DNA of 64,000 nucleotides from positions 62,001 to 126,000 of the forward strand of contig CP015606.1 in assembly GCA_002284915.1 (NCBI GenBank). The letters are read 5' to 3'. The notes beneath the pieces were generated by a model, which saw only the letters and a program-made list of their open reading frames with translations, did no database searches and was not told where the DNA came from. Both the position numbers and the translations under genes were made by a program. Numbering within the stretch: the first letter of the stretch is position 1; each line of letters starts with the position of its first letter. Positions 1 to 64,000 of the stretch are shown here, in pieces. This DNA is from Actinobacteria bacterium IMCC26077. GTDB taxonomy: Bacteria; Actinomycetota; Actinomycetes; Nanopelagicales; Nanopelagicaceae.

Positions 1-733
<733 letters not shown>

Positions 734-768
734 TTACGTGGGTGCTGAGAACGGGGTTCTGAGCAGAG

Positions 769-795
769 TTATCACTCTCAACCCGAGAGTGCTAA
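769..795. promoter_or_regulatory. CIRCE operator (HrcA binding site)
   Basis: TTATCACTC-N9-GAGTGCTAA matches the CIRCE consensus TTAGCACTC-N9-GAGTGCTAA with one mismatch. It sits just downstream of the groL -10 box, so HrcA bound here would block transcription until heat stress. Confidence 0.95.
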
Positions 796-800
796 CGCAT

Positions 801-830
801 AATCTACGGCAGGAGGTGCGGGGGTATCAA
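801..830 (-). promoter_or_regulatory. groL promoter (-35/-10)
   Basis: On the minus strand TTGATA (825-830) is followed by an 18-nt spacer and TAGATT (801-806). Transcription would start next to the CIRCE element and give a 5' UTR of roughly 80 nt before the GTG. Confidence 0.7.
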
Positions 831-842
831 ACGGAAGGCGGG

Positions 843-1115
843 TTAGAGGGCTCCGGTACGAGAATCGCGGAGGCGGCGCAAACGGCGGACCAGGGTGGGA
901 TAGGCAAGCTCGGCCTCAGGGCGATCAAGGAGGGCATTGAGTAGCTGGTAATAGCGGGGCGAGCTCATCGAGAAGAGCTCGCGAATGGCTCCCTCTTTGG
1001 AGCCGGGGTAGCGCCACCACTGGCGCTCAAACTCGAGAATAGCCAGCTCCTGCGAGGAGAGCTCGCTCTGCTCCGCGCTACTTCCGTCGAAGAGCGGCCG
1101 TACTGGTTCACCCAT
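843..1115 (-). CDS. DUF3263 family protein
   Basis: Short (90 aa) actinobacterial protein of unknown function. The conserved core FERQWWRYPGSKEGAIRELF, then a YYQLLNALLDRPEA helix and a basic RRLRRLRD tail, is diagnostic of DUF3263, a helical family that looks like a small helix-turn-helix DNA-binding protein (inference). The ATG at 1115 has no Shine-Dalgarno sequence but is preceded by TAAGAT six nt upstream, suggesting a leaderless message. It is monocistronic, between groL and a decarboxylase gene. Confidence 0.88.
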   Translation of the reverse strand: MGEPVRPLFDGSSAEQSELSSQELAILEFERQWWRYPGSKEGAIRELFSMSSPRYYQLLNALLDRPEAELAYPTLVRRLRRLRDSRTGAL

Positions 1116-1121
1116 GCCCCC

Positions 1122-1127
1122 ATCTTA
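1122..1127 (-). promoter_or_regulatory. -10 box for DUF3263 gene, leaderless
   Basis: TAAGAT (TANNNT type) followed by GGGGGC and the ATG at 1115, so the predicted transcription start coincides with the start codon. Confidence 0.5.
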
Positions 1128-1199
1128 GGGGGAAATTACATCGATGTCATTTAGGGTCAGTTAGGGTCCTTTAGATTCTTGCACTTTCATCTCAGGAAG

Positions 1200-2573
1200 T
1201 TATACGAGAGTCCCTAAAATCAATTCGAGGTCGCTCCGCCTCGTCCAAGGGTTCACGATTGCAAAACGCAAAATCGTCTCATGATTGTGAGTAGATGGCG
1301 TGACGAAACCTATCTGTTTAGCAAGTAGGTCATCGCTCCAGCGCACATAATCTTCATGGCGCCACCCTTGCTTGGTGAACGCGACAATCGAAAGTATCGG
1401 CTCACAGACTAATTGCAAATCACTTCTCATTCTGATCATCTCTGCACATTCCTTTGCCAAGTTCAAAGAATGTTCGATGGCCTCTTGATATTTCTTCGCT
1501 CCGTTTGCTGCCAAAGAGAACCAGAAAGGTAATCCCCGAGGTCTACGCGTCAATTGAATTGCATAATCGGATGGGTTGAGCAAACCGTCATCTTCTAATG
1601 GATCTAGATAGGGAGCTCGTTGGGTATGTGCAGCTTTTCCAATTCGAGCATCACGATAGATAAGGGCGCAGGCATCAAACGGAGCAAAGAGCCACTTGTG
1701 GGGATCTACGATCAAGGAATCTGCCTCGGCAACTCCCTCGAAAAGATCTCTTGTACGTGGAGAAGCTAGCGCTGCGAGTCCATATGCGCCATCTACATGG
1801 AACCATAAATCTAACTCTTCGGCACATTGCGCAAGACCGACAAGATCGTCAATTATTCCAAGATTAGTCGTTCCAGCTGTGCCGACAATCGCAAAAACTT
1901 TATGACCAGGGTTAGATTTCTCAAATTCTCGAATTGAAATTTTCGTCTGAACTCCCGTCAGCCTGCCTTGGCCATCGCAAGGTATAGAAAGCACTGCCAC
2001 ATCCATCACATCAGCTGCTGCAGAAATGGATGAGTGTGCCTCTTCGCTACAGGCGATTGTCCAGCGATGATTTCCTGGAATCTCCCTTCGCGCCCAATAC
2101 CGTGCCGCGACGAGCGCTGACAGATTTCCAACGGTCCCACCTTGGACAAATGTGCCGCCCGCGCTCTCAGGCATTCCAGCTAAATCTGCAATCCATCGGA
2201 GCGCTTGATTCTCTGCATATACAGCGCCAGCGCCCTCGGTCCACGATCCTCCATAGAGGGAACTCGCCGCAACAACAAGGTCAAAGAGGCTCGCATATTC
2301 ACTTGGCGCCGCCGGAATAAATGCCAGATTTCGCGGATGGTCAGTTGAGATACAAGAGCGCGCGAGAATCTCTTTGAAGATTCGAAGTGCTTCATGTCCA
2401 CCCAGACCATTCTCCGTAATGGTCTGCCCGACTAATTCAGATAATTCTTCAAAGGTCCGAGGGTGATCCAGAGGTGGGTCTAAACGTAATCGTTCAAGAC
2501 TGTATTCAAGTATCTCCTGAGCTAAGGAGTTGACCTCTTCGTTGAACTCATGCACACCACAAGTTTGGCACAC
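1200..2573 (-). CDS. PLP-dependent group II decarboxylase (aromatic-L-amino-acid / glutamate type)
   Basis: Fold-type I pyridoxal-phosphate enzyme of the DDC/GadB family that removes the carboxyl group of an amino acid; the substrate cannot be read from sequence. Visible are the HVDGAYG motif (Asp that binds the PLP ring nitrogen) and DPHKWLF, whose Lys near residue 292 would form the Schiff base. At 457 aa it has the normal family length. The GTG start is tentative: no Shine-Dalgarno sequence is obvious, and the gene lies 20 nt after the SDR/DUF2867 gene, so it may be read from that transcript. Aromatic amino acid, tyrosine or 2,4-diaminobutyrate decarboxylase are all possible. Confidence 0.85.
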   Translation of the reverse strand: MCQTCGVHEFNEEVNSLAQEILEYSLERLRLDPPLDHPRTFEELSELVGQTITENGLGGHEALRIFKEILARSCISTDHPRNLAFIPAAPSEYASLFDLVVAASSLYGGSWTEGAGAVYAENQALRWIADLAGMPESAGGTFVQGGTVGNLSALVAARYWARREIPGNHRWTIACSEEAHSSISAAADVMDVAVLSIPCDGQGRLTGVQTKISIREFEKSNPGHKVFAIVGTAGTTNLGIIDDLVGLAQCAEELDLWFHVDGAYGLAALASPRTRDLFEGVAEADSLIVDPHKWLFAPFDACALIYRDARIGKAAHTQRAPYLDPLEDDGLLNPSDYAIQLTRRPRGLPFWFSLAANGAKKYQEAIEHSLNLAKECAEMIRMRSDLQLVCEPILSIVAFTKQGWRHEDYVRWSDDLLAKQIGFVTPSTHNHETILRFAIVNPWTRRSDLELILGTLV

Positions 2574-2593
2574 TAGGGGCTTTGCAGAGTTAA

Positions 2594-4108
2594 CTAGGGA
2601 TGAATTTGTCGCCCTGCGTTCTCTGACCCAAAGTAATCCTTACGTTTTGCGCTCCGCACGATATTTCGCAGCATGGTCGGAAAGACAAATGCATGGAGCG
2701 GCTTAATCAGATACCAATAGAGCGTGCCACCTAGCCCTCGTGGCAAAAATATCGCTTCCTGGATGATTTCGATTTCATTGGTATCAGGAATTCGGCGCAG
2801 GCGAAATTCCAACCATGCCTTACCGGGCAGGATCATCTCTGCGTAGAGCCGCAAATGATCTTCACGTTCTAAAGATTCTACGCGCCAGAAATCTAAACTA
2901 TCGCCCACGCGAAGATGTTTTGGATCCCGTCGACCTCGACGCAAGCCCACTCCCCCGATTAATCGATCGAGGAGGCCACGTAAGAACCAGAGAAAATCTG
3001 AGCCATACCAACCGGTATCGCCGCCAATCTCTTCGATCGTCTCCCATGCATGATGCAAAGAGGCGTCGGTGCGCGCACTTCGCGAATCTTTGTATGTGGT
3101 CTCGCCTGCCCATGATGGATCTGACTGAGCTTTTTGCCACGGATGTGCCGGCAATGTCGCATCCGACCACCGAGTCTTCACTTTATTCTCATTTACGCGA
3201 GCAAGGGCTAATTGCATTGCCTGTTCGACTCCCATAAGTCCTTGTGGAGGTCTTGGAATTACCGCATCGATACTCTTTTCGGGATCAGCGACCACTTCAC
3301 TAATAAGCGAATGAACCAATGGTCGAGCAAGTGCAGATGGCAACGGGGTTACTAAACCAATCCAGAGACTGGCAAGGCGCGGAGTCAAGACGGGAATCTT
3401 GACGATAATACGACGACGTAATCCAGAAACTTTTGCAAAGATCTGCATCATCTCCGAATATTTCATGACATCTGGACCGCCGATGTCGAAGACCCCAGAT
3501 ACTGGGCTTTCGAGTTGCGCAGCATTGACCAAATACCAGAGCACATCCCGAATTCCGATGGGATGGGTGAGATTTGAAATCCATTTCGGTGTCGTCATAA
3601 TCGGTAGCCGATGAGTGAGATGGCGAACCATCTCAAATGAAGCTGAACCAGCGCCAATGATGATCCCCGCGCGCAATTCCATTGTTGGAACGCCAGTTGC
3701 GACTAGTTCTGATCCCACTTGAGCGCGAGATGCCAGATGCTGGCTAGCTTTCTTGTCATTTGCGATTCCGCCGAGATAGACGATCTGTTTGACATCAGCC
3801 TCTTTTGCAGCGCGAGCGAAATTCGCTGCCATCTGCTGTTCAATCTCATCGAACTTCTTACCCATGTTGAGGGAGTGCAGGAGATAGAAAGCGGTGTGAA
3901 TTCCGGTGAGTGCTTTTCGCAAACTTTGGAAATCATTGGCATTACCTACCGCCACATCGACTTGCTTGGCCCACGGCTGGTCCTTGATCTTCGCTTGATC
4001 GCGAATGAAGACTCGAACTGATAACTCATTATTAAGTAGCGATTCGACCAAGCGCCCGCCTACATAGCCGGTTGCCCCCGTGACTAGCACTTGCCGATGC
4101 GAACTCAT
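2594..4108 (-). CDS. SDR-type NAD(P)-binding protein fused to DUF2867
   Basis: 504 aa. The N-terminal half is an atypical short-chain dehydrogenase/NmrA-like Rossmann domain (VLVTGATGYVGGRLVE near residues 7-22). The C-terminal half (about 330-490) matches DUF2867, with tryptophan-rich segments and the run LPRGLGGTLYWYLIKPLHAF typical of this family. The exact reaction is unknown; relatives are annotated as epimerase-like or quinone-interacting proteins. I start it at the ATG at 4108, not the in-frame ATG at 4144, because a TAGAGT -10 box lies 7 nt before 4108 and the divergent ndh gene begins at 4156. Confidence 0.85.
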   Translation of the reverse strand: MSSHRQVLVTGATGYVGGRLVESLLNNELSVRVFIRDQAKIKDQPWAKQVDVAVGNANDFQSLRKALTGIHTAFYLLHSLNMGKKFDEIEQQMAANFARAAKEADVKQIVYLGGIANDKKASQHLASRAQVGSELVATGVPTMELRAGIIIGAGSASFEMVRHLTHRLPIMTTPKWISNLTHPIGIRDVLWYLVNAAQLESPVSGVFDIGGPDVMKYSEMMQIFAKVSGLRRRIIVKIPVLTPRLASLWIGLVTPLPSALARPLVHSLISEVVADPEKSIDAVIPRPPQGLMGVEQAMQLALARVNENKVKTRWSDATLPAHPWQKAQSDPSWAGETTYKDSRSARTDASLHHAWETIEEIGGDTGWYGSDFLWFLRGLLDRLIGGVGLRRGRRDPKHLRVGDSLDFWRVESLEREDHLRLYAEMILPGKAWLEFRLRRIPDTNEIEIIQEAIFLPRGLGGTLYWYLIKPLHAFVFPTMLRNIVRSAKRKDYFGSENAGRQIHP

Positions 4109-4115
4109 GGTGAAA

Positions 4116-4121
4116 ACTCTA
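4116..4121 (-). promoter_or_regulatory. -10 box for SDR/DUF2867 gene, leaderless
   Basis: TAGAGT, then TTTCACC and the ATG at 4108. No ribosome-binding site precedes this ATG. Confidence 0.5.
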
Positions 4122-4155
4122 GACTTACCCTTTCCTTCTCGCATAGGGAGCGGAT

Positions 4156-5379
4156 ATGCAACGGCCTTCAGTGGTGATTTTAGGCGCCGGTTTCGGCGGG
4201 CTCACTGCTGCTCGCGCGCTGGCAAAACGCGCTGATGTCACCCTTATCGATCGCCACAATTATCAGACCTTTCTCCCGTTGCTCTATCAGGTGTCAACTG
4301 CAGGTCTTGCAGCTGACCATATCGCTCATCCCATTCGCGCTTCATTGCGCGGCTTGCCGATAACTTTCCGAATGGGCTCACCGATTGCAATTAATCACTC
4401 GCAAAAGACGGTGATGTTGGATAGCGGTGAAGAATTCGCTTTTGATCACCTTGTCGTCGCGCTTGGTTCTGCAACAGCTGATTTTGGGATTCCAGGAGTG
4501 AAGGAGCATGCGCTCGGTATGAAAAGTATTCAAGAGGCGCTGCTCATTCGAGGCGAAGTGATGCGCCGCTTCGAAGATCTATGTCGTTTCACTGATGAGA
4601 CTCGCCTTGGTATCTCAGTGGTCGGTGGTGGGCCAACTGGCGTCGAAATGGCAGGTGCAATCGCCGAGTTGATTCGCGGACCGCTTAAAGGCGATGAGCC
4701 TAAAGCTGCCGCACATATGGATATCCGGATTATCGAAGCGGGTCCGCGACTACTGCCATCGTTTAGTCAATCGCTCTCTGATCGAACGGCGCGTGATCTC
4801 CAACGCCTTGGCGTAGATGTCATTCTCAACAAGGCGGTTCAATCGGTAGCGCCGCGGAAGATAACTTTCACTAATGGTGAGGTAGTTGGTTCTGAAATCA
4901 CTATTTGGGCTGCAGGTGTCCAAGGTGAGCCGACTATCGAAAAATTGAATCTGCCACTCGCAAGAAAACGAATTGATTGCCTTGATACCCTGCAAGTCAA
5001 AGGCCACCCGCACATCTGGGCGATCGGTGATAACGCAGGCGCTGTCGATGCAAAGGGGAATCTCTTTCCAATGGTTGCTCCCGTCGCGATGCAACAAGCC
5101 CGCCACGTTGCTAAGCAGATTCACGCTTTAAGCGAGGGAAAAGGGCTCTCACCCTTCAAATATCGCGACAAAGGTTCGATGGCGACGATCGGCCGCCACA
5201 AAGCGGTCGTCGAAGTCGGCCCGTTGAAGATGGCTGGAATCCCAGCCTGGTATGCCTGGCTCTGGCTCCATCTCATCTACTTGCTCGGCGGGCGAAACAA
5301 GATTGGCACGATGGCTGACTGGACCTGGAATTACCTCACCTACGATCGAGGTAATCGCCACATCATGGATGGTAACTAA
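4156..5379 (+). CDS. ndh: Type II NADH:quinone dehydrogenase
   Basis: Single-subunit, non-proton-pumping FAD enzyme that passes electrons from NADH to the quinone pool at the inner face of the membrane. Two dinucleotide-binding motifs are visible: VVILGAGFGG near residues 6-15 for FAD and VVGGGPTGVEMAG near 155 for NADH, plus the FAD-contacting IWAIGDNAG near 290. The hydrophobic C-terminal segment (WYAWLWLHLIYLLGG) fits the amphipathic membrane anchor of the family. Length 407 aa is typical. AGGGAG six nt before the ATG is a good ribosome-binding site. Its 3' end overlaps the convergent DinB gene by 4 bp. Confidence 0.93.
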   Translation: MQRPSVVILGAGFGGLTAARALAKRADVTLIDRHNYQTFLPLLYQVSTAGLAADHIAHPIRASLRGLPITFRMGSPIAINHSQKTVMLDSGEEFAFDHLVVALGSATADFGIPGVKEHALGMKSIQEALLIRGEVMRRFEDLCRFTDETRLGISVVGGGPTGVEMAGAIAELIRGPLKGDEPKAAAHMDIRIIEAGPRLLPSFSQSLSDRTARDLQRLGVDVILNKAVQSVAPRKITFTNGEVVGSEITIWAAGVQGEPTIEKLNLPLARKRIDCLDTLQVKGHPHIWAIGDNAGAVDAKGNLFPMVAPVAMQQARHVAKQIHALSEGKGLSPFKYRDKGSMATIGRHKAVVEVGPLKMAGIPAWYAWLWLHLIYLLGGRNKIGTMADWTWNYLTYDRGNRHIMDGN

Positions 5380-5834
5380 GCCTTACTTACCGCCTCGTTG
5401 AGCTGGTTGAGGTGATCTTTGATGTGAGTACGCGACTTCTTGATCAACGCGATAATCGGATATTCGCCGACATCAGAATTGCGCCCTTTTCGCTCCCACT
5501 CATCGGCAGTGAAGTTACTCATAATGTTACTAAACGACTCTCGAAGTGATTGAAGTAATCTCAATGAGGTCTCGACGTCTCGTTTCTCGTACTTCAATCT
5601 CACTGGATACACATTCTCATCAAAGAATTCGGTCTCAGGTACATCTTCGGTGAGGATTTTCAAGTATCTGAAATAGAAATGGGCTTCGGTATCTGCGAGG
5701 TGATGGATGATATTTGCTGGCGACCATTCGTCATTTGCTGGAGCCTTGTGTAACTTATCCGCGGGAATTGCTTTTGCCGCAGCAACGAAATTATCAGTCG
5801 CCTCTTTATATTCTTTTAATAACTCAGCAGACAT
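5376..5834 (-). CDS. DinB superfamily protein
   Basis: 152-aa four-helix-bundle protein of the DinB/DUF664-like superfamily, members of which include metal-dependent thiol transferases such as bacillithiol transferases and the mycothiol-dependent maleylpyruvate isomerase. The family signature EWSPANIIHHLADTEAHF near residues 36-53 supplies one His of the usual three-His metal site. Since mshA is present in this window, a mycothiol-linked role is plausible but unproven. It lies 15 nt downstream of the patatin gene and is probably the last gene of the ltaE-patatin-dinB unit. Confidence 0.8.
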   Translation of the reverse strand: MSAELLKEYKEATDNFVAAAKAIPADKLHKAPANDEWSPANIIHHLADTEAHFYFRYLKILTEDVPETEFFDENVYPVRLKYEKRDVETSLRLLQSLRESFSNIMSNFTADEWERKGRNSDVGEYPIIALIKKSRTHIKDHLNQLNEAVSKA

Positions 5835-5849
5835 GTGAACGCTCGCTTT

Positions 5850-6788
5850 CTATAGTTTTGAGCAGAGTAGATCGAGATCTTGTGAATGTCTTGATATTAC
5901 CTCTTTCGCAACATCCTCAAGGGCAGTAATCGTTTCAGGTCGAGCATCATCGATTGCCGAACGCATACCATTCATCAACGGTTGAATTCTGAAGTAATGT
6001 CCCCGCCGAAGAATGTGATTGAGTTGCCAGTCAATCGCATGGTTTCCTGCTTGCGAAGTGATATCCAGGATTGGTCGAGCCCAATTAGCCAACCCCCAGT
6101 GCTTTATCTCGTCATAAGCGAGTTCTCGTGCAACTGCTCCGGTTCCTATCGAAATGATGGTCATATCATCTTCGTCATATCCGATAGACATCGCGTGCGC
6201 GAAAGCGCACATCGTCGGGTTATTGGCAAAAACAGCGCCATCGATAAAAGCTAAACGCTCTTCACTGCCAATCTTGGCCGCAGGTTCAAAATAGGTAGGT
6301 GCTGCGCTAGTTGCTCGTGCGACGAACCTCATCAGAAAGTCTTTTGATTCATCTTTGCGAGCCTCACTGCGTACGAAGAAGTGTGGCATTCCACTCTCGA
6401 CTTCATATGCCGTGATCAAGACTTCGCAGAGCGCTTCACTGATTTTGCTATCGCCGAGAATCTCATCGAGGACCTGCTCGATTCCCTCGGTGGAGTAACG
6501 CTCATTACTCAATCCTTTCAAGGTATCGAAAATTCGCAGACCAGAGCTCTCGAAAATTCGTCCGTAGGCCTCTCGATAGAAGAGCGCCAAATCTTCAGCT
6601 TTCCAACGAGGTTTCCCATCTGCTCCCGGGCAGGTGAGCGCAAGTGCGATATGTCCACCAGCTGAGGTGCCGGCAATCAAATCGAAGATCTCACTGACTG
6701 GCTTACCCATGCGACGCTCAATCTCGACCACGACCATCCCAGGGATAAGTCCGCGGACACCGCCGCCATCTATCGACAGAATCTTCAT
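5850..6788 (-). CDS. Patatin-like phospholipase
   Basis: 312-aa serine hydrolase of the patatin family (Ser-Asp dyad), likely a cytoplasmic or membrane-associated lipid acyl hydrolase. The oxyanion motif DGGGVRG is at residues 7-13, the nucleophile elbow GTSAGG at 40-45 (Ser42) and the catalytic Asp in FIDGAVFANNP near 181. No signal peptide is seen. The start lies 2 nt after the ltaE stop, with GAGAGAGG inside the end of ltaE as ribosome-binding site. It resembles CapV-type effectors only at family level: no nucleotide cyclase partner is nearby, so a housekeeping lipase role is more likely. Confidence 0.9.
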   Translation of the reverse strand: MKILSIDGGGVRGLIPGMVVVEIERRMGKPVSEIFDLIAGTSAGGHIALALTCPGADGKPRWKAEDLALFYREAYGRIFESSGLRIFDTLKGLSNERYSTEGIEQVLDEILGDSKISEALCEVLITAYEVESGMPHFFVRSEARKDESKDFLMRFVARATSAAPTYFEPAAKIGSEERLAFIDGAVFANNPTMCAFAHAMSIGYDEDDMTIISIGTGAVARELAYDEIKHWGLANWARPILDITSQAGNHAIDWQLNHILRRGHYFRIQPLMNGMRSAIDDARPETITALEDVAKEVISRHSQDLDLLCSKL

Positions 6789-6790
6789 GG

Positions 6791-7828
6791 CTACCTCTCT
6801 CGCACTATCGTGGAGATTATCTCAGCAGCTTCGCGCGCTTGTTCGATAGTGACATCTAGATGTGTCACCAGCCGCGCGTAACGTGGGCCGAGTGCGCCGA
6901 TTAATACTCCCGATTTCTTTGCCGCCGCAGCGAGATCTGCTGCCGTCAGATGTGATTCCGCCAAACTCAATCCCACGATATTGCTCTGAACATGTTTGGG
7001 ATCAACAGCGGACGGAAGGGCGCTATAGATCTGCTCTGCAAGAATCTGTGCTTTCTGATGATCTTCGGCCAACCGTGCAATGTTGTTATCCAGTGCAAAA
7101 TGGCCAGCAGCGCCGAGAATACCTACCTGGCGCATGCCACCACCTAAACGCTTGCGCCAGACTCGAGCCCTCTGAATCTGCTCTGTTGTGCTGATTAAGA
7201 CCGATCCAATCGGTGCGCCCAACCCTTTTGATAGGCAGACGCTAATTGTTTCGAAGTACTTTCCATACTCAACTAATGGTGTACCGGTAGCAATGTGTGC
7301 ATTCCAAATTCGCGCCCCGTCAAGGTGGAGCGCAAGCCCTAACTCCTGGGCACCTGCATGCAAAGCTGCAATCTGCCCGATATCTTGGACCGTTCCGCCA
7401 CCGAAATTATGAGTGTCCTCGACGGCGATAGCTTTTGTCGAAACTAGATATGGACCTGCATTTGGTCGTGCCATCTTTAACGGAGCTTGCGCATCTAACA
7501 TTCCACGATTGGCATACCACGTTCGAGTAGTGATTCCACCATGTGCGGCGCCAGCACCAAGTTCAGCTCGAACAATGTGCGCATCTTCTTCTGCCAATAA
7601 TTCTTCGCCTGGATTGACTAGTAATCTGATTCCCAATTGATTAGCCATCGATCCGGTCGGAGTGAAGAGGCCAGCCTCTTTGCCGAATAGCGCTGCCACC
7701 CGCTCTTCGAGCGCATTAATAGTGGGATCTTCGCCATAAACATCATCACCAACGTTTGCCTGTGCCATAACCTCGCGCATCTCTGCGGAAGGCTTGGTTA
7801 CGGTATCTGAGCGAAGGTCGATGAGCAT
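6791..7828 (-). CDS. ltaE: Low-specificity L-threonine aldolase
   Basis: PLP enzyme that cleaves L-threonine and L-allo-threonine to glycine and acetaldehyde. The N-terminal family signature DLRSDTVTKPSAEMREVM is intact, followed by GDDVYGEDPT, and the PLP lysine lies in SVCLSKGLGAPIGS near residue 200. Length 345 aa is normal. TAGCCT six nt before the ATG and no ribosome-binding site suggest a leaderless start at 7828. It is the first gene of a unit continuing into the patatin and DinB genes. Confidence 0.93.
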   Translation of the reverse strand: MLIDLRSDTVTKPSAEMREVMAQANVGDDVYGEDPTINALEERVAALFGKEAGLFTPTGSMANQLGIRLLVNPGEELLAEEDAHIVRAELGAGAAHGGITTRTWYANRGMLDAQAPLKMARPNAGPYLVSTKAIAVEDTHNFGGGTVQDIGQIAALHAGAQELGLALHLDGARIWNAHIATGTPLVEYGKYFETISVCLSKGLGAPIGSVLISTTEQIQRARVWRKRLGGGMRQVGILGAAGHFALDNNIARLAEDHQKAQILAEQIYSALPSAVDPKHVQSNIVGLSLAESHLTAADLAAAAKKSGVLIGALGPRYARLVTHLDVTIEQAREAAEIISTIVRER

Positions 7829-7834
7829 TAGCTA

Positions 7835-7840
7835 AGGCTA
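7835..7840 (-). promoter_or_regulatory. -10 box for ltaE, leaderless
   Basis: TAGCCT followed by TAGCTA and the ATG at 7828. Confidence 0.5.
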
Positions 7841-7854
7841 GTGACTCATCCTCT

Positions 7855-7904
7855 AAAAAATAAAGTAGCCCTAGTGCCCGGCTGTCTCAGGTACTAGGGC
7901 TACT
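7855..7904 (-). terminator. Rho-independent terminator of the membrane-protein gene
   Basis: AGTAGCCCTAGT (7864-7875) and ACTAGGGCTACT (7893-7904) are perfect 12-nt inverted arms, extendable inward by a few pairs. On the minus strand the hairpin is followed by TTTATTTTTT. It ends the transcript of the 7932-8528 gene and insulates ltaE. Confidence 0.9.
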
Positions 7905-7931
7905 CTCCATCCCTCTCGGAGAGTCGAGGGA

Positions 7932-8528
7932 TTAGATTGTTGTCTCCGATGAAGTGCTCCGAAGGTGGGTATACCCCATGACAGTAAGAATCAACATCAA
8001 AATACCGCCAATGAGCGAAGCGATTGACGCATACATTGCGATTTGACCTACTTGCCAGAATGCAAATGCATTAAGTAATAGTCCCTTAAGGGTCTCGCCC
8101 ATAAACAGAGTTTGTCGCTGACCCATAAGTGTTGCAGCTTCCTCCGCGAGCGCCGCGTTATCTAGATTAGCCTTCGCCTCAGCGTTTTTTGCTAATGCAG
8201 CACCACTCACTTCGGAATAAGTTTTACCTCCTGCGATATTTTTAACGTGTGAACCGATGTAATGCATGGCGTATGCCCTTGCTTGTTCACCGGTTGTCAA
8301 AGGTAATCCAGCAAAGGGCTCTATCGCGCTGCGATCATCTTCTGGAAGCGCTTTTAGACTCTCGCTATCTGCTGCTGGGAACATAATCTTTTGGGCTGTC
8401 AATTGATCACTAACATTTTGGTTCGCGAATGAATAACCCCAATTAAGAAGTCCAGCCGCAACTAATAGAAATACCGTTAATCCCGCACCAATTGCGCTCA
8501 CGATGCCGTCAAATTTTCTTCTTCTCAT
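7932..8528 (-). CDS. Two-to-three-pass membrane protein of unknown function
   Basis: 198 aa. A hydrophobic segment at about residues 10-30 and one or two more at about 143-188 flank an Ala/Glu-rich soluble loop of about 110 residues. The pattern (short N-terminus, membrane pass, loop with GGKTYSEV, membrane passes near the C-terminus) resembles a little-studied actinobacterial family sometimes mislabelled as LigA-type dioxygenase; no enzyme motif is visible, so I assign no reaction. AGGAGA precedes the ATG. A dense set of palindromes lies directly upstream and a strong terminator directly downstream, so the gene forms its own regulated unit next to a LuxR-type gene. Confidence 0.75.
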   Translation of the reverse strand: MRRRKFDGIVSAIGAGLTVFLLVAAGLLNWGYSFANQNVSDQLTAQKIMFPAADSESLKALPEDDRSAIEPFAGLPLTTGEQARAYAMHYIGSHVKNIAGGKTYSEVSGAALAKNAEAKANLDNAALAEEAATLMGQRQTLFMGETLKGLLLNAFAFWQVGQIAMYASIASLIGGILMLILTVMGYTHLRSTSSETTI

Positions 8529-8592
8529 AACATCTCTCCTTTGTAATGGAAGACCATTTCTGCCTTCGCTTAAGTAAAGAGCGGTTCGAGAG

Positions 8593-8680
8593 AGAGCTAA
8601 CTAGTTATGAGAAGTGCTAGCTCTTACATATGAGCATTGAGGGCTAGCCCTTAGATCTAAATCACAGAATTAATTGTGAT
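8593..8680. promoter_or_regulatory. Palindrome cluster upstream of the membrane-protein gene
   Basis: Within 88 bp lie AGAGCTA/TAGCTCT arms (8593-8599, 8618-8624) enclosing TAACTAGTTA (8598-8607), then AGGGCTAGCCCT (8640-8651), TTAGATCTAA (8651-8660) and ATCACA-N8-TGTGAT (8661-8680). The last overlaps the stop codon of the LuxR-type gene. Three contain CTAG. They could be operators for the neighbouring regulator, or one could form a transcript hairpin at the end of the luxR gene; no T-run follows any of them. Confidence 0.5.
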
Positions 8681-9017
8681 GTAAGTCGCAAATCATGCGC
8701 CCATCGCCATCGCGAACCAAATGCTTACAGGGAACTCCCATGTCATCGAACGCCGAATCTCCAAAGTGGGATCGATAGGCCAACGCTAGTAAGACTCTTA
8801 TGTTGATCTCTGGGGTAGATTTCAACGAAAATGCTTTTGCCATTCTAGAAACGGTGTTCTCAACAACTTTTTCAGTGTGGGATGTAGCTTGAGCTATCGC
8901 AGCGTTTGATAGCCCTTCACAGAGGTATTTAGCGACAAGATGTTCAAAGGGGTTATTTCCCGAGTAAGAATTGGAAGTCCCATAACGCTCCTTTTCGCCA
9001 ATAATACTCTGAAGCAC
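8670..9017 (-). CDS. Orphan LuxR-type helix-turn-helix protein with Cys/His tail
   Basis: 115-aa protein. Residues about 25-65 match the LuxR/NarL DNA-binding domain (EGLSNAAIAQATSHTEKVVENTVSRM fits the GLSNKEIA...S.KTVKNHVS pattern when read in pieces). There is no receiver or ligand-binding domain before it. The C-terminus carries Cys97, His99, Cys110, His113 and His114, a possible metal site (inference). The GTG start at 9017 lies 5 nt after the stop of the GNAT gene, so the two are probably co-transcribed. The palindromes just downstream, in front of the membrane-protein gene, are candidate targets. Confidence 0.78.
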   Translation of the reverse strand: MLQSIIGEKERYGTSNSYSGNNPFEHLVAKYLCEGLSNAAIAQATSHTEKVVENTVSRMAKAFSLKSTPEINIRVLLALAYRSHFGDSAFDDMGVPCKHLVRDGDGRMICDLHHN

Positions 9018-9022
9018 TACAA

Positions 9023-9520
9023 CTAAAATCCTGGAATCACTGGGAGTCTGCCCTCGCGTTCCGGATCTTCGAAGGCGATAAAGCGCTTGATGTAAAGGCG
9101 CTCTCCTGATGGGTGGATGCCGTGAAACTCATATCCCATCGACTCATAGAGGCGTTGGCCACGTTCATTTGATTCTGCCGTAATCAGGATTACCCCGCCT
9201 TTGTTATTCGCAGTAGCCCACTCGTGCGCATGAGCGATGAGCCTCTTGCCCAGCCCCTTACCTTTGTACTGGTCATGAACTGCGATGCCTAACCATGGCA
9301 AAGTTGTGTCGATATCCCACAGGAAGACATAACCAACCATGACACCATCGTCTTCAGCGAGCCAACGGATGATTGATTTATTCTTTTCGGTGACAAATTT
9401 CAGTGCGAAATTCCGATTTACATCATTGGTGTTGAAGAATTTTCTCGTTTCTGCACCCATCTGATCAAAGAATGCTTCTATTTTCGAGACATCGCTCTTC
9501 TCAAAGGGGCGAATATTCAT
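9023..9520 (-). CDS. GNAT family N-acetyltransferase
   Basis: 165-aa acetyl-CoA-dependent acetyltransferase. The acetyl-CoA pyrophosphate loop reads QYKGKGLGKRLI (Q/R-x-x-G-x-G/A form) near residue 85, followed by the usual NERGQRLYESMGYEF segment. The acceptor (amine, protein or small molecule) cannot be told. It starts 11 nt after the stop of the upstream sugar-operon dehydrogenase with only a weak ribosome-binding site, so read-through from that operon is possible. Confidence 0.88.
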   Translation of the reverse strand: MNIRPFEKSDVSKIEAFFDQMGAETRKFFNTNDVNRNFALKFVTEKNKSIIRWLAEDDGVMVGYVFLWDIDTTLPWLGIAVHDQYKGKGLGKRLIAHAHEWATANNKGGVILITAESNERGQRLYESMGYEFHGIHPSGERLYIKRFIAFEDPEREGRLPVIPGF

Positions 9521-9531
9521 TGCTGATTTCT

Positions 9532-10647
9532 TTAATGAGGCTGCACTATTTGACGTACGACGCGTTGCGCATCATCGAGCTCATCCATCGCTTCATTCAC
9601 TTCGGTGAGCGGGCGAGTCTTGGTGATTAATTTCTCGGCTGGCAATTTGCCATCTCGCCACAGTTGTACGAAATCTGGAATATCTTTCCGCGGATCTCCA
9701 GAACCCAAGTAGGAACCCTTGAGCGTTTTCACGTCAGTTACCAAAGAGACGGCCGAGAACGAAAGTTGATCTGCAGGAGCAGGCAAACCAACTGTGACCG
9801 TTGTTCCTGCTCGCGCTGTGCTCTCATATGCGTGCTTGAGCGCGCTTGCCTTACCTACTGCCTCGATTGCAAACTCGACCCCGCCTTTGATGTGTTCCCG
9901 GATATCTTCACTTGGATCGATAGCAATATCGGCACCAAGCTCGAGCGCCAATGCCCGTTTCATCGGAACTGGATCAATAGCGATGATGGGTGAAGCTTTT
10001 GCTACCACTGCGCCAAGGAGCGCGGCCATCCCTACTCCACCCAGTCCCCAAACTCCGACTGAGGCGCCGGCGGGAACCTTTGCACCATTACGGACTGCGC
10101 CAACGCCGGTAAGGAACGCGCACCCGAAGATAGCTGCGATCTCAATGGGAAGATCTGAGGGAACATGAATCAGAGAACGACGATCTAAAACCATATATTG
10201 GCTGTAGCAAGAGACTCCGTTGTAATGATGAATCTTCTCGCCTTTATAGCTAATGCGAGAGCCACCACGAATCAACTCTCCTTTGACGTTCGCTGCAGAT
10301 CCGACCGAGCAGAACGCTGGAACACCCTCGCGACATTGTGCACACTCGCCGCAACTTGGTAGAAAGACAATCGCAACCGCATCGCCAGCTTTGAGATCTT
10401 TAACCCCTGGGCCGACTGCTTCAACGATTCCAGCACCTTCGTGACCAGCGATCAGTGGCGTTGGTCGCGGGCGCGAACCGTTGACCACCGAGAGATCTGA
10501 GTGACAAATGCCTGCGGCAGTGACTTTAACGAGCACTTCACCTTCGCCTGGTTTCTCGAGATCAATCTCGACAAGGTCCAGTGGTCGAGTTTTCTCGTAC
10601 GGAACAGGTTCTCCCGAAGTTCTCAATAATGCTGCAAGCGACTTCAT
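9532..10647 (-). CDS. Zinc-dependent alcohol dehydrogenase (MDR superfamily)
   Basis: 371-aa NAD(P)-dependent medium-chain dehydrogenase. Catalytic-zinc motifs are GICHSD (Cys and His region near residue 48) and GHEGAGIVEAVG; structural-zinc cysteines are CGECAQCREGVPAFC near 100; the nucleotide-binding motif is GVWGLGGVGMAALLG near 200. AGAGGA before the ATG is a ribosome-binding site. It is the last clear member of the sugar ABC operon (binding protein, two permeases, SDR, this gene), so it probably oxidises or reduces an intermediate of the imported compound. The exact substrate is not visible. Confidence 0.9.
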   Translation of the reverse strand: MKSLAALLRTSGEPVPYEKTRPLDLVEIDLEKPGEGEVLVKVTAAGICHSDLSVVNGSRPRPTPLIAGHEGAGIVEAVGPGVKDLKAGDAVAIVFLPSCGECAQCREGVPAFCSVGSAANVKGELIRGGSRISYKGEKIHHYNGVSCYSQYMVLDRRSLIHVPSDLPIEIAAIFGCAFLTGVGAVRNGAKVPAGASVGVWGLGGVGMAALLGAVVAKASPIIAIDPVPMKRALALELGADIAIDPSEDIREHIKGGVEFAIEAVGKASALKHAYESTARAGTTVTVGLPAPADQLSFSAVSLVTDVKTLKGSYLGSGDPRKDIPDFVQLWRDGKLPAEKLITKTRPLTEVNEAMDELDDAQRVVRQIVQPH

Positions 10648-10677
10648 CGAATTTCCTCTCGTGTAGTTTCGATCAAT

Positions 10678-11415
10678 CTAGAATCGAGCTGACATGCCAC
10701 CGTCGACCAGCAGAACTTGGCCGGTGCAGTAGGTATTTTCTGAACTTGCTAGCCAGGCCACATGCTTTGCCTGTTCCCACGGCTGCGCTGCGCGCAATTG
10801 TGGGATCTTCGAGTACTTCACATAAACGGTTTGGAACCACTCTGACTCTAGTTCACTCTTTCCCTTATTAGAGGACATTGGCGTGTCAGTGAATCCGGGT
10901 GCAACGGCATTGACCAATACGTTGTTAGGAGCAAACTCAAGAGCCGCGGTACGAGTTGCGGAGTTCAAGCCACCTTTAGAAACATCATAGGACATTGCCT
11001 TCTCTTCGCTGTACTGACCATGGACGCTTGTGATGTTGACGATGCGCCCGTATCCACGAGCAACCATCTTCACGCCAAGGTACTTCATCAAGAAGACTGG
11101 CGAATGAAGATTTACTCGGAGCGTTTTGTCGTACGCCTCCCACGTTAAATCAGGTATCAACTCACCAATCGCCATTCCGGCGCAGTTGACGAGAATATCT
11201 ATTTCACCAATCTCTTTTTCGGCGGAGGCGACGAGTTCTGGTAAGCCCGCGACATTGGATAGATCGAATTGCGCGGAAGGTTGATGTGCACTGGCATTCT
11301 TATCAACGCCGAATACGCTCGCACCTTGGGCAACAAACTCCGCGACGATTGCGGCGCCAATACCACTGGCGCTTCCGGTGACTAGTGCTTTCTTTCCTGC
11401 TAGTAACCCTGCCAT
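10678..11415 (-). CDS. Short-chain dehydrogenase/reductase
   Basis: 245-aa classical SDR. The cofactor motif TGSASGIGAAI is at residues 14-24, NCAG near 80, and the active-site YDVSK near 148 with a preceding catalytic Ser in NITSVHG. The C-terminal VLLVDGGMSARF is typical of FabG-like sugar or polyol dehydrogenases. Its ATG abuts the stop of the upstream permease, which fits translational coupling. Together with the following alcohol dehydrogenase it probably oxidises the carbohydrate imported by the operon; substrate unknown. Confidence 0.9.
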   Translation of the reverse strand: MAGLLAGKKALVTGSASGIGAAIVAEFVAQGASVFGVDKNASAHQPSAQFDLSNVAGLPELVASAEKEIGEIDILVNCAGMAIGELIPDLTWEAYDKTLRVNLHSPVFLMKYLGVKMVARGYGRIVNITSVHGQYSEEKAMSYDVSKGGLNSATRTAALEFAPNNVLVNAVAPGFTDTPMSSNKGKSELESEWFQTVYVKYSKIPQLRAAQPWEQAKHVAWLASSENTYCTGQVLLVDGGMSARF

Positions 11416-12260
11416 TACTCCCCCTTAGTCGAACCTGCCGTAAGCCCTGCGATGAAGAATCGTTGCCCAAAGAGATAGGCAATGACAAGTGGAAGTGTCG
11501 CAATCGACATTCCTGCCATCACTGTCGGGATATCTAGGCTATACCTACTCTGGAATCCGGTAATCCCAACCATCAAGGTCTTTTTCTCATTGTTCTGGAG
11601 GAAAACCAGGGCGAGAAGTAGTTCATTCCATGCCCACAGCAAGTTGACCACAGCCAAGGTTGCCAGTGGTGCCCCAGAGAGCGGGAGGACGATCGAACGG
11701 AAAGTTCGCCACGAAGAGGCCCCGTCGATGCTCGCCGATTCCAAAATGGACTCAGGGATTGACTTGAAGAAGTTAGTGAGCATGTAAATCGAAAAAGGCA
11801 GCATAAGGCCGACATATATCAAAATTACAAGTCGCAATGTCGAGATGAGCGTGAGCTCAACGCCTAGTTGGAATAACGGAATCAGTAAAACCACTGGTGG
11901 TACGACCATTAACGAGACCATGATTCCTAAGATCGTCTCTCTCCCTTTGAACGGGAAGCGCGCAAATCCCCATGCTGCAAGTGCGGCGAGAATCTCTGTG
12001 AGAACGACAGCTCCAGTAACGATCAAAAATGAATTGGTCAGCCAATTCGGAAAATTATCAGTCCACGCCGATTGGTATCCGCCAAAGTTCAAAGACTTTG
12101 GAAGTCCGAATGGTGAATTGAGAAACTCACCCTGTGATTTGAAGGAACCACTGAACATTATGTACGCCGGCACTAGAGCCGTGAATGCAACAAAGCTCAA
12201 CAAGAGATAGCGGAAGGTCGCTTCAATTTTCGAGCGCTGCACCCCAGATTTCCTGCTCAT
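11415..12260 (-). CDS. Carbohydrate ABC transporter permease, MalG type
   Basis: 281-aa inner-membrane permease with six predicted membrane segments. The cytoplasmic EAA loop that contacts the ATPase reads ESASIDGASSWRTFRSIVLP near residue 170. It overlaps the upstream MalF-type permease by 4 bp, so the two are made together as a heterodimer. No ATPase gene is in the operon; carbohydrate importers of Actinobacteria often share one MsiK-type ATPase encoded elsewhere (family knowledge). Confidence 0.93.
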   Translation of the reverse strand: MSRKSGVQRSKIEATFRYLLLSFVAFTALVPAYIMFSGSFKSQGEFLNSPFGLPKSLNFGGYQSAWTDNFPNWLTNSFLIVTGAVVLTEILAALAAWGFARFPFKGRETILGIMVSLMVVPPVVLLIPLFQLGVELTLISTLRLVILIYVGLMLPFSIYMLTNFFKSIPESILESASIDGASSWRTFRSIVLPLSGAPLATLAVVNLLWAWNELLLALVFLQNNEKKTLMVGITGFQSRYSLDIPTVMAGMSIATLPLVIAYLFGQRFFIAGLTAGSTKGE

Positions 12261-13189
12261 CGATTGAACGTCCCAGCAATCGAACGTCGCTGAATCCTGA
12301 AGAAGGCGATCATCAGTACTAGCGTGGCGATGAAGAGGAATACCGCAGCAGCCGCAGCAAGTTCCGGAGCCTTATTTTGAAATGCAGATCGGTAGATGTA
12401 TAACTCACTGACCATGGTCGCATTCCCTGGACCACCAAGACCATTAGACATAACATAGACATAATTAAAGACCCAAGAGACCATAGTGATGGCCTCGATA
12501 ACGCCATAGAAGATTATGGTGTTGAGAATTGCAGGTCGGGTAATCGATAGATGAGTTCGCCAGAACCCGGCGCCGTCGATTCGCGCTGCCTCATAGGTTT
12601 CATTAGGAAGCGAGATGATGTGAGCTAACATCAAAATCACGCCAAATCCAACCTCTTTCCAGATAATCACCGATGACATAGTGCCCAGCGCAATTTGTGG
12701 ATCTCCCAGCCAATCCTTTGCTAAAGAATCAAGACCAACTGATTTCAAGAAAATATTCAAAGCGCCGTGAAGTTGGTAAATCTGGCCAAAGACCACTGCT
12801 ACCACCGGAATTGGCAACACATACGGGAGAAATATTGCTGAACGGTAGAAGCGCATGCCAGCTCGAGTTTCGAATAACGTGATTGCCAAGGTGAAGGCAA
12901 GAACTATCAAGACTGGCACCGCAAGTAGCAGTAGCCCATTATGTTTTAACGCTGTCAGGAAGAGTGGATCGGTGATGACTATGGCGAAATTCTCAAAGCC
13001 CACCCAGTCTCCGTCATAGCGGAAGGATTGGATGAGTACTGATACAACTGAATAACCAAAGATAAAGAGTATGACTAGCGCTGCAGGGGCTATCCAGAAG
13101 AGCGCTTCTCGGGATGAACGACCAGCGAGCGTAGGCCGCTGACGAATATGTACGTCAGCGGCCACACTCTTGCTACTTGCTAATTTCAC
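12257..13189 (-). CDS. Carbohydrate ABC transporter permease, MalF type
   Basis: 310-aa membrane permease, partner of the MalG-type subunit. The EAA motif is YEAARIDGAGFWRTHLSITRP near residue 200 when read as two parts. The N-terminus has about 30 polar residues before the first membrane helix. Overlaps of 4 bp with both neighbours tie it into a binding protein-permease-permease unit of the CUT1 class. Confidence 0.93.
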   Translation of the reverse strand: MKLASSKSVAADVHIRQRPTLAGRSSREALFWIAPAALVILFIFGYSVVSVLIQSFRYDGDWVGFENFAIVITDPLFLTALKHNGLLLLAVPVLIVLAFTLAITLFETRAGMRFYRSAIFLPYVLPIPVVAVVFGQIYQLHGALNIFLKSVGLDSLAKDWLGDPQIALGTMSSVIIWKEVGFGVILMLAHIISLPNETYEAARIDGAGFWRTHLSITRPAILNTIIFYGVIEAITMVSWVFNYVYVMSNGLGGPGNATMVSELYIYRSAFQNKAPELAAAAAVFLFIATLVLMIAFFRIQRRSIAGTFNR

Positions 13190-14535
13190 TTAGCCCAGGC
13201 GGTGAAATTATCTACGAGCTTGCGATCGGATTTACGGAGACGTTCCATGACTGCCTGCATATCTGCTGCTGCATCAGCTGCTTTCACAGAACCCTTGAGT
13301 ACCAGCTGCACATTCTTGAAGACAGCATCGGCATCGAGCTGTGCAGGGATGAAGTTCTCAAGGTATGGGGCGCCATTGAGCGCTGATTCAAATAGCGCCT
13401 TGGTGGAAGCGCTCTGAACTTGCGAGATATCGAATCGATCATCTGCAGGCATCGAACCAGTTGCGGCATACCACGCGTTAAGTCGTTCGGTGGTATGCGT
13501 GAATTTGATGAAATCTGCAGCAACTTGTGGGTACTTCGACCACTTAGTGATTCCGAGAGTCTGCGAAGTTGTACCCATCTTTCCTGCTAATGGACCATCT
13601 GACCATGCTGGCATCGCCATGATGGTGACCTTCTCATCGCCACCAGCCTTCTTTACGAAGTTAGGTGCATCAGGGCCAGCAGTGATTGTCATCGCTGCTT
13701 TGCCATCCACGAACTTCTGTTGCGCTTGGTAGAGCTCGAGCGAATTAATGTCATCGTTCCAGCACTTACGATTCTTAGATTCCTCAAGCTTGGTCCACCA
13801 TGTAGCGTGCTCGGGATCGGTGAACTTGGTCGTGCCGACTACTGCGTTGATGACGTCAGCTTGTGATTGCACCGATTGGGCTCCGAGGATTGAGTAGATC
13901 CAACCTCCGAACCAACCGTCTTTGACGCCACCTGCGATTGTTGTGATCTTCTTCGCTGAAAGCGCATCACAGACCTTCATCAACTCATCCCAGTTCGTAG
14001 GAACTGCAAGCCCATTGTCGGCGAGGATGTCTTTACGAACGAGAAGTGGGAAGGATGGATTGACGTACCAAGGAGCAGTCCAGACTTTCCCTTGGAAACC
14101 TGATTCAACCTTCGCGTTGATGTAATGTGAAAGTTCGTCTTCACTCAAGTAGTCAGAGATTGGCGCGATGTGACCATCCCACCCTGGTTGCTGCGAGTAG
14201 ATACCGCCCCAGAAATATTGGATGTCCGGCCCAGATTGTGCAGCTGCTGCAGCTTCAAATGATGGAATCAAACCATCGGTAGTTTGAAGTACATGCTTGA
14301 TTGTGACATTTGGATGTTCCTTGGAATAGAGCGCCATGCTCTCCTCGAGCCACTTCTGTGCACCGGGAGCCTCTTGCTCTCCCCACCACGAGATGTTGAG
14401 CGTTAAGTCCTCTGTAGGAAAGGCAGCTTCTTCGGTTGTTTCACTCTCGCTCGCGTTATCGGTAGATGATGAACACGCGCCGAGTAGTAGCGACAAAGCA
14501 ACCGCTCCGATTGCAAAAATTTTCTTTGATCTCAT
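13186..14535 (-). CDS. Sugar-binding lipoprotein of ABC importer (family 1 solute-binding protein)
   Basis: 449-aa extracellular binding protein. A short lipoprotein signal ends in LLLGAC with the modified Cys at residue 21, followed by a Ser/Thr/Glu-rich linker and a two-lobe family 1 binding domain with many Trp residues, as in sugar binders. I start at the ATG at 14535; GAGGGG about 10 nt upstream favours it over the TTG at 14544. It is the first gene of the importer operon. No regulator gene is adjacent, so control is probably from elsewhere. Confidence 0.92.
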   Translation of the reverse strand: MRSKKIFAIGAVALSLLLGACSSSTDNASESETTEEAAFPTEDLTLNISWWGEQEAPGAQKWLEESMALYSKEHPNVTIKHVLQTTDGLIPSFEAAAAAQSGPDIQYFWGGIYSQQPGWDGHIAPISDYLSEDELSHYINAKVESGFQGKVWTAPWYVNPSFPLLVRKDILADNGLAVPTNWDELMKVCDALSAKKITTIAGGVKDGWFGGWIYSILGAQSVQSQADVINAVVGTTKFTDPEHATWWTKLEESKNRKCWNDDINSLELYQAQQKFVDGKAAMTITAGPDAPNFVKKAGGDEKVTIMAMPAWSDGPLAGKMGTTSQTLGITKWSKYPQVAADFIKFTHTTERLNAWYAATGSMPADDRFDISQVQSASTKALFESALNGAPYLENFIPAQLDADAVFKNVQLVLKGSVKAADAAADMQAVMERLRKSDRKLVDNFTAWAK

Positions 14536-14681
14536 ACTTCCCAATCCCCTCTCGATAGAGACGATGTCTCCAGGAGAATCATCCCGCCATTACTAGCGAA
14601 AATCAACGTTTCTTTTCACTCCATTCACCGGATATTCATTTAGCTCGCCTGCTAAGTTGGCCACCGAGCACCTCTTGGCTT

Positions 14682-14687
14682 TACCAT
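14682..14687 (+). promoter_or_regulatory. -10 box for mgsA, leaderless
   Basis: TACCAT followed by GAACTT and the ATG at 14694. Confidence 0.5.
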
Positions 14688-14693
14688 GAACTT

Positions 14694-15065
14694 ATGAAGA
14701 AAATCGCCCTAATCGCTCATGATAAGAAGAAGAGCGAATTGCTAGCTTGGGTATTGGTAAATAAAGCTGAGCTCTCTCAGCATCAGCTCATTGCTACCGG
14801 CACCACTGGGCAACTTATTGCAAAAGAGAGCGGCCTGCAGGTACAGCTCGTAGAAAGCGGTCCCTATGGTGGAGACATTCAGATCGGCGCCGAGATGGTT
14901 GAGAATAAAATCAATGCGTTGATTTTCTTCTGGGATCCGTTGGAGCCGCAACCCCACGATCCCGATGTGAAAGCGCTACTTCGAGTTTCAGTATTAAAGA
15001 ACATCCCAACAGCATCGAATCGGGCGACCGCTGATTTATTGATTCATTCTCAGTTTTTCAATTAA
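14694..15065 (+). CDS. mgsA: Methylglyoxal synthase
   Basis: Converts dihydroxyacetone phosphate to methylglyoxal and phosphate, a bypass that releases phosphate when sugar phosphates accumulate. Family features are ALIAHDKKK at the start, the phosphate-binding TGTTGQL near residue 40, SGPYGGDIQIGA with the first catalytic Asp, and FFWDPLEPQPHDPDVKALLR carrying the second catalytic Asp and His. At 123 aa it is slightly shorter than E. coli MgsA. It stands alone, divergent from the sugar ABC operon, which makes a link to sugar overflow attractive but unproven. Confidence 0.93.
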   Translation: MKKIALIAHDKKKSELLAWVLVNKAELSQHQLIATGTTGQLIAKESGLQVQLVESGPYGGDIQIGAEMVENKINALIFFWDPLEPQPHDPDVKALLRVSVLKNIPTASNRATADLLIHSQFFN

Positions 15066-15080
15066 ACATCGAACCATCAT

Positions 15081-15156
15081 TGGGGCCGACCAGGGGACTT
15101 GAACCCCTAACCACCCGATTACAAGTCGGGTGCGCTACCAATTGCGCCAGGTCGGC
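15081..15156 (-). tRNA. tRNA-Thr (anticodon TGT)
   Basis: The minus strand folds as a cloverleaf: acceptor arms GCCGACC/GGTCGGC, anticodon stem CCCGA/TCGGG with loop CTTGTAA (anticodon TGT, reads ACA), and T arm with GGTTCAAGTCC. CCA is encoded at 15081-15083 and the discriminator base is C. A TAGACT hexamer at 15170-15175 could be its -10 box. Confidence 0.93.
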
Positions 15157-15249
15157 ATGAAGCTCGCTCAGTCTAATAGATTTCTCAAGGCTGGCAGCAC
15201 CCGCAACGCCTCCTATATATAGGTGAGCGGTATTTGGGAATTCGCGGGT

Positions 15250-17235
15250 TTATGCGGTGGTGATGGTTAATTTCCCAGCTTTGCCAAGAATCTGGTTTGC
15301 CTTATCGCCTTCGCCAAACTTGATCGCCTTGCCGGCAGCATCGACCAACGCTTTTTTCTTACCATCGATGAAGATAGGTGAGCCATTCGTGGTGAGAATC
15401 GGATTCGCATTGGCATCAAAGACTTGACCGTTGGGGGCGATTCGAATTGCTTTACCATCCGGCCCCACGACTGTTGCTTTATTTACCTTGATTGAAAGCT
15501 GCGTGGCCTTCGATGAAATCGTGATCGGTTTTCCAGTGATGTTGAGCACAGGCTTATTTGCCGAATCGATGATTTGACCGTTCTCCTTGAGGCGGCAGGG
15601 TTTTCCTGAACGATCCAAGAGGAAATCACCATTGGGGGCAAGGAGCATGCCGCGGGAACTCAAAATAACTGGACGTCCATCGGTACCAGAAATGTTCTTG
15701 CCAGCTTCATTCGTTAACAAGCCGTTGTAACCAAATTGGAGCAGAACGCCATCAGCAGTCTTTATCTGCTTTCCGTCGATTGTCGATGCCTTCACTCCTA
15801 CAGCGCCTACGTATACCGGAGCATTAGCAGAGAGAATCTTCGAGCCATTGTTAGCAAGGAATGGTTGGCCAACTAGCGGCTTCCCATCGGCAGCGAGTGC
15901 AACACTGCCAACTGCATCTGCAAGCGCCTCGGCAAGAACAGGCTCCCCAGCTGCATTACGTAACACGACACCTTTGGCATTGAGCACTGGTGGCAGGTAG
16001 ACGATCTCACCGTTACCCGCTTTTACCACGCGTCCATTCGCATCGAGAAGAGGGAGGGCTAAAACCGGACTTCCAGAACTGTCATAGACCGGTTCATCTT
16101 TTCCGAAAGTGATGAGCTTGGTCATCACCACTTTCTCACCATCGACAACTGGCTGCCCAGCGCTATTTAAAACTGGTCGCACCATGATTGGTAGACCATT
16201 CTTATCGACAAAGACCGAATTTCCCTCACGAAGAACTGGCGCTGTAGTCAAAGGTTTTCCATCTGGTCCAGTGAGTACTTTGTCATCACTTCCCAACACA
16301 TTGAGAAGTACAACTGGCGCCTTCTTCTTGCCCGGACTTCCGGGAACAACTCGCTCTACATAGATAATCTGTCCGGCTTCACTCTTTGCTACTTGCGCTC
16401 GAACCACTTCACCTTTGTCATCGACAACTGCTTTGCCCGTTGAACCGAGGACTGGTTGAAGCACTAATGCTTTTCCATTCTCATCCTGTAAATCTGCACC
16501 GCTCGCATCCTTTGCAACAACAGTCGCGACTTTATTTCCCTTGGCATCGACGACTTCTTGACCTTCGGTTGCGGTTTTAGCAACTGTTGCAATGGAAGCA
16601 ATCTTTGCCTCGGCTTCGATTAATTTCTGCTTTGCAACTGTTGCGGTATCAGCTTGCACTGCCAACTCTGTAATCTTCTTGTTGGCATCAGCCAAACGAG
16701 TATTTTGTTCTTGTACTTGTTGCTCGTAGATTTTCGCTTGCACAGCTGCCTTATCTGCTACCGCCTTTGAATCTTCTGCTTTCTTTGCCAACTCAGCCTT
16801 GAGCGATGCAATCTCGGCTTGTAAATCAGCAATCTGTTTATTAAGAGCTGAAATTTGCGTCGAAGTGGTATCTGCCGCGGCTACTGGCGCTGTCGGCGTT
16901 GAGCGAGTGACATCAGCTGAAGTCGAGGTTGTTGGTGAGTTATACATCGGATCAGTTGGATAACCGCTCGAATTCGTAGTAGTGGTGGTCGCTGTCGTAG
17001 AAGCATTTGGATCGTATGGTGTCCACGTTCCACCACTTCCCCCGCTTCCACCGGTGTAAGAACCACTGCCGCCAGTCCAAATACAGCCATTTGGATCGTT
17101 GGGATTCTGGCTCCACGGACCATCGCAAGTAGCGGCAAAAACTGGTTGAACGCTGGGTGCGATCGCCAATGAAAGAAGTAGCGGGAGTAGAGCTAAGGAC
17201 AGTCGACGCACAAGGTAAGAATAAAGTGAACGCAT
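15250..17235 (-). CDS. Large secreted protein: low-complexity linker, coiled coil, long repeat region
   Basis: 661 aa, function unknown. Residues 1-34 are a signal peptide (likely cut after VFA). Residues 35-52 contain two Cys, 53-125 are a Gly/Ser/Thr-rich linker, and 125-218 form a heptad-type coiled coil. From about 225 to the end runs a degenerate repeat of 20-30 residues with the theme D-x-x-G-x-x-V...G-K/x-P-V...PVL, as in DGKPL, SGSPVLALPLL, AAGEPVLAEAL and DGKAIRI. The repeats look like short beta hairpins, as in stalk or fibre proteins. No anchor or catalytic motif is visible. A surface fibre or envelope spacer is a reasonable guess. Confidence 0.75.
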   Translation of the reverse strand: MRSLYSYLVRRLSLALLPLLLSLAIAPSVQPVFAATCDGPWSQNPNDPNGCIWTGGSGSYTGGSGGSGGTWTPYDPNASTTATTTTTNSSGYPTDPMYNSPTTSTSADVTRSTPTAPVAAADTTSTQISALNKQIADLQAEIASLKAELAKKAEDSKAVADKAAVQAKIYEQQVQEQNTRLADANKKITELAVQADTATVAKQKLIEAEAKIASIATVAKTATEGQEVVDAKGNKVATVVAKDASGADLQDENGKALVLQPVLGSTGKAVVDDKGEVVRAQVAKSEAGQIIYVERVVPGSPGKKKAPVVLLNVLGSDDKVLTGPDGKPLTTAPVLREGNSVFVDKNGLPIMVRPVLNSAGQPVVDGEKVVMTKLITFGKDEPVYDSSGSPVLALPLLDANGRVVKAGNGEIVYLPPVLNAKGVVLRNAAGEPVLAEALADAVGSVALAADGKPLVGQPFLANNGSKILSANAPVYVGAVGVKASTIDGKQIKTADGVLLQFGYNGLLTNEAGKNISGTDGRPVILSSRGMLLAPNGDFLLDRSGKPCRLKENGQIIDSANKPVLNITGKPITISSKATQLSIKVNKATVVGPDGKAIRIAPNGQVFDANANPILTTNGSPIFIDGKKKALVDAAGKAIKFGEGDKANQILGKAGKLTITTA

Positions 17236-17259
17236 GCTCGAACCAAGGCAGAGGTAGGG

Positions 17260-17282
17260 AAAAGCCCCCTTGAGAAGGGGGC
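17260..17282 (-). terminator. Terminator-like hairpin between the enolase-superfamily gene and the 661-aa gene
   Basis: GCCCCCTT-GAG-AAGGGGGC is a perfect 8-bp stem with a 3-nt loop, followed on the minus strand by TTTTC. It ends the upstream transcript but lies only 25 bp before the ATG of the secreted repeat protein, so it may also act in that gene's leader. Confidence 0.85.
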
Positions 17283-17290
17283 GAAAACCT

Positions 17291-18469
17291 CTAAACCGTA
17301 GGCGTTGAGTAGAGAACCTTGCCCTTGACCTTGATTTCAGCCTCGACGAGGTACTTCTTCACCGCATCGGTATTTATCGTGACGCCCATCCCGGGAGCAT
17401 CCGGAGCTTCAATCATGCCATCGGAGCCAACGTCGATTCGATCCACGGTCAGCTCCTGGCAAAGCAGTTTCGGCTCCATCGGATACTCAGTGATATTCGA
17501 TTCTTTGAGCCCGGCAAATGGTTGCAAAGAGGATGAGAGTGCAGATTGAGATGTAAATGTGTGATTGACATATTTGACGCCCTTTGATGTCGCATATTGC
17601 GCGACCCGGTACGCATTGCCAATACCGCCGACATACCCGGTATCAATCTGAATGAATCCAACCCCGCCGTAATCGATTAGTTGCTCAGCTTGGAATGCAT
17701 TATGTGCACCCTCGCCACCAGCGAGTTTTACCTTGCTTGAGCGTTTAGCTAACTCACCATACTCGGCGAGCGCATAACCATCGAACGGTTCTTCGTACCA
17801 ATAAACATTCGCCTCTTCTAGAGCAGGAAGTCGTTTGGCAGCTGCCTCGACATCGTCCTTGAAGACCGTTCCAGCATCGATCATCAAATACCCATCTGAG
17901 CCAATACCCTCGCGTGCCGCATGGATGTGCGCTGCATCATCCTCAACCGTTGTGGTGCCAAATGGCCCCCAACCAAATTTGATTGCCTTGAATCCCTTAT
18001 TCCGCATCTCGACTGCTTTCTGCTTCGTCTCAGCTGCAGTATCACCAAAGAGCACTGATGCATAAGGGAGCTTTCGTTCACTCTTCTTATAACCAAGTAA
18101 TTTCCAGATTGGCTCTTCTTTCGCACGACCAAGGCAATCCCATAGCGCAATCTCTATTCCGGAAATCAATAGATCACTCTGGAGTAATCCGTAGAAAGAA
18201 TTCTGTCGGACATTTCGATAGACCTGTCGAATATCTTCTGGCGAATCAAGACGCTGCCCGAGAACCGAATCAATAACCGGATGGCAACCGCTATGTGACA
18301 TTGGAGTAATCCAACTGGTGATTCCGACCATCGGTGAGCAGACCGCTTCGCCCCAACCAACATGACCATTTGAAGTCACACGACAGAGCAATGAATCCTG
18401 ACTGCCATCACCAATATCAAGAACTTCAGGCATTCGAAGGTAGAAGAGATCTACGGAATCAATTTTCAT
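17291..18469 (-). CDS. Mandelate racemase/muconate lactonizing enzyme family protein (sugar-acid dehydratase type)
   Basis: 392-aa enolase-superfamily enzyme. Expected parts are the capping domain, a KFGWG segment carrying the Lys-side base near residue 165, metal ligands in LMIDAG, YWYEEPF and AGGEG, and a late His in NHTFTSQSA near 300. Such enzymes abstract the proton alpha to a carboxylate; many in this subgroup dehydrate sugar acids such as galactarate or L-fuconate. Which acid it uses cannot be read. A terminator follows the gene. AGGAAAGG lies upstream of the ATG. Confidence 0.87.
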   Translation of the reverse strand: MKIDSVDLFYLRMPEVLDIGDGSQDSLLCRVTSNGHVGWGEAVCSPMVGITSWITPMSHSGCHPVIDSVLGQRLDSPEDIRQVYRNVRQNSFYGLLQSDLLISGIEIALWDCLGRAKEEPIWKLLGYKKSERKLPYASVLFGDTAAETKQKAVEMRNKGFKAIKFGWGPFGTTTVEDDAAHIHAAREGIGSDGYLMIDAGTVFKDDVEAAAKRLPALEEANVYWYEEPFDGYALAEYGELAKRSSKVKLAGGEGAHNAFQAEQLIDYGGVGFIQIDTGYVGGIGNAYRVAQYATSKGVKYVNHTFTSQSALSSSLQPFAGLKESNITEYPMEPKLLCQELTVDRIDVGSDGMIEAPDAPGMGVTINTDAVKKYLVEAEIKVKGKVLYSTPTV

Positions 18470-18509
18470 TCTAAGAGCCTTTCCTGGAGTTTAGGTATTA
18501 AGGAGTCTG

Positions 18510-19295
18510 CTAGCTGAGTTGGATTGGTTCGCTGTGTTTCGGGGAACGACCATCGCCCGAGGATACTCCACGAATTCGGCGCGACATCCAAGGAATTAGG
18601 AAGGTTACAAACCACCGAACATCGTCATAAGCCTTCGCCAAGAACGAACGCCGAGGTAGCGGCGGTAAATCGCTCCGCCAATTTGGGTCATGTGGGCCAC
18701 CAATTTTCTGGAGCACACCTTGAGCAACTCGGCGGTGCCCCGCTGGATTGAGGTGGAGACGATCTTTATCGAGGAATCGTCGACTGGCAATATCCGGATC
18801 ATTGGTGGCTTCGATGACGATCCCGTTGTACTGCTCGGCCATCTGTCGGACATTCTTATTGAACGCGCTGAAACGTTGTTCCCAGAGTTCTTGCATCTTT
18901 CCTGATTTAGCCACACGTTCGATAGCAGTAAAGAGCATCAACTGACATCCCGTCGCGGCGAGCGCTTTGATTGCCTCTTGATAGCGAGGTAACACGACGT
19001 TTGGGTCGTAGCTAGGTCGAAGTAAATCATTGGCACCAGCGTGGAATGAGACGAGAGTGCTGGGGCCTTCAATCCAGGGCAGCGCTGCTGGAATCTGATC
19101 ATCAATCACCTGACCAACAAGCTTTCCGCGAACCGCAAGATTCAAGTAGGTGAAGTTAGGTACCTGCGTTGCGAGCGCCTCGGCGACTCGGTCAGCCCAT
19201 CCTCGATATTGCTCGTTAACTTTTTCATCTTGCATACCTTCAGTAAATGAATCCCCTAGCGCAATGAATCGGGTATAGGTCGCCATATCACTCAC
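18510..19295 (-). CDS. SGNH/GDSL-type hydrolase
   Basis: 261-aa esterase/lipase-like enzyme. Block I reads ALGDSFTEG (nucleophile Ser near residue 16), block III GANDLLRP near 92, and block V DRLHLNPAGH near 180 supplies the catalytic Asp and His. No signal peptide is present, so it acts in the cytoplasm. Start is uncertain between the GTG at 19295 and the ATG at 19286; neither has a strong ribosome-binding site. It starts 5 nt after rlmB and is probably the last gene of the phase-locked carD-ispD-ispF-cysS-rlmB series. Confidence 0.87.
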   Translation of the reverse strand: MSDMATYTRFIALGDSFTEGMQDEKVNEQYRGWADRVAEALATQVPNFTYLNLAVRGKLVGQVIDDQIPAALPWIEGPSTLVSFHAGANDLLRPSYDPNVVLPRYQEAIKALAATGCQLMLFTAIERVAKSGKMQELWEQRFSAFNKNVRQMAEQYNGIVIEATNDPDIASRRFLDKDRLHLNPAGHRRVAQGVLQKIGGPHDPNWRSDLPPLPRRSFLAKAYDDVRWFVTFLIPWMSRRIRGVSSGDGRSPKHSEPIQLS

Positions 19296-19300
19296 ATTAC

Positions 19301-20221
19301 TTACTCGGCCGAAGCAGCTCGTCTCTCAGCTACAGAATACAACGCGATTGATGCCGCAACGCTGGCATTTAATGATTCCATGGCCGAGGACATGGGTATC
19401 GAGACCACAAGATCGCAGCTTTCGCGGACTAGGCGAGATAGCCCCTTGCCTTCGCCACCGATCACAATCATCAATGGTTCGTCAGCGACTGCCATTTCGG
19501 AGAGCGCCACATCGCCACCAGCATCAAGGCCAACGACAAAATAACCTTCACTCTGTAAATCATGAATTGTCGCCGTCATATTCTTTATCTGAACTACAGG
19601 GGTGCGCGCAGCAGCGCCAGCTGAAGCCTTCCACGCTACCGCGGTCATGCCGGCAGCCCGTCGGTCAGGTATCACGACAGCGTGCGCCCCAAATGCACAT
19701 GCGCTTCGGATGATCGCACCGAGATTTCTCGGGTCGGTAACGCCATCTAATGCAACCAGTAGCGGGCGGCCCGAAACCTTTTGTAAGACTTCATTGAGCG
19801 GTCGAAATTTATATGGCGCAACCTTGAGCGCTACCCCTTGATGTGCAGGGTAAGGATCGAGTTCTTTTCGATTAACTTCGATAACTTCAATTCGAGAATC
19901 CCGTGCCAACTCAAGAATCTCAGTAACACGCTCATCGATATCAATTCCGCGTGCGACCATGACACGTTTAACTGCAACGCCGGCGCGAAGGGCTTCAACA
20001 ACTGGATTCCGACCAACGATGACATCGTCCTGGACTTCATACTCTCGAGTTTCACGCTCACCGCGCGCAGCTGGCTTGCTCTTCTTGGGAGCGCTAGCGG
20101 CTGCTGCTTTTCGTTTTGCTGCGGGATGATAGGGACGATCGACAGCTTTGGGAGTTGGCCCCTTTCCAGAGAGTCGACGTTTGTTGTTCCCACCGGAACC
20201 TGGTTTCTTTCGTTGCGCCAT
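19301..20221 (-). CDS. rlmB: 23S rRNA (guanosine-2'-O-)-methyltransferase RlmB, SpoU family
   Basis: 306-aa SpoU/TrmH-type knotted methyltransferase that modifies a guanosine of 23S rRNA (G2251 in E. coli). Residues 1-60 are a highly basic Lys/Arg-rich extension seen in actinobacterial members. The substrate-binding domain begins near VIVGRNPVVEALR, and the SAM-binding knot shows DPRNLGAIIRSA, IGGEGKGLSRL and IPMSSAMESLNASVAASI. The ATG at 20221 overlaps the cysS stop as TAATG, which settles the start. Confidence 0.93.
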   Translation of the reverse strand: MAQRKKPGSGGNNKRRLSGKGPTPKAVDRPYHPAAKRKAAAASAPKKSKPAARGERETREYEVQDDVIVGRNPVVEALRAGVAVKRVMVARGIDIDERVTEILELARDSRIEVIEVNRKELDPYPAHQGVALKVAPYKFRPLNEVLQKVSGRPLLVALDGVTDPRNLGAIIRSACAFGAHAVVIPDRRAAGMTAVAWKASAGAAARTPVVQIKNMTATIHDLQSEGYFVVGLDAGGDVALSEMAVADEPLMIVIGGEGKGLSRLVRESCDLVVSIPMSSAMESLNASVAASIALYSVAERRAASAE

Positions 20222-21600
20222 TATCTGCTCCACCTAGGTCCGTCGGGGGTATCTTCGAGCGTTAAACCTAACTCTGTGATTCGATCTCGAATCCGATCAG
20301 CGCTCGCGAAAGCTTTTCGTGCACGCGCTTCTTCACGCTCAGCCAGAAGAGTCGTTACCAACCCGGAGATAACCTCATCTAATCCAGCATCGCTATTTAT
20401 CCATGTGCTATCCCACGGGTCGCAGCCCAGCACTGAGAGCGCGCCACGAACTTGTGCAGCCTTAATCGCCAGCGTCGCAGAATCTTTCGCCGTACTTGCA
20501 TTGTTTCCATCTCTTACCAATTCTGAGATCACTGCAAGCGCTGCTGGAACCGCGAGATCGTCATTCATTGCAGCGGCAAATTCGTCAGCGATAGCGAGCT
20601 CAGGAAGTTTGCCTAACGAACTAGCAGCGCGCTTTAAGAAACTCTCGACTCTGCGGAAATTCACTGCAGATTCATCGAGTGCATCGGGTGAATACTCCAA
20701 CATCGAACGGTAATGAGCGCTACCTAGATACCAGCGAAGTTCGATGCCGCGCACGCGCTTAAGCAATTCATGAATCCGTAACGTGTTTCCCAGCGATTTG
20801 CTCATCTTCTCGCCAGCAGTGGTGACCCATGCATTGTGGAGCCATCTTTGAGCAAACGGATAACCCGCGCCATTTGACTGGGCAATCTCATTCTCGTGAT
20901 GCGGGAAGATTAGATCTAAACCACCGGCGTGGATATCAAATTCCTCGCCCAGATAAGCCTGAGCCATTGCCGAACATTCAATATGCCAACCAGGGCGACC
21001 ATCGCCCCATGGAGTAGGCCAAGAAGGTTCGCCCGGTTTAGCGCTCTTCCATAGCGCAAAGTCTTGGGGATTCTTTTTCACACTTGCTTCGCCATCAGCA
21101 GCTGACTGGAGATCGTCGAGCTTTTGTCCTGAGAGCGCGAGATAAGAATCAAGAGAGCGGACATCAAGATAGACATCTCCGTTAGAAACTGCGTAAGCCT
21201 TTCCACGATCAATAAGGTGCGAAATAAGTTGAACCATCTGAGTGATGTGGCCGGTGGCACGTGGCTCATAGGTAGGAGGCATCACATTTAATTGAGCATA
21301 TGCCGCTGAGAAGACTCGTTCATATTTCTGAGCGAGCGCCCACCATGGCATCTCTTCGTGAATAGCATTATGCAGAATCTTGTCGTCGATATCAGTGACG
21401 TTTCGAATGAATGTCACTTCATATCCACTACTCAATAACCAACGACGCAGAATGTCGAAATTAATTCCGCTCCGGATATGTCCGATGTGTGGTGGCGCTT
21501 GAACAGTAGCCCCGCAGAGATATATCCCAACTTTTCCAGGCGTGATTGAGGTGAAGGGCGAGACTTCGCGAGTTAGCGTGTTGTAAAGGTTAAGACTCAT
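20221..21600 (-). CDS. cysS: Cysteinyl-tRNA synthetase
   Basis: 459-aa class I synthetase. The HIGH motif is [10 protein letters not shown] near residues 36-45, the zinc-binding Cys in LCGATVQ lies just before it, and the KMSKS motif reads KMSKSLGN near residue 265. Its ATG overlaps the ispF stop by 4 bp, and it couples to rlmB at the 3' end. This isoprenoid-cysS-rlmB arrangement is conserved in many Actinobacteria. Confidence 0.97.
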
Positions 21601-22073
21601 GCGCGCTTACCAACCAATGCGGTCGCAATTGCTGCGATGCCTTCCCCATTTCCAGTGAAACCAAGTCCATCTGTTGTTGTCGCACTGAGCGAAACGCTCG
21701 CGCCACCGATAGCGCTCGATAGCACCTCTTCGGCTTCGCTTCTGCGGGTGGCAATCTTCGGTCGGTTGCCAATAATTTGAACAGACACGTTCTGAATTTC
21801 AAATCCCGCGCTGGTAAGACGAGCGAAAACCTCGCTCAAGAGCGCTCTCCCACTTGCACCAGCCCATTTAGGATCCGATGTGCCAAAGACTGATCCAAGA
21901 TCACCTAGGTGCGCCGCAGAGAGCAGGGCATCACAGATTGCATGAGCGGCTACATCGCCATCGGAGTGACCTTCGATTCCGACTTCGTCGGGCCAAGTCA
22001 ATCCAGCAAGATACATCGGCTTAGTTGCACCGAATTTATGCGCATCAAATCCGATACCCGTGGTCAGTTTCAT
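21597..22073 (-). CDS. ispF: 2-C-methyl-D-erythritol 2,4-cyclodiphosphate synthase
   Basis: 158-aa trimeric enzyme of the MEP isoprenoid pathway; it cyclises the CDP-methylerythritol phosphate and releases CMP. The metal-binding D-x-H is seen in GFDAHKFG, the later His in [18 protein letters not shown], and the C-terminal [19 protein letters not shown] is typical. It overlaps ispD and cysS by 4 bp each. Confidence 0.96.
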
Positions 22074-22735
22074 GAGTGACCTACGAGTTCTTTTGCCCAG
22101 GCAAGATCATCGAGCGTAGTGATCTTTCGAGCTAATGGATCTCCCTGGATGACTTTGACTCGAACTCCCAATTCAGCGACAAGAGCTGCATCATCGGTTG
22201 CATCTTTGCCAGCTGCGTGGGCACGAGTTATCACTTCACGAGTGAAACCTTGTGGCGTTTGAATCGCGCGCAACGAAGTGCGATCGGGCGTATTAATCAC
22301 ATAACTCTCCGAATCAACAACCTTAATGGTGTCGACCACATCGAGTGCAGGAATCACAGCCTCGGCTCCGCCAACCAATTCGTTGAGGATTCGTTGGGCT
22401 AAGTCGGTTGGGGCAAATGCTCGAGCTGCATCGTGTACTAGTACATAGGTGAAATTAGAAGGTAATACTTTGATTGCATTCGCGACGCTTTGGCTCCTGC
22501 GCGGACCACCAGAAACGACTTGCACATTTGGCGCATCGATTGCACGCGCTATTTCATCTTCGCTACCAATTGGTGCTGCAACAATAATTAACTCTGCGAT
22601 GGATGCGAGATTTCGTACGGCGCGGTGAATGAGAGTTTCACCCGCGAGTTCAACGAGCGCTTTAGGCACGCCCATGCCAAGACGCTCTCCACTGCCTGCG
22701 GCGGGAATGATTACTGCGGTCTGTGATTGGCTCAT
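22070..22735 (-). CDS. ispD: 2-C-methyl-D-erythritol 4-phosphate cytidylyltransferase
   Basis: 221-aa MEP-pathway enzyme that joins CTP to methylerythritol phosphate. The CTP-binding [17 protein letters not shown] motif lies near the N-terminus, VHDAARAF near residue 103 and [10 protein letters not shown] near 175. I favour the ATG at 22735, which gives the usual short N-terminus; a TTG at 22747 directly after the carD stop is an alternative. The product is used through IspE and then IspF, the next gene. Confidence 0.94.
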
Positions 22736-22747
22736 GCGAGGAGCCAA

Positions 22748-23230
22748 TTAGGAGGCGAGCACCTCGTCGAGAATTCCTTCGGCCTTCACTTCATCGGTCT
22801 TCTCGGCGAGCGCAAGTTCGCTAATCAAAATCTGTCGGGCCTTGGCCAACATCCGCTTTTCACCTGCAGAGAGACCGCGATCGAGGTCACGGCGATATAG
22901 ATCGCGAACTACCTCAGCGACCTTGATGACATCGCCCGAGGCGAGCTTCTCGAGGTTTGCCTTGTAGCGGCGCGACCAATTGGTTGGCTCTTCGGTGTAT
23001 GGCTGACGCAAGACGCCAAATACGCGATCGAGGCCGGCGCTATCAACTACATCGCGCACACCCACTAGATCAACATTGTCGGCTGGCACTCGCACCGTGA
23101 GATCACCTTGAGTGACTTTGAGCACGAGGTATGTCTTCTCTTCACCCTTGATGATGCGGGTCTCGATTGCTTCGATTAGAGCTGCACCGTGATGTGGGTA
23201 AACGACAGTTTCGCCGACTTTGAATGACAT
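22748..23230 (-). CDS. carD: CarD-family transcription regulator
   Basis: 160-aa RNA-polymerase-binding regulator that stabilises the open complex, known to affect rRNA and stress genes in mycobacteria. The N-terminal Tudor-like domain begins [20 protein letters not shown]; the helical DNA-binding C-terminal half contains the conserved [13 protein letters not shown] segment with the Trp that props the minor groove. I prefer the ATG at 23230 (M-S-F-K-V) over 23242 by family comparison. It heads the ispD-ispF-cysS-rlmB series. Confidence 0.95.
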
Positions 23231-23413
23231 AGTGTGCTTCATCCGCCTCTCGTACTGGCTAAGGGGATAATTCTACCAGCCAATTCTGACTCAAGAAATC
23301 CACGATAAATCAAGAGCAGATTAGTGATTTCGCAGCACTTTTCCGCGTTAAATCTAGGATAATTCCAGTTGACAAATTCGCTTTTTTCACTTTTCCCGGG
23401 GAGAATTACCGCC

Positions 23414-23920
23414 ATGCTACGTATGACAGGTGCAAGAGTAAGTGTTCGTTCGCGCGCAATCGTTATAGCGATGAGCCTTCTTCTCCTAACTGGTTGTGGT
23501 GCAGGACCCAATGCGCCGACTCGACTGATTGGTCAAGTCACCGATGGCGTTGAGAAAAAAGTTGGCGATATCAAGATGCTCCATATGCTCTTGGTTAAAC
23601 AAGGTGATGGCAGCGCAGTGCTCGTTGGAACTGTTCTCAATAATGGAGCGAATCCGGATCTGATTACCAACATGACCGTCAATGGCATTCCTGCTCAAGT
23701 GGCGCCAGCTGCATTAATTGTTACGCCGCAAACGCCGCTTATCTTCGCCGGCGATAGCGCCAACGCGCTCGCAGTCTTCCCAGGAATCGATGTCAAACCC
23801 GGACGCCATGTATCCATGGAGATAACGTTTCGAAACGCTGGCGTTGTAAAACTCCAGACCTTAGTACGAGATCGAATCGGCGAATTTGCCAATGTTGGTC
23901 CAACATTCATCGCTAACTAA
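23414..23920 (+). CDS. Putative lipoprotein of the pho-carD locus
   Basis: 168 aa. A basic N-terminus is followed by a hydrophobic stretch ending in LLLTGCGAG, a lipobox with the modified Cys about residue 30. The rest is a beta-rich domain of about 135 residues with no motif I can name; it loosely resembles copper-chaperone PCu(A)C-like folds but lacks their metal motif. A lipoprotein or secreted protein stands at this place, beside carD and phoP, in Streptomyces too. The ATG at 23414 with GGGGAGA upstream is preferred to 23369. It overlaps convergent phoP by 4 bp. Confidence 0.8.
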   Translation: MLRMTGARVSVRSRAIVIAMSLLLLTGCGAGPNAPTRLIGQVTDGVEKKVGDIKMLHMLLVKQGDGSAVLVGTVLNNGANPDLITNMTVNGIPAQVAPAALIVTPQTPLIFAGDSANALAVFPGIDVKPGRHVSMEITFRNAGVVKLQTLVRDRIGEFANVGPTFIAN

Positions 23921-24594
23921 TTAGCGAATTTATATCCGAGCCCTCGCACGGTGAGGATAAATTCTGGGTTGGCTGGATCTTTTTCAATCTTCGAACGCAA
24001 CCGCTTGATATGCACATCTAAAGTCTTGGTATCGCCAACATAATCACTACCCCACACCCGATCAATTAATTGATTTCGAGTGAGTACCCGACCAGAGTTT
24101 CGCATCAGGAATTCCAAGAGTTCGAATTCCTTTAGTGGGAGTGCGACTGGGAGGTTGTTCACAAGAACTACGTGACGTTCTACATCCATTCGCACTGGAC
24201 CTTCAGTCAAAGTGCCTGAGACTTCAGGGGTATCAGCATTTCTTCGTAAAACTGCCCGAATTCGCGCAATCAATTCACGGGATGAATAGGGCTTTGTTAC
24301 ATAGTCATCGGCACCCAATTCGAGGCCAACGACTTTATCCACCTCACTCTCTTTTGCAGTGAGCATGATGATGGGAACCGCACTTCGAGTTCGAATCTGT
24401 CGACAAACTTCAGTACCGCTCAAACCAGGAAGCATTAAATCGAGCAGAATCAAATCCGCTCCTGCACGATCGAAGATCTCAATGGCTTTCAGCCCATTAT
24501 CGGCAACCTCAACTTCGAAACCCTCTTTCGTTAGTAAGAAAGCAAGTGCGTCCGAGAATGAATCCTCATCCTCTACTACAAGTATTCGAGTCAT
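23917..24594 (-). CDS. phoP: Phosphate-regulon response regulator, OmpR/PhoB family
   Basis: 225-aa two-component regulator. The receiver domain has the acidic pair EDED near residues 8-11, phospho-acceptor Asp52 in LLDLMLPG and the conserved Lys in DDYVTKPYS. The winged-helix output domain ends VWGSDYVGDTKTLDVHIKRLR followed by VRGLGYKF (read in parts). With phoR overlapping upstream by 4 bp and phoU next, the phosphate-starvation role (PhoP of Streptomyces, RegX3 of mycobacteria) is well supported. Confidence 0.93.
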   Translation of the reverse strand: MTRILVVEDEDSFSDALAFLLTKEGFEVEVADNGLKAIEIFDRAGADLILLDLMLPGLSGTEVCRQIRTRSAVPIIMLTAKESEVDKVVGLELGADDYVTKPYSSRELIARIRAVLRRNADTPEVSGTLTEGPVRMDVERHVVLVNNLPVALPLKEFELLEFLMRNSGRVLTRNQLIDRVWGSDYVGDTKTLDVHIKRLRSKIEKDPANPEFILTVRGLGYKFAN

Positions 24595-25682
24595 TTAGCG
24601 CCGCCTCCATCATTTGTACTGCTACTCGTTGGCAAAATGAACGTGAAGGTGCTTCCTGCACCTGGTTTACTCCACACCTTGACCACACCACCATGATTCG
24701 CGGCAACATGCTTCACAATAGATAGCCCTAGTCCAGTTCCACCAGTCTCCCGTGAACGTGCCGGATCGACGCGATAGAAACGTTCGAAAATCCGCTCTAA
24801 ATCACCTTCAGGTATCCCAATACCCTGATCTTTAACCATGATTTCAACAAATGAGCCTTCAGTACGAACGGTAATACTAACCTTTGTATTATTCGGACTG
24901 TAATTGATGGCATTCTCGATCAGATTCTGAATCGCCATCACTAACTGTTCTTTATCTCCAAAGACTTTACACTCTTCTTGAATATCGAATTCAATTGAAA
25001 TTTTTCTTGATTCTGCATTAGTTAGGCAGAGAGAGATTGCCTGATTGACGATGTCGCTCACCGAAACTAATTCAAATTCTTGAAGCGGGTTAGCATCCTG
25101 AAGTTTTGAGAGGTTAATGATTTGTTGTACTAATTCAGTTAGGCGATGAGAGGTGACACCCATCTTTGCCGCGAAATGCTTAACAAGTTCTGGATTATCG
25201 CTTGCACCAGCCACAGCTTCACTCAAGAGGGAGAGTGCGCCAATAGGAGTCTTTAATTCGTGAGAGATATTGGCGACGAAATCTCGCCGAATGGCATCGA
25301 CTCTTTGCGCTTCACTGACATCATCAATCAGTACTAAGGTCTTTCCGCTCTCATCTAGCGGAGAGACGCGTACTCGAAGATTAGAGGGAGCGCCAGTGAT
25401 TCCAGTGGAAGGTAAATCTAGATGGCCCTCTTGCGCTCGACCCGTTCGACGAACTACGCGGATTAACGCCATCAATTCCTGACTTGTAATCCGACCGTCT
25501 CGAATAATTCCGAATCTACTTGCCTCATGTGATGAGTACATAATTTGATCTAGTGGCGAAAGAACTATTGACAGTGAATCAAGAGCCTCAAGCACGGAGC
25601 GAAGTTCGGCCGAAATCCCCACGGGGCCGCTGGCTCGCGAAGTCCCATGGGTGTCCGATTTCTTCCGCCATAAAGTGAGCAC
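24591..25682 (-). CDS. phoR: Sensor histidine kinase, PhoR/SenX3 type, without membrane segments
   Basis: 363-aa kinase that should phosphorylate PhoP. A PAS-like region (about 25-130) precedes the H-box FVANISHELKTP with phospho-acceptor His141, then the N-box ENAINYSPN, G1 DQGIGIP, F-box FERFYR and G2 GGTGLGLSIVK. Homologues usually have one or two N-terminal membrane helices; none is seen here, nor in the 148 bp upstream, so the protein should be cytoplasmic. The GTG at 25682 lacks a ribosome-binding site but follows a TACGAT box by 6 nt, consistent with a leaderless mRNA. Confidence 0.9.
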   Translation of the reverse strand: MLTLWRKKSDTHGTSRASGPVGISAELRSVLEALDSLSIVLSPLDQIMYSSHEASRFGIIRDGRITSQELMALIRVVRRTGRAQEGHLDLPSTGITGAPSNLRVRVSPLDESGKTLVLIDDVSEAQRVDAIRRDFVANISHELKTPIGALSLLSEAVAGASDNPELVKHFAAKMGVTSHRLTELVQQIINLSKLQDANPLQEFELVSVSDIVNQAISLCLTNAESRKISIEFDIQEECKVFGDKEQLVMAIQNLIENAINYSPNNTKVSITVRTEGSFVEIMVKDQGIGIPEGDLERIFERFYRVDPARSRETGGTGLGLSIVKHVAANHGGVVKVWSKPGAGSTFTFILPTSSSTNDGGGAK

Positions 25683-25688
25683 GTGTAT

Positions 25689-25694
25689 ATCGTA
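25689..25694 (-). promoter_or_regulatory. -10 box for phoR-phoP, leaderless
   Basis: TACGAT followed by ATACAC and the GTG at 25682. Confidence 0.5.
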
Positions 25695-25761
25695 GGCACT
25701 GTCGAGGGATAAGCGGCACGCTCGATGGTTGGCGCCCTCGCTTTCCCTGGATTTTGTCTGC

Positions 25762-25778
25762 TGTTAAGGCTCTGTTAA
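25762..25778. promoter_or_regulatory. Candidate PhoP box between phoR and phoU
   Basis: TGTTAA-GGCTC-TGTTAA, that is TTAACA-N5-TTAACA on the minus strand: two identical hexamers with an 11-bp period, the spacing used by OmpR-family PhoP dimers (TTAACA repeats in Bacillus PhoP boxes, 11-bp repeats in Streptomyces PHO boxes). It lies between the divergent phoR and phoU promoters, so one site could control both. Confidence 0.6.
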
Positions 25779-25818
25779 CTCTCCTCGGAAATGAAGCGCA
25801 ATGGGGAGTTGAACCAAG

Positions 25819-25824
25819 TACGCT
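25819..25824 (+). promoter_or_regulatory. -10 box for phoU, leaderless
   Basis: TACGCT followed by ACCGGC and the ATG at 25831; no ribosome-binding site. Confidence 0.5.
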
Positions 25825-25830
25825 ACCGGC

Positions 25831-26481
25831 ATGCGTGATGTATTCCATGAGGAACTTGAGCGAATCAATCTCGCCCTGGTTTCCCTCGGTGGGCAAATCA
25901 AGCAGGCCCTAGATTCTGCAACTCACGCCCTCCTCACTGCAGACCTTTCGCTAGCCGAAAAAGTAATCGCTGATGATGACTTAGTCGATAACGCACAACA
26001 TCAACTAGATGCCCAAACAATCGACCTAATGGCTCGACAGCAGCCAGTAGCAAGTGATCTCCGTGCTCTCGTTACATCTCTGCGTATGAGCGCTGACTTG
26101 GAACGTATGGGTGACATGGCACATCACATCGCAAAGCTTGCTCGGATGCGTTATCCGGCCACTGCGGTTCCACCTGAGCTTCTTCTAACCATTCAAGAAA
26201 TGGGAAGAGTTGCGAGCAAAATTGCGGAAAAAGCTACGAACATCATTAAGACACGGGACACCGAAGCGGCAAAATTGCTAGAGAAAGATGATGATGAGAT
26301 GGATATTCTCCATCGAAAGCTTTTCGCGACACTTCTTGATGACAAGTGGTCGCATGGGATTGAGAGTGCGATTGACATGACGCTTATTGGGCGTTACTAC
26401 GAGCGATTCGCTGACCATGCAGTCTCAATTTCTCGTCGTGTGTACTTCCTTGTAACCGGACAGTATTACAGCGAAGAGTAG
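25831..26481 (+). CDS. phoU: Phosphate-signalling protein PhoU
   Basis: 216-aa all-helical protein with two PhoU repeats, each with a conserved E/D-x-x-x-D acidic metal patch (for example MRMSADLERMGDMAHHIA and GRYYERFADHAVSISRRV, read in parts). In other bacteria PhoU links the Pst phosphate transporter to the PhoR kinase and keeps the regulon off when phosphate is plentiful. Its divergence from phoR-phoP supports the role. The convergent gpmA stop lies 4 nt beyond its own stop. Confidence 0.95.
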   Translation: MRDVFHEELERINLALVSLGGQIKQALDSATHALLTADLSLAEKVIADDDLVDNAQHQLDAQTIDLMARQQPVASDLRALVTSLRMSADLERMGDMAHHIAKLARMRYPATAVPPELLLTIQEMGRVASKIAEKATNIIKTRDTEAAKLLEKDDDEMDILHRKLFATLLDDKWSHGIESAIDMTLIGRYYERFADHAVSISRRVYFLVTGQYYSEE

Positions 26482-26485
26482 GTAC

Positions 26486-27235
26486 TTACCCCTTTTTACC
26501 TTGGTTTGCTACCGCTGCTATCGCTAACTCTGCCGCCTCTGGATCGAGATACTCTCCGCCATTTTTAATCGGCTTCTGCTTCTCATCCAACTCATAGAAC
26601 AACGGGATACCAGTAGGTAGATTTAAACCAGCGATATCTGCATCACTAATTCCGTCAAGGTGCTTGATGAGCGCCCGCAACGAATTTCCATGAGCGACCA
26701 CAAGCACCACTTTCCCACTGTTCAAATCGGGAATTATTGCCTCATGCCAATATGGAAGAAGGCGCTTCACTACATCGAGTAGACATTCGGTGCGTGGAAC
26801 TTCATCACCCAACTCTTTGTAGCGAACATCGTTAGCCTGGGAAAACCCATTGGAATCGGCGATTGCTGGTGGTGGCACATCAAACGACCTGCGCCATAGC
26901 TGGAATTGCTCTTCGCCAAACTCTGCAAGCGTCTCAGCCTTATTCTTTCCTTGGAGCGCACCATAGTGGCGCTCGTTTAGCCGCCAAGAGCGACGGACCC
27001 CTATCCATTGTCGATCACAGGCATTCAACGCAATTTCTGCAGTGTTTATCGCCCGTTTCAGAAGGGATGTATGCAAAATCTCCGGGAGTAATTTCTGTTC
27101 AGTGAATAATTTTCCCGCACGCGCAGCCTCAGACTCACCCTTGGCAGAAAGGGGTACATCCACCCACCCAGTAAAGAGGTTCTTCTCATTCCATTGGCTC
27201 TCACCGTGTCGAAGAAGTATCAATTTTTGAGTCAT
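26486..27235 (-). CDS. gpmA: 2,3-bisphosphoglycerate-dependent phosphoglycerate mutase
   Basis: 249-aa glycolytic enzyme interconverting 3- and 2-phosphoglycerate. The phosphohistidine motif [10 protein letters not shown] begins near residue 5; [16 protein letters not shown] carries the conserved Arg and Glu; [17 protein letters not shown] near 180 holds the second catalytic His. Length is normal. It lies downstream of ybjN and mshA on the same strand, an order also found in Streptomyces and mycobacteria. Confidence 0.96.
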
Positions 27236-27267
27236 ACTCGGAATCCTGCCCTCTTATCCTTGAATCA

Positions 27268-27747
27268 TCAACTCTGAAGATGTTTAAAAGCTTCAAGATT
27301 GGCAACGGACTCGCCTCGAGAGAGGCGCCAAGCCCACTCGCGGCGAATAGCGTCAACAAAGCCAAGTTCGAGCAAGATATTGAAAGATGCATCGCAATAC
27401 TCATGTATCGCACCAAGTATTCGATCGACCTCTTCTTTGCTGACCAGTGCAATCGGAAGTCTTCCTACCAGATAAACATCGCCGAGTTCATTGATCGCGT
27501 ACGAGAGCAGATAGTTTGCCGCATTGTGGCGCAATAACCAGTCGTGCACTTTTTCGACATTTTGATCTGGTTTTCGGATTACAAATGCATTGATACTTAA
27601 AGTCTTCTCACTCACTTTGAAAATGACATTGGTATAGAGCTTTTTCTCGCCAGGTACTGTCACTAATAATGTGCTGTCATCCAATAACTCATGTTGGATG
27701 TTCGCATCGGTGAGACTCTCACGAAGAATCTCTAAGTGGTTGCTCAT
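27268..27747 (-). CDS. YbjN domain-containing protein
   Basis: 159-aa cytoplasmic protein of the YbjN family (type III secretion chaperone-like fold), whose members affect stress behaviour by unknown means. The alternating beta/helix pattern with VHDWLLRHNAANYLLSYAIN and the tail helix is typical. It begins 11 nt after mshA, and the mshA-ybjN-gpmA order is conserved in Actinobacteria, suggesting one transcript. Confidence 0.85.
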   Translation of the reverse strand: MSNHLEILRESLTDANIQHELLDDSTLLVTVPGEKKLYTNVIFKVSEKTLSINAFVIRKPDQNVEKVHDWLLRHNAANYLLSYAINELGDVYLVGRLPIALVSKEEVDRILGAIHEYCDASFNILLELGFVDAIRREWAWRLSRGESVANLEAFKHLQS

Positions 27748-27758
27748 AACACAAACTC

Positions 27759-29030
27759 TTATGCGAGCGAGCGAACAGCGGCGCTCGGCTCGGCAAGAAG
27801 TCGATCGTAAATATCAATGGTGCCGCGAGCAGTAGTTTGCCAACCAAATCGACGCGCATGTTGCAGAGCCCCCATCGAGAGCGCGACGCGACGTTGCGGT
27901 TCTTGAAGTAGGCGAGTGAGGACAGCAGACCAAGAGCGTGGATCATGACCATCCACGAGCGAACCAGAGAAACCATCAGCAACTGCGGTTCGAAGTCCGC
28001 CGACGGCAGCTGCCACAACTGGGGTGCCACATGCCTGCGCTTCGAGAGCAACTAAACCAAAAGATTCGCTATAGCTAGGCACGCAGACTAAATCCGCCGC
28101 TCGATACCAGTGCGGTAACTCTTCGCGCGATGCCGGTGGAATGAACCTCACTCGATCCTGAATTCCTAAGAATCGCGCTAATGATTGGAGGCGATTGAGC
28201 TCTTCTCCGCTGCCTCCGGAAACGCCGCCAATGATGAGGATTTGTAACTTACTTTTGATCACCGGGTCATGTTTGACCATCTCGCCTGCGGCGCTAATGA
28301 GCACATCTGGCCCCTTATGTGGCTGAATTCTGCCGACGAAAGCGAGGATCAAACTATCTCTATCGAGGCCTAGTTGAACGCGAGCTTCGCGCCGACCTCC
28401 ACCAGGAGCGAAATGCTCAAGGTCAACACCGGGAGGAACAACATGAACTCGATCCGGACATGCATCATAAAGACTTACTAAATTAGCTGCTTCAGCATCG
28501 GTATTAGCAATTAGCGCTTTGGCTCCAGCAACAATTTGCTCTTCACCGATCGCGCGCGCAACTGGTTCGGGCTGGTCGTGATCGGCGAGCGCAAGGTTCT
28601 TCACCTTCGCCATCGTGTGCATCGTATGTACAAGTGGAACATTCCATCGTTGTGAGGCAAGTAGACCAACTTGGCCAGATATCCAATAGTGCGAATGAAT
28701 TAGGTCGTAATAACCGCGCGGGTGATTAGCCTCCACTCGAAGTAACTCAGATGCCATCGTGCACATTTGTGATGGTAAGTCTTCTTTTGTAAGTCCTTCA
28801 TATGGTCCAGCAGTGATGTGATGGACTTCGACACCGGGAGCGAGCTCAACGACCGGCGGTAAAGAGCCTGAAGTTGCTCGAGTGAAGATATCAACTGCGA
28901 TTCCAGATTTTGCCAACCGTTTTGCGGTTTCAACAACGTAGACATTCATGCCGCCGGCATCACGCGCTCCAGTTTGCTCGAGAGGTGATGTATGCATCAT
29001 CAATTGTGCGATGCGACCGGCTTGATTCAT
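27759..29030 (-). CDS. mshA: D-inositol-3-phosphate glycosyltransferase (mycothiol biosynthesis)
   Basis: 423-aa GT-B glycosyltransferase (GT4) that joins UDP-GlcNAc to inositol 3-phosphate, the first step to mycothiol, the main low-molecular-weight thiol of Actinobacteria. The N-terminal HTSPLEQTGARDAGGMNVYV carries the glycine-rich loop; the C-terminal donor site shows FVGRIQPHKGPDVLI and SYSESFGLVALEAQACGTPVVA. I start at the ATG at 29030, preceded by AGGAG, rather than further upstream inside the DUF2516 gene. Confidence 0.94.
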   Translation of the reverse strand: MNQAGRIAQLMMHTSPLEQTGARDAGGMNVYVVETAKRLAKSGIAVDIFTRATSGSLPPVVELAPGVEVHHITAGPYEGLTKEDLPSQMCTMASELLRVEANHPRGYYDLIHSHYWISGQVGLLASQRWNVPLVHTMHTMAKVKNLALADHDQPEPVARAIGEEQIVAGAKALIANTDAEAANLVSLYDACPDRVHVVPPGVDLEHFAPGGGRREARVQLGLDRDSLILAFVGRIQPHKGPDVLISAAGEMVKHDPVIKSKLQILIIGGVSGGSGEELNRLQSLARFLGIQDRVRFIPPASREELPHWYRAADLVCVPSYSESFGLVALEAQACGTPVVAAAVGGLRTAVADGFSGSLVDGHDPRSWSAVLTRLLQEPQRRVALSMGALQHARRFGWQTTARGTIDIYDRLLAEPSAAVRSLA

Positions 29031-29043
29031 AGGATTCTCGCTC

Positions 29044-29349
29044 CTACCAACGAGGTCCGCGAAGGATCTCGTTAAGCGCTGGTCGGACATCGACGATGTA
29101 CACAATCGCAGCAATCGATGCAATAACTCCGAAGAGATCTAACGGACTTGAAATCGTAAGGCGGAGGATCAATGAGACCCCAAGTAGCGCACCCCAGAAC
29201 ACCTTGCTCTGCTTTCCTGCTGCAGTAAAGGCATCACTGCGAACTCGGAGCGCATGGCCCAAACTAAAAAGGAGCCCAGCTAGTTGAGCAAGGCTCACCA
29301 CAGTAAGGACTAGGCCAGAGAGTGATTCCAAAGGATTGGTTAGCGACAC
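29044..29349 (-). CDS. DUF2516 family membrane protein
   Basis: 101-aa actinobacterial membrane protein with three predicted helices. Family hallmarks are the DAFTAAGKQSKVFWGALLG segment in the middle and AAIVYIVDVRPALNEI at the end. Function unknown. The GTG at 29349 begins 20 nt after the asparaginase stop and is preceded by TAGACT at 7 nt, so I reject the longer reading that starts inside the asparaginase gene. It lies directly before mshA. Confidence 0.87.
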   Translation of the reverse strand: MSLTNPLESLSGLVLTVVSLAQLAGLLFSLGHALRVRSDAFTAAGKQSKVFWGALLGVSLILRLTISSPLDLFGVIASIAAIVYIVDVRPALNEILRGPRW

Positions 29350-29356
29350 AAGGCTT

Positions 29357-29362
29357 AGTCTA
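29357..29362 (-). promoter_or_regulatory. -10 box for DUF2516 gene, leaderless
   Basis: TAGACT followed by AAGCCTT and the GTG at 29349. This gives a promoter in front of mshA as well. Confidence 0.5.
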
Positions 29363-29368
29363 CTGAAC

Positions 29369-30301
29369 TTAAAATGGCGCGCGAATTGCCACTTTGGGGG
29401 GCGGCCCGCCGAAGACTGTTGTCGCAGCTGGCACCGCTGAGCCGCCATCTAATCCAATACGTTGTAACGCAGCGCGAGTAATAACCTCGTGCGCACGCAT
29501 CGAACCATCGATCACTTTAAATGCAACTACGCCATGAGCGCGCGCGCCCGCGATGAGCACTCCTTCGGCGCCCTCTTTCATAATCAGGCCTGGTATCGCT
29601 CGCATCCAGATTGCTGACAGCCTCTGGCTTCCCGCCACCATCTCGGGAAAATCTCTCATAGCTCGGACGATTGCTTGTGAAGCTCCATCGTCGCTATTGA
29701 GAAGGTTGTAAATAGCGCGCGCCAAACCTGCAGTTGAGATTGCAAAGAGGGGCGCGCCGCATCCATCAAAAGTCTCATTTGCGCTCTTTTCCTGAGCGGC
29801 TGATTCAATATCTTGTTTGATTGCTATCTGCAGCGGGTGATTCATATCTAGATAATTCGAAGTATCCCAATTGTTAATCACGCACGTAGCTAACATTCCG
29901 GCATGTTTGCCGCTGCAATTCATCGAAATCCTTGCTGGAGGTTTTTCACCCCACAATTTTCGTTCAATCTCACCAAGTGGTAAATCAAATGCACATTGGA
30001 GCGCTGATTCTTTCAATCCAAAGCTGCTAAGGATCTCACGCACACCTGCAATATGTTCGATGGCACCTGAATGGCTGGCGATAACTAGAGCGAGTAATCG
30101 TGGTTCAATCTTCAGTCCGAGATTAACCATCGCTCGAGCTTGAATCGGTTTAATCGATGAGCGTGGGAATATCGGCGCTTGGATATCTCCACGCGAGAAA
30201 ATCTCATTTCCAGCTCCATCAATCGCTATCAGATGGCCATAGTGCGCTGATTCCACCATCTCATTTCGAATTACTTGCGCTAACGCTTCTGGCGCGCTCA
30301 C
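29369..30301 (-). CDS. L-asparaginase II family protein
   Basis: 310-aa member of the asparaginase II family (pfam06089), unrelated to the E. coli enzymes, thought to hydrolyse L-asparagine to aspartate and ammonia. Recognisable stretches are IFPRSSIKPIQA near residue 52, SHSGAIEHI near 80, MNCSGKHAGML near 130 and DGCGAPLFAI near 178. The GTG at 30301 overlaps the stop of the upstream heme-protein gene as GTGA, which decides the start against longer readings. Confidence 0.9.
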   Translation of the reverse strand: MSAPEALAQVIRNEMVESAHYGHLIAIDGAGNEIFSRGDIQAPIFPRSSIKPIQARAMVNLGLKIEPRLLALVIASHSGAIEHIAGVREILSSFGLKESALQCAFDLPLGEIERKLWGEKPPARISMNCSGKHAGMLATCVINNWDTSNYLDMNHPLQIAIKQDIESAAQEKSANETFDGCGAPLFAISTAGLARAIYNLLNSDDGASQAIVRAMRDFPEMVAGSQRLSAIWMRAIPGLIMKEGAEGVLIAGARAHGVVAFKVIDGSMRAHEVITRAALQRIGLDGGSAVPAATTVFGGPPPKVAIRAPF

Positions 30302-30798
30302 ACCACAACTCGTTCCATGGTTGACCAGATGTGTGCTTGGAGTTGATGTCCTTGCGCCTCCATGTCGTAGGCGAAGAAGAGCTCGCCCTCCACTAATCCG
30401 TAGAGGCGAGTGCCACCAGTAACAAGCTTTGCAGAAGGCGCGCTGTACCCCTGATCCATTACCAACTGGATCTTGGCAACATCGAAGCGACCCACCCAAC
30501 CTTCAGCAATACCAGTGTTGTGCGCCAAGATCACCTCAAGAACATTGTTGGGTTTGACTCGCCAAAAACCGGTTTCCTGCGCCGCGGGAATCAATTCATC
30601 GCTGCCCTCCTGGACCAACCAGGAACGAGAGAAATAGGTGAGAAATGGGCGACCGTCATGATTGAAGGTGACCTCTTGTTCGAAGGTGAACGGCTGAGTG
30701 CTCGGGTACTCCCCTTGCCCCTTGCCGCGCCAAGTTCCGACCAACCAGGCGAGCGGGTAAAGGTCCTGATGGAGACCCTCGGGAATAGTAAATGCCAT
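30298..30798 (-). CDS. Nitrobindin-like heme-binding beta-barrel protein (FABP family)
   Basis: 166-aa ten-stranded beta-barrel protein. The GTWRGKGQG motif near residue 21 (G-x-W-x-G-x-G) is the signature of nitrobindins, which bind ferric heme and may scavenge nitric oxide or isomerise peroxynitrite. GFWRVKPNN and the His-rich C-terminal strand fit. Its ATG follows the stop of a small membrane-protein gene by one nt, and it overlaps the asparaginase by 4 bp. Confidence 0.88.
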   Translation of the reverse strand: MAFTIPEGLHQDLYPLAWLVGTWRGKGQGEYPSTQPFTFEQEVTFNHDGRPFLTYFSRSWLVQEGSDELIPAAQETGFWRVKPNNVLEVILAHNTGIAEGWVGRFDVAKIQLVMDQGYSAPSAKLVTGGTRLYGLVEGELFFAYDMEAQGHQLQAHIWSTMERVVV

Positions 30799-30799
30799 C

Positions 30800-30976
30800 T
30801 TAATCGCCCAACTTTCGTACTTGGTTTCGCGAGATAAGTTTACGCCGCATCGTGTCCCCAGATTTCTCTTGCTGGAATTTGCGGAGCGCGCGACCAGATC
30901 TTCCGATTAAGAAGAGCGAGACAAGAAACGAAGCAAGGACAAGTATCGCGGCAAAGACCAGATCGAGGATCAGCAC
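30800..30976 (-). CDS. Small single-pass membrane protein (58 aa)
   Basis: Residues 3-25 form one hydrophobic helix (VFAAILVLASFLVSLFLIG), followed by a basic cytoplasmic tail rich in Arg, Lys and Gln. It begins at the GTG at 30976, 7 nt after TACTCT, and its stop is one nt before the nitrobindin ATG, so it would head that operon. No family recognised. Support is the gene-like position, the promoter box and the topology. Confidence 0.6.
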   Translation of the reverse strand: MLILDLVFAAILVLASFLVSLFLIGRSGRALRKFQQEKSGDTMRRKLISRNQVRKLGD

Positions 30977-30983
30977 AAGGAAA

Positions 30984-30989
30984 AGAGTA
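30984..30989 (-). promoter_or_regulatory. -10 box for the small membrane protein operon, leaderless
   Basis: TACTCT followed by TTTCCTT and the GTG at 30976. It diverges from the DsrE-type gene promoter. Confidence 0.45.
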
Positions 30990-31012
30990 CGGGGAAATCA
31001 AGGCAATCCGTG

Positions 31013-31018
31013 TAGATT
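31013..31018 (+). promoter_or_regulatory. -10 box for DsrE-type gene, leaderless
   Basis: TAGATT followed by CTCGCT and the ATG at 31025. Confidence 0.5.
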
Positions 31019-31024
31019 CTCGCT

Positions 31025-31390
31025 ATGGCATCTAAGGCTTTAGTCGTCAAAGTAACCGTTGGGCAAGATTCCGCCGAGCGTTGCTCGCAAGGATTTACTG
31101 TCGCAGCTACAGCTGCGGCATCAGGAGCCGATGTGATTCTCTGGTTGACTGGCGATGCCACGCTCTTTGGTGTCCCAGGGAAAGCTGAAGAATTCCATTT
31201 GGAACATGCTGCACCTCTGGCTGAGCTACGCAATCAAATAATTGAACTGGGTCGCATTAAAGTCTGCACGCAATGTGCCAAGCGACGAGGAATTACTCAA
31301 GAACAACTTATCCCAGGGGTAGAGATTGCTGGCGCAAGTACATTTGTCGAAGAGATAATGCGAGCTGATACTCAAGCCTTAGTTTATTAA
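31025..31390 (+). CDS. DsrE/F-like family protein with CxxC
   Basis: 121-aa single-domain protein of the DsrE/DsrF/TusD-like fold, associated in other systems with sulfur transfer. It has the early glycine/glutamine segment VTVGQDSAERC, a hydrophobic VILWLTGDA strand and a CTQC pair at residues 81-84 that could carry a persulfide or bind metal. Whether it moves sulfur here is unknown. It is monocistronic, divergent from the small membrane protein-nitrobindin unit. Confidence 0.82.
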   Translation: MASKALVVKVTVGQDSAERCSQGFTVAATAAASGADVILWLTGDATLFGVPGKAEEFHLEHAAPLAELRNQIIELGRIKVCTQCAKRRGITQEQLIPGVEIAGASTFVEEIMRADTQALVY

Positions 31391-31394
31391 TGGA

Positions 31395-31469
31395 TTAGAG
31401 TCGACTCATCGTAATGATGATGACAATTGCAGCCACTAACACGAGTAGCAAGTTAGCTGTTGCTGGCAC
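31395..31469 (-). CDS. Possible 24-residue membrane peptide
   Basis: A GTG-initiated frame encodes a single hydrophobic helix (NLLLVLVAAIVIIITM) with a polar start and a basic SRL end. It overlaps the 3' end of the 94-aa gene by 17 bp in another frame and would be translated from the same mRNA. No ribosome-binding site is clear, so this could be chance; the clean helix is the only evidence. Confidence 0.3.
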   Translation of the reverse strand: MPATANLLLVLVAAIVIIITMSRL

Positions 31470-31737
31470 GGAGTATCCGATTCATTAATTCTCGAGCAAC
31501 GAAAGTAAGTTCTTCTCGCGCCTTCATGCCATTGCTTTCAAGATCGCGCAAAATCTGTTCCGCAGTGTTCTCGACCACTGACCCAACAAGTGGACCGTAA
31601 CGATCGGCAAAATTTTGGTTGGCAAAATCACCGATAGCCCGAGCGAGGTCGCTCCGTAAATCATCTAATGTCGGCTCGGGAGCGGTTTCTGAGAACTCGC
31701 GCTCCGCTCTAAGAAATGCTTCGCGTCCATTCACCAT
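31453..31737 (-). CDS. Small helical protein of unknown function
   Basis: 94 aa, acidic in its first half, predicted almost wholly alpha-helical, with no motif or membrane segment. A strong AGGAGG ribosome-binding site 7 nt before the ATG at 31737 supports that it is expressed. It stands between the DsrE-type gene (convergent) and the secreted metallopeptidase gene (divergent). Confidence 0.65.
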   Translation of the reverse strand: MVNGREAFLRAEREFSETAPEPTLDDLRSDLARAIGDFANQNFADRYGPLVGSVVENTAEQILRDLESNGMKAREELTFVARELMNRILRASNS

Positions 31738-31751
31738 CTGCCACCTCCTGA

Positions 31752-31757
31752 TACCGT
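31752..31757 (+). promoter_or_regulatory. -10 box for secreted metallopeptidase gene, leaderless
   Basis: TACCGT followed by CAGCCT and the GTG at 31764. Confidence 0.5.
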
Positions 31758-31763
31758 CAGCCT

Positions 31764-34160
31764 GTGAGGTTAAAAAGCCTAGGCGTTACTCTCCTTTTAG
31801 TCATATCGAGCTGGATAACACCAGCGCCTGCTCAAGCCCTCACCGTTAAATCAATCCCTGCGCACTGGGAAAGTACCTATGCCACAAGTGGGCCAAATGC
31901 AGGTGCAGGTGCACGCCTTGGCGCATCTTCATTTACATTCGATGAGAGCGGTCGCGATGTGGTCTCGACTTTTAACGTCACTTTTATCTCTGAGTCGCGG
32001 CAACAGTGGCCCGAAGATGCGAAGAAAGCATTCATGCGGGCGACAAAGATCTGGTCTTATCTTTTTGCATCTCCGGTACCTATTGATGTCGAAGCATATT
32101 GGTCTCCGTTAGAGCCCGGCATTCTGGGAAGCGCGCGCCCGGGCGGCGCTCGCGGTGGCGGTTACTTTCAAGATTTCAAAGGTGCTCCCGAGAAGAAACT
32201 TTGGTATCCCGCCGCCCTTGCTAACGCAATCAACACCGATAAGAAGGATTTGGATGATTTCAATCCTGAAATAACAGCGCGGTTCAACTCCAACTCGCTC
32301 TATGTGACATGGTACTTCGGATTAGATGCTAAGCCTGGAGTAAGGCAATACGACTTTGTTACCGCGGTACTTCATGAATTGGGACACGGACTTGGATTAA
32401 TCTCTCAAGAAACATTCAACGAACGACTTAAGACTTATAGCAACAATAATCCAACGATATTCTCGGGTTTTGTCGCAAATGATGCTGGGCGACGCCTCTC
32501 TGATATTCCAAGCACAGATAGCAACTTTTCATCGTATGTGACTGGAGATCTATATTGGGTTGGCGAAAAAGGTAAAATTGCCAATCAGAATTCGAAAATC
32601 AAACTCTTCACGCCTGACGAATACAAATCAGGATCATCAGTTAGTCATTTAGATGACGACACTTATCCAAAAAGTATGGCTGATGGGTTGATGAGCTCAT
32701 CAATCAGTACTCAACAGGCGGTGCATGACCCAGGGCCGATTACTCTCGCGATGTTTGAAGACATGCGGGGGAAAACTCCGAATTCACCACTTTCAAGCGT
32801 TCAAAATCTCCGCGGCGTTGCCGGAAATAAATCAGTCACTTTGTTCTTTGATCCTCCGGAACAATCCATCCGTCAAGAGATCACAGACTTCACCATCAAG
32901 ATCTACCCAGGTGCACGCGTTGTTAGCGCTAAGAGTGCGCCATTTACAATCGATAAGTTGGATGCTGGCCTGCCCTATTACTTTGGCGTGATTCCAAACA
33001 TGGCGACAGCGTCGGGCGCAGAGGAAAAAACCTCAATCATCGTGCCCGAGAGCGTCTGGGCTGCTACCGCCCTCGATAAGAGCGGTGATGGAGAACATCT
33101 ATCGGAGGGCTTATTTAAAGGCAATCCCGCGGTGGCCTATTCCGATAACACCTCCGGTGATATCTACCTCTCCCTGTGGAATGGGAAGAAATGGGTTCGA
33201 ACGACTGTCGATGGTAACTCCGCGAAGGGTGGGCGTCGGGTTAATAACCTGAATGGTGCAATCTCGCTCTGCTCTAGTGGAACTGGAAAAAATGAGCGAC
33301 TAAATATCTTCTATACCGATACCGTTGAAAAGGATTTACTGCGAGCTGTCTTCGATGGCAGCAAATTCTCCTATGAGACCGTCGACGGAAATGGCGAGTA
33401 TATTCAGGATTATCGAGAAGAGATCCGAGTCCGAACGGCAAGCAACGTTTCGGTCTCAAATGCATGCGTCTCGACTCCCTTAGGGCTTCAAGTCTTCTAC
33501 CGTGACGAAAGCCAAGGAATTCTCTTAGGTGCGACGCTTGTAGGTAAGAAATGGCAGTATGAGATTGTCGATGGGGATTCACTTCTTGGTGGACGCACCG
33601 AAGGAGATGTTGCTTTTCACTTAGCAGCGGTATCAGTCGGAAAGAAAGTACATGTTCTCTATGACTCGGTGATTGCCGCACCGAATAAAGTTGTAGCGCA
33701 GGGTGATGTTCGATATGCAACCAGAAGTTCAACGTCTCCTAATGATTGGCAATTTACTACTCTCGACCTTGGGCGACGTGAGTCGCCAATTGCAGGATTT
33801 GATGTTGCGTTGGCCGCAACGGGCGAAAAGCTGATTGCCACTTGGTTGGGAACTTCGAGCGCCTCGCCAGTAAAAGCTGATCGCATTAGATGGATGGATC
33901 TCAACGATCCACAATCCTTGCTTGAGGAAAAGTTAACTGTGGCACCTAAAGGCCCGTTGGCTGTAACTGAAAAATCAGTGATTTATGGATGTGAAGATCG
34001 ACTCTGCAACTTCGATTTTACTTCGCGCAAAAGCAAATTAGTGAGCGATGAACCGACTTCAAAGACTTCTTCAATTGCCTGGATTACCTGGAAGCGCGCT
34101 TCCTACTTGCTGGCAAACATTTCAGGGAAACTTTCGTTACTGAAGGAGCCAGTCGTTTAA
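31764..34160 (+). CDS. Secreted zinc-metallopeptidase-like protein with beta-propeller-like C-terminus
   Basis: 798 aa. Residues 1-25 are a signal peptide (cut near AQA). The zincin motif HELGHGLGL is at 204-212 with the catalytic Glu at 205; a later SHLDDDTYP...LMSSS...DPGPITLAMFEDM segment (about 295-340) is typical of secreted gluzincin/metzincin-like proteins in which LM and D-x-G close the active site. About 350-420 is a fibronectin-like segment, and 430-798 holds repeats with aromatic and Asp residues (LWNGKKW..TTVDGN, VFDGSKF.YETVDGN, LVGKKWQYEIVDGD) that look like blades of a propeller. It is probably an extracellular protease or adhesin; the third zinc ligand is not certain. Confidence 0.8.
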   Translation: MRLKSLGVTLLLVISSWITPAPAQALTVKSIPAHWESTYATSGPNAGAGARLGASSFTFDESGRDVVSTFNVTFISESRQQWPEDAKKAFMRATKIWSYLFASPVPIDVEAYWSPLEPGILGSARPGGARGGGYFQDFKGAPEKKLWYPAALANAINTDKKDLDDFNPEITARFNSNSLYVTWYFGLDAKPGVRQYDFVTAVLHELGHGLGLISQETFNERLKTYSNNNPTIFSGFVANDAGRRLSDIPSTDSNFSSYVTGDLYWVGEKGKIANQNSKIKLFTPDEYKSGSSVSHLDDDTYPKSMADGLMSSSISTQQAVHDPGPITLAMFEDMRGKTPNSPLSSVQNLRGVAGNKSVTLFFDPPEQSIRQEITDFTIKIYPGARVVSAKSAPFTIDKLDAGLPYYFGVIPNMATASGAEEKTSIIVPESVWAATALDKSGDGEHLSEGLFKGNPAVAYSDNTSGDIYLSLWNGKKWVRTTVDGNSAKGGRRVNNLNGAISLCSSGTGKNERLNIFYTDTVEKDLLRAVFDGSKFSYETVDGNGEYIQDYREEIRVRTASNVSVSNACVSTPLGLQVFYRDESQGILLGATLVGKKWQYEIVDGDSLLGGRTEGDVAFHLAAVSVGKKVHVLYDSVIAAPNKVVAQGDVRYATRSSTSPNDWQFTTLDLGRRESPIAGFDVALAATGEKLIATWLGTSSASPVKADRIRWMDLNDPQSLLEEKLTVAPKGPLAVTEKSVIYGCEDRLCNFDFTSRKSKLVSDEPTSKTSSIAWITWKRASYLLANISGKLSLLKEPVV

Positions 34161-34181
34161 AAAGAGTAGCGCGAACTTCGA

Positions 34182-34280
34182 TTACTTGGCGTTACGTCGC
34201 TGAATGCGGGTCTTTTTGAGAAGTTTCTTATGCTTCTTCTTCGCCATACGCTTACGGCGCTTCTTTACTACTGAACCCAC
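34182..34280 (-). CDS. Small ribosomal protein bS22 (AURKAIP1/COX24 domain)
   Basis: 32-residue, extremely basic protein: it begins [20 protein letters not shown] when read from residue 2 and ends IQRRNAK. This closely fits bS22, the actinobacterial 30S subunit protein first seen in mycobacterial ribosome structures. The GTG at 34280 follows AGGAG with a 6-nt spacer. It lies alone between two secreted-protein genes. Confidence 0.9.
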
Positions 34281-34348
34281 GTCACGCTCCTATGAATAGT
34301 GGTCACTACTTTGGAAAATCTGCTGGAGGAAGGGTACCCCAGAATTTG

Positions 34349-35578
34349 CTAGAGGTATGACAGCCGAATCCCACCCACAGTAGCCGCGGTGAGGAGTGCG
34401 CAGCCCTTTGCAGGAGTTGTCGCCACTGCCAATAATTCCTGATTCGGCAGTCGCGCTCCCTTGATCTGCTTGCCTTTCGTGTCAACGATAAAGAGGAACG
34501 CTTCTGAGCTCAGCGACTCGGTAGCAATGCAATTCCCGCGCGCAAGGGCTTTTCCGCTCTTTGAAAATCGGAGCGTCCATGAGACTGCGCCCTTTGCGGT
34601 GAAAGAGGTGACGACACCTTCTTTCTGCGCGCCTACCTGGGATGTCCCCGCGACCAATAAATTTCCAGTTGCGCTATCCCACGAGCGGGAAGCGCCTTTG
34701 CCACTACTTCGAAGGACTTTCGTAATCGCTCCTGTCGCAATCGAAACATCGAGAATGATGCCGTCGCGCTTGCCTACTACTTTTCGATTTGCAAGCGTTT
34801 CGGCGCTGCTACCAATAATGCTCAGAGTTTTGCTCGTTCTCGATATCAGTCGATTAAAGGTGGTTTGGTTTGCTCCATACGTGTAAGAAGTCGTCGTTCC
34901 ATCGGAGGCAAACTTAATTAAACCGCCACGACTTAGCCCCGCTTCGCCCAATTCATTTCCGGAAAGAAAAATATTCTCGCCAATAGTCGCAATCGAGTTT
35001 GGAATAAATCCTCGGGTATTTGCGCTATTGAAGATATTCTCGAGCTTGCCATTTAGATTAACTCGAGCCAGGAAAATATTTGCAATATCTTTCCGAAATG
35101 GATTATTCGTAACTGGCGTGACATTATCTGGATTGACCAGCGGCACGCTCCTACTTGGAGTATTCGTAGTACTTGGCACCGGTGTAGGTGCGCTTGACTG
35201 TGATGGATCAGAGCTTTGCGCTGTTGGCAAGATCAAGGGGTTCTGCGATATACCTGCAATGATAATTCCGCGAGTATCGACCTCGGCAGTGGTGATAAAT
35301 CCCTCGCCACCTTGACCAGCGCTAACCGGGAAGATTCGCCAGATTTCATTACCTTTTTGATCAAAGAGCGCTAACCAACTCGCATCTTCGCCATTACTAC
35401 CAGCGACTATCCACCTCTCTTCTATTCGAGCGAGAGCTACGGCGTCGCTTGCTTCGGAGATCACAAAACCATTTGCTTCATTGATTATTGGAAGTTTTTC
35501 TGCCGCATGGGCGAGCATCGACCCACCAAAAAATAGAGTGCAAGTTAAAGCGACAAATTTATGAAACGAACGCTTCAT
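34349..35578 (-). CDS. Secreted protein with propeller-like repeats, function unknown
   Basis: 409 aa. A signal peptide (1-25, ending AHA) is followed by repeats of about 40-50 residues containing G-x-D-x-x-W and hydrophobic strand pairs (WIVAGSNGEDASWLALFDQ, IIIAGISQNPLIL), interrupted near 120-160 by a Pro/Ser/Thr/Asn-rich linker. This suggests a beta-propeller or similar repeat fold outside the cell. No catalytic or anchoring motif. Its ATG overlaps the proC stop by 4 bp, so it is co-translated with proC, an odd pairing of a secreted protein with an amino-acid enzyme. Confidence 0.72.
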   Translation of the reverse strand: MKRSFHKFVALTCTLFFGGSMLAHAAEKLPIINEANGFVISEASDAVALARIEERWIVAGSNGEDASWLALFDQKGNEIWRIFPVSAGQGGEGFITTAEVDTRGIIIAGISQNPLILPTAQSSDPSQSSAPTPVPSTTNTPSRSVPLVNPDNVTPVTNNPFRKDIANIFLARVNLNGKLENIFNSANTRGFIPNSIATIGENIFLSGNELGEAGLSRGGLIKFASDGTTTSYTYGANQTTFNRLISRTSKTLSIIGSSAETLANRKVVGKRDGIILDVSIATGAITKVLRSSGKGASRSWDSATGNLLVAGTSQVGAQKEGVVTSFTAKGAVSWTLRFSKSGKALARGNCIATESLSSEAFLFIVDTKGKQIKGARLPNQELLAVATTPAKGCALLTAATVGGIRLSYL

Positions 35579-36360
35579 CCTGATGCAAGTTCACGGGATC
35601 TATCACGAGCTGCTGTTAAGGCTTTATTGAAAATTTCTGCTAAGCCGCTATCTTGCATAACTTTTATCGCCGCAGCAGTGGTCCCATTAGGACTCGTGAC
35701 ATTGGCACGTAGCTGTTCTGCCGATAAACCGCTTTCTGCGAGCATCTTTCCCGCGCCAACCAACGTTTGGACTGCTAATTGGGTAGCAACCTCAGCGGTG
35801 AGCCCGAGTTTTACCCCAGTTTCGACCATTGCCTCGACTATCAAAAAGAAATAGGCCGGACCAGAACCACTCACAGCGGTAACAGCATCTTGCAGCGATT
35901 CATCGACGCGGATCACCGCACCAGTGCCGGCAAGAAGTTGCTCAACAGCAGCGAGATCCTCATCAGTGGCTCGGGCCCCTGCTGAGATTGCAGCCATCCC
36001 AGAACCGACCAGCGCTGGAGTGTTTGGCATCACTCGGACTACTCGATGCGGAATGAGCGATTCGATGAAGGCGGTCGTCTTGCCAGCGATGATGGATATA
36101 ACAAGGGCATCGGTGGGTAGTTGTGCACCATATGTAGCAAGCGTGTTGGCTAGGTCATTTGGCTTGACCACGAGAAAACAGGTCGAGAGCCCCGCTAAAT
36201 CAGCGAGTTTCACCACGCCGTAACGCTGCTCTAGCTCGAGCGCACGTTCGGCACGTTTTTCGATGATGCCGATACTGGCAGGGGAATGTCCAGCTTTGAC
36301 CAGGCCAGCGATGATCGCTTCTCCCATCGCACCTGCACCGATGATTGCCAAAGTTGCCAT
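35575..36360 (-). CDS. proC: Pyrroline-5-carboxylate reductase
   Basis: 261-aa enzyme for the last step of proline synthesis, NAD(P)H-dependent reduction of P5C. The Rossmann motif IIGAGAMGEAII is at the N-terminus, RVMPNTPALVGSGM near residue 110 and the C-terminal signature (VSGSGPAYFFLIVEAM, TLVGAGKML, TSPNGTTAAAI) near 165-230. TAGGAT lies 7 nt before the ATG with no ribosome-binding site. Confidence 0.96.
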   Translation of the reverse strand: MATLAIIGAGAMGEAIIAGLVKAGHSPASIGIIEKRAERALELEQRYGVVKLADLAGLSTCFLVVKPNDLANTLATYGAQLPTDALVISIIAGKTTAFIESLIPHRVVRVMPNTPALVGSGMAAISAGARATDEDLAAVEQLLAGTGAVIRVDESLQDAVTAVSGSGPAYFFLIVEAMVETGVKLGLTAEVATQLAVQTLVGAGKMLAESGLSAEQLRANVTSPNGTTAAAIKVMQDSGLAEIFNKALTAARDRSRELASG

Positions 36361-36367
36361 GTGTTAA

Positions 36368-36373
36368 ATCCTA
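36368..36373 (-). promoter_or_regulatory. -10 box for proC, leaderless
   Basis: TAGGAT followed by TTAACAC and the ATG at 36360. Only 14 bp separate it from the opposing -10 box at 36388. Confidence 0.5.
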
Positions 36374-36387
36374 TCGCCAGATACCTC

Positions 36388-36393
36388 TATTGT
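36388..36393 (+). promoter_or_regulatory. -10 box for the cysteine-rich protein gene
   Basis: TATTGT followed by eight nt and the ATG at 36402; no ribosome-binding site. Weaker than the other boxes because of the 8-nt spacing. Confidence 0.4.
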
Positions 36394-36401
36394 TCTTTCT
36401 T

Positions 36402-37229
36402 ATGCCTGAGGTAAAGCCTGATTTCCCACGTGAATGGGTTGAGTTCGTCGACCCTGCCGACCCTGATGGCAGTGATTTCTTCCGCTGCGATATCACCTGG
36501 CTAACCTCTAGCTGGAGTTGCATCTACGGCAATGGGTGCCAAGGCATCTACGCACAAACGCCTCACGATGGATGTTGCTCTGAAGGCGCGATGTATTCCG
36601 ATAAAGATGATGAGAAGCGTGTCCTTAAATATGCAGCGAAGTTAAAACGGAGTGAGTGGCAATTTTACGATCAAGCACAACCGAAGCGAAAAGGTGGCAA
36701 GCTCAATATCAGCGAGGTTGATGAAGATAACGAGCGCAAGACTCGAAACATCGAAAATGGATGTATCTTCCTCAATCGAAAAGGATATGAAGCTCCTGGT
36801 TTCTCAGGTCAAATGGGATGCGCTTTACATCATCTTGCTATTAGCGAAGATGTGCATTTTGTTGAAACTAAACCAGATGTCTGTTGGCAGCTTCCGATTC
36901 GTCGGTCGTTTGAGAAAGTTGATCTTGGCGACGATGAAGTACATAGCGTCACTGTCATAGGCGAATATGAACGGCGCGGCTGGGGTCCTGGCGGCGTGGA
37001 GTTCGATTGGTACTGCACCAGCAATTCTGAAGCGCACGTGGGCAAGGAGCCGGTCTACATCTCCAATGCATATGAGTTGATAAAACTGATGGGCACGAAG
37101 GGATACACCGTGCTCAAAGAGATCTGTGATGCGCGGATGCAGGCGCGGCGCGAAGCCTCCCCCAAACTCTTGCCGCTACTTCAGATCCACCCCGCCACAT
37201 TGGCGGCGCAGGAGAGCAAGAGTCGGTAG
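36402..37229 (+). CDS. Conserved actinobacterial cysteine-rich protein
   Basis: 275 aa. The N-terminal third is rich in Cys (FRCDITWLTSSWSCIYGNGCQG, then DGCC), with more Cys in ENGCIF, MGCALHH, VCWQLP and WYC. The pattern recalls the YkgJ/DUF3109 group of proposed zinc or iron-sulfur proteins, but the spacing is its own. I recognise the N-terminal WVEF-DPADP and CIYG-GCQGI blocks as widely conserved in Actinobacteria. Function unknown. I start at the ATG at 36402, which matches the conserved N-terminus; an upstream ATG at 36345 lies inside proC. radA follows after 20 bp. Confidence 0.8.
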   Translation: MPEVKPDFPREWVEFVDPADPDGSDFFRCDITWLTSSWSCIYGNGCQGIYAQTPHDGCCSEGAMYSDKDDEKRVLKYAAKLKRSEWQFYDQAQPKRKGGKLNISEVDEDNERKTRNIENGCIFLNRKGYEAPGFSGQMGCALHHLAISEDVHFVETKPDVCWQLPIRRSFEKVDLGDDEVHSVTVIGEYERRGWGPGGVEFDWYCTSNSEAHVGKEPVYISNAYELIKLMGTKGYTVLKEICDARMQARREASPKLLPLLQIHPATLAAQESKSR

Positions 37230-37236
37230 TTCACTC

Positions 37237-37242
37237 TAGGCT
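37237..37242 (+). promoter_or_regulatory. -10 box for radA, leaderless
   Basis: TAGGCT followed by GGTGGCT and the ATG at 37250. It selects this ATG over the GTG at 37244. Confidence 0.5.
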
Positions 37243-37249
37243 GGTGGCT

Positions 37250-38635
37250 ATGGCTAAGGCACCGGCGCGCGATCCCTTTCGCTGTTCTGAGTGTGGTTGG
37301 AGCACGACCAAATGGGTTGGTCGATGTGGTGAGTGCCAAGCATGGGGCAGCGTCGAAGAGAGCGCTGGCCTCACACCACGAAAAATCACGCTCTTGCCCG
37401 GTGCAGTCGCAGCCCCTGCTACGCCTATTGGTGAGATCAATCTTGCCGCTGGACAATCGCGTTCGAGCGGCGTTGCCGAACTCGATCGCACCCTCGGCGG
37501 TGGCTTAGTTCCCGGTGGCGTCCTCTTACTCGCTGGCGAGCCAGGGGTCGGTAAATCCACGCTCCTACTCACCGTCGCTGCTGAGAGCGCGCGAAGTGGT
37601 TTGACCAGCCTCTATCTCACCGGTGAAGAGTCCGCTGCCCAAGTGCGTTTACGTGCAGAGCGGTTGAAGGCAATTGATCCTTCACTCTGGTTAGCTGCCG
37701 AAACAGATCTTGCTGCGCTCATCTCGCATGTCGATCGAGTAAAACCAGATCTTCTAATTATTGATTCAATCCAAACGATTGCAAGTAGCGCACTCGATAG
37801 CGCGCCTGGCAGCATGACGCAAGTTCGCGAAGTTGCAAACACTGCGATTCGGATCGCAAAAGAACGTGGCATCACGGTAATCCTCGTTGGCCACGTTACA
37901 AAAGATGGTTCCATCGCTGGGCCACGTTTACTTGAGCATCTCGTTGATGTCGTACTTAACTTCGAAGGCGATCGCCACTCTCGCCTTCGCTTGATTCGCG
38001 CAGTCAAGAATCGATTTGGCGCTACCGATGAGGTGGGCTGCTTTGATCTCCACGATGGCGGTATCACCGGAGTTGCCGATCCCACTGGGCTCTTCACAAC
38101 TCGCCATGCGCAACCTGTTCCTGGCACCTGTCTTACCGTTGCCCTTGAAGGACGGCGCGCGCTCGTCGCTGAAATTCAAGCGTTGGTCGGTAATGAAAAA
38201 GATCGCGATTACGGCAATGCTCGCCGAGTTACTAGCGGTTTAGATTCTGCGCGCTGTGCAATGACTCTTGCTGTTCTTGAATTGCGCAGCGGCGTTAATC
38301 TCGCTGGGCGCGATATCTATGTAGCAACAGTTGGTGGAATGAAACTCGTCGAGCCATCTGTGGATCTCGCACTTGCACTCGCAGTTGCATCAGCAGCGGT
38401 TAACCTTGCGCTCCCTCCAGATCTGATTGCTATCGGCGAAGTCGGCCTCGCTGGTGAGATCAGGCGCGTTAATGGCCTGCAACAGCGCGCCCAAGAGGCG
38501 TTCCGCCTCGGTTTCAAGAAGGCGATTCTCCCTGCAGGTAGCGATGTCAAAGTCCCTGGCATGGATATCCTCGAGGTCCATCGACTCTCGCAAGCGCTCG
38601 AAAAAGTCAGGCTCCTTCCAACCGCCACTAAGTGA
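37250..38635 (+). CDS. radA: DNA repair protein RadA
   Basis: 461-aa RecA-related branch-migration helicase. The N-terminal zinc finger has two Cys pairs (CSEC and CGEC, residues about 12-30). The ATPase core shows Walker A GEPGVGKST near 90, Walker B LLIIDSI near 165 and the RadA-specific KNRFG near 250. The C-terminal third is the Lon-protease-like domain without a protease dyad. It probably forms a unit with mutY 15 bp downstream; disA, which often follows radA in Actinobacteria, is absent. Confidence 0.96.
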   Translation: MAKAPARDPFRCSECGWSTTKWVGRCGECQAWGSVEESAGLTPRKITLLPGAVAAPATPIGEINLAAGQSRSSGVAELDRTLGGGLVPGGVLLLAGEPGVGKSTLLLTVAAESARSGLTSLYLTGEESAAQVRLRAERLKAIDPSLWLAAETDLAALISHVDRVKPDLLIIDSIQTIASSALDSAPGSMTQVREVANTAIRIAKERGITVILVGHVTKDGSIAGPRLLEHLVDVVLNFEGDRHSRLRLIRAVKNRFGATDEVGCFDLHDGGITGVADPTGLFTTRHAQPVPGTCLTVALEGRRALVAEIQALVGNEKDRDYGNARRVTSGLDSARCAMTLAVLELRSGVNLAGRDIYVATVGGMKLVEPSVDLALALAVASAAVNLALPPDLIAIGEVGLAGEIRRVNGLQQRAQEAFRLGFKKAILPAGSDVKVPGMDILEVHRLSQALEKVRLLPTATK

Positions 38636-38650
38636 TTTGCGTTACCGATT

Positions 38651-39490
38651 ATGGAACCGATTCTCACCTGGTATCGAGAGCACCGTCGCGATCTTCCCTG
38701 GCGGGCGACGAGCCCATGGGGCGTTCTCGTCAGCGAATTTATGCTCCAACAAACGCCAGTGCATCGAGTCTTACCGCAGTGGCAGCGATGGTTAGAGCTC
38801 TGGCCGACTCCGGCAGATCTCGCAGCGGCTTCATTGAGCGATGCACTTCGCGAGTGGGGGCGACTTGGCTATCCGCGTCGAGCTAAGCGTTTATATGAGT
38901 GTGCCCAAGTAATTGTTGCCGAGCATGGCGGTGCAGTGCCTAGGAGCATCGAGCAATTACGAAAACTTCCTGGAATCGGCGAATACACCGCCGCTGCAAT
39001 TAGCGCATTTGCCTTCCACCAATCGGAAGTGGTCTTGGATATCAATATCCGCCGGCTCTACGCCCGATGTTGGGCTGGCGTGAGCGAACCAAAGGGGTCG
39101 CCGAATAATTCTGAACGAATGTTGGCACGAGCATTGATACCAGTAGGTGACGATGGCACCTGGGCGGCAGCCACCATGGAATTGGGTGCGCTTATCTGCA
39201 AAGCACGAAAACCCCTATGTGATCAATGTCCACTCTCAGAGATCTGTTTATGGCGGGCAACTGACTATCCACTCACTTCAGATGAGCAAAGGAAAGTTGC
39301 CAAGTGGCATGGGAGCGACCGCCAGTGTCGTGGCGTAATCATGCATGCGCTTCGCGAATCTGAACTGGTGAGTAACGCAAAGTTGGCAGCGCTATGGAGC
39401 GATTCATCTCAATATGAAAAAGCAATTGCCTCGCTCCTTGATGATGGACTCATCGAGAAACGAGGCAAGAGCTACAGCTTGGCGCGTTAA
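38651..39490 (+). CDS. mutY: A/G-specific adenine glycosylase
   Basis: 279-aa base-excision enzyme that removes adenine opposite 8-oxoguanine. The helix-hairpin-helix reads [12 protein letters not shown] near residue 108 with the catalytic Asp in [10 protein letters not shown] near 130; the [4Fe-4S] ligands follow the C-x6-C-x2-C-x5-C rule in [17 protein letters not shown] near 190. The C-terminal NUDIX-like 8-oxoG recognition domain of E. coli MutY is mostly missing, as in several actinobacterial versions. Its 3' end overlaps clpC by 4 bp, convergent. Confidence 0.95.
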
Positions 39491-41985
39491 GTAGTTGGCG
39501 CCTCTTGGAGATCTTCTGGGGTATCCGGAGTGGTCGCAATCAGGGTTGATTTGAAGGTGAATTTCGCATCCGTGCCTTCGCCTTCAGCATCAATCAACAC
39601 CAGCTCACCAGCGCCAATCTCGCCGAAGAGAATCTTCTCCGAGAGGACATCTTCAATCTCACGTTGGATAGTGCGGCGAAGTGGACGTGCGCCCATCGCA
39701 GCGTCGTAACCCTTAGTTGCCAATAATTGCTTAGCAGCTGGGGTGAGTTCGATTCCCATATCCTTATCCTTCAAGCGGGAATCGACGCCAGTAATCATCA
39801 AATCGACGATTTGGATGATCTCTGCCTGCGTCAACTGATGGAAGACAATGATGTCATCGATACGGTTGAGGAACTCTGGTCGGAAATGTGACTTCAATTC
39901 ATCAGTCACCTTCGCGCGCATTCGATCGTATGAGGAGAGCGCATCACCGCTATTAGCAAAGCCCAAGTTCACCGGCTTCGATGCATCTCGAGTTCCAAGG
40001 TTGGTCGTCATGATAATCACAGTGTTCTTGAAGTCGACTACGCGACCTTGAGCATCGGTAAGGCGACCATCTTCAAGCACTTGAAGAAGTGAGTTGAAGA
40101 TATCGGGGTGCGCCTTTTCGATTTCATCGAAAAGAACTACTGAGAATGGGCGACGGCGCACCTTCTCAGTGAGTTGACCACCCTCGTCGTAACCAACATA
40201 ACCGGGAGGTGAACCAAAGAGACGTGAGACGGTATGGCGCTCGGCATACTCGCTCATATCAAGTTGAATGAGCGCGCTCTCATCACCAAAGAGGAATTGT
40301 GCGAGCGTGCGTGAAAGCTCAGTCTTGCCAACGCCAGATGGGCCAGCAAAGATAAATGAGCCACCAGGACGTTTTGGATCCTTAAGCCCTGCTCGCGAAC
40401 GACGAATCGCCTGTGAGAGCGCCTTGATCGCTTGTTCTTGACCGATGACGCGCTTGTGGAGTTCATCCTCCATCTTGATCAGGCGGGCAGTCTCTTCTTC
40501 GGTCAACTTCACGACTGGGATTCCGGTGGAGAACGCTAGAACCTCGGCGATTAATTCTTCATCGACCACTGAGACCTGATCTAAGTCGCCAGCCTTCCAG
40601 GATTTTTCGCGCTCTACCTTCTCGAGAATTAACGTCTTCTCTTTGTCGCGAAGGGCAGCGGCTTTCTCGAAATCTTGCCCGTCGATTGCCGACTCTTTCT
40701 CGCGACGAACGGAAGCGATGCGATCATCGAATTCACGAAGATCTGGCGGCGCAGTCATTCGGCGAATTCGCAGGCGCGAGCCAGCCTCATCAATCAGATC
40801 AATTGCTTTATCCGGCAAGAATCGATCTGAGATATAGCGATCTGCAAGGTTTGCCGCTGCGGCGAGCGCACCATCAGAGATGGAGACGTGATGGTGGGTC
40901 TCATAACGATCGCGAAGTCCTTTGAGAATCTCAATCGTCTGCGCCACGGTGGGTTCAGAGACTTGAATCGGTTGGAATCGGCGCTCAAGAGCGGCATCTT
41001 TCTCAAGATGCTTTCGATATTCATCGAGAGTTGTTGCGCCAATTGTTTGAAGTTCACCGCGGGCGAGCATTGGCTTCAAGATGCTTGCAGCATCAATCGC
41101 ACCTTCTGCGGCGCCAGCGCCAACCAGAGTATGAATCTCATCAATAAAGAGGATGATGTCGCCACGAGTGCGAATCTCCTTCAATACCTTCTTTAACCGC
41201 TCTTCGAAATCGCCACGATAACGGCTACCCGCAACGAGCGCACCTAAATCGAGAGAATAGAGCTGCTTATCTTTCAATGTCTCTGGGACATGATTCTTAA
41301 CGATTGCCTGCGCTAGACCTTCGACTACAGCGGTCTTACCAACGCCGGGTTCACCGATCAATACTGGATTGTTCTTGGTACGACGCGATAGCACTTGCAT
41401 CACTCGCTCAATTTCACGTTCGCGACCTATAACTGGATCGAGCTTGCCCTCACGAGCGGCGGCGGTGAGATTGCGTCCGAATTGATCAAGGACAAGCGAT
41501 GTCGATTGCGTTCCTTCAGCAGGACCACTAGCGACCGCCTCTTTGCCTTGATATCCCGAGAGCAGTTGAATCACTTGTTGGCGAACTCGGTTGAGGTCGG
41601 CGCCTAACTTAACGAGGACTTGAGCGGCAACGCCTTCACCTTCACGAATAAGTCCAAGGAGAATGTGCTCAGTACCGATGTAATTGTGTCCAAGTTGCAG
41701 CGCTTCGCGAAGTGAGAGTTCTAGAACCTTCTTCGCCCGCGGCGTGAACGGGATATGGCCACTCGGGGCTTGTTGTCCTTGGCCGATGATCTCTTCGACT
41801 TGAGCGCGAACGGCTTCAAGTGAGATGCCGAGGGATTCCATCGCCTTGGCGGCAACGCCTTCGCCCTCATGGATGAGGCCAAGGAGGATGTGCTCGGTGC
41901 CGATGTAATTGTGGTTGAGCATGCGGGCTTCCTCTTGCGCCAATACGACTACGCGACGGGCCCTATCGGTAAAACGCTCAAACAT
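39487..41985 (-). CDS. clpC: ATP-dependent Clp protease ATPase subunit ClpC
   Basis: 832-aa Hsp100 unfoldase that feeds ClpP. Two Clp-N repeats occupy about 1-145; AAA+ domain 1 has Walker [10 protein letters not shown] near 212; a UVR/middle domain with coiled coil lies near 410-480; AAA+ domain 2 has GPSGVGKTE near 547, and the IGF-type ClpP loop region follows. The C-terminus carries an acidic, Thr/Pro-rich tail. AGAGGAG precedes the ATG, and TAGGCT about 35 nt upstream is a possible -10. The neighbouring lysS-coaX-fol-ftsH block is the usual actinobacterial context. Confidence 0.97.
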
Positions 41986-42070
41986 GGTGCTCCTCTAGTT
42001 AGCTAAGGAAGGCAAGCCTATTGCTGGCCTGACTCTCCTACATCTCGATATAACGCCCGAGCTGGGCCAC

Positions 42071-42622
42071 TTATGCCCGAAGCTCGACACCCCTAGATTT
42101 GGCGAGAATCTCCCCCGATTTCGCTACCACTAGTCCGCCGCCCTCGGGTAGGCCGTACAACAGCCCTGCCCGGTCGGGTAGCTGCCCGCTGAAATGGACC
42201 AGCGCTTCAAACTCCCCCAGGGCAAGGCCAGCGCGCCAGGTACCAGCCAATGTGAAACCACGACCTAAGACCATCGCCCCGGCGCTTGCTCCATAGATCA
42301 CCCCACGTTCGAATAACTCGTGAACTTCATGCAGGTATGGAGTGAGTTCGTCGAGAAGTTTATTCGGTGAACCCCCTGGAAGAATCAATACATCAATAGT
42401 TGAAAACTGCTCTGGCGTAACTTCGATGAGTTCAATTCCATAGAGAGAGAAATACCCCGAAGCAATTGCCACAGTCGCGATTCGGTCTCGCTCACTTGTA
42501 CTGGCGCCCGGAAAAATCCCAATCCGCATTCCAGTTATGGCATGCATAAAATACTGATCGAACTCTGCAGAATCTTCATGGAATTCGTGGCCACCATGTA
42601 AAAAGAGCGTTTGCTTAAGCAA
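42071..42622 (-). CDS. Peptidase S51 (dipeptidase E/cyanophycinase-like) family protein
   Basis: 183-aa class I glutamine-amidotransferase-like fold. The nucleophile elbow reads YGASAGAMVLG near residue 111 (GTSAGA in dipeptidase E, Ser catalytic), preceded by ILPGGSPNKLL near 83. It is shorter than E. coli PepE (229 aa) and the catalytic His cannot be fixed by eye. The start is a TTG at 42622, five nt after the argA stop, so it is co-transcribed with argA and lysS. A peptidase releasing Asp or similar residues is possible. Confidence 0.75.
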   Translation of the reverse strand: MLKQTLFLHGGHEFHEDSAEFDQYFMHAITGMRIGIFPGASTSERDRIATVAIASGYFSLYGIELIEVTPEQFSTIDVLILPGGSPNKLLDELTPYLHEVHELFERGVIYGASAGAMVLGRGFTLAGTWRAGLALGEFEALVHFSGQLPDRAGLLYGLPEGGGLVVAKSGEILAKSRGVELRA

Positions 42623-42627
42623 ATGAG

Positions 42628-43125
42628 TTAGAGCACTTTCAACATACGAGTATTGCCAAGGGTATTTGGTTTCACTGATTCTAAATCTAAGAACTCGGCG
42701 ATACCCTCATCGTAGGAACGGAGAAGTTCTTGGTAGACATCGGGAGCTACTGGAGTTCCCTCGATAGGTGAAAAACCATGTTTGGCAAAGAAGTTAGTCT
42801 CAAAGGTGAGACAGAATAATCGCTTTACTCCGATTTCGATTGCGCGCGTAATGATTCGATCAAGAATCATATGGCCGATTCCCTGCTTTCGCAGGCTCTC
42901 GCGGACTGCCATGGTGCGCACTTCAGCGAGATCTTCCCAAAGGATGTGGAGTGCACCACAACCAACAACTTCACCATCTACCTCTGCAACAGTAAATTCT
43001 TGGACATCTTCATAGAGGGTAACTGTCTCTTTAGAGAGCAACCGACGCTGCAGCGCGTACTCATCGATCATCTGGCGAATTGCCTTGATGTCCGTGGTCT
43101 TTGCTGGGCGAATTATTGGATTCAT
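42628..43125 (-). CDS. argA: Amino-acid N-acetyltransferase (stand-alone GNAT-type N-acetylglutamate synthase)
   Basis: 165 aa. It matches the short actinobacterial NAGS family (Mycobacterium Rv2747 type), which acetylates glutamate or glutamine to start arginine synthesis. The acetyl-CoA loop reads [10 protein letters not shown] near residue 78, [10 protein letters not shown] near 112, and the family-specific tail [15 protein letters not shown] is present. It overlaps lysS by 4 bp. Confidence 0.88.
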
Positions 43126-44612
43126 TCGGGTTTCACTAGAGGAAAGAGAATGGTCTCGCGGATACCTAAGCCAGTCAGCGCCATGAGTAATCGATCTACA
43201 CCCATTCCCATTCCGGCAGTTGGTGGCATACCCACTTCAAGTGCGCGCAAGAAATCCTCATCAAGGGCCATCGCCTCTAAGTCACCTTTAGCGCCGAGTT
43301 GAGCTTGCGCAACGAGCCGCTCGCGTTGAACTACTGGATCGACTAATTCAGAGTATCCAGTAGCCAATTCGAAGCCATCGACATACAAATCCCATTTCTC
43401 GACCACTCCAGGAATATCCCGATGGCTTCGAACCAATGGTGATGTATCGACGGGATAGCCCATCACGAAAGTCGGCTTCGTAAAGGTCTTTATCACAAGG
43501 TGCTCGAAGAGCTCCTCGACCAATTTGCCATGGATCCACTTGGGATCAACGCTCAAGTTTACTTTCTTTGCATACTCGACAAGTTGGGCATAAGGAGTGC
43601 TCGCTGAAATCTCTTCCCCGAGTGCACTCGAGACTGATTCGAAGAGTGAAATTTCATCCCACGTTCCACCGAGATCACTTTCGCGCCCATCAAAATGTGT
43701 GACTACTGTCGATCCAGCTACCGCTTTCGCGGCCTCTTGAATCAAACCGCGAGTCAGCTCTATCCCATCGCGCCAATCACCATAAGCCTGATACGACTCA
43801 ATCATCGCAAATTCTGGTGAGTGACTTGAGTCAGCTCCCTCATTTCGGAAATTTCGATTAATTTCAAAGACGCGCTCGATGCCACCAACTAAACATCGTT
43901 TCAAATACAGCTCTGGAGCAATTCGTAAGAAAAGTTCCATGTCGTAGGCGTTGATATGAGTTTTGAAGGGACGCGCTGCAGCTCCGCCATGTAAGACTTG
44001 CAACATTGGGGTCTCGACCTCGATAAATTCTCGAGCAGCAAACGATGAACGAAGTGAGTTCATTACCGCAGGACGAAGTCGAGCGATGCTGCGCGCTTCA
44101 GGTCGAACAATGAGATCGACATAGCGTTGACGAACTCGAGTCTCTTCAGAGAGCGGTTTATGTTCAACCGGAAGTGGCCTGAGCGCTTTAGCGGCCATCT
44201 GCCAACTCTGCGCAAGGATCGAGAGCTCGCCGCGTTTAGAGGTGATGACCTCTCCCGTAACGCTGACTAAATCACCAAGGTCAACGAAGGATTTCCACTG
44301 CTCTAGCACTGCTTCGCCGACTTGATCGAGTGAGAACATCGCTTGCAGTTCGGTGCCATCGCCCTCACGCAAGGTGGCAAATGCAAGCTTGCCGGTATCT
44401 CGCTTGAAGATCACCCGACCGGTCACGCTCTCCTGGATGCCACTCTTGGTATCGATCTCAAGGTGGCTAAAACGATCTCGAATCGATTTGAGGGATGAGG
44501 TTCGAGATACTGAGACTGGATACGGCTCAACGCCACCTTCTAATAGGGCATCGCGTTTTTGACGCCGAACCTGCATCTGCTCGGGGAGATCATCGACCTC
44601 TGAATTTCCCAT
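43122..44612 (-). CDS. lysS: Lysyl-tRNA synthetase, class II
   Basis: 496-aa class II synthetase. The N-terminal OB-fold anticodon-binding domain (about 55-145) includes [19 protein letters not shown]; motif 1 (FIEVETPML), motif 2 ([20 protein letters not shown] in parts) and motif 3 ([13 protein letters not shown]) are all intact. A TACCCT box 6 nt before the ATG, inside the 17-bp gap after coaX, gives lysS its own promoter in addition to read-through from the upstream cofactor genes. Confidence 0.96.
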
Positions 44613-44618
44613 AAGGAG

Positions 44619-44624
44619 AGGGTA
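44619..44624 (-). promoter_or_regulatory. -10 box for lysS, leaderless, inside the operon
   Basis: TACCCT followed by CTCCTT and the ATG at 44612; no ribosome-binding site. Confidence 0.45.
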
Positions 44625-44629
44625 CCGGC

Positions 44630-45400
44630 TTAGTGGTTACGCTCGTGGACGAGTCGCAAACCAATCAGGGTGAGATCTGGCTGATGGAAATCGACTGTTT
44701 CGCACTCACCAATGACAAGACTGGCTAATCCGCCAGTAGCGACCACGGAGATTTTCCCGTTGCTGCTCTCGGCTAGTTCTGCACTGATGCGTCGAACTAA
44801 ACCATCAACTTGTCCAGCAAAGCCATAGATAGTCCCCGACTGCAAGGCTTCAACGGTGTTCTTTCCAATGGGTGAACGGGGTTTAACCAATTCAACTTTA
44901 CGAAGTTGAGCAGCGCGAGATGCGAGCGCGTCAACTGAAATTTCGATACCTGGAGCGAGCGCGCCACCGAGGAATTCCCCCTTCACCGATACGACATCAA
45001 GATTGGTCGAGGTTCCAAAATCAACAACGATGACTGCTCCGCCATCGCCAAACAATGTATGCGCGGCAAGGGTATTGGCAATTCGGTCTGAACCAATCTC
45101 TTTTGGATTGTCTACTAGGAGTGGCACACCAGTTTTGATACCTGGCTCAAGGATTGTTGATGGCGTATTTGAATAATGACGAGCGAGCATCGTTCGAAGT
45201 TCACGTAAAACGGCAGGAACCGTTGAACAAAGTGAGATGCCATCAATCTCATAATCTTCAACCAATGATCGATACTTGATCCAGAGTTCGTCTGCGGTAT
45301 CTCGGGTATCAGTCTTCACTCGCCATGATTGCAAAATCTCATCTTCATCGAAGATTCCAAGAACAGTATTTGTATTTCCGACATCTATCGTGAGCAACAT
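44630..45400 (-). CDS. coaX: Type III pantothenate kinase
   Basis: 256-aa enzyme that phosphorylates pantothenate in the first step of coenzyme A synthesis. ASKHA-fold motifs are [13 protein letters not shown] at residues 5-17, [11 protein letters not shown] near 100, [13 protein letters not shown] near 125 and the glycine-rich [15 protein letters not shown] after it. Its ATG overlaps the nadC stop by one base. It is part of the pantothenate-CoA and NAD cofactor block with panC. Confidence 0.95.
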
Positions 45401-46245
45401 CAGAGTACCTCGCTTATATCTAGGCCAATATCGAGTATCGGAGCTGAATGAGTAATTGCACCAACTGCAATGAAATCGACGCCCGCCTCGGCATAGGAAC
45501 GAACCGTCTCTAGCGTGATTCCTCCGGATGCCTCTAACTTCACGCGACCAGCGTTAACTGCAACCGCTTGGGCACATTGTTCTGGAGTCATGTTATCTAG
45601 AAGCACTTCGGCCACACCCGATGTGATTGCCTCCTCTAATTGATCGATTCGATCAATCTCAACTTCAATCAACAAATCTGGAAATTGCGACCTGATTGCG
45701 CGAACTGCCTGAGTAATTCCACCGACAGCAGCGATGTGGTTATCTTTGATTAACGCGCTTTCAGCGAGATTTAGCCGATGATTAACCCCGCCGCCACAGA
45801 GAACTGCGTATTTCTCCAAATCCCGCCATCCAGGGGTGGTCTTTCGCGTATCTCGAATCTTTGCCTGCGTTCCAGCGACTGCATCTGCCCAAATACGAGT
45901 AGCTGAAGAGATGCCAGAGAGTCGGGAGAGGAAATTGAGCGCTGTTCGCTCGGCGACCAATAACTCACGAGTAAGCGCAGATACCTTCAAAATGGTGACA
46001 TCTTTACCGACCGTGTTTCCATCAGAGATTCGCGAAATAATCTCGTAGCCACCTTTGCAAACCCGATCTAGCACGACAATCGCCACATCAATACCTGAGA
46101 TGACACCAGCCTTACGGGTGCGGAATTCCCCTATGCACCTTTGGGTAATGGGAATTGTCGGAGCGGTCGTAACGTCGACATTTCCAACGAAATCCTCAGC
46201 AATCGCACTATCGATTCGCTCAATGAGAAGTTGTCGATCAATCAT
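45400..46245 (-). CDS. nadC: Nicotinate-nucleotide pyrophosphorylase (quinolinate phosphoribosyltransferase)
   Basis: 281-aa enzyme joining quinolinate and PRPP to give nicotinate mononucleotide. Typical segments are DTRKTTPGWRDLEKYAVLCGG near residue 140 (read in parts), NHRLNLAESALIKDNHI and LEASGGITLETVRSYAEAGVDFIAVGAITHSA near 235-270. I start at the ATG at 46245, which has GGAGG six nt upstream and overlaps the nadB end by 8 bp, instead of a start further inside nadB. Confidence 0.95.
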   Translation of the reverse strand: MIDRQLLIERIDSAIAEDFVGNVDVTTAPTIPITQRCIGEFRTRKAGVISGIDVAIVVLDRVCKGGYEIISRISDGNTVGKDVTILKVSALTRELLVAERTALNFLSRLSGISSATRIWADAVAGTQAKIRDTRKTTPGWRDLEKYAVLCGGGVNHRLNLAESALIKDNHIAAVGGITQAVRAIRSQFPDLLIEVEIDRIDQLEEAITSGVAEVLLDNMTPEQCAQAVAVNAGRVKLEASGGITLETVRSYAEAGVDFIAVGAITHSAPILDIGLDISEVL

Positions 46246-47857
46246 TTGCAACCTCCTCATATCGCTGCGATAGCGTTCCCGTGCTATCCATATGTTCAAT
46301 AATTCGCTTCAGCCAAGAAGAAGATTCGTTCGGAAAATCTTCGCGCCAGTGCGAACCTCGAGTCTCTTCCCTAATCAACGCTGATGCGACTATCACCTTA
46401 GCCAACGTGAATAAATTAGTCGTCTCCCATGCTTCAACACATGGATTCTTGCTCACCTGAGTCGCAATTTTCTCCAGTTGAGCTTTAGTCTGTTCAAGTG
46501 ATGATTTAGTCCGAATGACTCCAGCACCAACGCTCATCGACTGTGCAATCTCGGTGCGGATTTCAGGTGTGAGGAGGATTTCGGTATCGGAGCCCACAAT
46601 CGGTTCTTCGCGTGGCAATTGTCGTAGGGTGCGATGAATATCGTCTGCGATCCGAGCGGCGAAGACCAACCCTTCCAATAGCGAGTTAGAGGCCAGGCGA
46701 TTTGCACCATGTACCCCTGTGCATGCTGTCTCACCACATGCATATAAACCTGGAACAGATGAACGACCAGCAAGATCAACGCGAACGCCACCAGATGCGT
46801 AGTGCGCAGCTGGAGCAACTGGTATTCGATCATGAGTCGGATTGATTCCGTGAGAAATGCATGATTGATAAATATTGGGAAAACGCTCAGAAAAATTCGC
46901 TACTTTGCTGACATCCAGCCACACATGACCAGTTCCCGCCTTTAACATCTGGCTCATGATTGCCTTTGCCACCACATCGCGGGGAGCCAAATCAGCTAGT
47001 GGATGTATGCCTATCATAAATTGTTCGCCAGCATCGTTGAGCAAAATGGCGCCCTCGCCGCGGACCGCTTCACTGATCAGTGGTTGTTGTCCCGAACTCT
47101 TCGCACCTAAATAAAGGACTGTTGGATGAAATTGGATGAATTCCACATCTGCCACATCGGCACCGGCACGTAGTGCGAGCGCAACTCCATCTCCCGTCGA
47201 GACCGATGGATTAGTAGTTTGCGCAAAAACTTGACCAAGACCGCCCGTGCCGAGAATCACAGCTTTCGCAAGGGCGCGACCAACTCCATCACGCGAACCT
47301 TCACCAATCACATGGAGGGTAACGCCACAGACTCGACCTGATTCACTCTTGAGTGAATCGAGAACGAGCGCATGTTCGATGACCTCAATCCCTGGATCTT
47401 CGGTAACTGCCGCAAGGAGAGCCCGTGAAATTTCCGCTCCAGTTGCATCGCCACCTGCATGCAGAATTCGATTGGTCAGATGGCCACCTTCTCGCGTTAG
47501 CGCAATCTCGCCCGATGCTGCGCGATCAAATACTGCTCCCCGTGCAATAAGTCGAGCTACCGCATCTGGCCCCTCAGTTACTAGCGCGTGGACTGCCTTC
47601 AGATCGCAAAGACCTGCGCCCGCTTTCAAGGTATCTGCCTCATGCGCTGCTGGTGAATCTCCCGGACCAAGTGCAGCCGCAATGCCCCCTTGTGCCCACT
47701 TTGTTGATCCTTCATCAACACGCGCTTTAGTAACGAGCAAAACTGAATATCCATATGCGCGAATTTGAAGAGCAGTAGTTAGGCCAGCGATACCTGAACC
47801 GACGATGATGACATCGGAAGTAATAGTCCAACCTGGGGCAGGAGCGAGCAATCTCAT
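46238..47857 (-). CDS. nadB: L-aspartate oxidase
   Basis: 539-aa FAD enzyme that oxidises L-aspartate to iminoaspartate, the first step of de novo NAD synthesis. The FAD motif IIVGSGIAGLTTAL begins near residue 18; HEADTLKAGAGL, GGHLTNRILHAGGDATGAEI and HPLADLAPRDVVAKAI are family blocks, and the succinate dehydrogenase-like HYASGGVRVD near 365 is present. Overlaps of 4 bp with panC and 8 bp with nadC place it in the cofactor operon. The partner nadA is not here. Confidence 0.95.
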   Translation of the reverse strand: MRLLAPAPGWTITSDVIIVGSGIAGLTTALQIRAYGYSVLLVTKARVDEGSTKWAQGGIAAALGPGDSPAAHEADTLKAGAGLCDLKAVHALVTEGPDAVARLIARGAVFDRAASGEIALTREGGHLTNRILHAGGDATGAEISRALLAAVTEDPGIEVIEHALVLDSLKSESGRVCGVTLHVIGEGSRDGVGRALAKAVILGTGGLGQVFAQTTNPSVSTGDGVALALRAGADVADVEFIQFHPTVLYLGAKSSGQQPLISEAVRGEGAILLNDAGEQFMIGIHPLADLAPRDVVAKAIMSQMLKAGTGHVWLDVSKVANFSERFPNIYQSCISHGINPTHDRIPVAPAAHYASGGVRVDLAGRSSVPGLYACGETACTGVHGANRLASNSLLEGLVFAARIADDIHRTLRQLPREEPIVGSDTEILLTPEIRTEIAQSMSVGAGVIRTKSSLEQTKAQLEKIATQVSKNPCVEAWETTNLFTLAKVIVASALIREETRGSHWREDFPNESSSWLKRIIEHMDSTGTLSQRYEEVAND

Positions 47858-48726
47858 ACTGACCCCCTCAATTCGATCGGAAAATTGTCAATCATCCGTA
47901 CTGATCCTATCCAGCCAGCGATGAGCACCTGAACCCGCCCAGAGTAATCGTCAGCTACCGGGAGCAACGTAGATGGGTTAACTACCTCGACATAATCCAA
48001 CCGAAAACCGCTCTGAGCGCTAAGTACCTCTAGTAGTGATGCCCGCAAAAATTGGAGAGTTGTCGCGCCGACTACCTTTTCACGCGCCCGCGGCAATACT
48101 TCGGCAATCTGCAGCTCGGTTGAGCTCAATCGTGAATTTCGTGACGAAAGCGCTATTCCACTCCGATCACGAACGGTCTCCCCTGAAACTATCTCTACTT
48201 TGGGGAAAGCCTTCTGAGCAAAGCGGCGAATCAAAAATAACTGCTGAAAGTCCTTCTCACCAAAGATGGCATACCGCGGTTCGGTAATTGCAAAGAGGCG
48301 ACTGATTACTGTAAGCACGCCAGAGAAATGATTTGGACGCGAGCGGCCCTCATATAAATCTCCAATTACTCCAGCCTCAATCAAGTTCACATTCGCTAAT
48401 CCCTCAGGATAAATTTCAGTAACCGAAGGTGTCCATAGAAAATCCGCACCAGCGCTCACAGCTAATTCGAGATCGCGCTCCAAAGTTTTTGGATACTTTG
48501 CTAGATCATCATGGGATTCGAATTGAGTGGGATTGACATAGACGCTCACCAGAACGTTTGCCGACAATTCGCGAGCTTTCCTAATGAGTGCGAGATGACC
48601 TTCGTGAAGTGCGCCCATAGTTGGCACAAACGCGAGCGAATCAATCCGCTCATCAAAGTGGGTCAGATGTCTCATGTTTAGGCTCCAGTCCGCATGGGGT
48701 ACCAGGCGCTGCAAGCCTAGCGCCAC
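47854..48726 (-). CDS. panC: Pantothenate synthetase
   Basis: 290-aa enzyme condensing pantoate and beta-alanine. The ATP-binding VPTMGALHEGHLALI, SVYVNPTQF, FGEKDFQQLFLIRRF and RDRSGIALSSRNSRLS motifs are all intact. The start is uncertain: the GTG at 48726 overlaps the folK stop as TAGTG, while the ATG at 48675 has GGAG 7 nt upstream and gives a short 273-aa form. panD, which often follows panC and supplies beta-alanine, is not in this block. Confidence 0.94.
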   Translation of the reverse strand: MALGLQRLVPHADWSLNMRHLTHFDERIDSLAFVPTMGALHEGHLALIRKARELSANVLVSVYVNPTQFESHDDLAKYPKTLERDLELAVSAGADFLWTPSVTEIYPEGLANVNLIEAGVIGDLYEGRSRPNHFSGVLTVISRLFAITEPRYAIFGEKDFQQLFLIRRFAQKAFPKVEIVSGETVRDRSGIALSSRNSRLSSTELQIAEVLPRAREKVVGATTLQFLRASLLEVLSAQSGFRLDYVEVVNPSTLLPVADDYSGRVQVLIAGWIGSVRMIDNFPIELRGSV

Positions 48727-49172
48727 TACTCCAGGTTCGCCAAAAGATCTGCAACTGCTCCCTTGCCGGGCAAGTGCGCCTGATTATCAATCTCTAACCA
48801 TGGCGCCAAAACAAAGCGTCGTTCACTTGCTCGAGGATGTGGCAAGGTCAACGTTTCGCTCTCAAAGGTCTGGCTATCACAAGAAATAATGTCGATGTCA
48901 AGAGTACGTGGGCCCCAATGGACGTCTCGAGTTCGACCGAAGATTTTCTCAATCGCTTGACACACTCTAAGCAACTCTGTTGGCTCCAATTGAGTATCAA
49001 GAATCAATACGGCATTTAGGTAGTCAGGTTGAGGTGGTCCACCTACCGGTCGGTTCTCGAGAAAGCTTGAAAAGCCAACAACTTCGCCGATTTCATTGAG
49101 GGCTTCAGCGGCAGACATCAAAGTCCATTCACGATCGCCCAAATTCGATCCAAGTGCCAGAACTGCCCTCAT
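48726..49172 (-). CDS. folK: 2-amino-4-hydroxy-6-hydroxymethyldihydropteridine pyrophosphokinase
   Basis: 148-aa folate enzyme transferring pyrophosphate from ATP to the pterin alcohol. Signatures are ALGSNLGDRE near the N-terminus, RPVGGPPQPDYLNAVL near 45 and RTRDVHWGPRTLDIDII near 82. It overlaps folB by 4 bp and fits between FolB and FolP in the pathway. Confidence 0.96.
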   Translation of the reverse strand: MRAVLALGSNLGDREWTLMSAAEALNEIGEVVGFSSFLENRPVGGPPQPDYLNAVLILDTQLEPTELLRVCQAIEKIFGRTRDVHWGPRTLDIDIISCDSQTFESETLTLPHPRASERRFVLAPWLEIDNQAHLPGKGAVADLLANLE

Positions 49173-49528
49173 CGTTTGCGCTCGATAACCACGGCGACAT
49201 CAAGGAAATCTACGGGTATTGGCGCTTCAGGTTTGTGCACGGTAACAATTACTCTCTGAATTTTCCGATAACGCTTTATCAGGATATCCCCAATTTTTCC
49301 CGCTAGCGCTTCGATGAGATTAAACGGTGGACCTTCGACAATCTCCCTAACAACTAGGGCAACTTCAGCATAATCAATCGTCTTCGTAAGGTCATCACTC
49401 TTTATCGCCGGATTCAAGTTAAGAAAGAGTTCACAATCGACAGTAAAGCTCTGACCAGCTTTTCGCTCTTCTGGAAGCACACCATGAAAGCCTTTAGCGC
49501 GGATTCCAGAAATCACAATTCTATCCAT
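49169..49528 (-). CDS. folB: Dihydroneopterin aldolase
   Basis: 119-aa folate enzyme that releases glycolaldehyde from dihydroneopterin. The conserved GFHGVLPEERKAGQ near residue 14, TIDYAEV near 50, and NLIEALAGKIGD near 77 with the key Glu are seen. The octameric tunnelling fold of this size is typical. It overlaps folP by 8 bp. Confidence 0.95.
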   Translation of the reverse strand: MDRIVISGIRAKGFHGVLPEERKAGQSFTVDCELFLNLNPAIKSDDLTKTIDYAEVALVVREIVEGPPFNLIEALAGKIGDILIKRYRKIQRVIVTVHKPEAPIPVDFLDVAVVIERKR

Positions 49529-50327
49529 TGATCACCACCTGTAATTGAGCTACTCGCGCGATTGCATCCTTATGCGGTTTAACTGAATGTGTTCGAACTG
49601 CCCAGATTCCTTGAGCAGCACAGAATGAGGTAACCGCTACGCTCGCCTCTTCGCGCTCCTCGGGTTTGAGCTCTTCTCCCAAGAACCGTTTTCGAGATGC
49701 GCCAATGAGTAATGGTGCGCCCAGTTCGTGAAATTCATCTAAAGACCGAAGAATCTCCCAATTTTGCTGCGAAGTCTTTGAGAAACCTATTCCAGGATCG
49801 AGTATCAATTGCTGTTTATCGATTCCAGCAGCCAACAACTGATCCACTCGGCTCTGCAACTCATTTTTCACTTCGCCAACTACATCGTCGTATTTTGCGT
49901 GATCCATCATTTCAGCCGAATGTGCGCGCCAATGCATGGCGATGTACTTCACCGAGCTCGATGCGATGACCGCTGGCATTTCTGAGTCAGCTAAGCCACC
50001 ACTAACGTCATTGATATACGAAACACCAAGGGAAATCGCCTCTCTAGCAAGCTGAGCGCGGGTGGTATCTAAGCTCACCGGAACCGACCACGAAGATAAC
50101 TCTTTGAGCACCGGGATTACTCGTTCGCGCTCTTGCTCGGCTGAAACTCGTTCCGCACCCGGCCGAGTTGATTCGCCTCCGATGTCGATGATGTCCACGC
50201 CTTCACTGACCATTTGATGGGCTCTAGTTAGAGCATCATCGAGCGTGAAGTGTTTTCCACCATCAGCAAATGAATCTGGGGTGACGTTAAGTATTCCCAT
50301 CACAAGGGTCTGCGCAGGAACGCTCAT
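49521..50327 (-). CDS. folP: Dihydropteroate synthase
   Basis: 268-aa TIM-barrel enzyme that joins 4-aminobenzoate to the pterin diphosphate; the target of sulfonamides. Motifs are GILNVTPDSFADGG near residue 11, IDIGGESTRPGAE near 46, DPGIGFSKTSQQN near 175 and IGASRKRFLG near 205. The ATG follows the folE stop by one nt (TGAAATG). Confidence 0.96.
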   Translation of the reverse strand: MSVPAQTLVMGILNVTPDSFADGGKHFTLDDALTRAHQMVSEGVDIIDIGGESTRPGAERVSAEQERERVIPVLKELSSWSVPVSLDTTRAQLAREAISLGVSYINDVSGGLADSEMPAVIASSSVKYIAMHWRAHSAEMMDHAKYDDVVGEVKNELQSRVDQLLAAGIDKQQLILDPGIGFSKTSQQNWEILRSLDEFHELGAPLLIGASRKRFLGEELKPEEREEASVAVTSFCAAQGIWAVRTHSVKPHKDAIARVAQLQVVING

Positions 50328-50328
50328 T

Positions 50329-50949
50329 TCATCGACCTAGAATCAAGCTCAACGCCTCAGCGCGAGTCGTTGGATCGCGCAGGATGCCCCGCACTGCACT
50401 CGTTGTTGTTCGAGCGCTCGGTTTCTTCGCTCCACGCATCGACATGCATAGATGTTCGGCATCAATCACAACTATTGCGCCAGCGACTTCAAGAATCTCG
50501 ACAAGCGCATCGGCAATCTGCGTCGTGAGCCGCTCTTGCACCTGAGGTCGACGAGCAAAGAGATCAACAAGTCGCGCTAACTTCGATAGCCCAGTAATTC
50601 GACCAGACTCACCAGGTATGTAGCCGATGTGAGCCAATCCGTGGAAGGGCGTTAAGTGATGCTCGCAATGCGAGTAAATCTCGATATCGCGGACGAGTAC
50701 TAGTTCACGATGGCCCGCATCGAAAGTAGTCGTCAGTACCTCTTCTGGTGACATCCAAAGCCCAGCGAAGTTTTCCTGCAGGGCGCGCGCCACGCGTGCG
50801 GGTGTCTCCTTCAAGCCATCTCGCTCGGGATCCTCACCAATTGCAAGGAGAATTTCCCGAACCGCTGCCTCAGCGCGCTTTTGATCGAATGGAGTTCGCG
50901 CTCTCCCGTCGTGGGGTGAGGTAAAAGAGATTGGCGTTATCTCATCCAT
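50329..50949 (-). CDS. folE: GTP cyclohydrolase I
   Basis: 206-aa zinc enzyme converting GTP to dihydroneopterin triphosphate, the first step of folate synthesis. The zinc and active-site residues lie in [13 protein letters not shown] near 105, and [13 protein letters not shown] and the C-terminal Cys in EHLCMSMRG near 170 complete the site. The N-terminal extension of about 25 residues is variable in the family. Order folE-folP-folB-folK is the standard actinobacterial folate block. Confidence 0.97.
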
Positions 50950-50961
50950 GGCGTTCTCAGC

Positions 50962-52884
50962 TCAATCTTTCTTCTCTTTTTCAAAGATGACCGGCGGTTG
51001 CTTTGAAGGCTTACGTTCTTTGGAGCCAGTCCACGGTTTTCGAGCTGAACGTGCCTTCACCTCTGCAAAAACGCGGGCAACTTCCTCTTTCTCGAGCGTC
51101 TCTTTCTCCATTAGCTCCAAGACCAAAGCATCGAGAATCTCTCGGTTCGCTACGAGGATTTCATATGCCTCTTGATGCGCGTTATCGATGAGCTCACGCA
51201 CCTCTTCGTCGATGATTGCCGCAATCTCTTCTGAATAGTCACGTTGATGGCCGTACGACATTCCAACAAACGGTTCACTCGATGCTGACCCAAGCTTTAT
51301 CGCGCCAATTCGCTCACTCAATCCGTACTCCATCACCATCGCACGCGAGAGGGTTGTTGCTTTTTCGATATCGTTTGCCGCACCGGTGGTGGGATCATGA
51401 AAAATCAATTCTTCAGCCGCTCGGCCACCAAGGGTATATGCGAGTTCATCAAGCATCTGATTCCGAGACTTTGAATATTTATCTTCATCAGGCAAAACCA
51501 TCGTGTAGCCCAACGCTCGGCCACGAGGCATGATGGTTATCTTCTGCACTGGATCGGTATCTGGCAAAGCATGTGCAACAAGCGCATGGCCACCCTCATG
51601 ATAAGCAGTTATCAGTCGTTCGCGCTCATTCATCAAACGACTAACTTTCTGCGGACCAGCCATCACTCTGTCTATAGATTCACCGAGAGCTTCGTTAGAA
51701 ATCTCCTCCAGATTCTTCCGAGCTGTCAGTAGCGCTGCTTCATTGATGACGTTTGCAAGATCTGCGCCGGTAAAACCTGGCGTCCGGCGCGCTAAATTCA
51801 ACAGATCAACATCTGTGGCAAGAGGTTTATTTTGAGCGTGGATCTTCAAGATTGCTTCTCTACCTTTGAGGTCTGGGCGATCGACGGGGATCTGTCGATC
51901 AAATCTTCCTGGTCGAAGGAGCGCCGGATCTAAAATATCCGGCCTATTGGTAGCGGCAATCATGATTACCGAACCATTTGCCTCGAAGCCATCCATCTCA
52001 ACCAACAATTGATTGAGAGTTTGTTCGCGTTCATCATGTCCACCTCCCATGCCCGCACCCCGATGGCGACCTACCGCATCAATCTCATCAACAAAGACGA
52101 TTGCTGGCGCGCTTGCTTTAGCTTGGGCGAACATATCTCGGACTCGAGCCGCGCCAACTCCGACAAACATCTCGACAAAATCCGAGCCTGATATCGAGAA
52201 AAAGGGAACATTTGCCTCGCCCGCCACCGCTCGAGCCAGCAGGGTCTTTCCGGTGCCTGGAGGGCCGTAGAGGAGCACTCCTCTAGGAATTTTCGCCCCT
52301 AATTTTTGGTACTTCGATGGATCGACAAGGAAGTCCTTGATCTCACGCAACTCTTCGATTGCCTCGTCAGCGCCCGCAACATCCGCGAATTTCGTCTGAG
52401 GTTTATCTTTTGCATTTAACTTTGCTCGCGAACGACCGAATTGGAATGCTCTTCCGCCACCTTGAGCGCGCGATATTAGATAAAAGAAGATAAACGCAAT
52501 TAGTAAGAACGGAATAATTGTAAAGAGCAGCGAAACTAGAAGTGACTGTCGGGTGACTTTGACATCCCACTTATTAGGAGGTGGATTCTCGCTCAAGATC
52601 TTGACTAATTCAGTTTCTTGGTTGGCTAGGTATGAAGCTTGCAACCTCGATGAGTCTGAGATTTTCACCCCGCTCTTTAATTCCACTCGTATCTGTTGGT
52701 CTTGCGCCAATAGCAGAGCTGAATCGACCTGCTTGGCAGTTATCGCGCCGATGATTGTCTGAGTCTCAACTTCTTTAAACGATCTACCACTATTCGAGAG
52801 TTGCGAGTACCCCCAGAAGAGCATCATGGCCAAGAGAATCCAAGTTATTGGATTTCGCAGACCTTTGATAAATCGATTTTTCAT
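50962..52884 (-). CDS. ftsH: ATP-dependent zinc metalloprotease FtsH
   Basis: 640-aa membrane-anchored AAA+ protease for membrane and soluble quality control. Two membrane helices (about 10-28 and 115-135) flank a small extracytoplasmic domain; Walker A GPPGTGKT is near 205, the second region of homology [20 protein letters not shown] near 305 (in parts) and the zinc site [10 protein letters not shown] near 425. The C-terminus ends in a Lys/Glu-rich tail. The ATG at 52884 follows the hpt stop by 2 nt; an upstream in-frame start would lie inside hpt. Confidence 0.97.
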
Positions 52885-52886
52885 CT

Positions 52887-53438
52887 TTAGGAATACATCT
52901 TTGGCGCTAGTACGGCAACGCAATCAAGGTTTCGATATTTCTCTGAGAAATCTAATCCGTAACCAACGACGAAAGCTGGTGGGATATCAAAGCCAACATA
53001 TTTCACATCTACATGAACTTTTGCTGCATCCGGTTTTCGGAATACTGTGAAAATCTCTACTGACTTGGCGCCGCGGGAAAGTAAGTTGGTCTGAAGCCAC
53101 GAGAGCGTTAGCCCGGAATCGACAATATCCTCAACAATCAACACATCGCGGCCAGTAATATCTCGATCGAGATCTTTGAGGATTCGAACGACGCCACTTG
53201 ATTTCGTTCCCGAACCGTAAGAAGAAACAGCCATCCAATCCATCTCCACATGGCGCTGCATCGCACGTGCAAGATCGGCCATGGCCATCACTGCGCCTTT
53301 GAGAACTCCGACCAATAACAGATCCTTGTCACCATAATCTCTAGAGATGGCCCCAGCGATTTCCGTGATTCGTTGTTGAATCTGCTCTCTCGTGGCAACT
53401 ACTTCAGTGATGTCATCTTTGACTCGCGCTAGGTCCAC
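52887..53438 (-). CDS. hpt: Hypoxanthine phosphoribosyltransferase
   Basis: 183-aa purine-salvage enzyme converting hypoxanthine or guanine with PRPP to IMP or GMP. The PRPP motif is [15 protein letters not shown] near residue 98; [14 protein letters not shown] near 44 and [14 protein letters not shown] near 160 are family features. The GTG at 53438 is the best start, with GAGG-rich sequence upstream. The order tilS-hpt-ftsH is common in both Firmicutes and Actinobacteria. Confidence 0.95.
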
Positions 53439-53469
53439 AGGTGGCCTCGTCCTCTCGTTCTTCGGCTGG

Positions 53470-54417
53470 CTACTTCTTTGAGAGCGCTAGTCTGCCCGAC
53501 TCTCGTCGAGCTGTAACACCCGCTGGGAGCGCCACCTCCTTCTGTCCATGCCACTGGCTCACCAGAGCATCGACCCAGCTGAGCTGTTCTGCGCTGATCC
53601 GGGTAGCGCCAAGGCTGGCCAGCGCGCGGCGAATCACCCGTTTGCGGAGTGCAACCGGCAACCCCTCGAGATGCCCAATCTCCATCGCGGTGGGGTCAGG
53701 CAAGGTGGCGTAAATCTCGTCTGCGAGCGCATCGAGCGCATCAGAGTCCTCACGGAAGATTCGCGCCGAACGGGCAAGCGCCTCTGCGATTCCTGGTCCA
53801 ATTTCGGATTCGAGTAACGGCAAGATCTTCTTGCGAATCTTCACGCGAGTAAAACGCTCATCATCATTGTGTGGGTCGTTCCAATAATCCAATTTAACCT
53901 CTTGGCACGCTTGTCGAATCACTTCCCGTTCAAGAGCTAAGAAGGGTCGAACATATAAACCATCATCGACTCTCATTGCCGCAAGTGATTTTGTTCCTGA
54001 TCCTTGCGTTAAACCTAGCAGCACACTTTCAGCTAAATCGTCTTGATTATGTCCAAGAAAAATTCGGGGCGCACTCACCTTCTGCGCGAATTCCACTAAC
54101 ACTTGATAGCGCGCTCGGCGTGCATCAGCTTCGATTCCATCATGCTTCTCAACTTCGACTGGAATGATTGTGATTGACTCGATACCGAACTTTTCTAACG
54201 CGCGCTTTGTCTGAAGCGCAATTGCCCCCGAGTCTTCTTGCAACTGATGATCAATCACAACTGCGTGGATGCTGAGCGCTAATTCTTCCCGTTCAAGAAA
54301 GAGAGAGTAAGCAAGTAACAGTGAATCTGCGCCGCCAGAAACTGCTACTACAACGCCATCACCAGGGCTAAGCGCGGCAAGCGTTTGCCTTACCGCCAAT
54401 CGAGCCTGAGTGATCAT
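53470..54417 (-). CDS. tilS: tRNA(Ile)-lysidine synthetase
   Basis: 315-aa enzyme that modifies C34 of the CAU-anticodon tRNA-Ile to lysidine so that it reads AUA. The PP-loop [13 protein letters not shown] is near residue 28, [19 protein letters not shown] near 125 (in parts) and the conserved RPFL near 165. It is a short form without the C-terminal substrate domains of E. coli TilS, as is usual in Actinobacteria. A TACGCT box 6 nt before the ATG suggests its own leaderless promoter at the head of the hpt-ftsH-folate run. Confidence 0.94.
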
Positions 54418-54423
54418 GGCTAT

Positions 54424-54429
54424 AGCGTA
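54424..54429 (-). promoter_or_regulatory. -10 box for tilS, leaderless
   Basis: TACGCT followed by ATAGCC and the ATG at 54417. It is the same hexamer as the phoU box. Confidence 0.5.
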
Positions 54430-54438
54430 GACCCGCTG

Positions 54439-55719
54439 CTAGACCCGACCCCCAAATGGAATGAGACCCGGTATGGAATAGATGGAGCTATACAAAAGAC
54501 CCTTTTTCGTATTGTGTGCTTCCCACATCATGCCATTGCCGGCATAAATGGTGATGTGGTGAATGGTGCTGATGTCAGCCTTATAGGAGTAGTAGAGCAA
54601 ATCACCGGGTTGCAGTTCGCTTAATGGCACTCGCTTAGTCCAGCTGTAATAAATTCGCGAGTTAACTCGATCCCATCCCGGATAGCCCAGTCCTGCAGAA
54701 CGATAAGCGGCATAAACTAGGCCGGAGCAGTCGAAACTATTTGGACCTTCACTGCCCCATACATAGGGCTTCCGAGCAATCACTTGTTTCTTTGCAAATT
54801 CAACAGCCTTTGCCCGAATCTCCTCAGTTGAACGAATTGTGGTACGCCCATTGCTAAATCCGATTCCGTTGACCGGCCAGATTTTGGCTTTCACATCAGT
54901 TTGCTCGGCACGTGCAGCTAGCGCCTCTTCAAGAATCGCTAATTGGCGTTGCTGTTCGAGAGTTACCCGCTTCTTGCGAGCGCTCAGAAGTTCTGCAATT
55001 AGCTGATTCTGCATCTTTTGTAACTTCTTAACTTCGACCTCTTGGGCAGCTCGAGCTTGGTCCGCCTCTTTCTTAGCTGCAGCGACCCGTGCCGTTGCAT
55101 CGGCTTGCTCTTGTCGTGCGGCGACTGCTTCAGCTCGCGCCTGCTCTGCTTCAATTTTTGCTAAGCGAGCAGATTCTTCGGCTACCTTGAGGCGAAGCAA
55201 GATGCTGCTGTTGTTCTCACCAACTGCGTCAAGTGTCGAGAGCCGATCCATGAGATCCTGCGGCCCATCAGCATGAAGTATCGAATCGAAATCAGTAAAA
55301 CCAGAGCCCATGATGTAGGCATTGGCAGCAACTTTGCCGATGTGATTCTTAGAGGCAACAACCGCGCTCTGGGCTTTATTGGATTTTGCTATCGCGACTT
55401 CTTCTTTCTTTCTCGCTGCATCTGCTTTCTTTGTCGCAATCTCTAGTTTTTTGACTTCTTGCAGGTACCTGTTCCGTGCCGCAACAGCTTTAGCCGTCAA
55501 AATCTTCAATTGATTCGATGCGGCGTTGAGTTTTGCTTTAGCTCGTTCGGCGGCAGCTTTCTTCTCTGCCTCTTTCTGCTTTGCTTCATTTATTTCGGCA
55601 ACGCTAGGTTTGCGAGTTTTGGCGTCAGCCGGAATGCCAGCTGAAATAGCGAGGAAAGTATTGAAGACGAGAAGCGTTGCCAATACGCGTTTTTTCAACA
55701 CGTGCACTCTCGCTCTCAT
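54439..55719 (-). CDS. Secreted NlpC/P60 peptidoglycan hydrolase with coiled coil
   Basis: 426-aa cell-wall endopeptidase of the RipA/RipB kind. Residues 1-33 are a signal peptide (ending ADA), about 40-265 form a long Ala/Lys/Glu-rich coiled coil, and 300-426 is the NlpC/P60 domain with catalytic Cys in FDCSGLVYAAY near 325 and His in HHITIYAG near 385. Such enzymes cut the D-Glu to meso-DAP bond during daughter-cell separation; the coiled coil usually blocks or positions the active site. The start codon lacks a ribosome-binding site, with GTG codons a few residues later as alternatives. Confidence 0.93.
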   Translation of the reverse strand: MRARVHVLKKRVLATLLVFNTFLAISAGIPADAKTRKPSVAEINEAKQKEAEKKAAAERAKAKLNAASNQLKILTAKAVAARNRYLQEVKKLEIATKKADAARKKEEVAIAKSNKAQSAVVASKNHIGKVAANAYIMGSGFTDFDSILHADGPQDLMDRLSTLDAVGENNSSILLRLKVAEESARLAKIEAEQARAEAVAARQEQADATARVAAAKKEADQARAAQEVEVKKLQKMQNQLIAELLSARKKRVTLEQQRQLAILEEALAARAEQTDVKAKIWPVNGIGFSNGRTTIRSTEEIRAKAVEFAKKQVIARKPYVWGSEGPNSFDCSGLVYAAYRSAGLGYPGWDRVNSRIYYSWTKRVPLSELQPGDLLYYSYKADISTIHHITIYAGNGMMWEAHNTKKGLLYSSIYSIPGLIPFGGRV

Positions 55720-55790
55720 TGCCGCTGGGCCGGGGAAGTCGCGACATATATAGGTATAAGGATAAAACAGAGAGGGGCGAAAATCGCGGA

Positions 55791-57422
55791 TTAACGCTTC
55801 ACATCGACATAGACAGTGACGGTCGCATTAGGGGGCAGATTTGCTCCTGGTCTCGGGCTTTGATCCACGATGCTCTTCACGCCACCGCTCTCACCTGCTG
55901 GAATATTGCTCTTATCGACGATCGCAACGTTTAGTGCGAGCGGAGTCAGCGCCACTTTTGCCTGTTCCTCTGTGAGCCCAGTCATATCAGGAACAACCCG
56001 ACCGAACTTTCCAGGGTTCATCGCAATCGAAAGTGTGACTGGCAAGGGGATGCTGCGGAGAGTGCCATCGCTATTTTTCGACAGCCACTCGGGCTTCGAA
56101 CAATCCGTTGGAATGCATGGACGATGGAGCCATGCCCGCATATTTCCACCGCCGTTAGCAAGTAATGGAGTCTGCAGATAGATGCCATCGCCGGTGTACT
56201 TGCCACCCAGCGAGGATGGGTTCTGCAGAATCGCCTTCTTCAAACCTAAGGCAAGCTCATCTGCAGTGAGTGGAAAATTATTAAGAGGCTCACCCAGGTA
56301 AATGGTCAAAATTGATTTTGCTCGAAGGACCGTTCCTGCAGGAAATGCATATTTAGGATCAAATAGATCAAGAGAGGTATCCCGGATGCTCCATCCAGAA
56401 AGATTGATATCTCGATCGGTGCTGTTCCGCAGTAATACATACTCACCAAAGGGATTCTCGTTTGCCAATGGCGAATCTGTCTCAGTCCACAATTCAATTG
56501 CACCAAGTGGAGTCTTCTCATTCTCATTCTTACAAAGCGCGCCAGACCAGAGACCCACACCCTTTTTCGCCGCCTCATTAAGTAACTCTAAATAGCCCTG
56601 ATTCCGGACATACTCATTCTCATTGGGAAACCACATTGCTAAACCAGCTTCAATCAATTTTGCTTGCACATCAATAGTGAAATTACCCTGGGCATCTTTT
56701 GCAAAGATGTACCGATAAGGGCGAGCAAGCGCCTCATAGTTATTTGCTGAAGCGTAATTATTCGACCGTAGCTGAACTTCTGTACCAATTGGCAAGAGCG
56801 ATTTCATGAATTTCGACGCCTCAAGGCCACCGCACTGCGCAAAATGTGTTGGCTTAGCCGTCTCTGGCGCCTGGATGCCAATTTGGCGGACATTTAATTG
56901 ACCACGACAGGTCTGGACATCAACTGTGTCGCCATCTTCTACTCGAACTACCGTTCCAGTCTCCCAAATCGACTCCCCATCGAGTGCGACGGCTGGTGGA
57001 CACTCCGGGGGTAGATAAGCAGTAGGACGCGATGCGATGAATTCTGTGAATAACTGGGGGCTCTTTTGAATTCTTTTGAAAAGTAGATCACTTTTACTCT
57101 TGATTTGAACTTCGCTGGAGAACGTCTTATAAAGATTTTGGATTTGAGCACGGAGAAAATTTTGCGCAGCTTGGAATTCTTGTCCCTTACCACCAGTCTC
57201 TGCTCGCAAACGTAAGAATTCTTCTTGAGCGAAAGTTGTGCGATCAAGAAGAGGCGCAATTGCACTCGTTAGCGAGCTAAATTTTCCCTGAATCGCATCT
57301 ACTTGATCGGCAGGAATAGTTAATTCACTTATCGATGAAATCGCATTACTTGGTTGGAGATTTCCAAAGAGCAAAGTTGCGACAGTTGCTATTGAGGTAA
57401 GCCAGCGGACAGTACGCGACAT
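55791..57422 (-). CDS. Secreted thermonuclease-like protein with lamin-tail and PASTA domains
   Basis: 543 aa. Residues 1-27 are a signal peptide. About 30-125 is helical; about 150-295 is a staphylococcal nuclease-like domain with VRVEDGDTVDV near 162 and the RQIGIQAPET segment; the catalytic Arg/Glu pair is not fully certain. About 310-420 is a lamin-tail-like beta domain (GEYVLLRNSTDRDINLSGWSIRD, then FPAGTVL). About 475-543 is a PASTA repeat (VPDMTGLTEEQAKVAL...VDQSPRPGANLPPNATVTV, in parts), a module that binds peptidoglycan. It follows the DMT transporter gene by 2 nt. It is probably a wall-associated nuclease that gains nucleotides and phosphate from DNA or RNA outside the cell. Confidence 0.82.
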   Translation of the reverse strand: MSRTVRWLTSIATVATLLFGNLQPSNAISSISELTIPADQVDAIQGKFSSLTSAIAPLLDRTTFAQEEFLRLRAETGGKGQEFQAAQNFLRAQIQNLYKTFSSEVQIKSKSDLLFKRIQKSPQLFTEFIASRPTAYLPPECPPAVALDGESIWETGTVVRVEDGDTVDVQTCRGQLNVRQIGIQAPETAKPTHFAQCGGLEASKFMKSLLPIGTEVQLRSNNYASANNYEALARPYRYIFAKDAQGNFTIDVQAKLIEAGLAMWFPNENEYVRNQGYLELLNEAAKKGVGLWSGALCKNENEKTPLGAIELWTETDSPLANENPFGEYVLLRNSTDRDINLSGWSIRDTSLDLFDPKYAFPAGTVLRAKSILTIYLGEPLNNFPLTADELALGLKKAILQNPSSLGGKYTGDGIYLQTPLLANGGGNMRAWLHRPCIPTDCSKPEWLSKNSDGTLRSIPLPVTLSIAMNPGKFGRVVPDMTGLTEEQAKVALTPLALNVAIVDKSNIPAGESGGVKSIVDQSPRPGANLPPNATVTVYVDVKR

Positions 57423-57424
57423 CT

Positions 57425-58276
57425 TTACGCCATCGTAAGGCAGGCTGCCGCGGCGAGCGCTAGCACAACCCCAATATTCTGAATTACTCGAAGACGTTCA
57501 TGTAACACGTAACGAGCTAAGACCGCAGTCGCCGCAGGATAGAGTGAGGCTAATACTGCGACTATTGCGAGAACTCCTTTTTGGGTGGCAATTTGATAGA
57601 TGCCATTTGCAGAAGCATCGAAAATGCCAGCGACGATTGCGAGCGTCCATGGAAATGGTTGTGAATTCTCATCTTTGGAGATTGCCTTAAGCCGCAACAA
57701 GAAGAAGGCTCCTACGAAAAGAAAGCCAAACCAACGCGCAATCGTTGAGGTCCAAATTCCTTGATTTGAAGGGGCCAGCCCTAAGACTGTGAGATAGGAA
57801 CCGATCAAAGTGCCACTGGCGACACAGATGAGCAAGGTACTCAGAGAGATTCGTTGAGTTTGATCACTCTTGCGCTCTTGACTGACGAGAATCACCGAAA
57901 GTGCCGCAAGCGCCATGCCGAAATACCCAATAGCTGAGACGCTATCTCCTCGGAGTAATCCGGTAATGACCGGAACAAACCCTGCCATGAGCGCGGTGAT
58001 TGGCGAGACGATTCCCATCGGCCCGCGGCTAAGGGCGACATAAAGAAGTGCGATTGCAGGTACGCCAAAGAAGGCGGCGAAGAAACCAAAGAGATATGAA
58101 TCGCTATTGAGCTCGCCTGGAATTAAGAAGATTGAGAAAAAAGTAACGACAATTGCGCCGGATAAGTAGGAGACGGGGAGTACGCGAACTATTCGAGTCC
58201 GGCGCGAAGCTAGGCCCCCCAGAAAATCCGCTAGGCCCCAGGTCAGACTCGAGATCAACGCGAGTAACGGCGCCAC
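57425..58276 (-). CDS. EamA/DMT-family transporter
   Basis: 283-aa inner-membrane protein with ten predicted helices in two EamA-type repeats (AFFGVPAIALLYVALSRGPMG; GIFDASANGIYQIATQKGVLA, in parts). Export or import of a metabolite is likely; the substrate is unknown. I choose the GTG at 58276, preceded by AGGAG, because longer starts would run into the divergent methyltransferase start at 58320. The secreted nuclease gene follows at 2 nt. Confidence 0.82.
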   Translation of the reverse strand: MAPLLALISSLTWGLADFLGGLASRRTRIVRVLPVSYLSGAIVVTFFSIFLIPGELNSDSYLFGFFAAFFGVPAIALLYVALSRGPMGIVSPITALMAGFVPVITGLLRGDSVSAIGYFGMALAALSVILVSQERKSDQTQRISLSTLLICVASGTLIGSYLTVLGLAPSNQGIWTSTIARWFGFLFVGAFFLLRLKAISKDENSQPFPWTLAIVAGIFDASANGIYQIATQKGVLAIVAVLASLYPAATAVLARYVLHERLRVIQNIGVVLALAAAACLTMA

Positions 58277-58319
58277 TAGACTCCTAACATCGAGTAGAGG
58301 TTTATTGGAGTTTCTACAC

Positions 58320-58985
58320 ATGACAACAGAGCCAGGTGCAGGGGAATTCTATCCCTTCGTTGGCGTCGGGCCACATCCGAAACCTTGGCCTGTCGGAAAT
58401 CATTACGACCCAGAGTTACTCGAAAACGGTGATAAGCGAAATGTTCTCGATGAGTATCGATATTGGACGGTGGCGGCGATAGTTGCCGATCTCAATAAGA
58501 AACGTAATCCACTCCACATCGCAGTCGAGAATTGGAAACATGATCTCAACATCGGATCTCTAATTCGTACCGCAAATGCATTTAATGTCGAAGGCATTCA
58601 TATTGTAGGAAAGCGAGATTGGAATCGACGTGGTGCGATGGTCACCGATAGGTACATGAATGTGGTCCACCACCCCACTGTCACAGACTTTGCCGAGTGG
58701 GCTAAGAGTCAGAATTTGCCGATAATTGGTATCGACAACATCGAAGTAAGTCAGCGCCTTGAGCACCGGCCATTACCAAAAGCATGCATTCTCTTCTTCG
58801 GGCAAGAAGGCTCTGGAATGTCTGATGAAGCCGTAGCAGTCTGCCGCGAAGTCCTCGCCATCGAACAATATGGGTCTACCCGTTCGATAAACGCATCTGC
58901 GGCAGGAGCAATTGCTATGTATGCCTGGGGCTTACAGCACCTTTCACCAAAAGACGGCAATCACAATGTTGGTAAAGGTCAATAA
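58320..58985 (+). CDS. SpoU-family tRNA/rRNA 2'-O-methyltransferase
   Basis: 221-aa knotted methyltransferase without an added substrate domain. The three SpoU motifs are HDLNIGSLIRTANAF near residue 70, FFGQEGSGMSDEAV near 160 and EQYGSTRSINASAAGAIAMYAW near 180-200 (in parts). It differs from RlmB elsewhere in this window by lacking the N-terminal domain; the RNA target is unknown. The ATG at 58320 has GGAG about 9 nt upstream. It overlaps the convergent membrane-protein gene by 42 bp. Confidence 0.9.
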   Translation: MTTEPGAGEFYPFVGVGPHPKPWPVGNHYDPELLENGDKRNVLDEYRYWTVAAIVADLNKKRNPLHIAVENWKHDLNIGSLIRTANAFNVEGIHIVGKRDWNRRGAMVTDRYMNVVHHPTVTDFAEWAKSQNLPIIGIDNIEVSQRLEHRPLPKACILFFGQEGSGMSDEAVAVCREVLAIEQYGSTRSINASAAGAIAMYAWGLQHLSPKDGNHNVGKGQ

Positions 58986-59318
58986 TCCAACAGTTGCCCA
59001 TGCAGGGGTATCTCCGTGAAGTGAATCTTTGCTCCGCTTCTTGCTGGTATATCCAAGGATAAGAATCACGAGCAAGATAAGTAACTTCACCGAGATTTTG
59101 CTGTTATCAAAGAGTGGATATGCATTTGGATCTTGATCGTTGAGCGGATAGCGCACACCAACGAGCACTATTCCAGCAACTAACGAGAGCAAGGCGCCGT
59201 GAAGCATGCCATTGGTAATTAACTTACTTTGGGCGCTGATCTGCGCCAGAAAACCACCAAAGAGAGCTGCCAAACCTACGAAATGTAGAACCAGAAAGAT
59301 ATTGCTCACTGCTTCCAT
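58944..59318 (-). CDS. Small integral membrane protein
   Basis: 124 aa with three to four hydrophobic helices (about 5-25, 38-56, 72-90 and 105-124). No motif known to me; similar small four-helix proteins of unknown function are widespread in Actinobacteria. The gene follows an EamA transporter gene by 2 nt, so all three minus-strand membrane-protein genes here (58944, 59321, 60226) may form one transcript. Confidence 0.75.
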   Translation of the reverse strand: MEAVSNIFLVLHFVGLAALFGGFLAQISAQSKLITNGMLHGALLSLVAGIVLVGVRYPLNDQDPNAYPLFDNSKISVKLLILLVILILGYTSKKRSKDSLHGDTPAWATVGLLTFTNIVIAVFW

Positions 59319-59320
59319 GT

Positions 59321-60229
59321 TTACTCCTTAAAAACCTTTAGCCGACCTTGTGCTAGCGCGCTACCGACAAGGACAATTAAACCCCCAACCGGTTCGTTCC
59401 AAGTTAACGGCTCACCGAGCAACAACAAACCAAGCACTACGGCTACCAGTGGCGTTATGTAGGTGACGGTGCTTGCTATAGAAGCGCCGGCAAGTGCGAC
59501 ATTACGGAAATTCCAAATGTATGCAAAACCAGTTCCAAATATCCCTAAGGCAAGAATAGAAAATATTGCGCTAGCAGATGGTCGGTAGGAATCAACACCG
59601 TGATAGATGAAGAAGGGCAACAGTGTGGCGGCAGAGAGCGTCACTTGTATTGTCGCTAAAAGTTCCGATTTCAGATTTCGATTCATCACGAATTTTGAGG
59701 AATAAGGGAATGAAATCCCGTAACAAGTGACCGCGAGCAGGAGCGCCCCGAATGCGCTCCACGAGAAGTTGCCGAGCGACTGGCCTACAACTAAAACGAT
59801 AAGCACGCCGAGGAAACCAAGAACAATGCCAAAAATCCGGTTAATTGTCAGCCGCTCTGTTCTGAAAATTACCAAGATCATCAAAACGCTCATGATCGGC
59901 GTGAAGGCATTCATGATGCTGGCCAAAATCGATGAAACGCGTTCTTGAGCGAACGCAAACAAAATTCCAGGAAACACATTTAAAAATAGGCCGACTACCC
60001 AGAGATGAAAGTAAAGCTTCCAATCACGAACAATTGGGATTCGCTTGTACAACAAGACACACCAAAGTGAACCGGCACCGAAAAAACAACGAAGGAAGGC
60101 AACTCCGACTGGAGTGAGGAAAGTCAGTGACTTTTCGATAAAGAGAAAGGACGCGCCCCAAACGATTCCAAGGGCGATATAGGTGGGAAGCCAATTCTGG
60201 CTTCTCTGAGGATTTAGTGAGTTAGTCAA
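59321..60229 (-). CDS. EamA/DMT-family transporter, copy A
   Basis: 302-aa ten-helix transporter with two EamA repeats; each ends with the familiar pattern of a late helix after TPLVAVVLGLLLLGEPLTWNEP (in parts). It overlaps copy B by 4 bp and clearly resembles it (shared LTWNEPVGGLIVL/VTWNEPVGGVIVI endings, SFLFIEKSL/SFMFIEIAL starts), so the pair arose by tandem duplication and may work as a heterodimer. Substrate unknown. Confidence 0.88.
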   Translation of the reverse strand: MTNSLNPQRSQNWLPTYIALGIVWGASFLFIEKSLTFLTPVGVAFLRCFFGAGSLWCVLLYKRIPIVRDWKLYFHLWVVGLFLNVFPGILFAFAQERVSSILASIMNAFTPIMSVLMILVIFRTERLTINRIFGIVLGFLGVLIVLVVGQSLGNFSWSAFGALLLAVTCYGISFPYSSKFVMNRNLKSELLATIQVTLSAATLLPFFIYHGVDSYRPSASAIFSILALGIFGTGFAYIWNFRNVALAGASIASTVTYITPLVAVVLGLLLLGEPLTWNEPVGGLIVLVGSALAQGRLKVFKE

Positions 60230-61110
60230 CGGTTTGCCCGAGATCTCTGCGTGATTGCGTTGCCAAGAATCACGATGACACCGCCCACAGGTTCATTCCA
60301 AGTAACCGGCTCATTAAGCACTATGACTCCAGCAATCACCGCCACGATAGGGGTCACGAAGTTTACGGTGGCCGCTACCGAGCTGCCTACAGCTGAGACA
60401 ATTTGGTAATTCCATGCGAAGGCAAATCCGGTTGAGAAGATTCCGATAATCGAGATTGCGAATATCGGCCCAATTGAGAAGTCATATGAATTAAAGCCAT
60501 AGAGAACAAAAGCTGGGAAGAGCACGACTGCAGCAATTGTTACTTGGATTGTTGCCAATGCAACTGGCGGATAGTTCTTAGGCGAGATGTATTTGGCGAT
60601 TATCGGCGCGACTAATCCGAAAGATGTGACTGCAATGAGTAAGAAAAGATAAGCCCACCATGGGGCGCTCTCGATATCCCAAATTCCGAAGACCACCGCC
60701 ACGCCAAAGAACGCCAGCAAGATTCCAAAAATTTGTATTGGCTTGATGGCCTCATGCTTGAAGAGAAGTAAGGTGAATATCACTGCAAAAATCGGAGACA
60801 TCGCATTGACGATTCCGGTGAGCGAAGATGTCACCTCTGTCTGTGCAAATGGCACGATGACTACTGGGATGATGTTCGAGCAGAGGCCAATCAGGAAGAT
60901 CCAGCCAAAAACTGATCGATCTCGTGGAATCGAAATCTTCTTGTAGAACAAGTACCCCCACAGGACTGCCGCGCCGAGAAGGTTCCTCACAAAAGCGATA
61001 CCGAATGGGCTGAAGACTGGGAGCGCAATCTCGATGAACATAAACGAGAGGCCCCAGGTCAGACTGAGCAGTAGGTATGGCGCCAACCATCGCCGTGAAT
61101 TCAACCGCAC
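60226..61110 (-). CDS. EamA/DMT-family transporter, copy B
   Basis: 294-aa ten-helix transporter, paralogue of copy A. The start at the GTG at 61110 is uncertain; a TTG two codons later with GGGG upstream is an alternative. It probably heads the transcript that also carries copy A and the small membrane protein. Amino-acid or metabolite export is the common role in the family, but nothing here fixes it. Confidence 0.87.
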   Translation of the reverse strand: MRLNSRRWLAPYLLLSLTWGLSFMFIEIALPVFSPFGIAFVRNLLGAAVLWGYLFYKKISIPRDRSVFGWIFLIGLCSNIIPVVIVPFAQTEVTSSLTGIVNAMSPIFAVIFTLLLFKHEAIKPIQIFGILLAFFGVAVVFGIWDIESAPWWAYLFLLIAVTSFGLVAPIIAKYISPKNYPPVALATIQVTIAAVVLFPAFVLYGFNSYDFSIGPIFAISIIGIFSTGFAFAWNYQIVSAVGSSVAATVNFVTPIVAVIAGVIVLNEPVTWNEPVGGVIVILGNAITQRSRANR

Positions 61111-61201
61111 TACCCCGTTCTGCCCCTATTTTTCGCCGTGATGGAATACTACTCATGTTACGGAGCAAGAATCACTACCTGAGATTCAAAGAGGGAGCAT
61201 C

Positions 61202-62689
61202 GTGGAACTGGTCAAGCATTGGATAAATGGGAGCGAAGTTGCAAGTGCGAGCGGTCGCAAAGGTGATGTCTTCAATCCAGCTCTAGGCACGATTTCAAAG
61301 CAGGTAGATTTTGCTGATATCGCCACCATTAATTCGGCAGTTGAAGATGCTAAGCGCGCATTTACTCTATGGAGTCAGACTTCTCTTACCAAGCGCGTGC
61401 AAATCCTCTTTGCGTTTAGACACTTGCTCAATAGTAAAAAAGAGGAGTTAGCAGCAATCATCACTTCTGAACATGGCAAAGTCCTGTCAGATGCTCTTGG
61501 TGAAGTTACCCGCGGTTTAGAAGTTGTTGAATTCGCCTGCGGCATCCCACATCTACTTAAAGGTGGATACTCTGAAGGGGTCTCGCAAGGTGTTGATGTC
61601 TACTCCATCCGCCAACCTCTGGGAGTTTGCGCAATCATTTCGCCATTTAACTTCCCGGCAATGGTGCCAATGTGGTTCTTTCCAATTGCAATCGCCGCTG
61701 GAAATACGGTAATCATCAAACCAAGCGAGAAAGACCCTTCTGCCACTAACTTCATCGCGAAACTTTGGAAAGAGGCAGGGCTACCTGATGGCGTTTTCAA
61801 CGTTATCCATGGCGACAAGGTTGCAGTTGATCGCTTGCTTGAGCATCCTGATATTGCATCGCTCTCATTCGTTGGTTCAACCTCAATCGCGAAATATGTT
61901 TATGAGAATGGGACCAAGAACGGCAAACGAGTACAAGCGCTCGGTGGCGCAAAGAATCACATGCTCGTTCTTCCCGATGCAGACCTTGATCTCACTGCCG
62001 ACTCGGCAATTAACGCTGGTTTTGGTTCTGCCGGTGAGCGATGCATGGCGATATCTGCAGTAGTGGTCGTCGAACCGGTTGGTGATCAACTGGTGGAAAA
62101 GATTCGCGAACGGATGAAGAAACTTAAAACCGGTGATGGCACCAAAGGCAGTGATATGGGCCCTCTGGTCACCAAAGTTCATCGAGATAAGGTCGCCTCC
62201 TACGTTGACGCTGGAGTCAAAGAAGGAGCCACACTCGTCGAAGATGGGCGAAATGCCACAGTCGATGGCGCAACTGAGGGCTTTTGGCTCGGGCCAACGC
62301 TCTTTGATCATGTTCAGCCTTCGATGTCTATCTATAAAGATGAGATCTTCGGCCCGGTGCTCAGTGTGATTCGAGTTAAGAGTTATGAAGAGGGCCTAAA
62401 TCTCATCAACTCACATCAGTATGGTAATGGCACTGCAATCTTCACGAACGATGGTGGCGCAGCTCGTAAATTCCAGAATGAAGTACTCGTTGGCATGGTT
62501 GGAATCAATGTGCCGATTCCAGTACCGGTCGCTTACTACTCATTTGGTGGTTGGAAGAGCTCGCTCTTTGGTGATTCGCATGCACACGGAACTGAAGGCG
62601 TCCACTTCTTTACTCGAGGTAAAGTCGTGACCAGCCGCTGGCTAGACCCTAGCCATGGCGGAATCAACCTTGGGTTCCCACAAAACTAA
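61202..62689 (+). CDS. mmsA: Methylmalonate-semialdehyde dehydrogenase (CoA-acylating)
   Basis: 495-aa aldehyde dehydrogenase-superfamily enzyme that oxidises methylmalonate or malonate semialdehyde with NAD and CoA, giving propionyl- or acetyl-CoA, in valine or myo-inositol breakdown. MmsA-specific stretches are GEVTRGLEVVEFACGIPHLLKG near residue 105 (in parts), ISPFNFPAMVPMWFFPIA near 148 and the catalytic Cys in GSAGERCMAISAVV near 281. AGGGAG before the GTG start is a ribosome-binding site. It stands alone, so the pathway it serves is not shown here. Confidence 0.93.
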   Translation: MELVKHWINGSEVASASGRKGDVFNPALGTISKQVDFADIATINSAVEDAKRAFTLWSQTSLTKRVQILFAFRHLLNSKKEELAAIITSEHGKVLSDALGEVTRGLEVVEFACGIPHLLKGGYSEGVSQGVDVYSIRQPLGVCAIISPFNFPAMVPMWFFPIAIAAGNTVIIKPSEKDPSATNFIAKLWKEAGLPDGVFNVIHGDKVAVDRLLEHPDIASLSFVGSTSIAKYVYENGTKNGKRVQALGGAKNHMLVLPDADLDLTADSAINAGFGSAGERCMAISAVVVVEPVGDQLVEKIRERMKKLKTGDGTKGSDMGPLVTKVHRDKVASYVDAGVKEGATLVEDGRNATVDGATEGFWLGPTLFDHVQPSMSIYKDEIFGPVLSVIRVKSYEEGLNLINSHQYGNGTAIFTNDGGAARKFQNEVLVGMVGINVPIPVPVAYYSFGGWKSSLFGDSHAHGTEGVHFFTRGKVVTSRWLDPSHGGINLGFPQN

Positions 62690-62708
62690 AGCGGCGCTAC
62701 TAATGGTT

Positions 62709-63719
62709 TCAGCGCGTGGTATCCACCACGATTTTGAAAGCATTCTTATCGCTTATTAGTCGATCAAAACCCTTGCTAACTACCTCATCCAGCGCAATTA
62801 CATCGGTAAGTAATGGTTTGGTATCAATAGCTGGTCCGGCCAGTAATGCGATTGCTGCCGCAACATCGACATCCCACATATGAGCTGCAGTGCCTTGGAT
62901 TCGCTTCTCGCTTAGAACGAAATTGAGTAGATGAAAACTCTCTTCTTCGGGGCGGAAGCCAACAAGGACAAGAGTGCCAGCATTTCTGAGCTTCTCCAGT
63001 GATTTAGCAGTTGTTCCTTTGACACCGGAGCACTCGAGCAATGAATCAAATTCATCGCAGTGGGCCCACTCTTTTTCGATGAGTGGATTGAGCGTTTCGA
63101 ATCCCAGGCCTCGAGCTACCGCTTGTCGTACGGGATTTGGCTCATAAACGACTACTTGGGCTGCGCCAAAGGCTCGAGCAACTTGTGCAATCAACAGACC
63201 GACAGTGCCACCACCAGTAACGGCAACTTTCGTTCCTGGAATAGTCGGAACTTTGTTTAAGGCCCGCACTGCTACCGACATCGGTTCGGCGAACACAGCT
63301 ACATCCGCTGATACATGACTTGGCACCTCGATCCAACGGGTCGGATCAGTTGCCATGAATTCAGCCATACCGCCATCACACGTCAGGCCGATGCACTCAT
63401 AGCTCTTACAAATTCCCTCTTCGTGACGATCGCAGTAATAGCAATTACCGCAACCAACAATTCCATCGGGAACTACTAACGTTCCAGGTTTCAACTTTCC
63501 GAGTGGATCTTCAATAACACGTCCAAGATATTCATGGCCAATAATCATTGGCATTCGCATCTTTGGAATGATGACGGGACCGATCAAGTACTCCTCAAGA
63601 TCGGTACCGCAGATTCCTACGCGTTCCATCGCCACCAAAGTCTGACCTTCAGGTACCTGTGGCTTAGGAACCTCCTCGATCCGTAGATCTTTGGGACCAT
63701 GGAATCGTGCTGCGCGCAT
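62709..63719 (-). CDS. Zinc-binding dehydrogenase of the threonine/sorbitol dehydrogenase group
   Basis: 336-aa MDR enzyme. Catalytic zinc motifs are GICGTDLEEYL near residue 36 and GHEYLGRV near 61; structural-zinc cysteines are CGNCYYCDRHEEGIC near 90; the NAD motif is VTGGGTVGLLIAQ near 167. Enzymes of this group oxidise secondary alcohols of polyols, inositol or threonine. Ribosome-binding site GGAGG is 4 nt before the ATG. It is convergent with mmsA; an inositol or polyol pathway would unite the two, but this is a guess. Confidence 0.88.
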   Translation of the reverse strand: MRAARFHGPKDLRIEEVPKPQVPEGQTLVAMERVGICGTDLEEYLIGPVIIPKMRMPMIIGHEYLGRVIEDPLGKLKPGTLVVPDGIVGCGNCYYCDRHEEGICKSYECIGLTCDGGMAEFMATDPTRWIEVPSHVSADVAVFAEPMSVAVRALNKVPTIPGTKVAVTGGGTVGLLIAQVARAFGAAQVVVYEPNPVRQAVARGLGFETLNPLIEKEWAHCDEFDSLLECSGVKGTTAKSLEKLRNAGTLVLVGFRPEEESFHLLNFVLSEKRIQGTAAHMWDVDVAAAIALLAGPAIDTKPLLTDVIALDEVVSKGFDRLISDKNAFKIVVDTTR

Positions 63720-63730
63720 CTTGCCTCCGC

Positions 63731-64000
63731 TTAACTATTGAGAACTTGGAGCAGGCCTTCTACCGAATCTTCTACCATTTCGAGGACCTTTTCAAAGGCG
63801 CGCTCTGCGAGGCCGTAGGGATCGGGGACTTCCAACCTTTTTGCCTCAGCTCCGTTCGGGTCGATGTGGCTAAGCGCGGGATCAAATTGGCGGAGATAAA
63901 AAACCTTCTCGGCATCTGTCGAAGTTCGGGCGAGCTTCACAACGTTTTGGTAATTACTAGCATCCATCACCAGAATCAAATCTCGGTTGGAGTAGAAGTC
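63731..64000 (-). CDS. Low-molecular-weight protein-tyrosine phosphatase, C-terminal part
   Basis: C-terminal segment only; the gene continues past base 64000. DLILVMDASNYQNVVKLA is the LMW-PTP block after the P-loop, and PDPYGLAERAFEKVLEMVED holds the catalytic general-acid Asp in DPYG. The Cys-x5-Arg P-loop lies outside the window. These enzymes act on phosphotyrosine or arsenate, or control polysaccharide export. It ends 11 nt before the zinc dehydrogenase gene and may be co-transcribed with it. Confidence 0.9.
   Translation of the reverse strand, partial: DFYSNRDLILVMDASNYQNVVKLARTSTDAEKVFYLRQFDPALSHIDPNGAEAKRLEVPDPYGLAERAFEKVLEMVEDSVEGLLQVLNS

Follow-up and report, generated by a model that had tools for sequence, protein, structure and literature searches.

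A predicted exported nuclease with lamin tail and PASTA domains and an amide at the Asp40 position in a freshwater-type actinobacterium

The window analysed here, a 64,000-nucleotide stretch of the genome of a freshwater-type actinobacterium, contains a gene that the earlier note on this DNA described as an unusual fusion of a staphylococcal nuclease-like (SNase) domain, a lamin tail domain (LTD) and a PASTA domain. The locus raises the question of whether such a protein would be a working nuclease, where it would act, and whether it operates with its neighbours as a system for scavenging extracellular DNA.

Gene, domains and predicted fold

The gene is a single intact open reading frame of 543 amino acids at 55791..57422 on the minus strand, with exactly the limits assigned to it before. 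Its conservation and the absence of internal stops argue that it is not there by chance. The domain search suggested in the earlier note, run with Pfam, returned all three domains above their cut-offs: SNase at residues 178–293 (E 1.3e-8, 35.7 bits against a cut-off of 21), LTD at residues 322–416 (E 1.8e-10, 41.6 bits against 34.3) and PASTA at residues 476–540 (E 4.5e-11). The last of these, the profile match on which the proposal hinged, scored 43 bits against 23.2. Orthologues agree with this architecture, and a chance domain match was ruled out since the curated cut-offs are passed and the orthologues concur. NCBIfam gave matches to secreted nucleases and to PASTA kinases, all below cut-off.

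The SNase domain spans residues 154–293 (56544..56963, minus strand, as are all parts of the gene given below) when the Pfam match (PF00565) is combined with the phmmer alignment of S. aureus nuclease (2SNS) to residues 154–267 and with Foldseek. From Pfam (PF00932) and the structural model, the LTD extends over residues 308–441, with a C-terminal PC....C motif (56100..56501). It is the sole LTD in the genome. The PASTA domain (55803..55997) is a single repeat according to Pfam (PF03793) and a search of the genome itself; the two other PASTA proteins of the genome (G000:C1:272727-273302 and 1221597-1222385) carry three and four repeats.

Residues 1–27 (MSRTVRW...QPSNA, 57342..57422) resemble a Sec signal peptide when read by eye (MSRTVRWLTSIATVATLLFGNLQPSNA), and hydropathy peaks near residues 5–8. 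Two cysteine pairs, Cys197/Cys297, nearly universal among SNase-LTD relatives, and Cys436/Cys441, found in 49 of 56 rows of these relatives, fit an exported protein. The description as an exported protein of nuclease type with PASTA at its C-terminus is thus in line with both the signal-peptide-like start and the Pfam matches.

An AlphaFold model (m31a2a4003cd5) built from 56 sequences had a mean pLDDT of 82 and a pTM of 0.62; an earlier model from five close homologues (pLDDT 54) was set aside, and four rows from plasmid collections were excluded from the second alignment. The SNase core has pLDDT values mostly above 85 and matches S. aureus nuclease (1SNC) with E 3.7e-9 and a TM by target of 0.83. 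Across SNase structures the TM by target is 0.80–0.88, so that the predicted fold is the SNase OB-type fold. Residues 31–131 (57030..57332), to which no Pfam family corresponds, are modelled as a helical region with pLDDT mostly 70–90.

The metal site and the actinobacterial SNase-LTD clade

The Ca2+ site of staphylococcal nuclease, a textbook enzyme, has been probed with point mutants, and active-site residues are given here in S. aureus numbering. Asp21 and Asp40 are Ca2+ ligands of this enzyme. In the alignment Asp165 (56928..56930) corresponds to Asp21, Arg179 (56886..56888) to Arg35, Glu187 (56862..56864) to the general base Glu43 and Arg234 (56721..56723) to Arg87, and all four are kept. 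The Asp40 position is occupied by Gln184 (CAG, 56871..56873), and the gap-free R-x4-[QND]-x2-E spacing makes this column secure. The Ca2+ carboxylate pair is thus incomplete in the window protein, a pair that characterises the S. aureus type and is not demanded by the Pfam family PF00565 itself. The roles of Arg35, Arg87, Glu43 and Ca2+ in SNase have been described (PMC8436206).

The earlier note had proposed aligning the active-site Arg and Glu, both of which proved conserved, and regarded a loss of catalytic residues across homologues as fatal to its reading. Such a loss was found at one position, Asp40, where every close homologue has another residue; Arg35, Glu43, Arg87 and Asp21 are invariant. 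Asp19, Asp21, Arg35 and Glu43 are unchanged in 119 of 119 distinct aligned SNase regions, and Arg87 in every one of these that reaches the position. Residue 40 is always D, N or Q, other replacements being absent. In searches seeded with Q/N proteins, which returned related sequences from Actinomycetota and a few haloarchaea, the 63 LTD-fused SNases have Q in 30 cases, N in 28 and D in five, whereas the 56 SNases without an LTD fusion have D in 53 and N in three. The five LTD-fused exceptions are four haloarchaeal proteins and L064; the three N-bearing proteins without an LTD are all cut off by the end of their locus, and two of them are near-identical. The genome also encodes a second, stand-alone SNase outside the window (L001, G000:C1:183381-183695), which has a signal-type N-terminus and keeps Asp40.

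In an SNase tree built without the residue-40 column, a single branch (SH-aLRT 99) unites 50 actinobacterial SNase-LTD rows, and 49 of the 50 carry Q or N at residue 40. We refer to this grouping, defined in the present analysis, as the actinobacterial SNase-LTD clade. Two LTD-fused sequences outside it (L034 and L043) also have N, and the haloarchaeal SNase-LTD fusions, with D, are placed elsewhere on the tree. The tree requires at least three changes of LTD state, at least four between D and N/Q, and at least eight among D, N and Q, the last suggesting exchange between N and Q with retention of an amide. With about three independent LTD fusions, and one to three independent pairs for the comparison of LTD with residue 40, the link between the two is to be read as a clade trait and not as a tested correlation.

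Three further residues mark the clade: Arg237 (SNase position 90, 56712..56714; R in 53 of 56 members), Asp251 (position 98, 56670..56672; D in 55 of 56) and Glu270 (position 118, 56613..56615; E in 53 of 56). All three positions are variable in SNases outside it. The window protein, with Q184, R237, D251 and E270, carries the full combination of N/Q40 and R90-D98-E118 by which the clade is defined.

Invariant catalytic residues together with a position 40 restricted to amides argue against simple decay and suggest a metal site that has been retuned and is under selection. We lean, with slightly better than even confidence, towards an exported, envelope-associated nuclease of the SNase fold that is likely active and has a modified metal site with an amide at Asp40. 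Such an enzyme would cleave nucleic acids through the usual Arg35/Glu43/Arg87 set, which is most likely retained, at a site in which the Ca2+ carboxylate ligand Asp40 is replaced by Gln or Asn; its preferred metal or its rate may differ from those of the S. aureus enzyme. The LTD would probably help to hold substrate or surface, and by analogy with ExeM and the DNases of halophiles it may aid contact with DNA. The PASTA end would plausibly favour residence at the cell wall, where the nuclease could trim DNA or RNA near the cell, be it for nutrition or for clearing the surface. Counting against this reading, SNases deprived of a metal carboxylate are usually less active, as in Asp40 mutants; the lone PASTA domain may bind peptidoglycan poorly or not at all, and a sister genome does without the gene. 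If so, the protein is a concrete candidate for cell-surface nucleic-acid turnover in actinobacteria with small genomes.

A wider reading, which we put forward tentatively, is that a widespread actinobacterial SNase branch has redesigned its metal site, with the conserved amide for Asp40 and the newly conserved R90, D98 and E118 altering which metal or substrate it uses or how fast it works, and with its proteins placed at the envelope by the LTD together with PASTA or SLH domains. Having dropped one ligand acid and held the other catalytic residues, the clade offers a direct test of the role of that ligand and of whether the branch uses another metal.

The substitution could also be a routine lineage variant of an ordinary Ca2+-dependent nuclease, in which the carbonyl oxygen of the residue-40 amide still serves as a Ca2+ ligand and nothing of note has changed. 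This is possible, if on the doubtful side: the other catalytic residues are all kept and the predicted fold is a standard SNase fold, but the R90-D98-E118 signature that accompanies the amide across the clade points to a wider rearrangement.

Rather unlikely, in our judgement, is a catalytically dead SNase whose fold survives as a surface module that binds nucleic acid or adheres, with the LTD and PASTA domains adding contacts. The Ca2+ ligand Asp40 is missing in 58 of the 63 LTD-fused SNases, and several members have SNase Pfam scores near or below the cut-off. However, a dead enzyme is not expected to retain R35, E43, R87, D19 and D21 without exception across the clade, nor residue 40 to be limited to amides with no sign of drift.

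Locus conservation, loss and relatives

The neighbours named in the earlier note, a DMT transporter and a peptidoglycan hydrolase, are both present and conserved. An EamA/DMT transporter gene (57425..58321, minus strand; identified by Pfam EamA) lies upstream at a distance of 2 nt and is probably co-transcribed with the nuclease gene. A promoter/terminator scan found no promoter-like site, and terminators were at chance level. The next gene downstream encodes a RipC-like NlpC/P60 protein (54439..55719, minus strand; Pfam NLPC_P60, NCBIfam RipC below cut-off), followed by tilS, hpt, ftsH, folE and folP. Two more EamA-type transporter genes occur in tandem nearby, at 59321-61110 of the window.

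Orthologues with all three domains were found in four of the five genomes of its own genus, g1, at 70–73% identity, and in the sister genus g13 at about 51% identity, where the SNase score of an orthologue (18.3 bits) falls slightly under the Pfam cut-off. Long matches in a search of 151 genomes from the order are confined to these two genera. The order SpoU – EamA – SNase-LTD-PASTA – NlpC is common to the g1 genomes, and its first three genes keep their order in g13, three further genomes of which have the nuclease gene beside EamA. In L156, a g13 genome, EamA overlaps with the nuclease gene, and NlpC is set apart from the latter by an ABC transporter pair. A contig titled Bifidobacterium breve (CAMAPN010000002.1, L014) carries the same locus as genus g1, with a protein sequence matching that of G118:C2; its title looks wrong.

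G151, a g1 genome, lacks the nuclease gene between EamA and NlpC (L165 1100-1420 and 1372-2403). The EamA gene there has an internal deletion, NlpC is retained, and the junction preserves a 15-bp exact match to the 3' end of the nuclease gene (E 3e-4, weak evidence when taken alone). The deletion and the 3' remnant together suggest secondary loss, so that the gene is dispensable in one lineage.

The least probable of the readings weighed here is the scavenging system of the earlier note, in which a wall-held nuclease digests extracellular DNA, EamA imports the products and the NlpC/P60 hydrolase helps: it draws on synteny, namely the close or overlapping EamA and nuclease genes and the restriction of close EamA relatives (>50% identity) to the two nuclease-bearing genera, but EamA family members carry many substrates, peptidoglycan hydrolases have general wall roles, and NlpC/P60 persists in the genome that lost the nuclease gene and does not adjoin the latter in the sister genus.

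Chromosomal synteny conserved in two genera and the lack of viral hits led us to reject a phage or mobile origin. No relative turned up in the viral contigs scanned, and in phages and plasmids the SNase or SNase-LTD matches were all partial.

Two-domain SNase-LTD proteins are numerous in the class and phylum according to profile searches. In family f106 a PASTA domain follows the SNase-LTD part as well, above the Pfam cut-off in L054 and below it in L105 and L107 (E 0.0027 and 0.00065). The window group and the PASTA-bearing f106 group join with a support of 84, under the starred level, and a single PASTA fusion shared by the two is possible. Another protein (L026 268-3276) has an SNase region followed by two LTDs and three SLH domains, the latter a putative alternative to PASTA as wall-attachment module. 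Tandem SNase-LTD gene pairs were observed in two genomes of family f82 (L065 1489-2556/2462-3517 and L066 500-1525/1486-2436).

Comparison with known systems

In a full-text literature search no paper contained "PASTA domain" and "thermonuclease" together, and "staphylococcal nuclease" and "lamin-tail" co-occurred only in a review lacking an SNase-LTD-PASTA fusion. The SNase-LTD fusion as such is already annotated in haloarchaea, including on their plasmids, and the actinobacterial amide form is a variant of it. The haloarchaeal "lamin tail domain-containing" proteins (e.g. WP_247995967.1) have the SNase domain followed by the LTD as in the window protein; unlike it, they retain Asp40, lie elsewhere on the tree and are without PASTA.

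For DNases of halophiles, the LTD has been suggested to take part in binding DNA (PMC4486849). ExeM of Shewanella oneidensis, which consists of an LTD, an OB-like domain and an EEP nuclease domain, is likewise an extracellular nuclease with an LTD; deletion of the LTD made the enzyme slower in vitro and left near-normal activity in vivo (PMC6085458), and the domain is thus dispensable for degrading DNA in vivo. In contrast to the window protein, ExeM has an unrelated nuclease fold and an N-terminal LTD, and PASTA is not reported for it.

As in PASTA kinases and PBPs, the PASTA domain of the window protein would belong to an extracytoplasmic segment. Binding by PASTA domains has been described for kinases with several repeats (PMC3145798, PMC3989709); the former paper gives M. 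tuberculosis PknB four repeats, against one on a predicted secreted nuclease here. Holding of the protein at the wall by this one domain is plausible, and its binding to peptidoglycan may be weak or absent.

The enzymatic reference is the S. aureus thermonuclease (PF00565, 1SNC), with which the window protein has in common the fold and the positions of Asp21, Arg35, Glu43 and Arg87, and from which it differs in the Gln for Asp40, the R90-D98-E118 signature, the fusion to LTD and PASTA, and the disulfide-type cysteine pairs.
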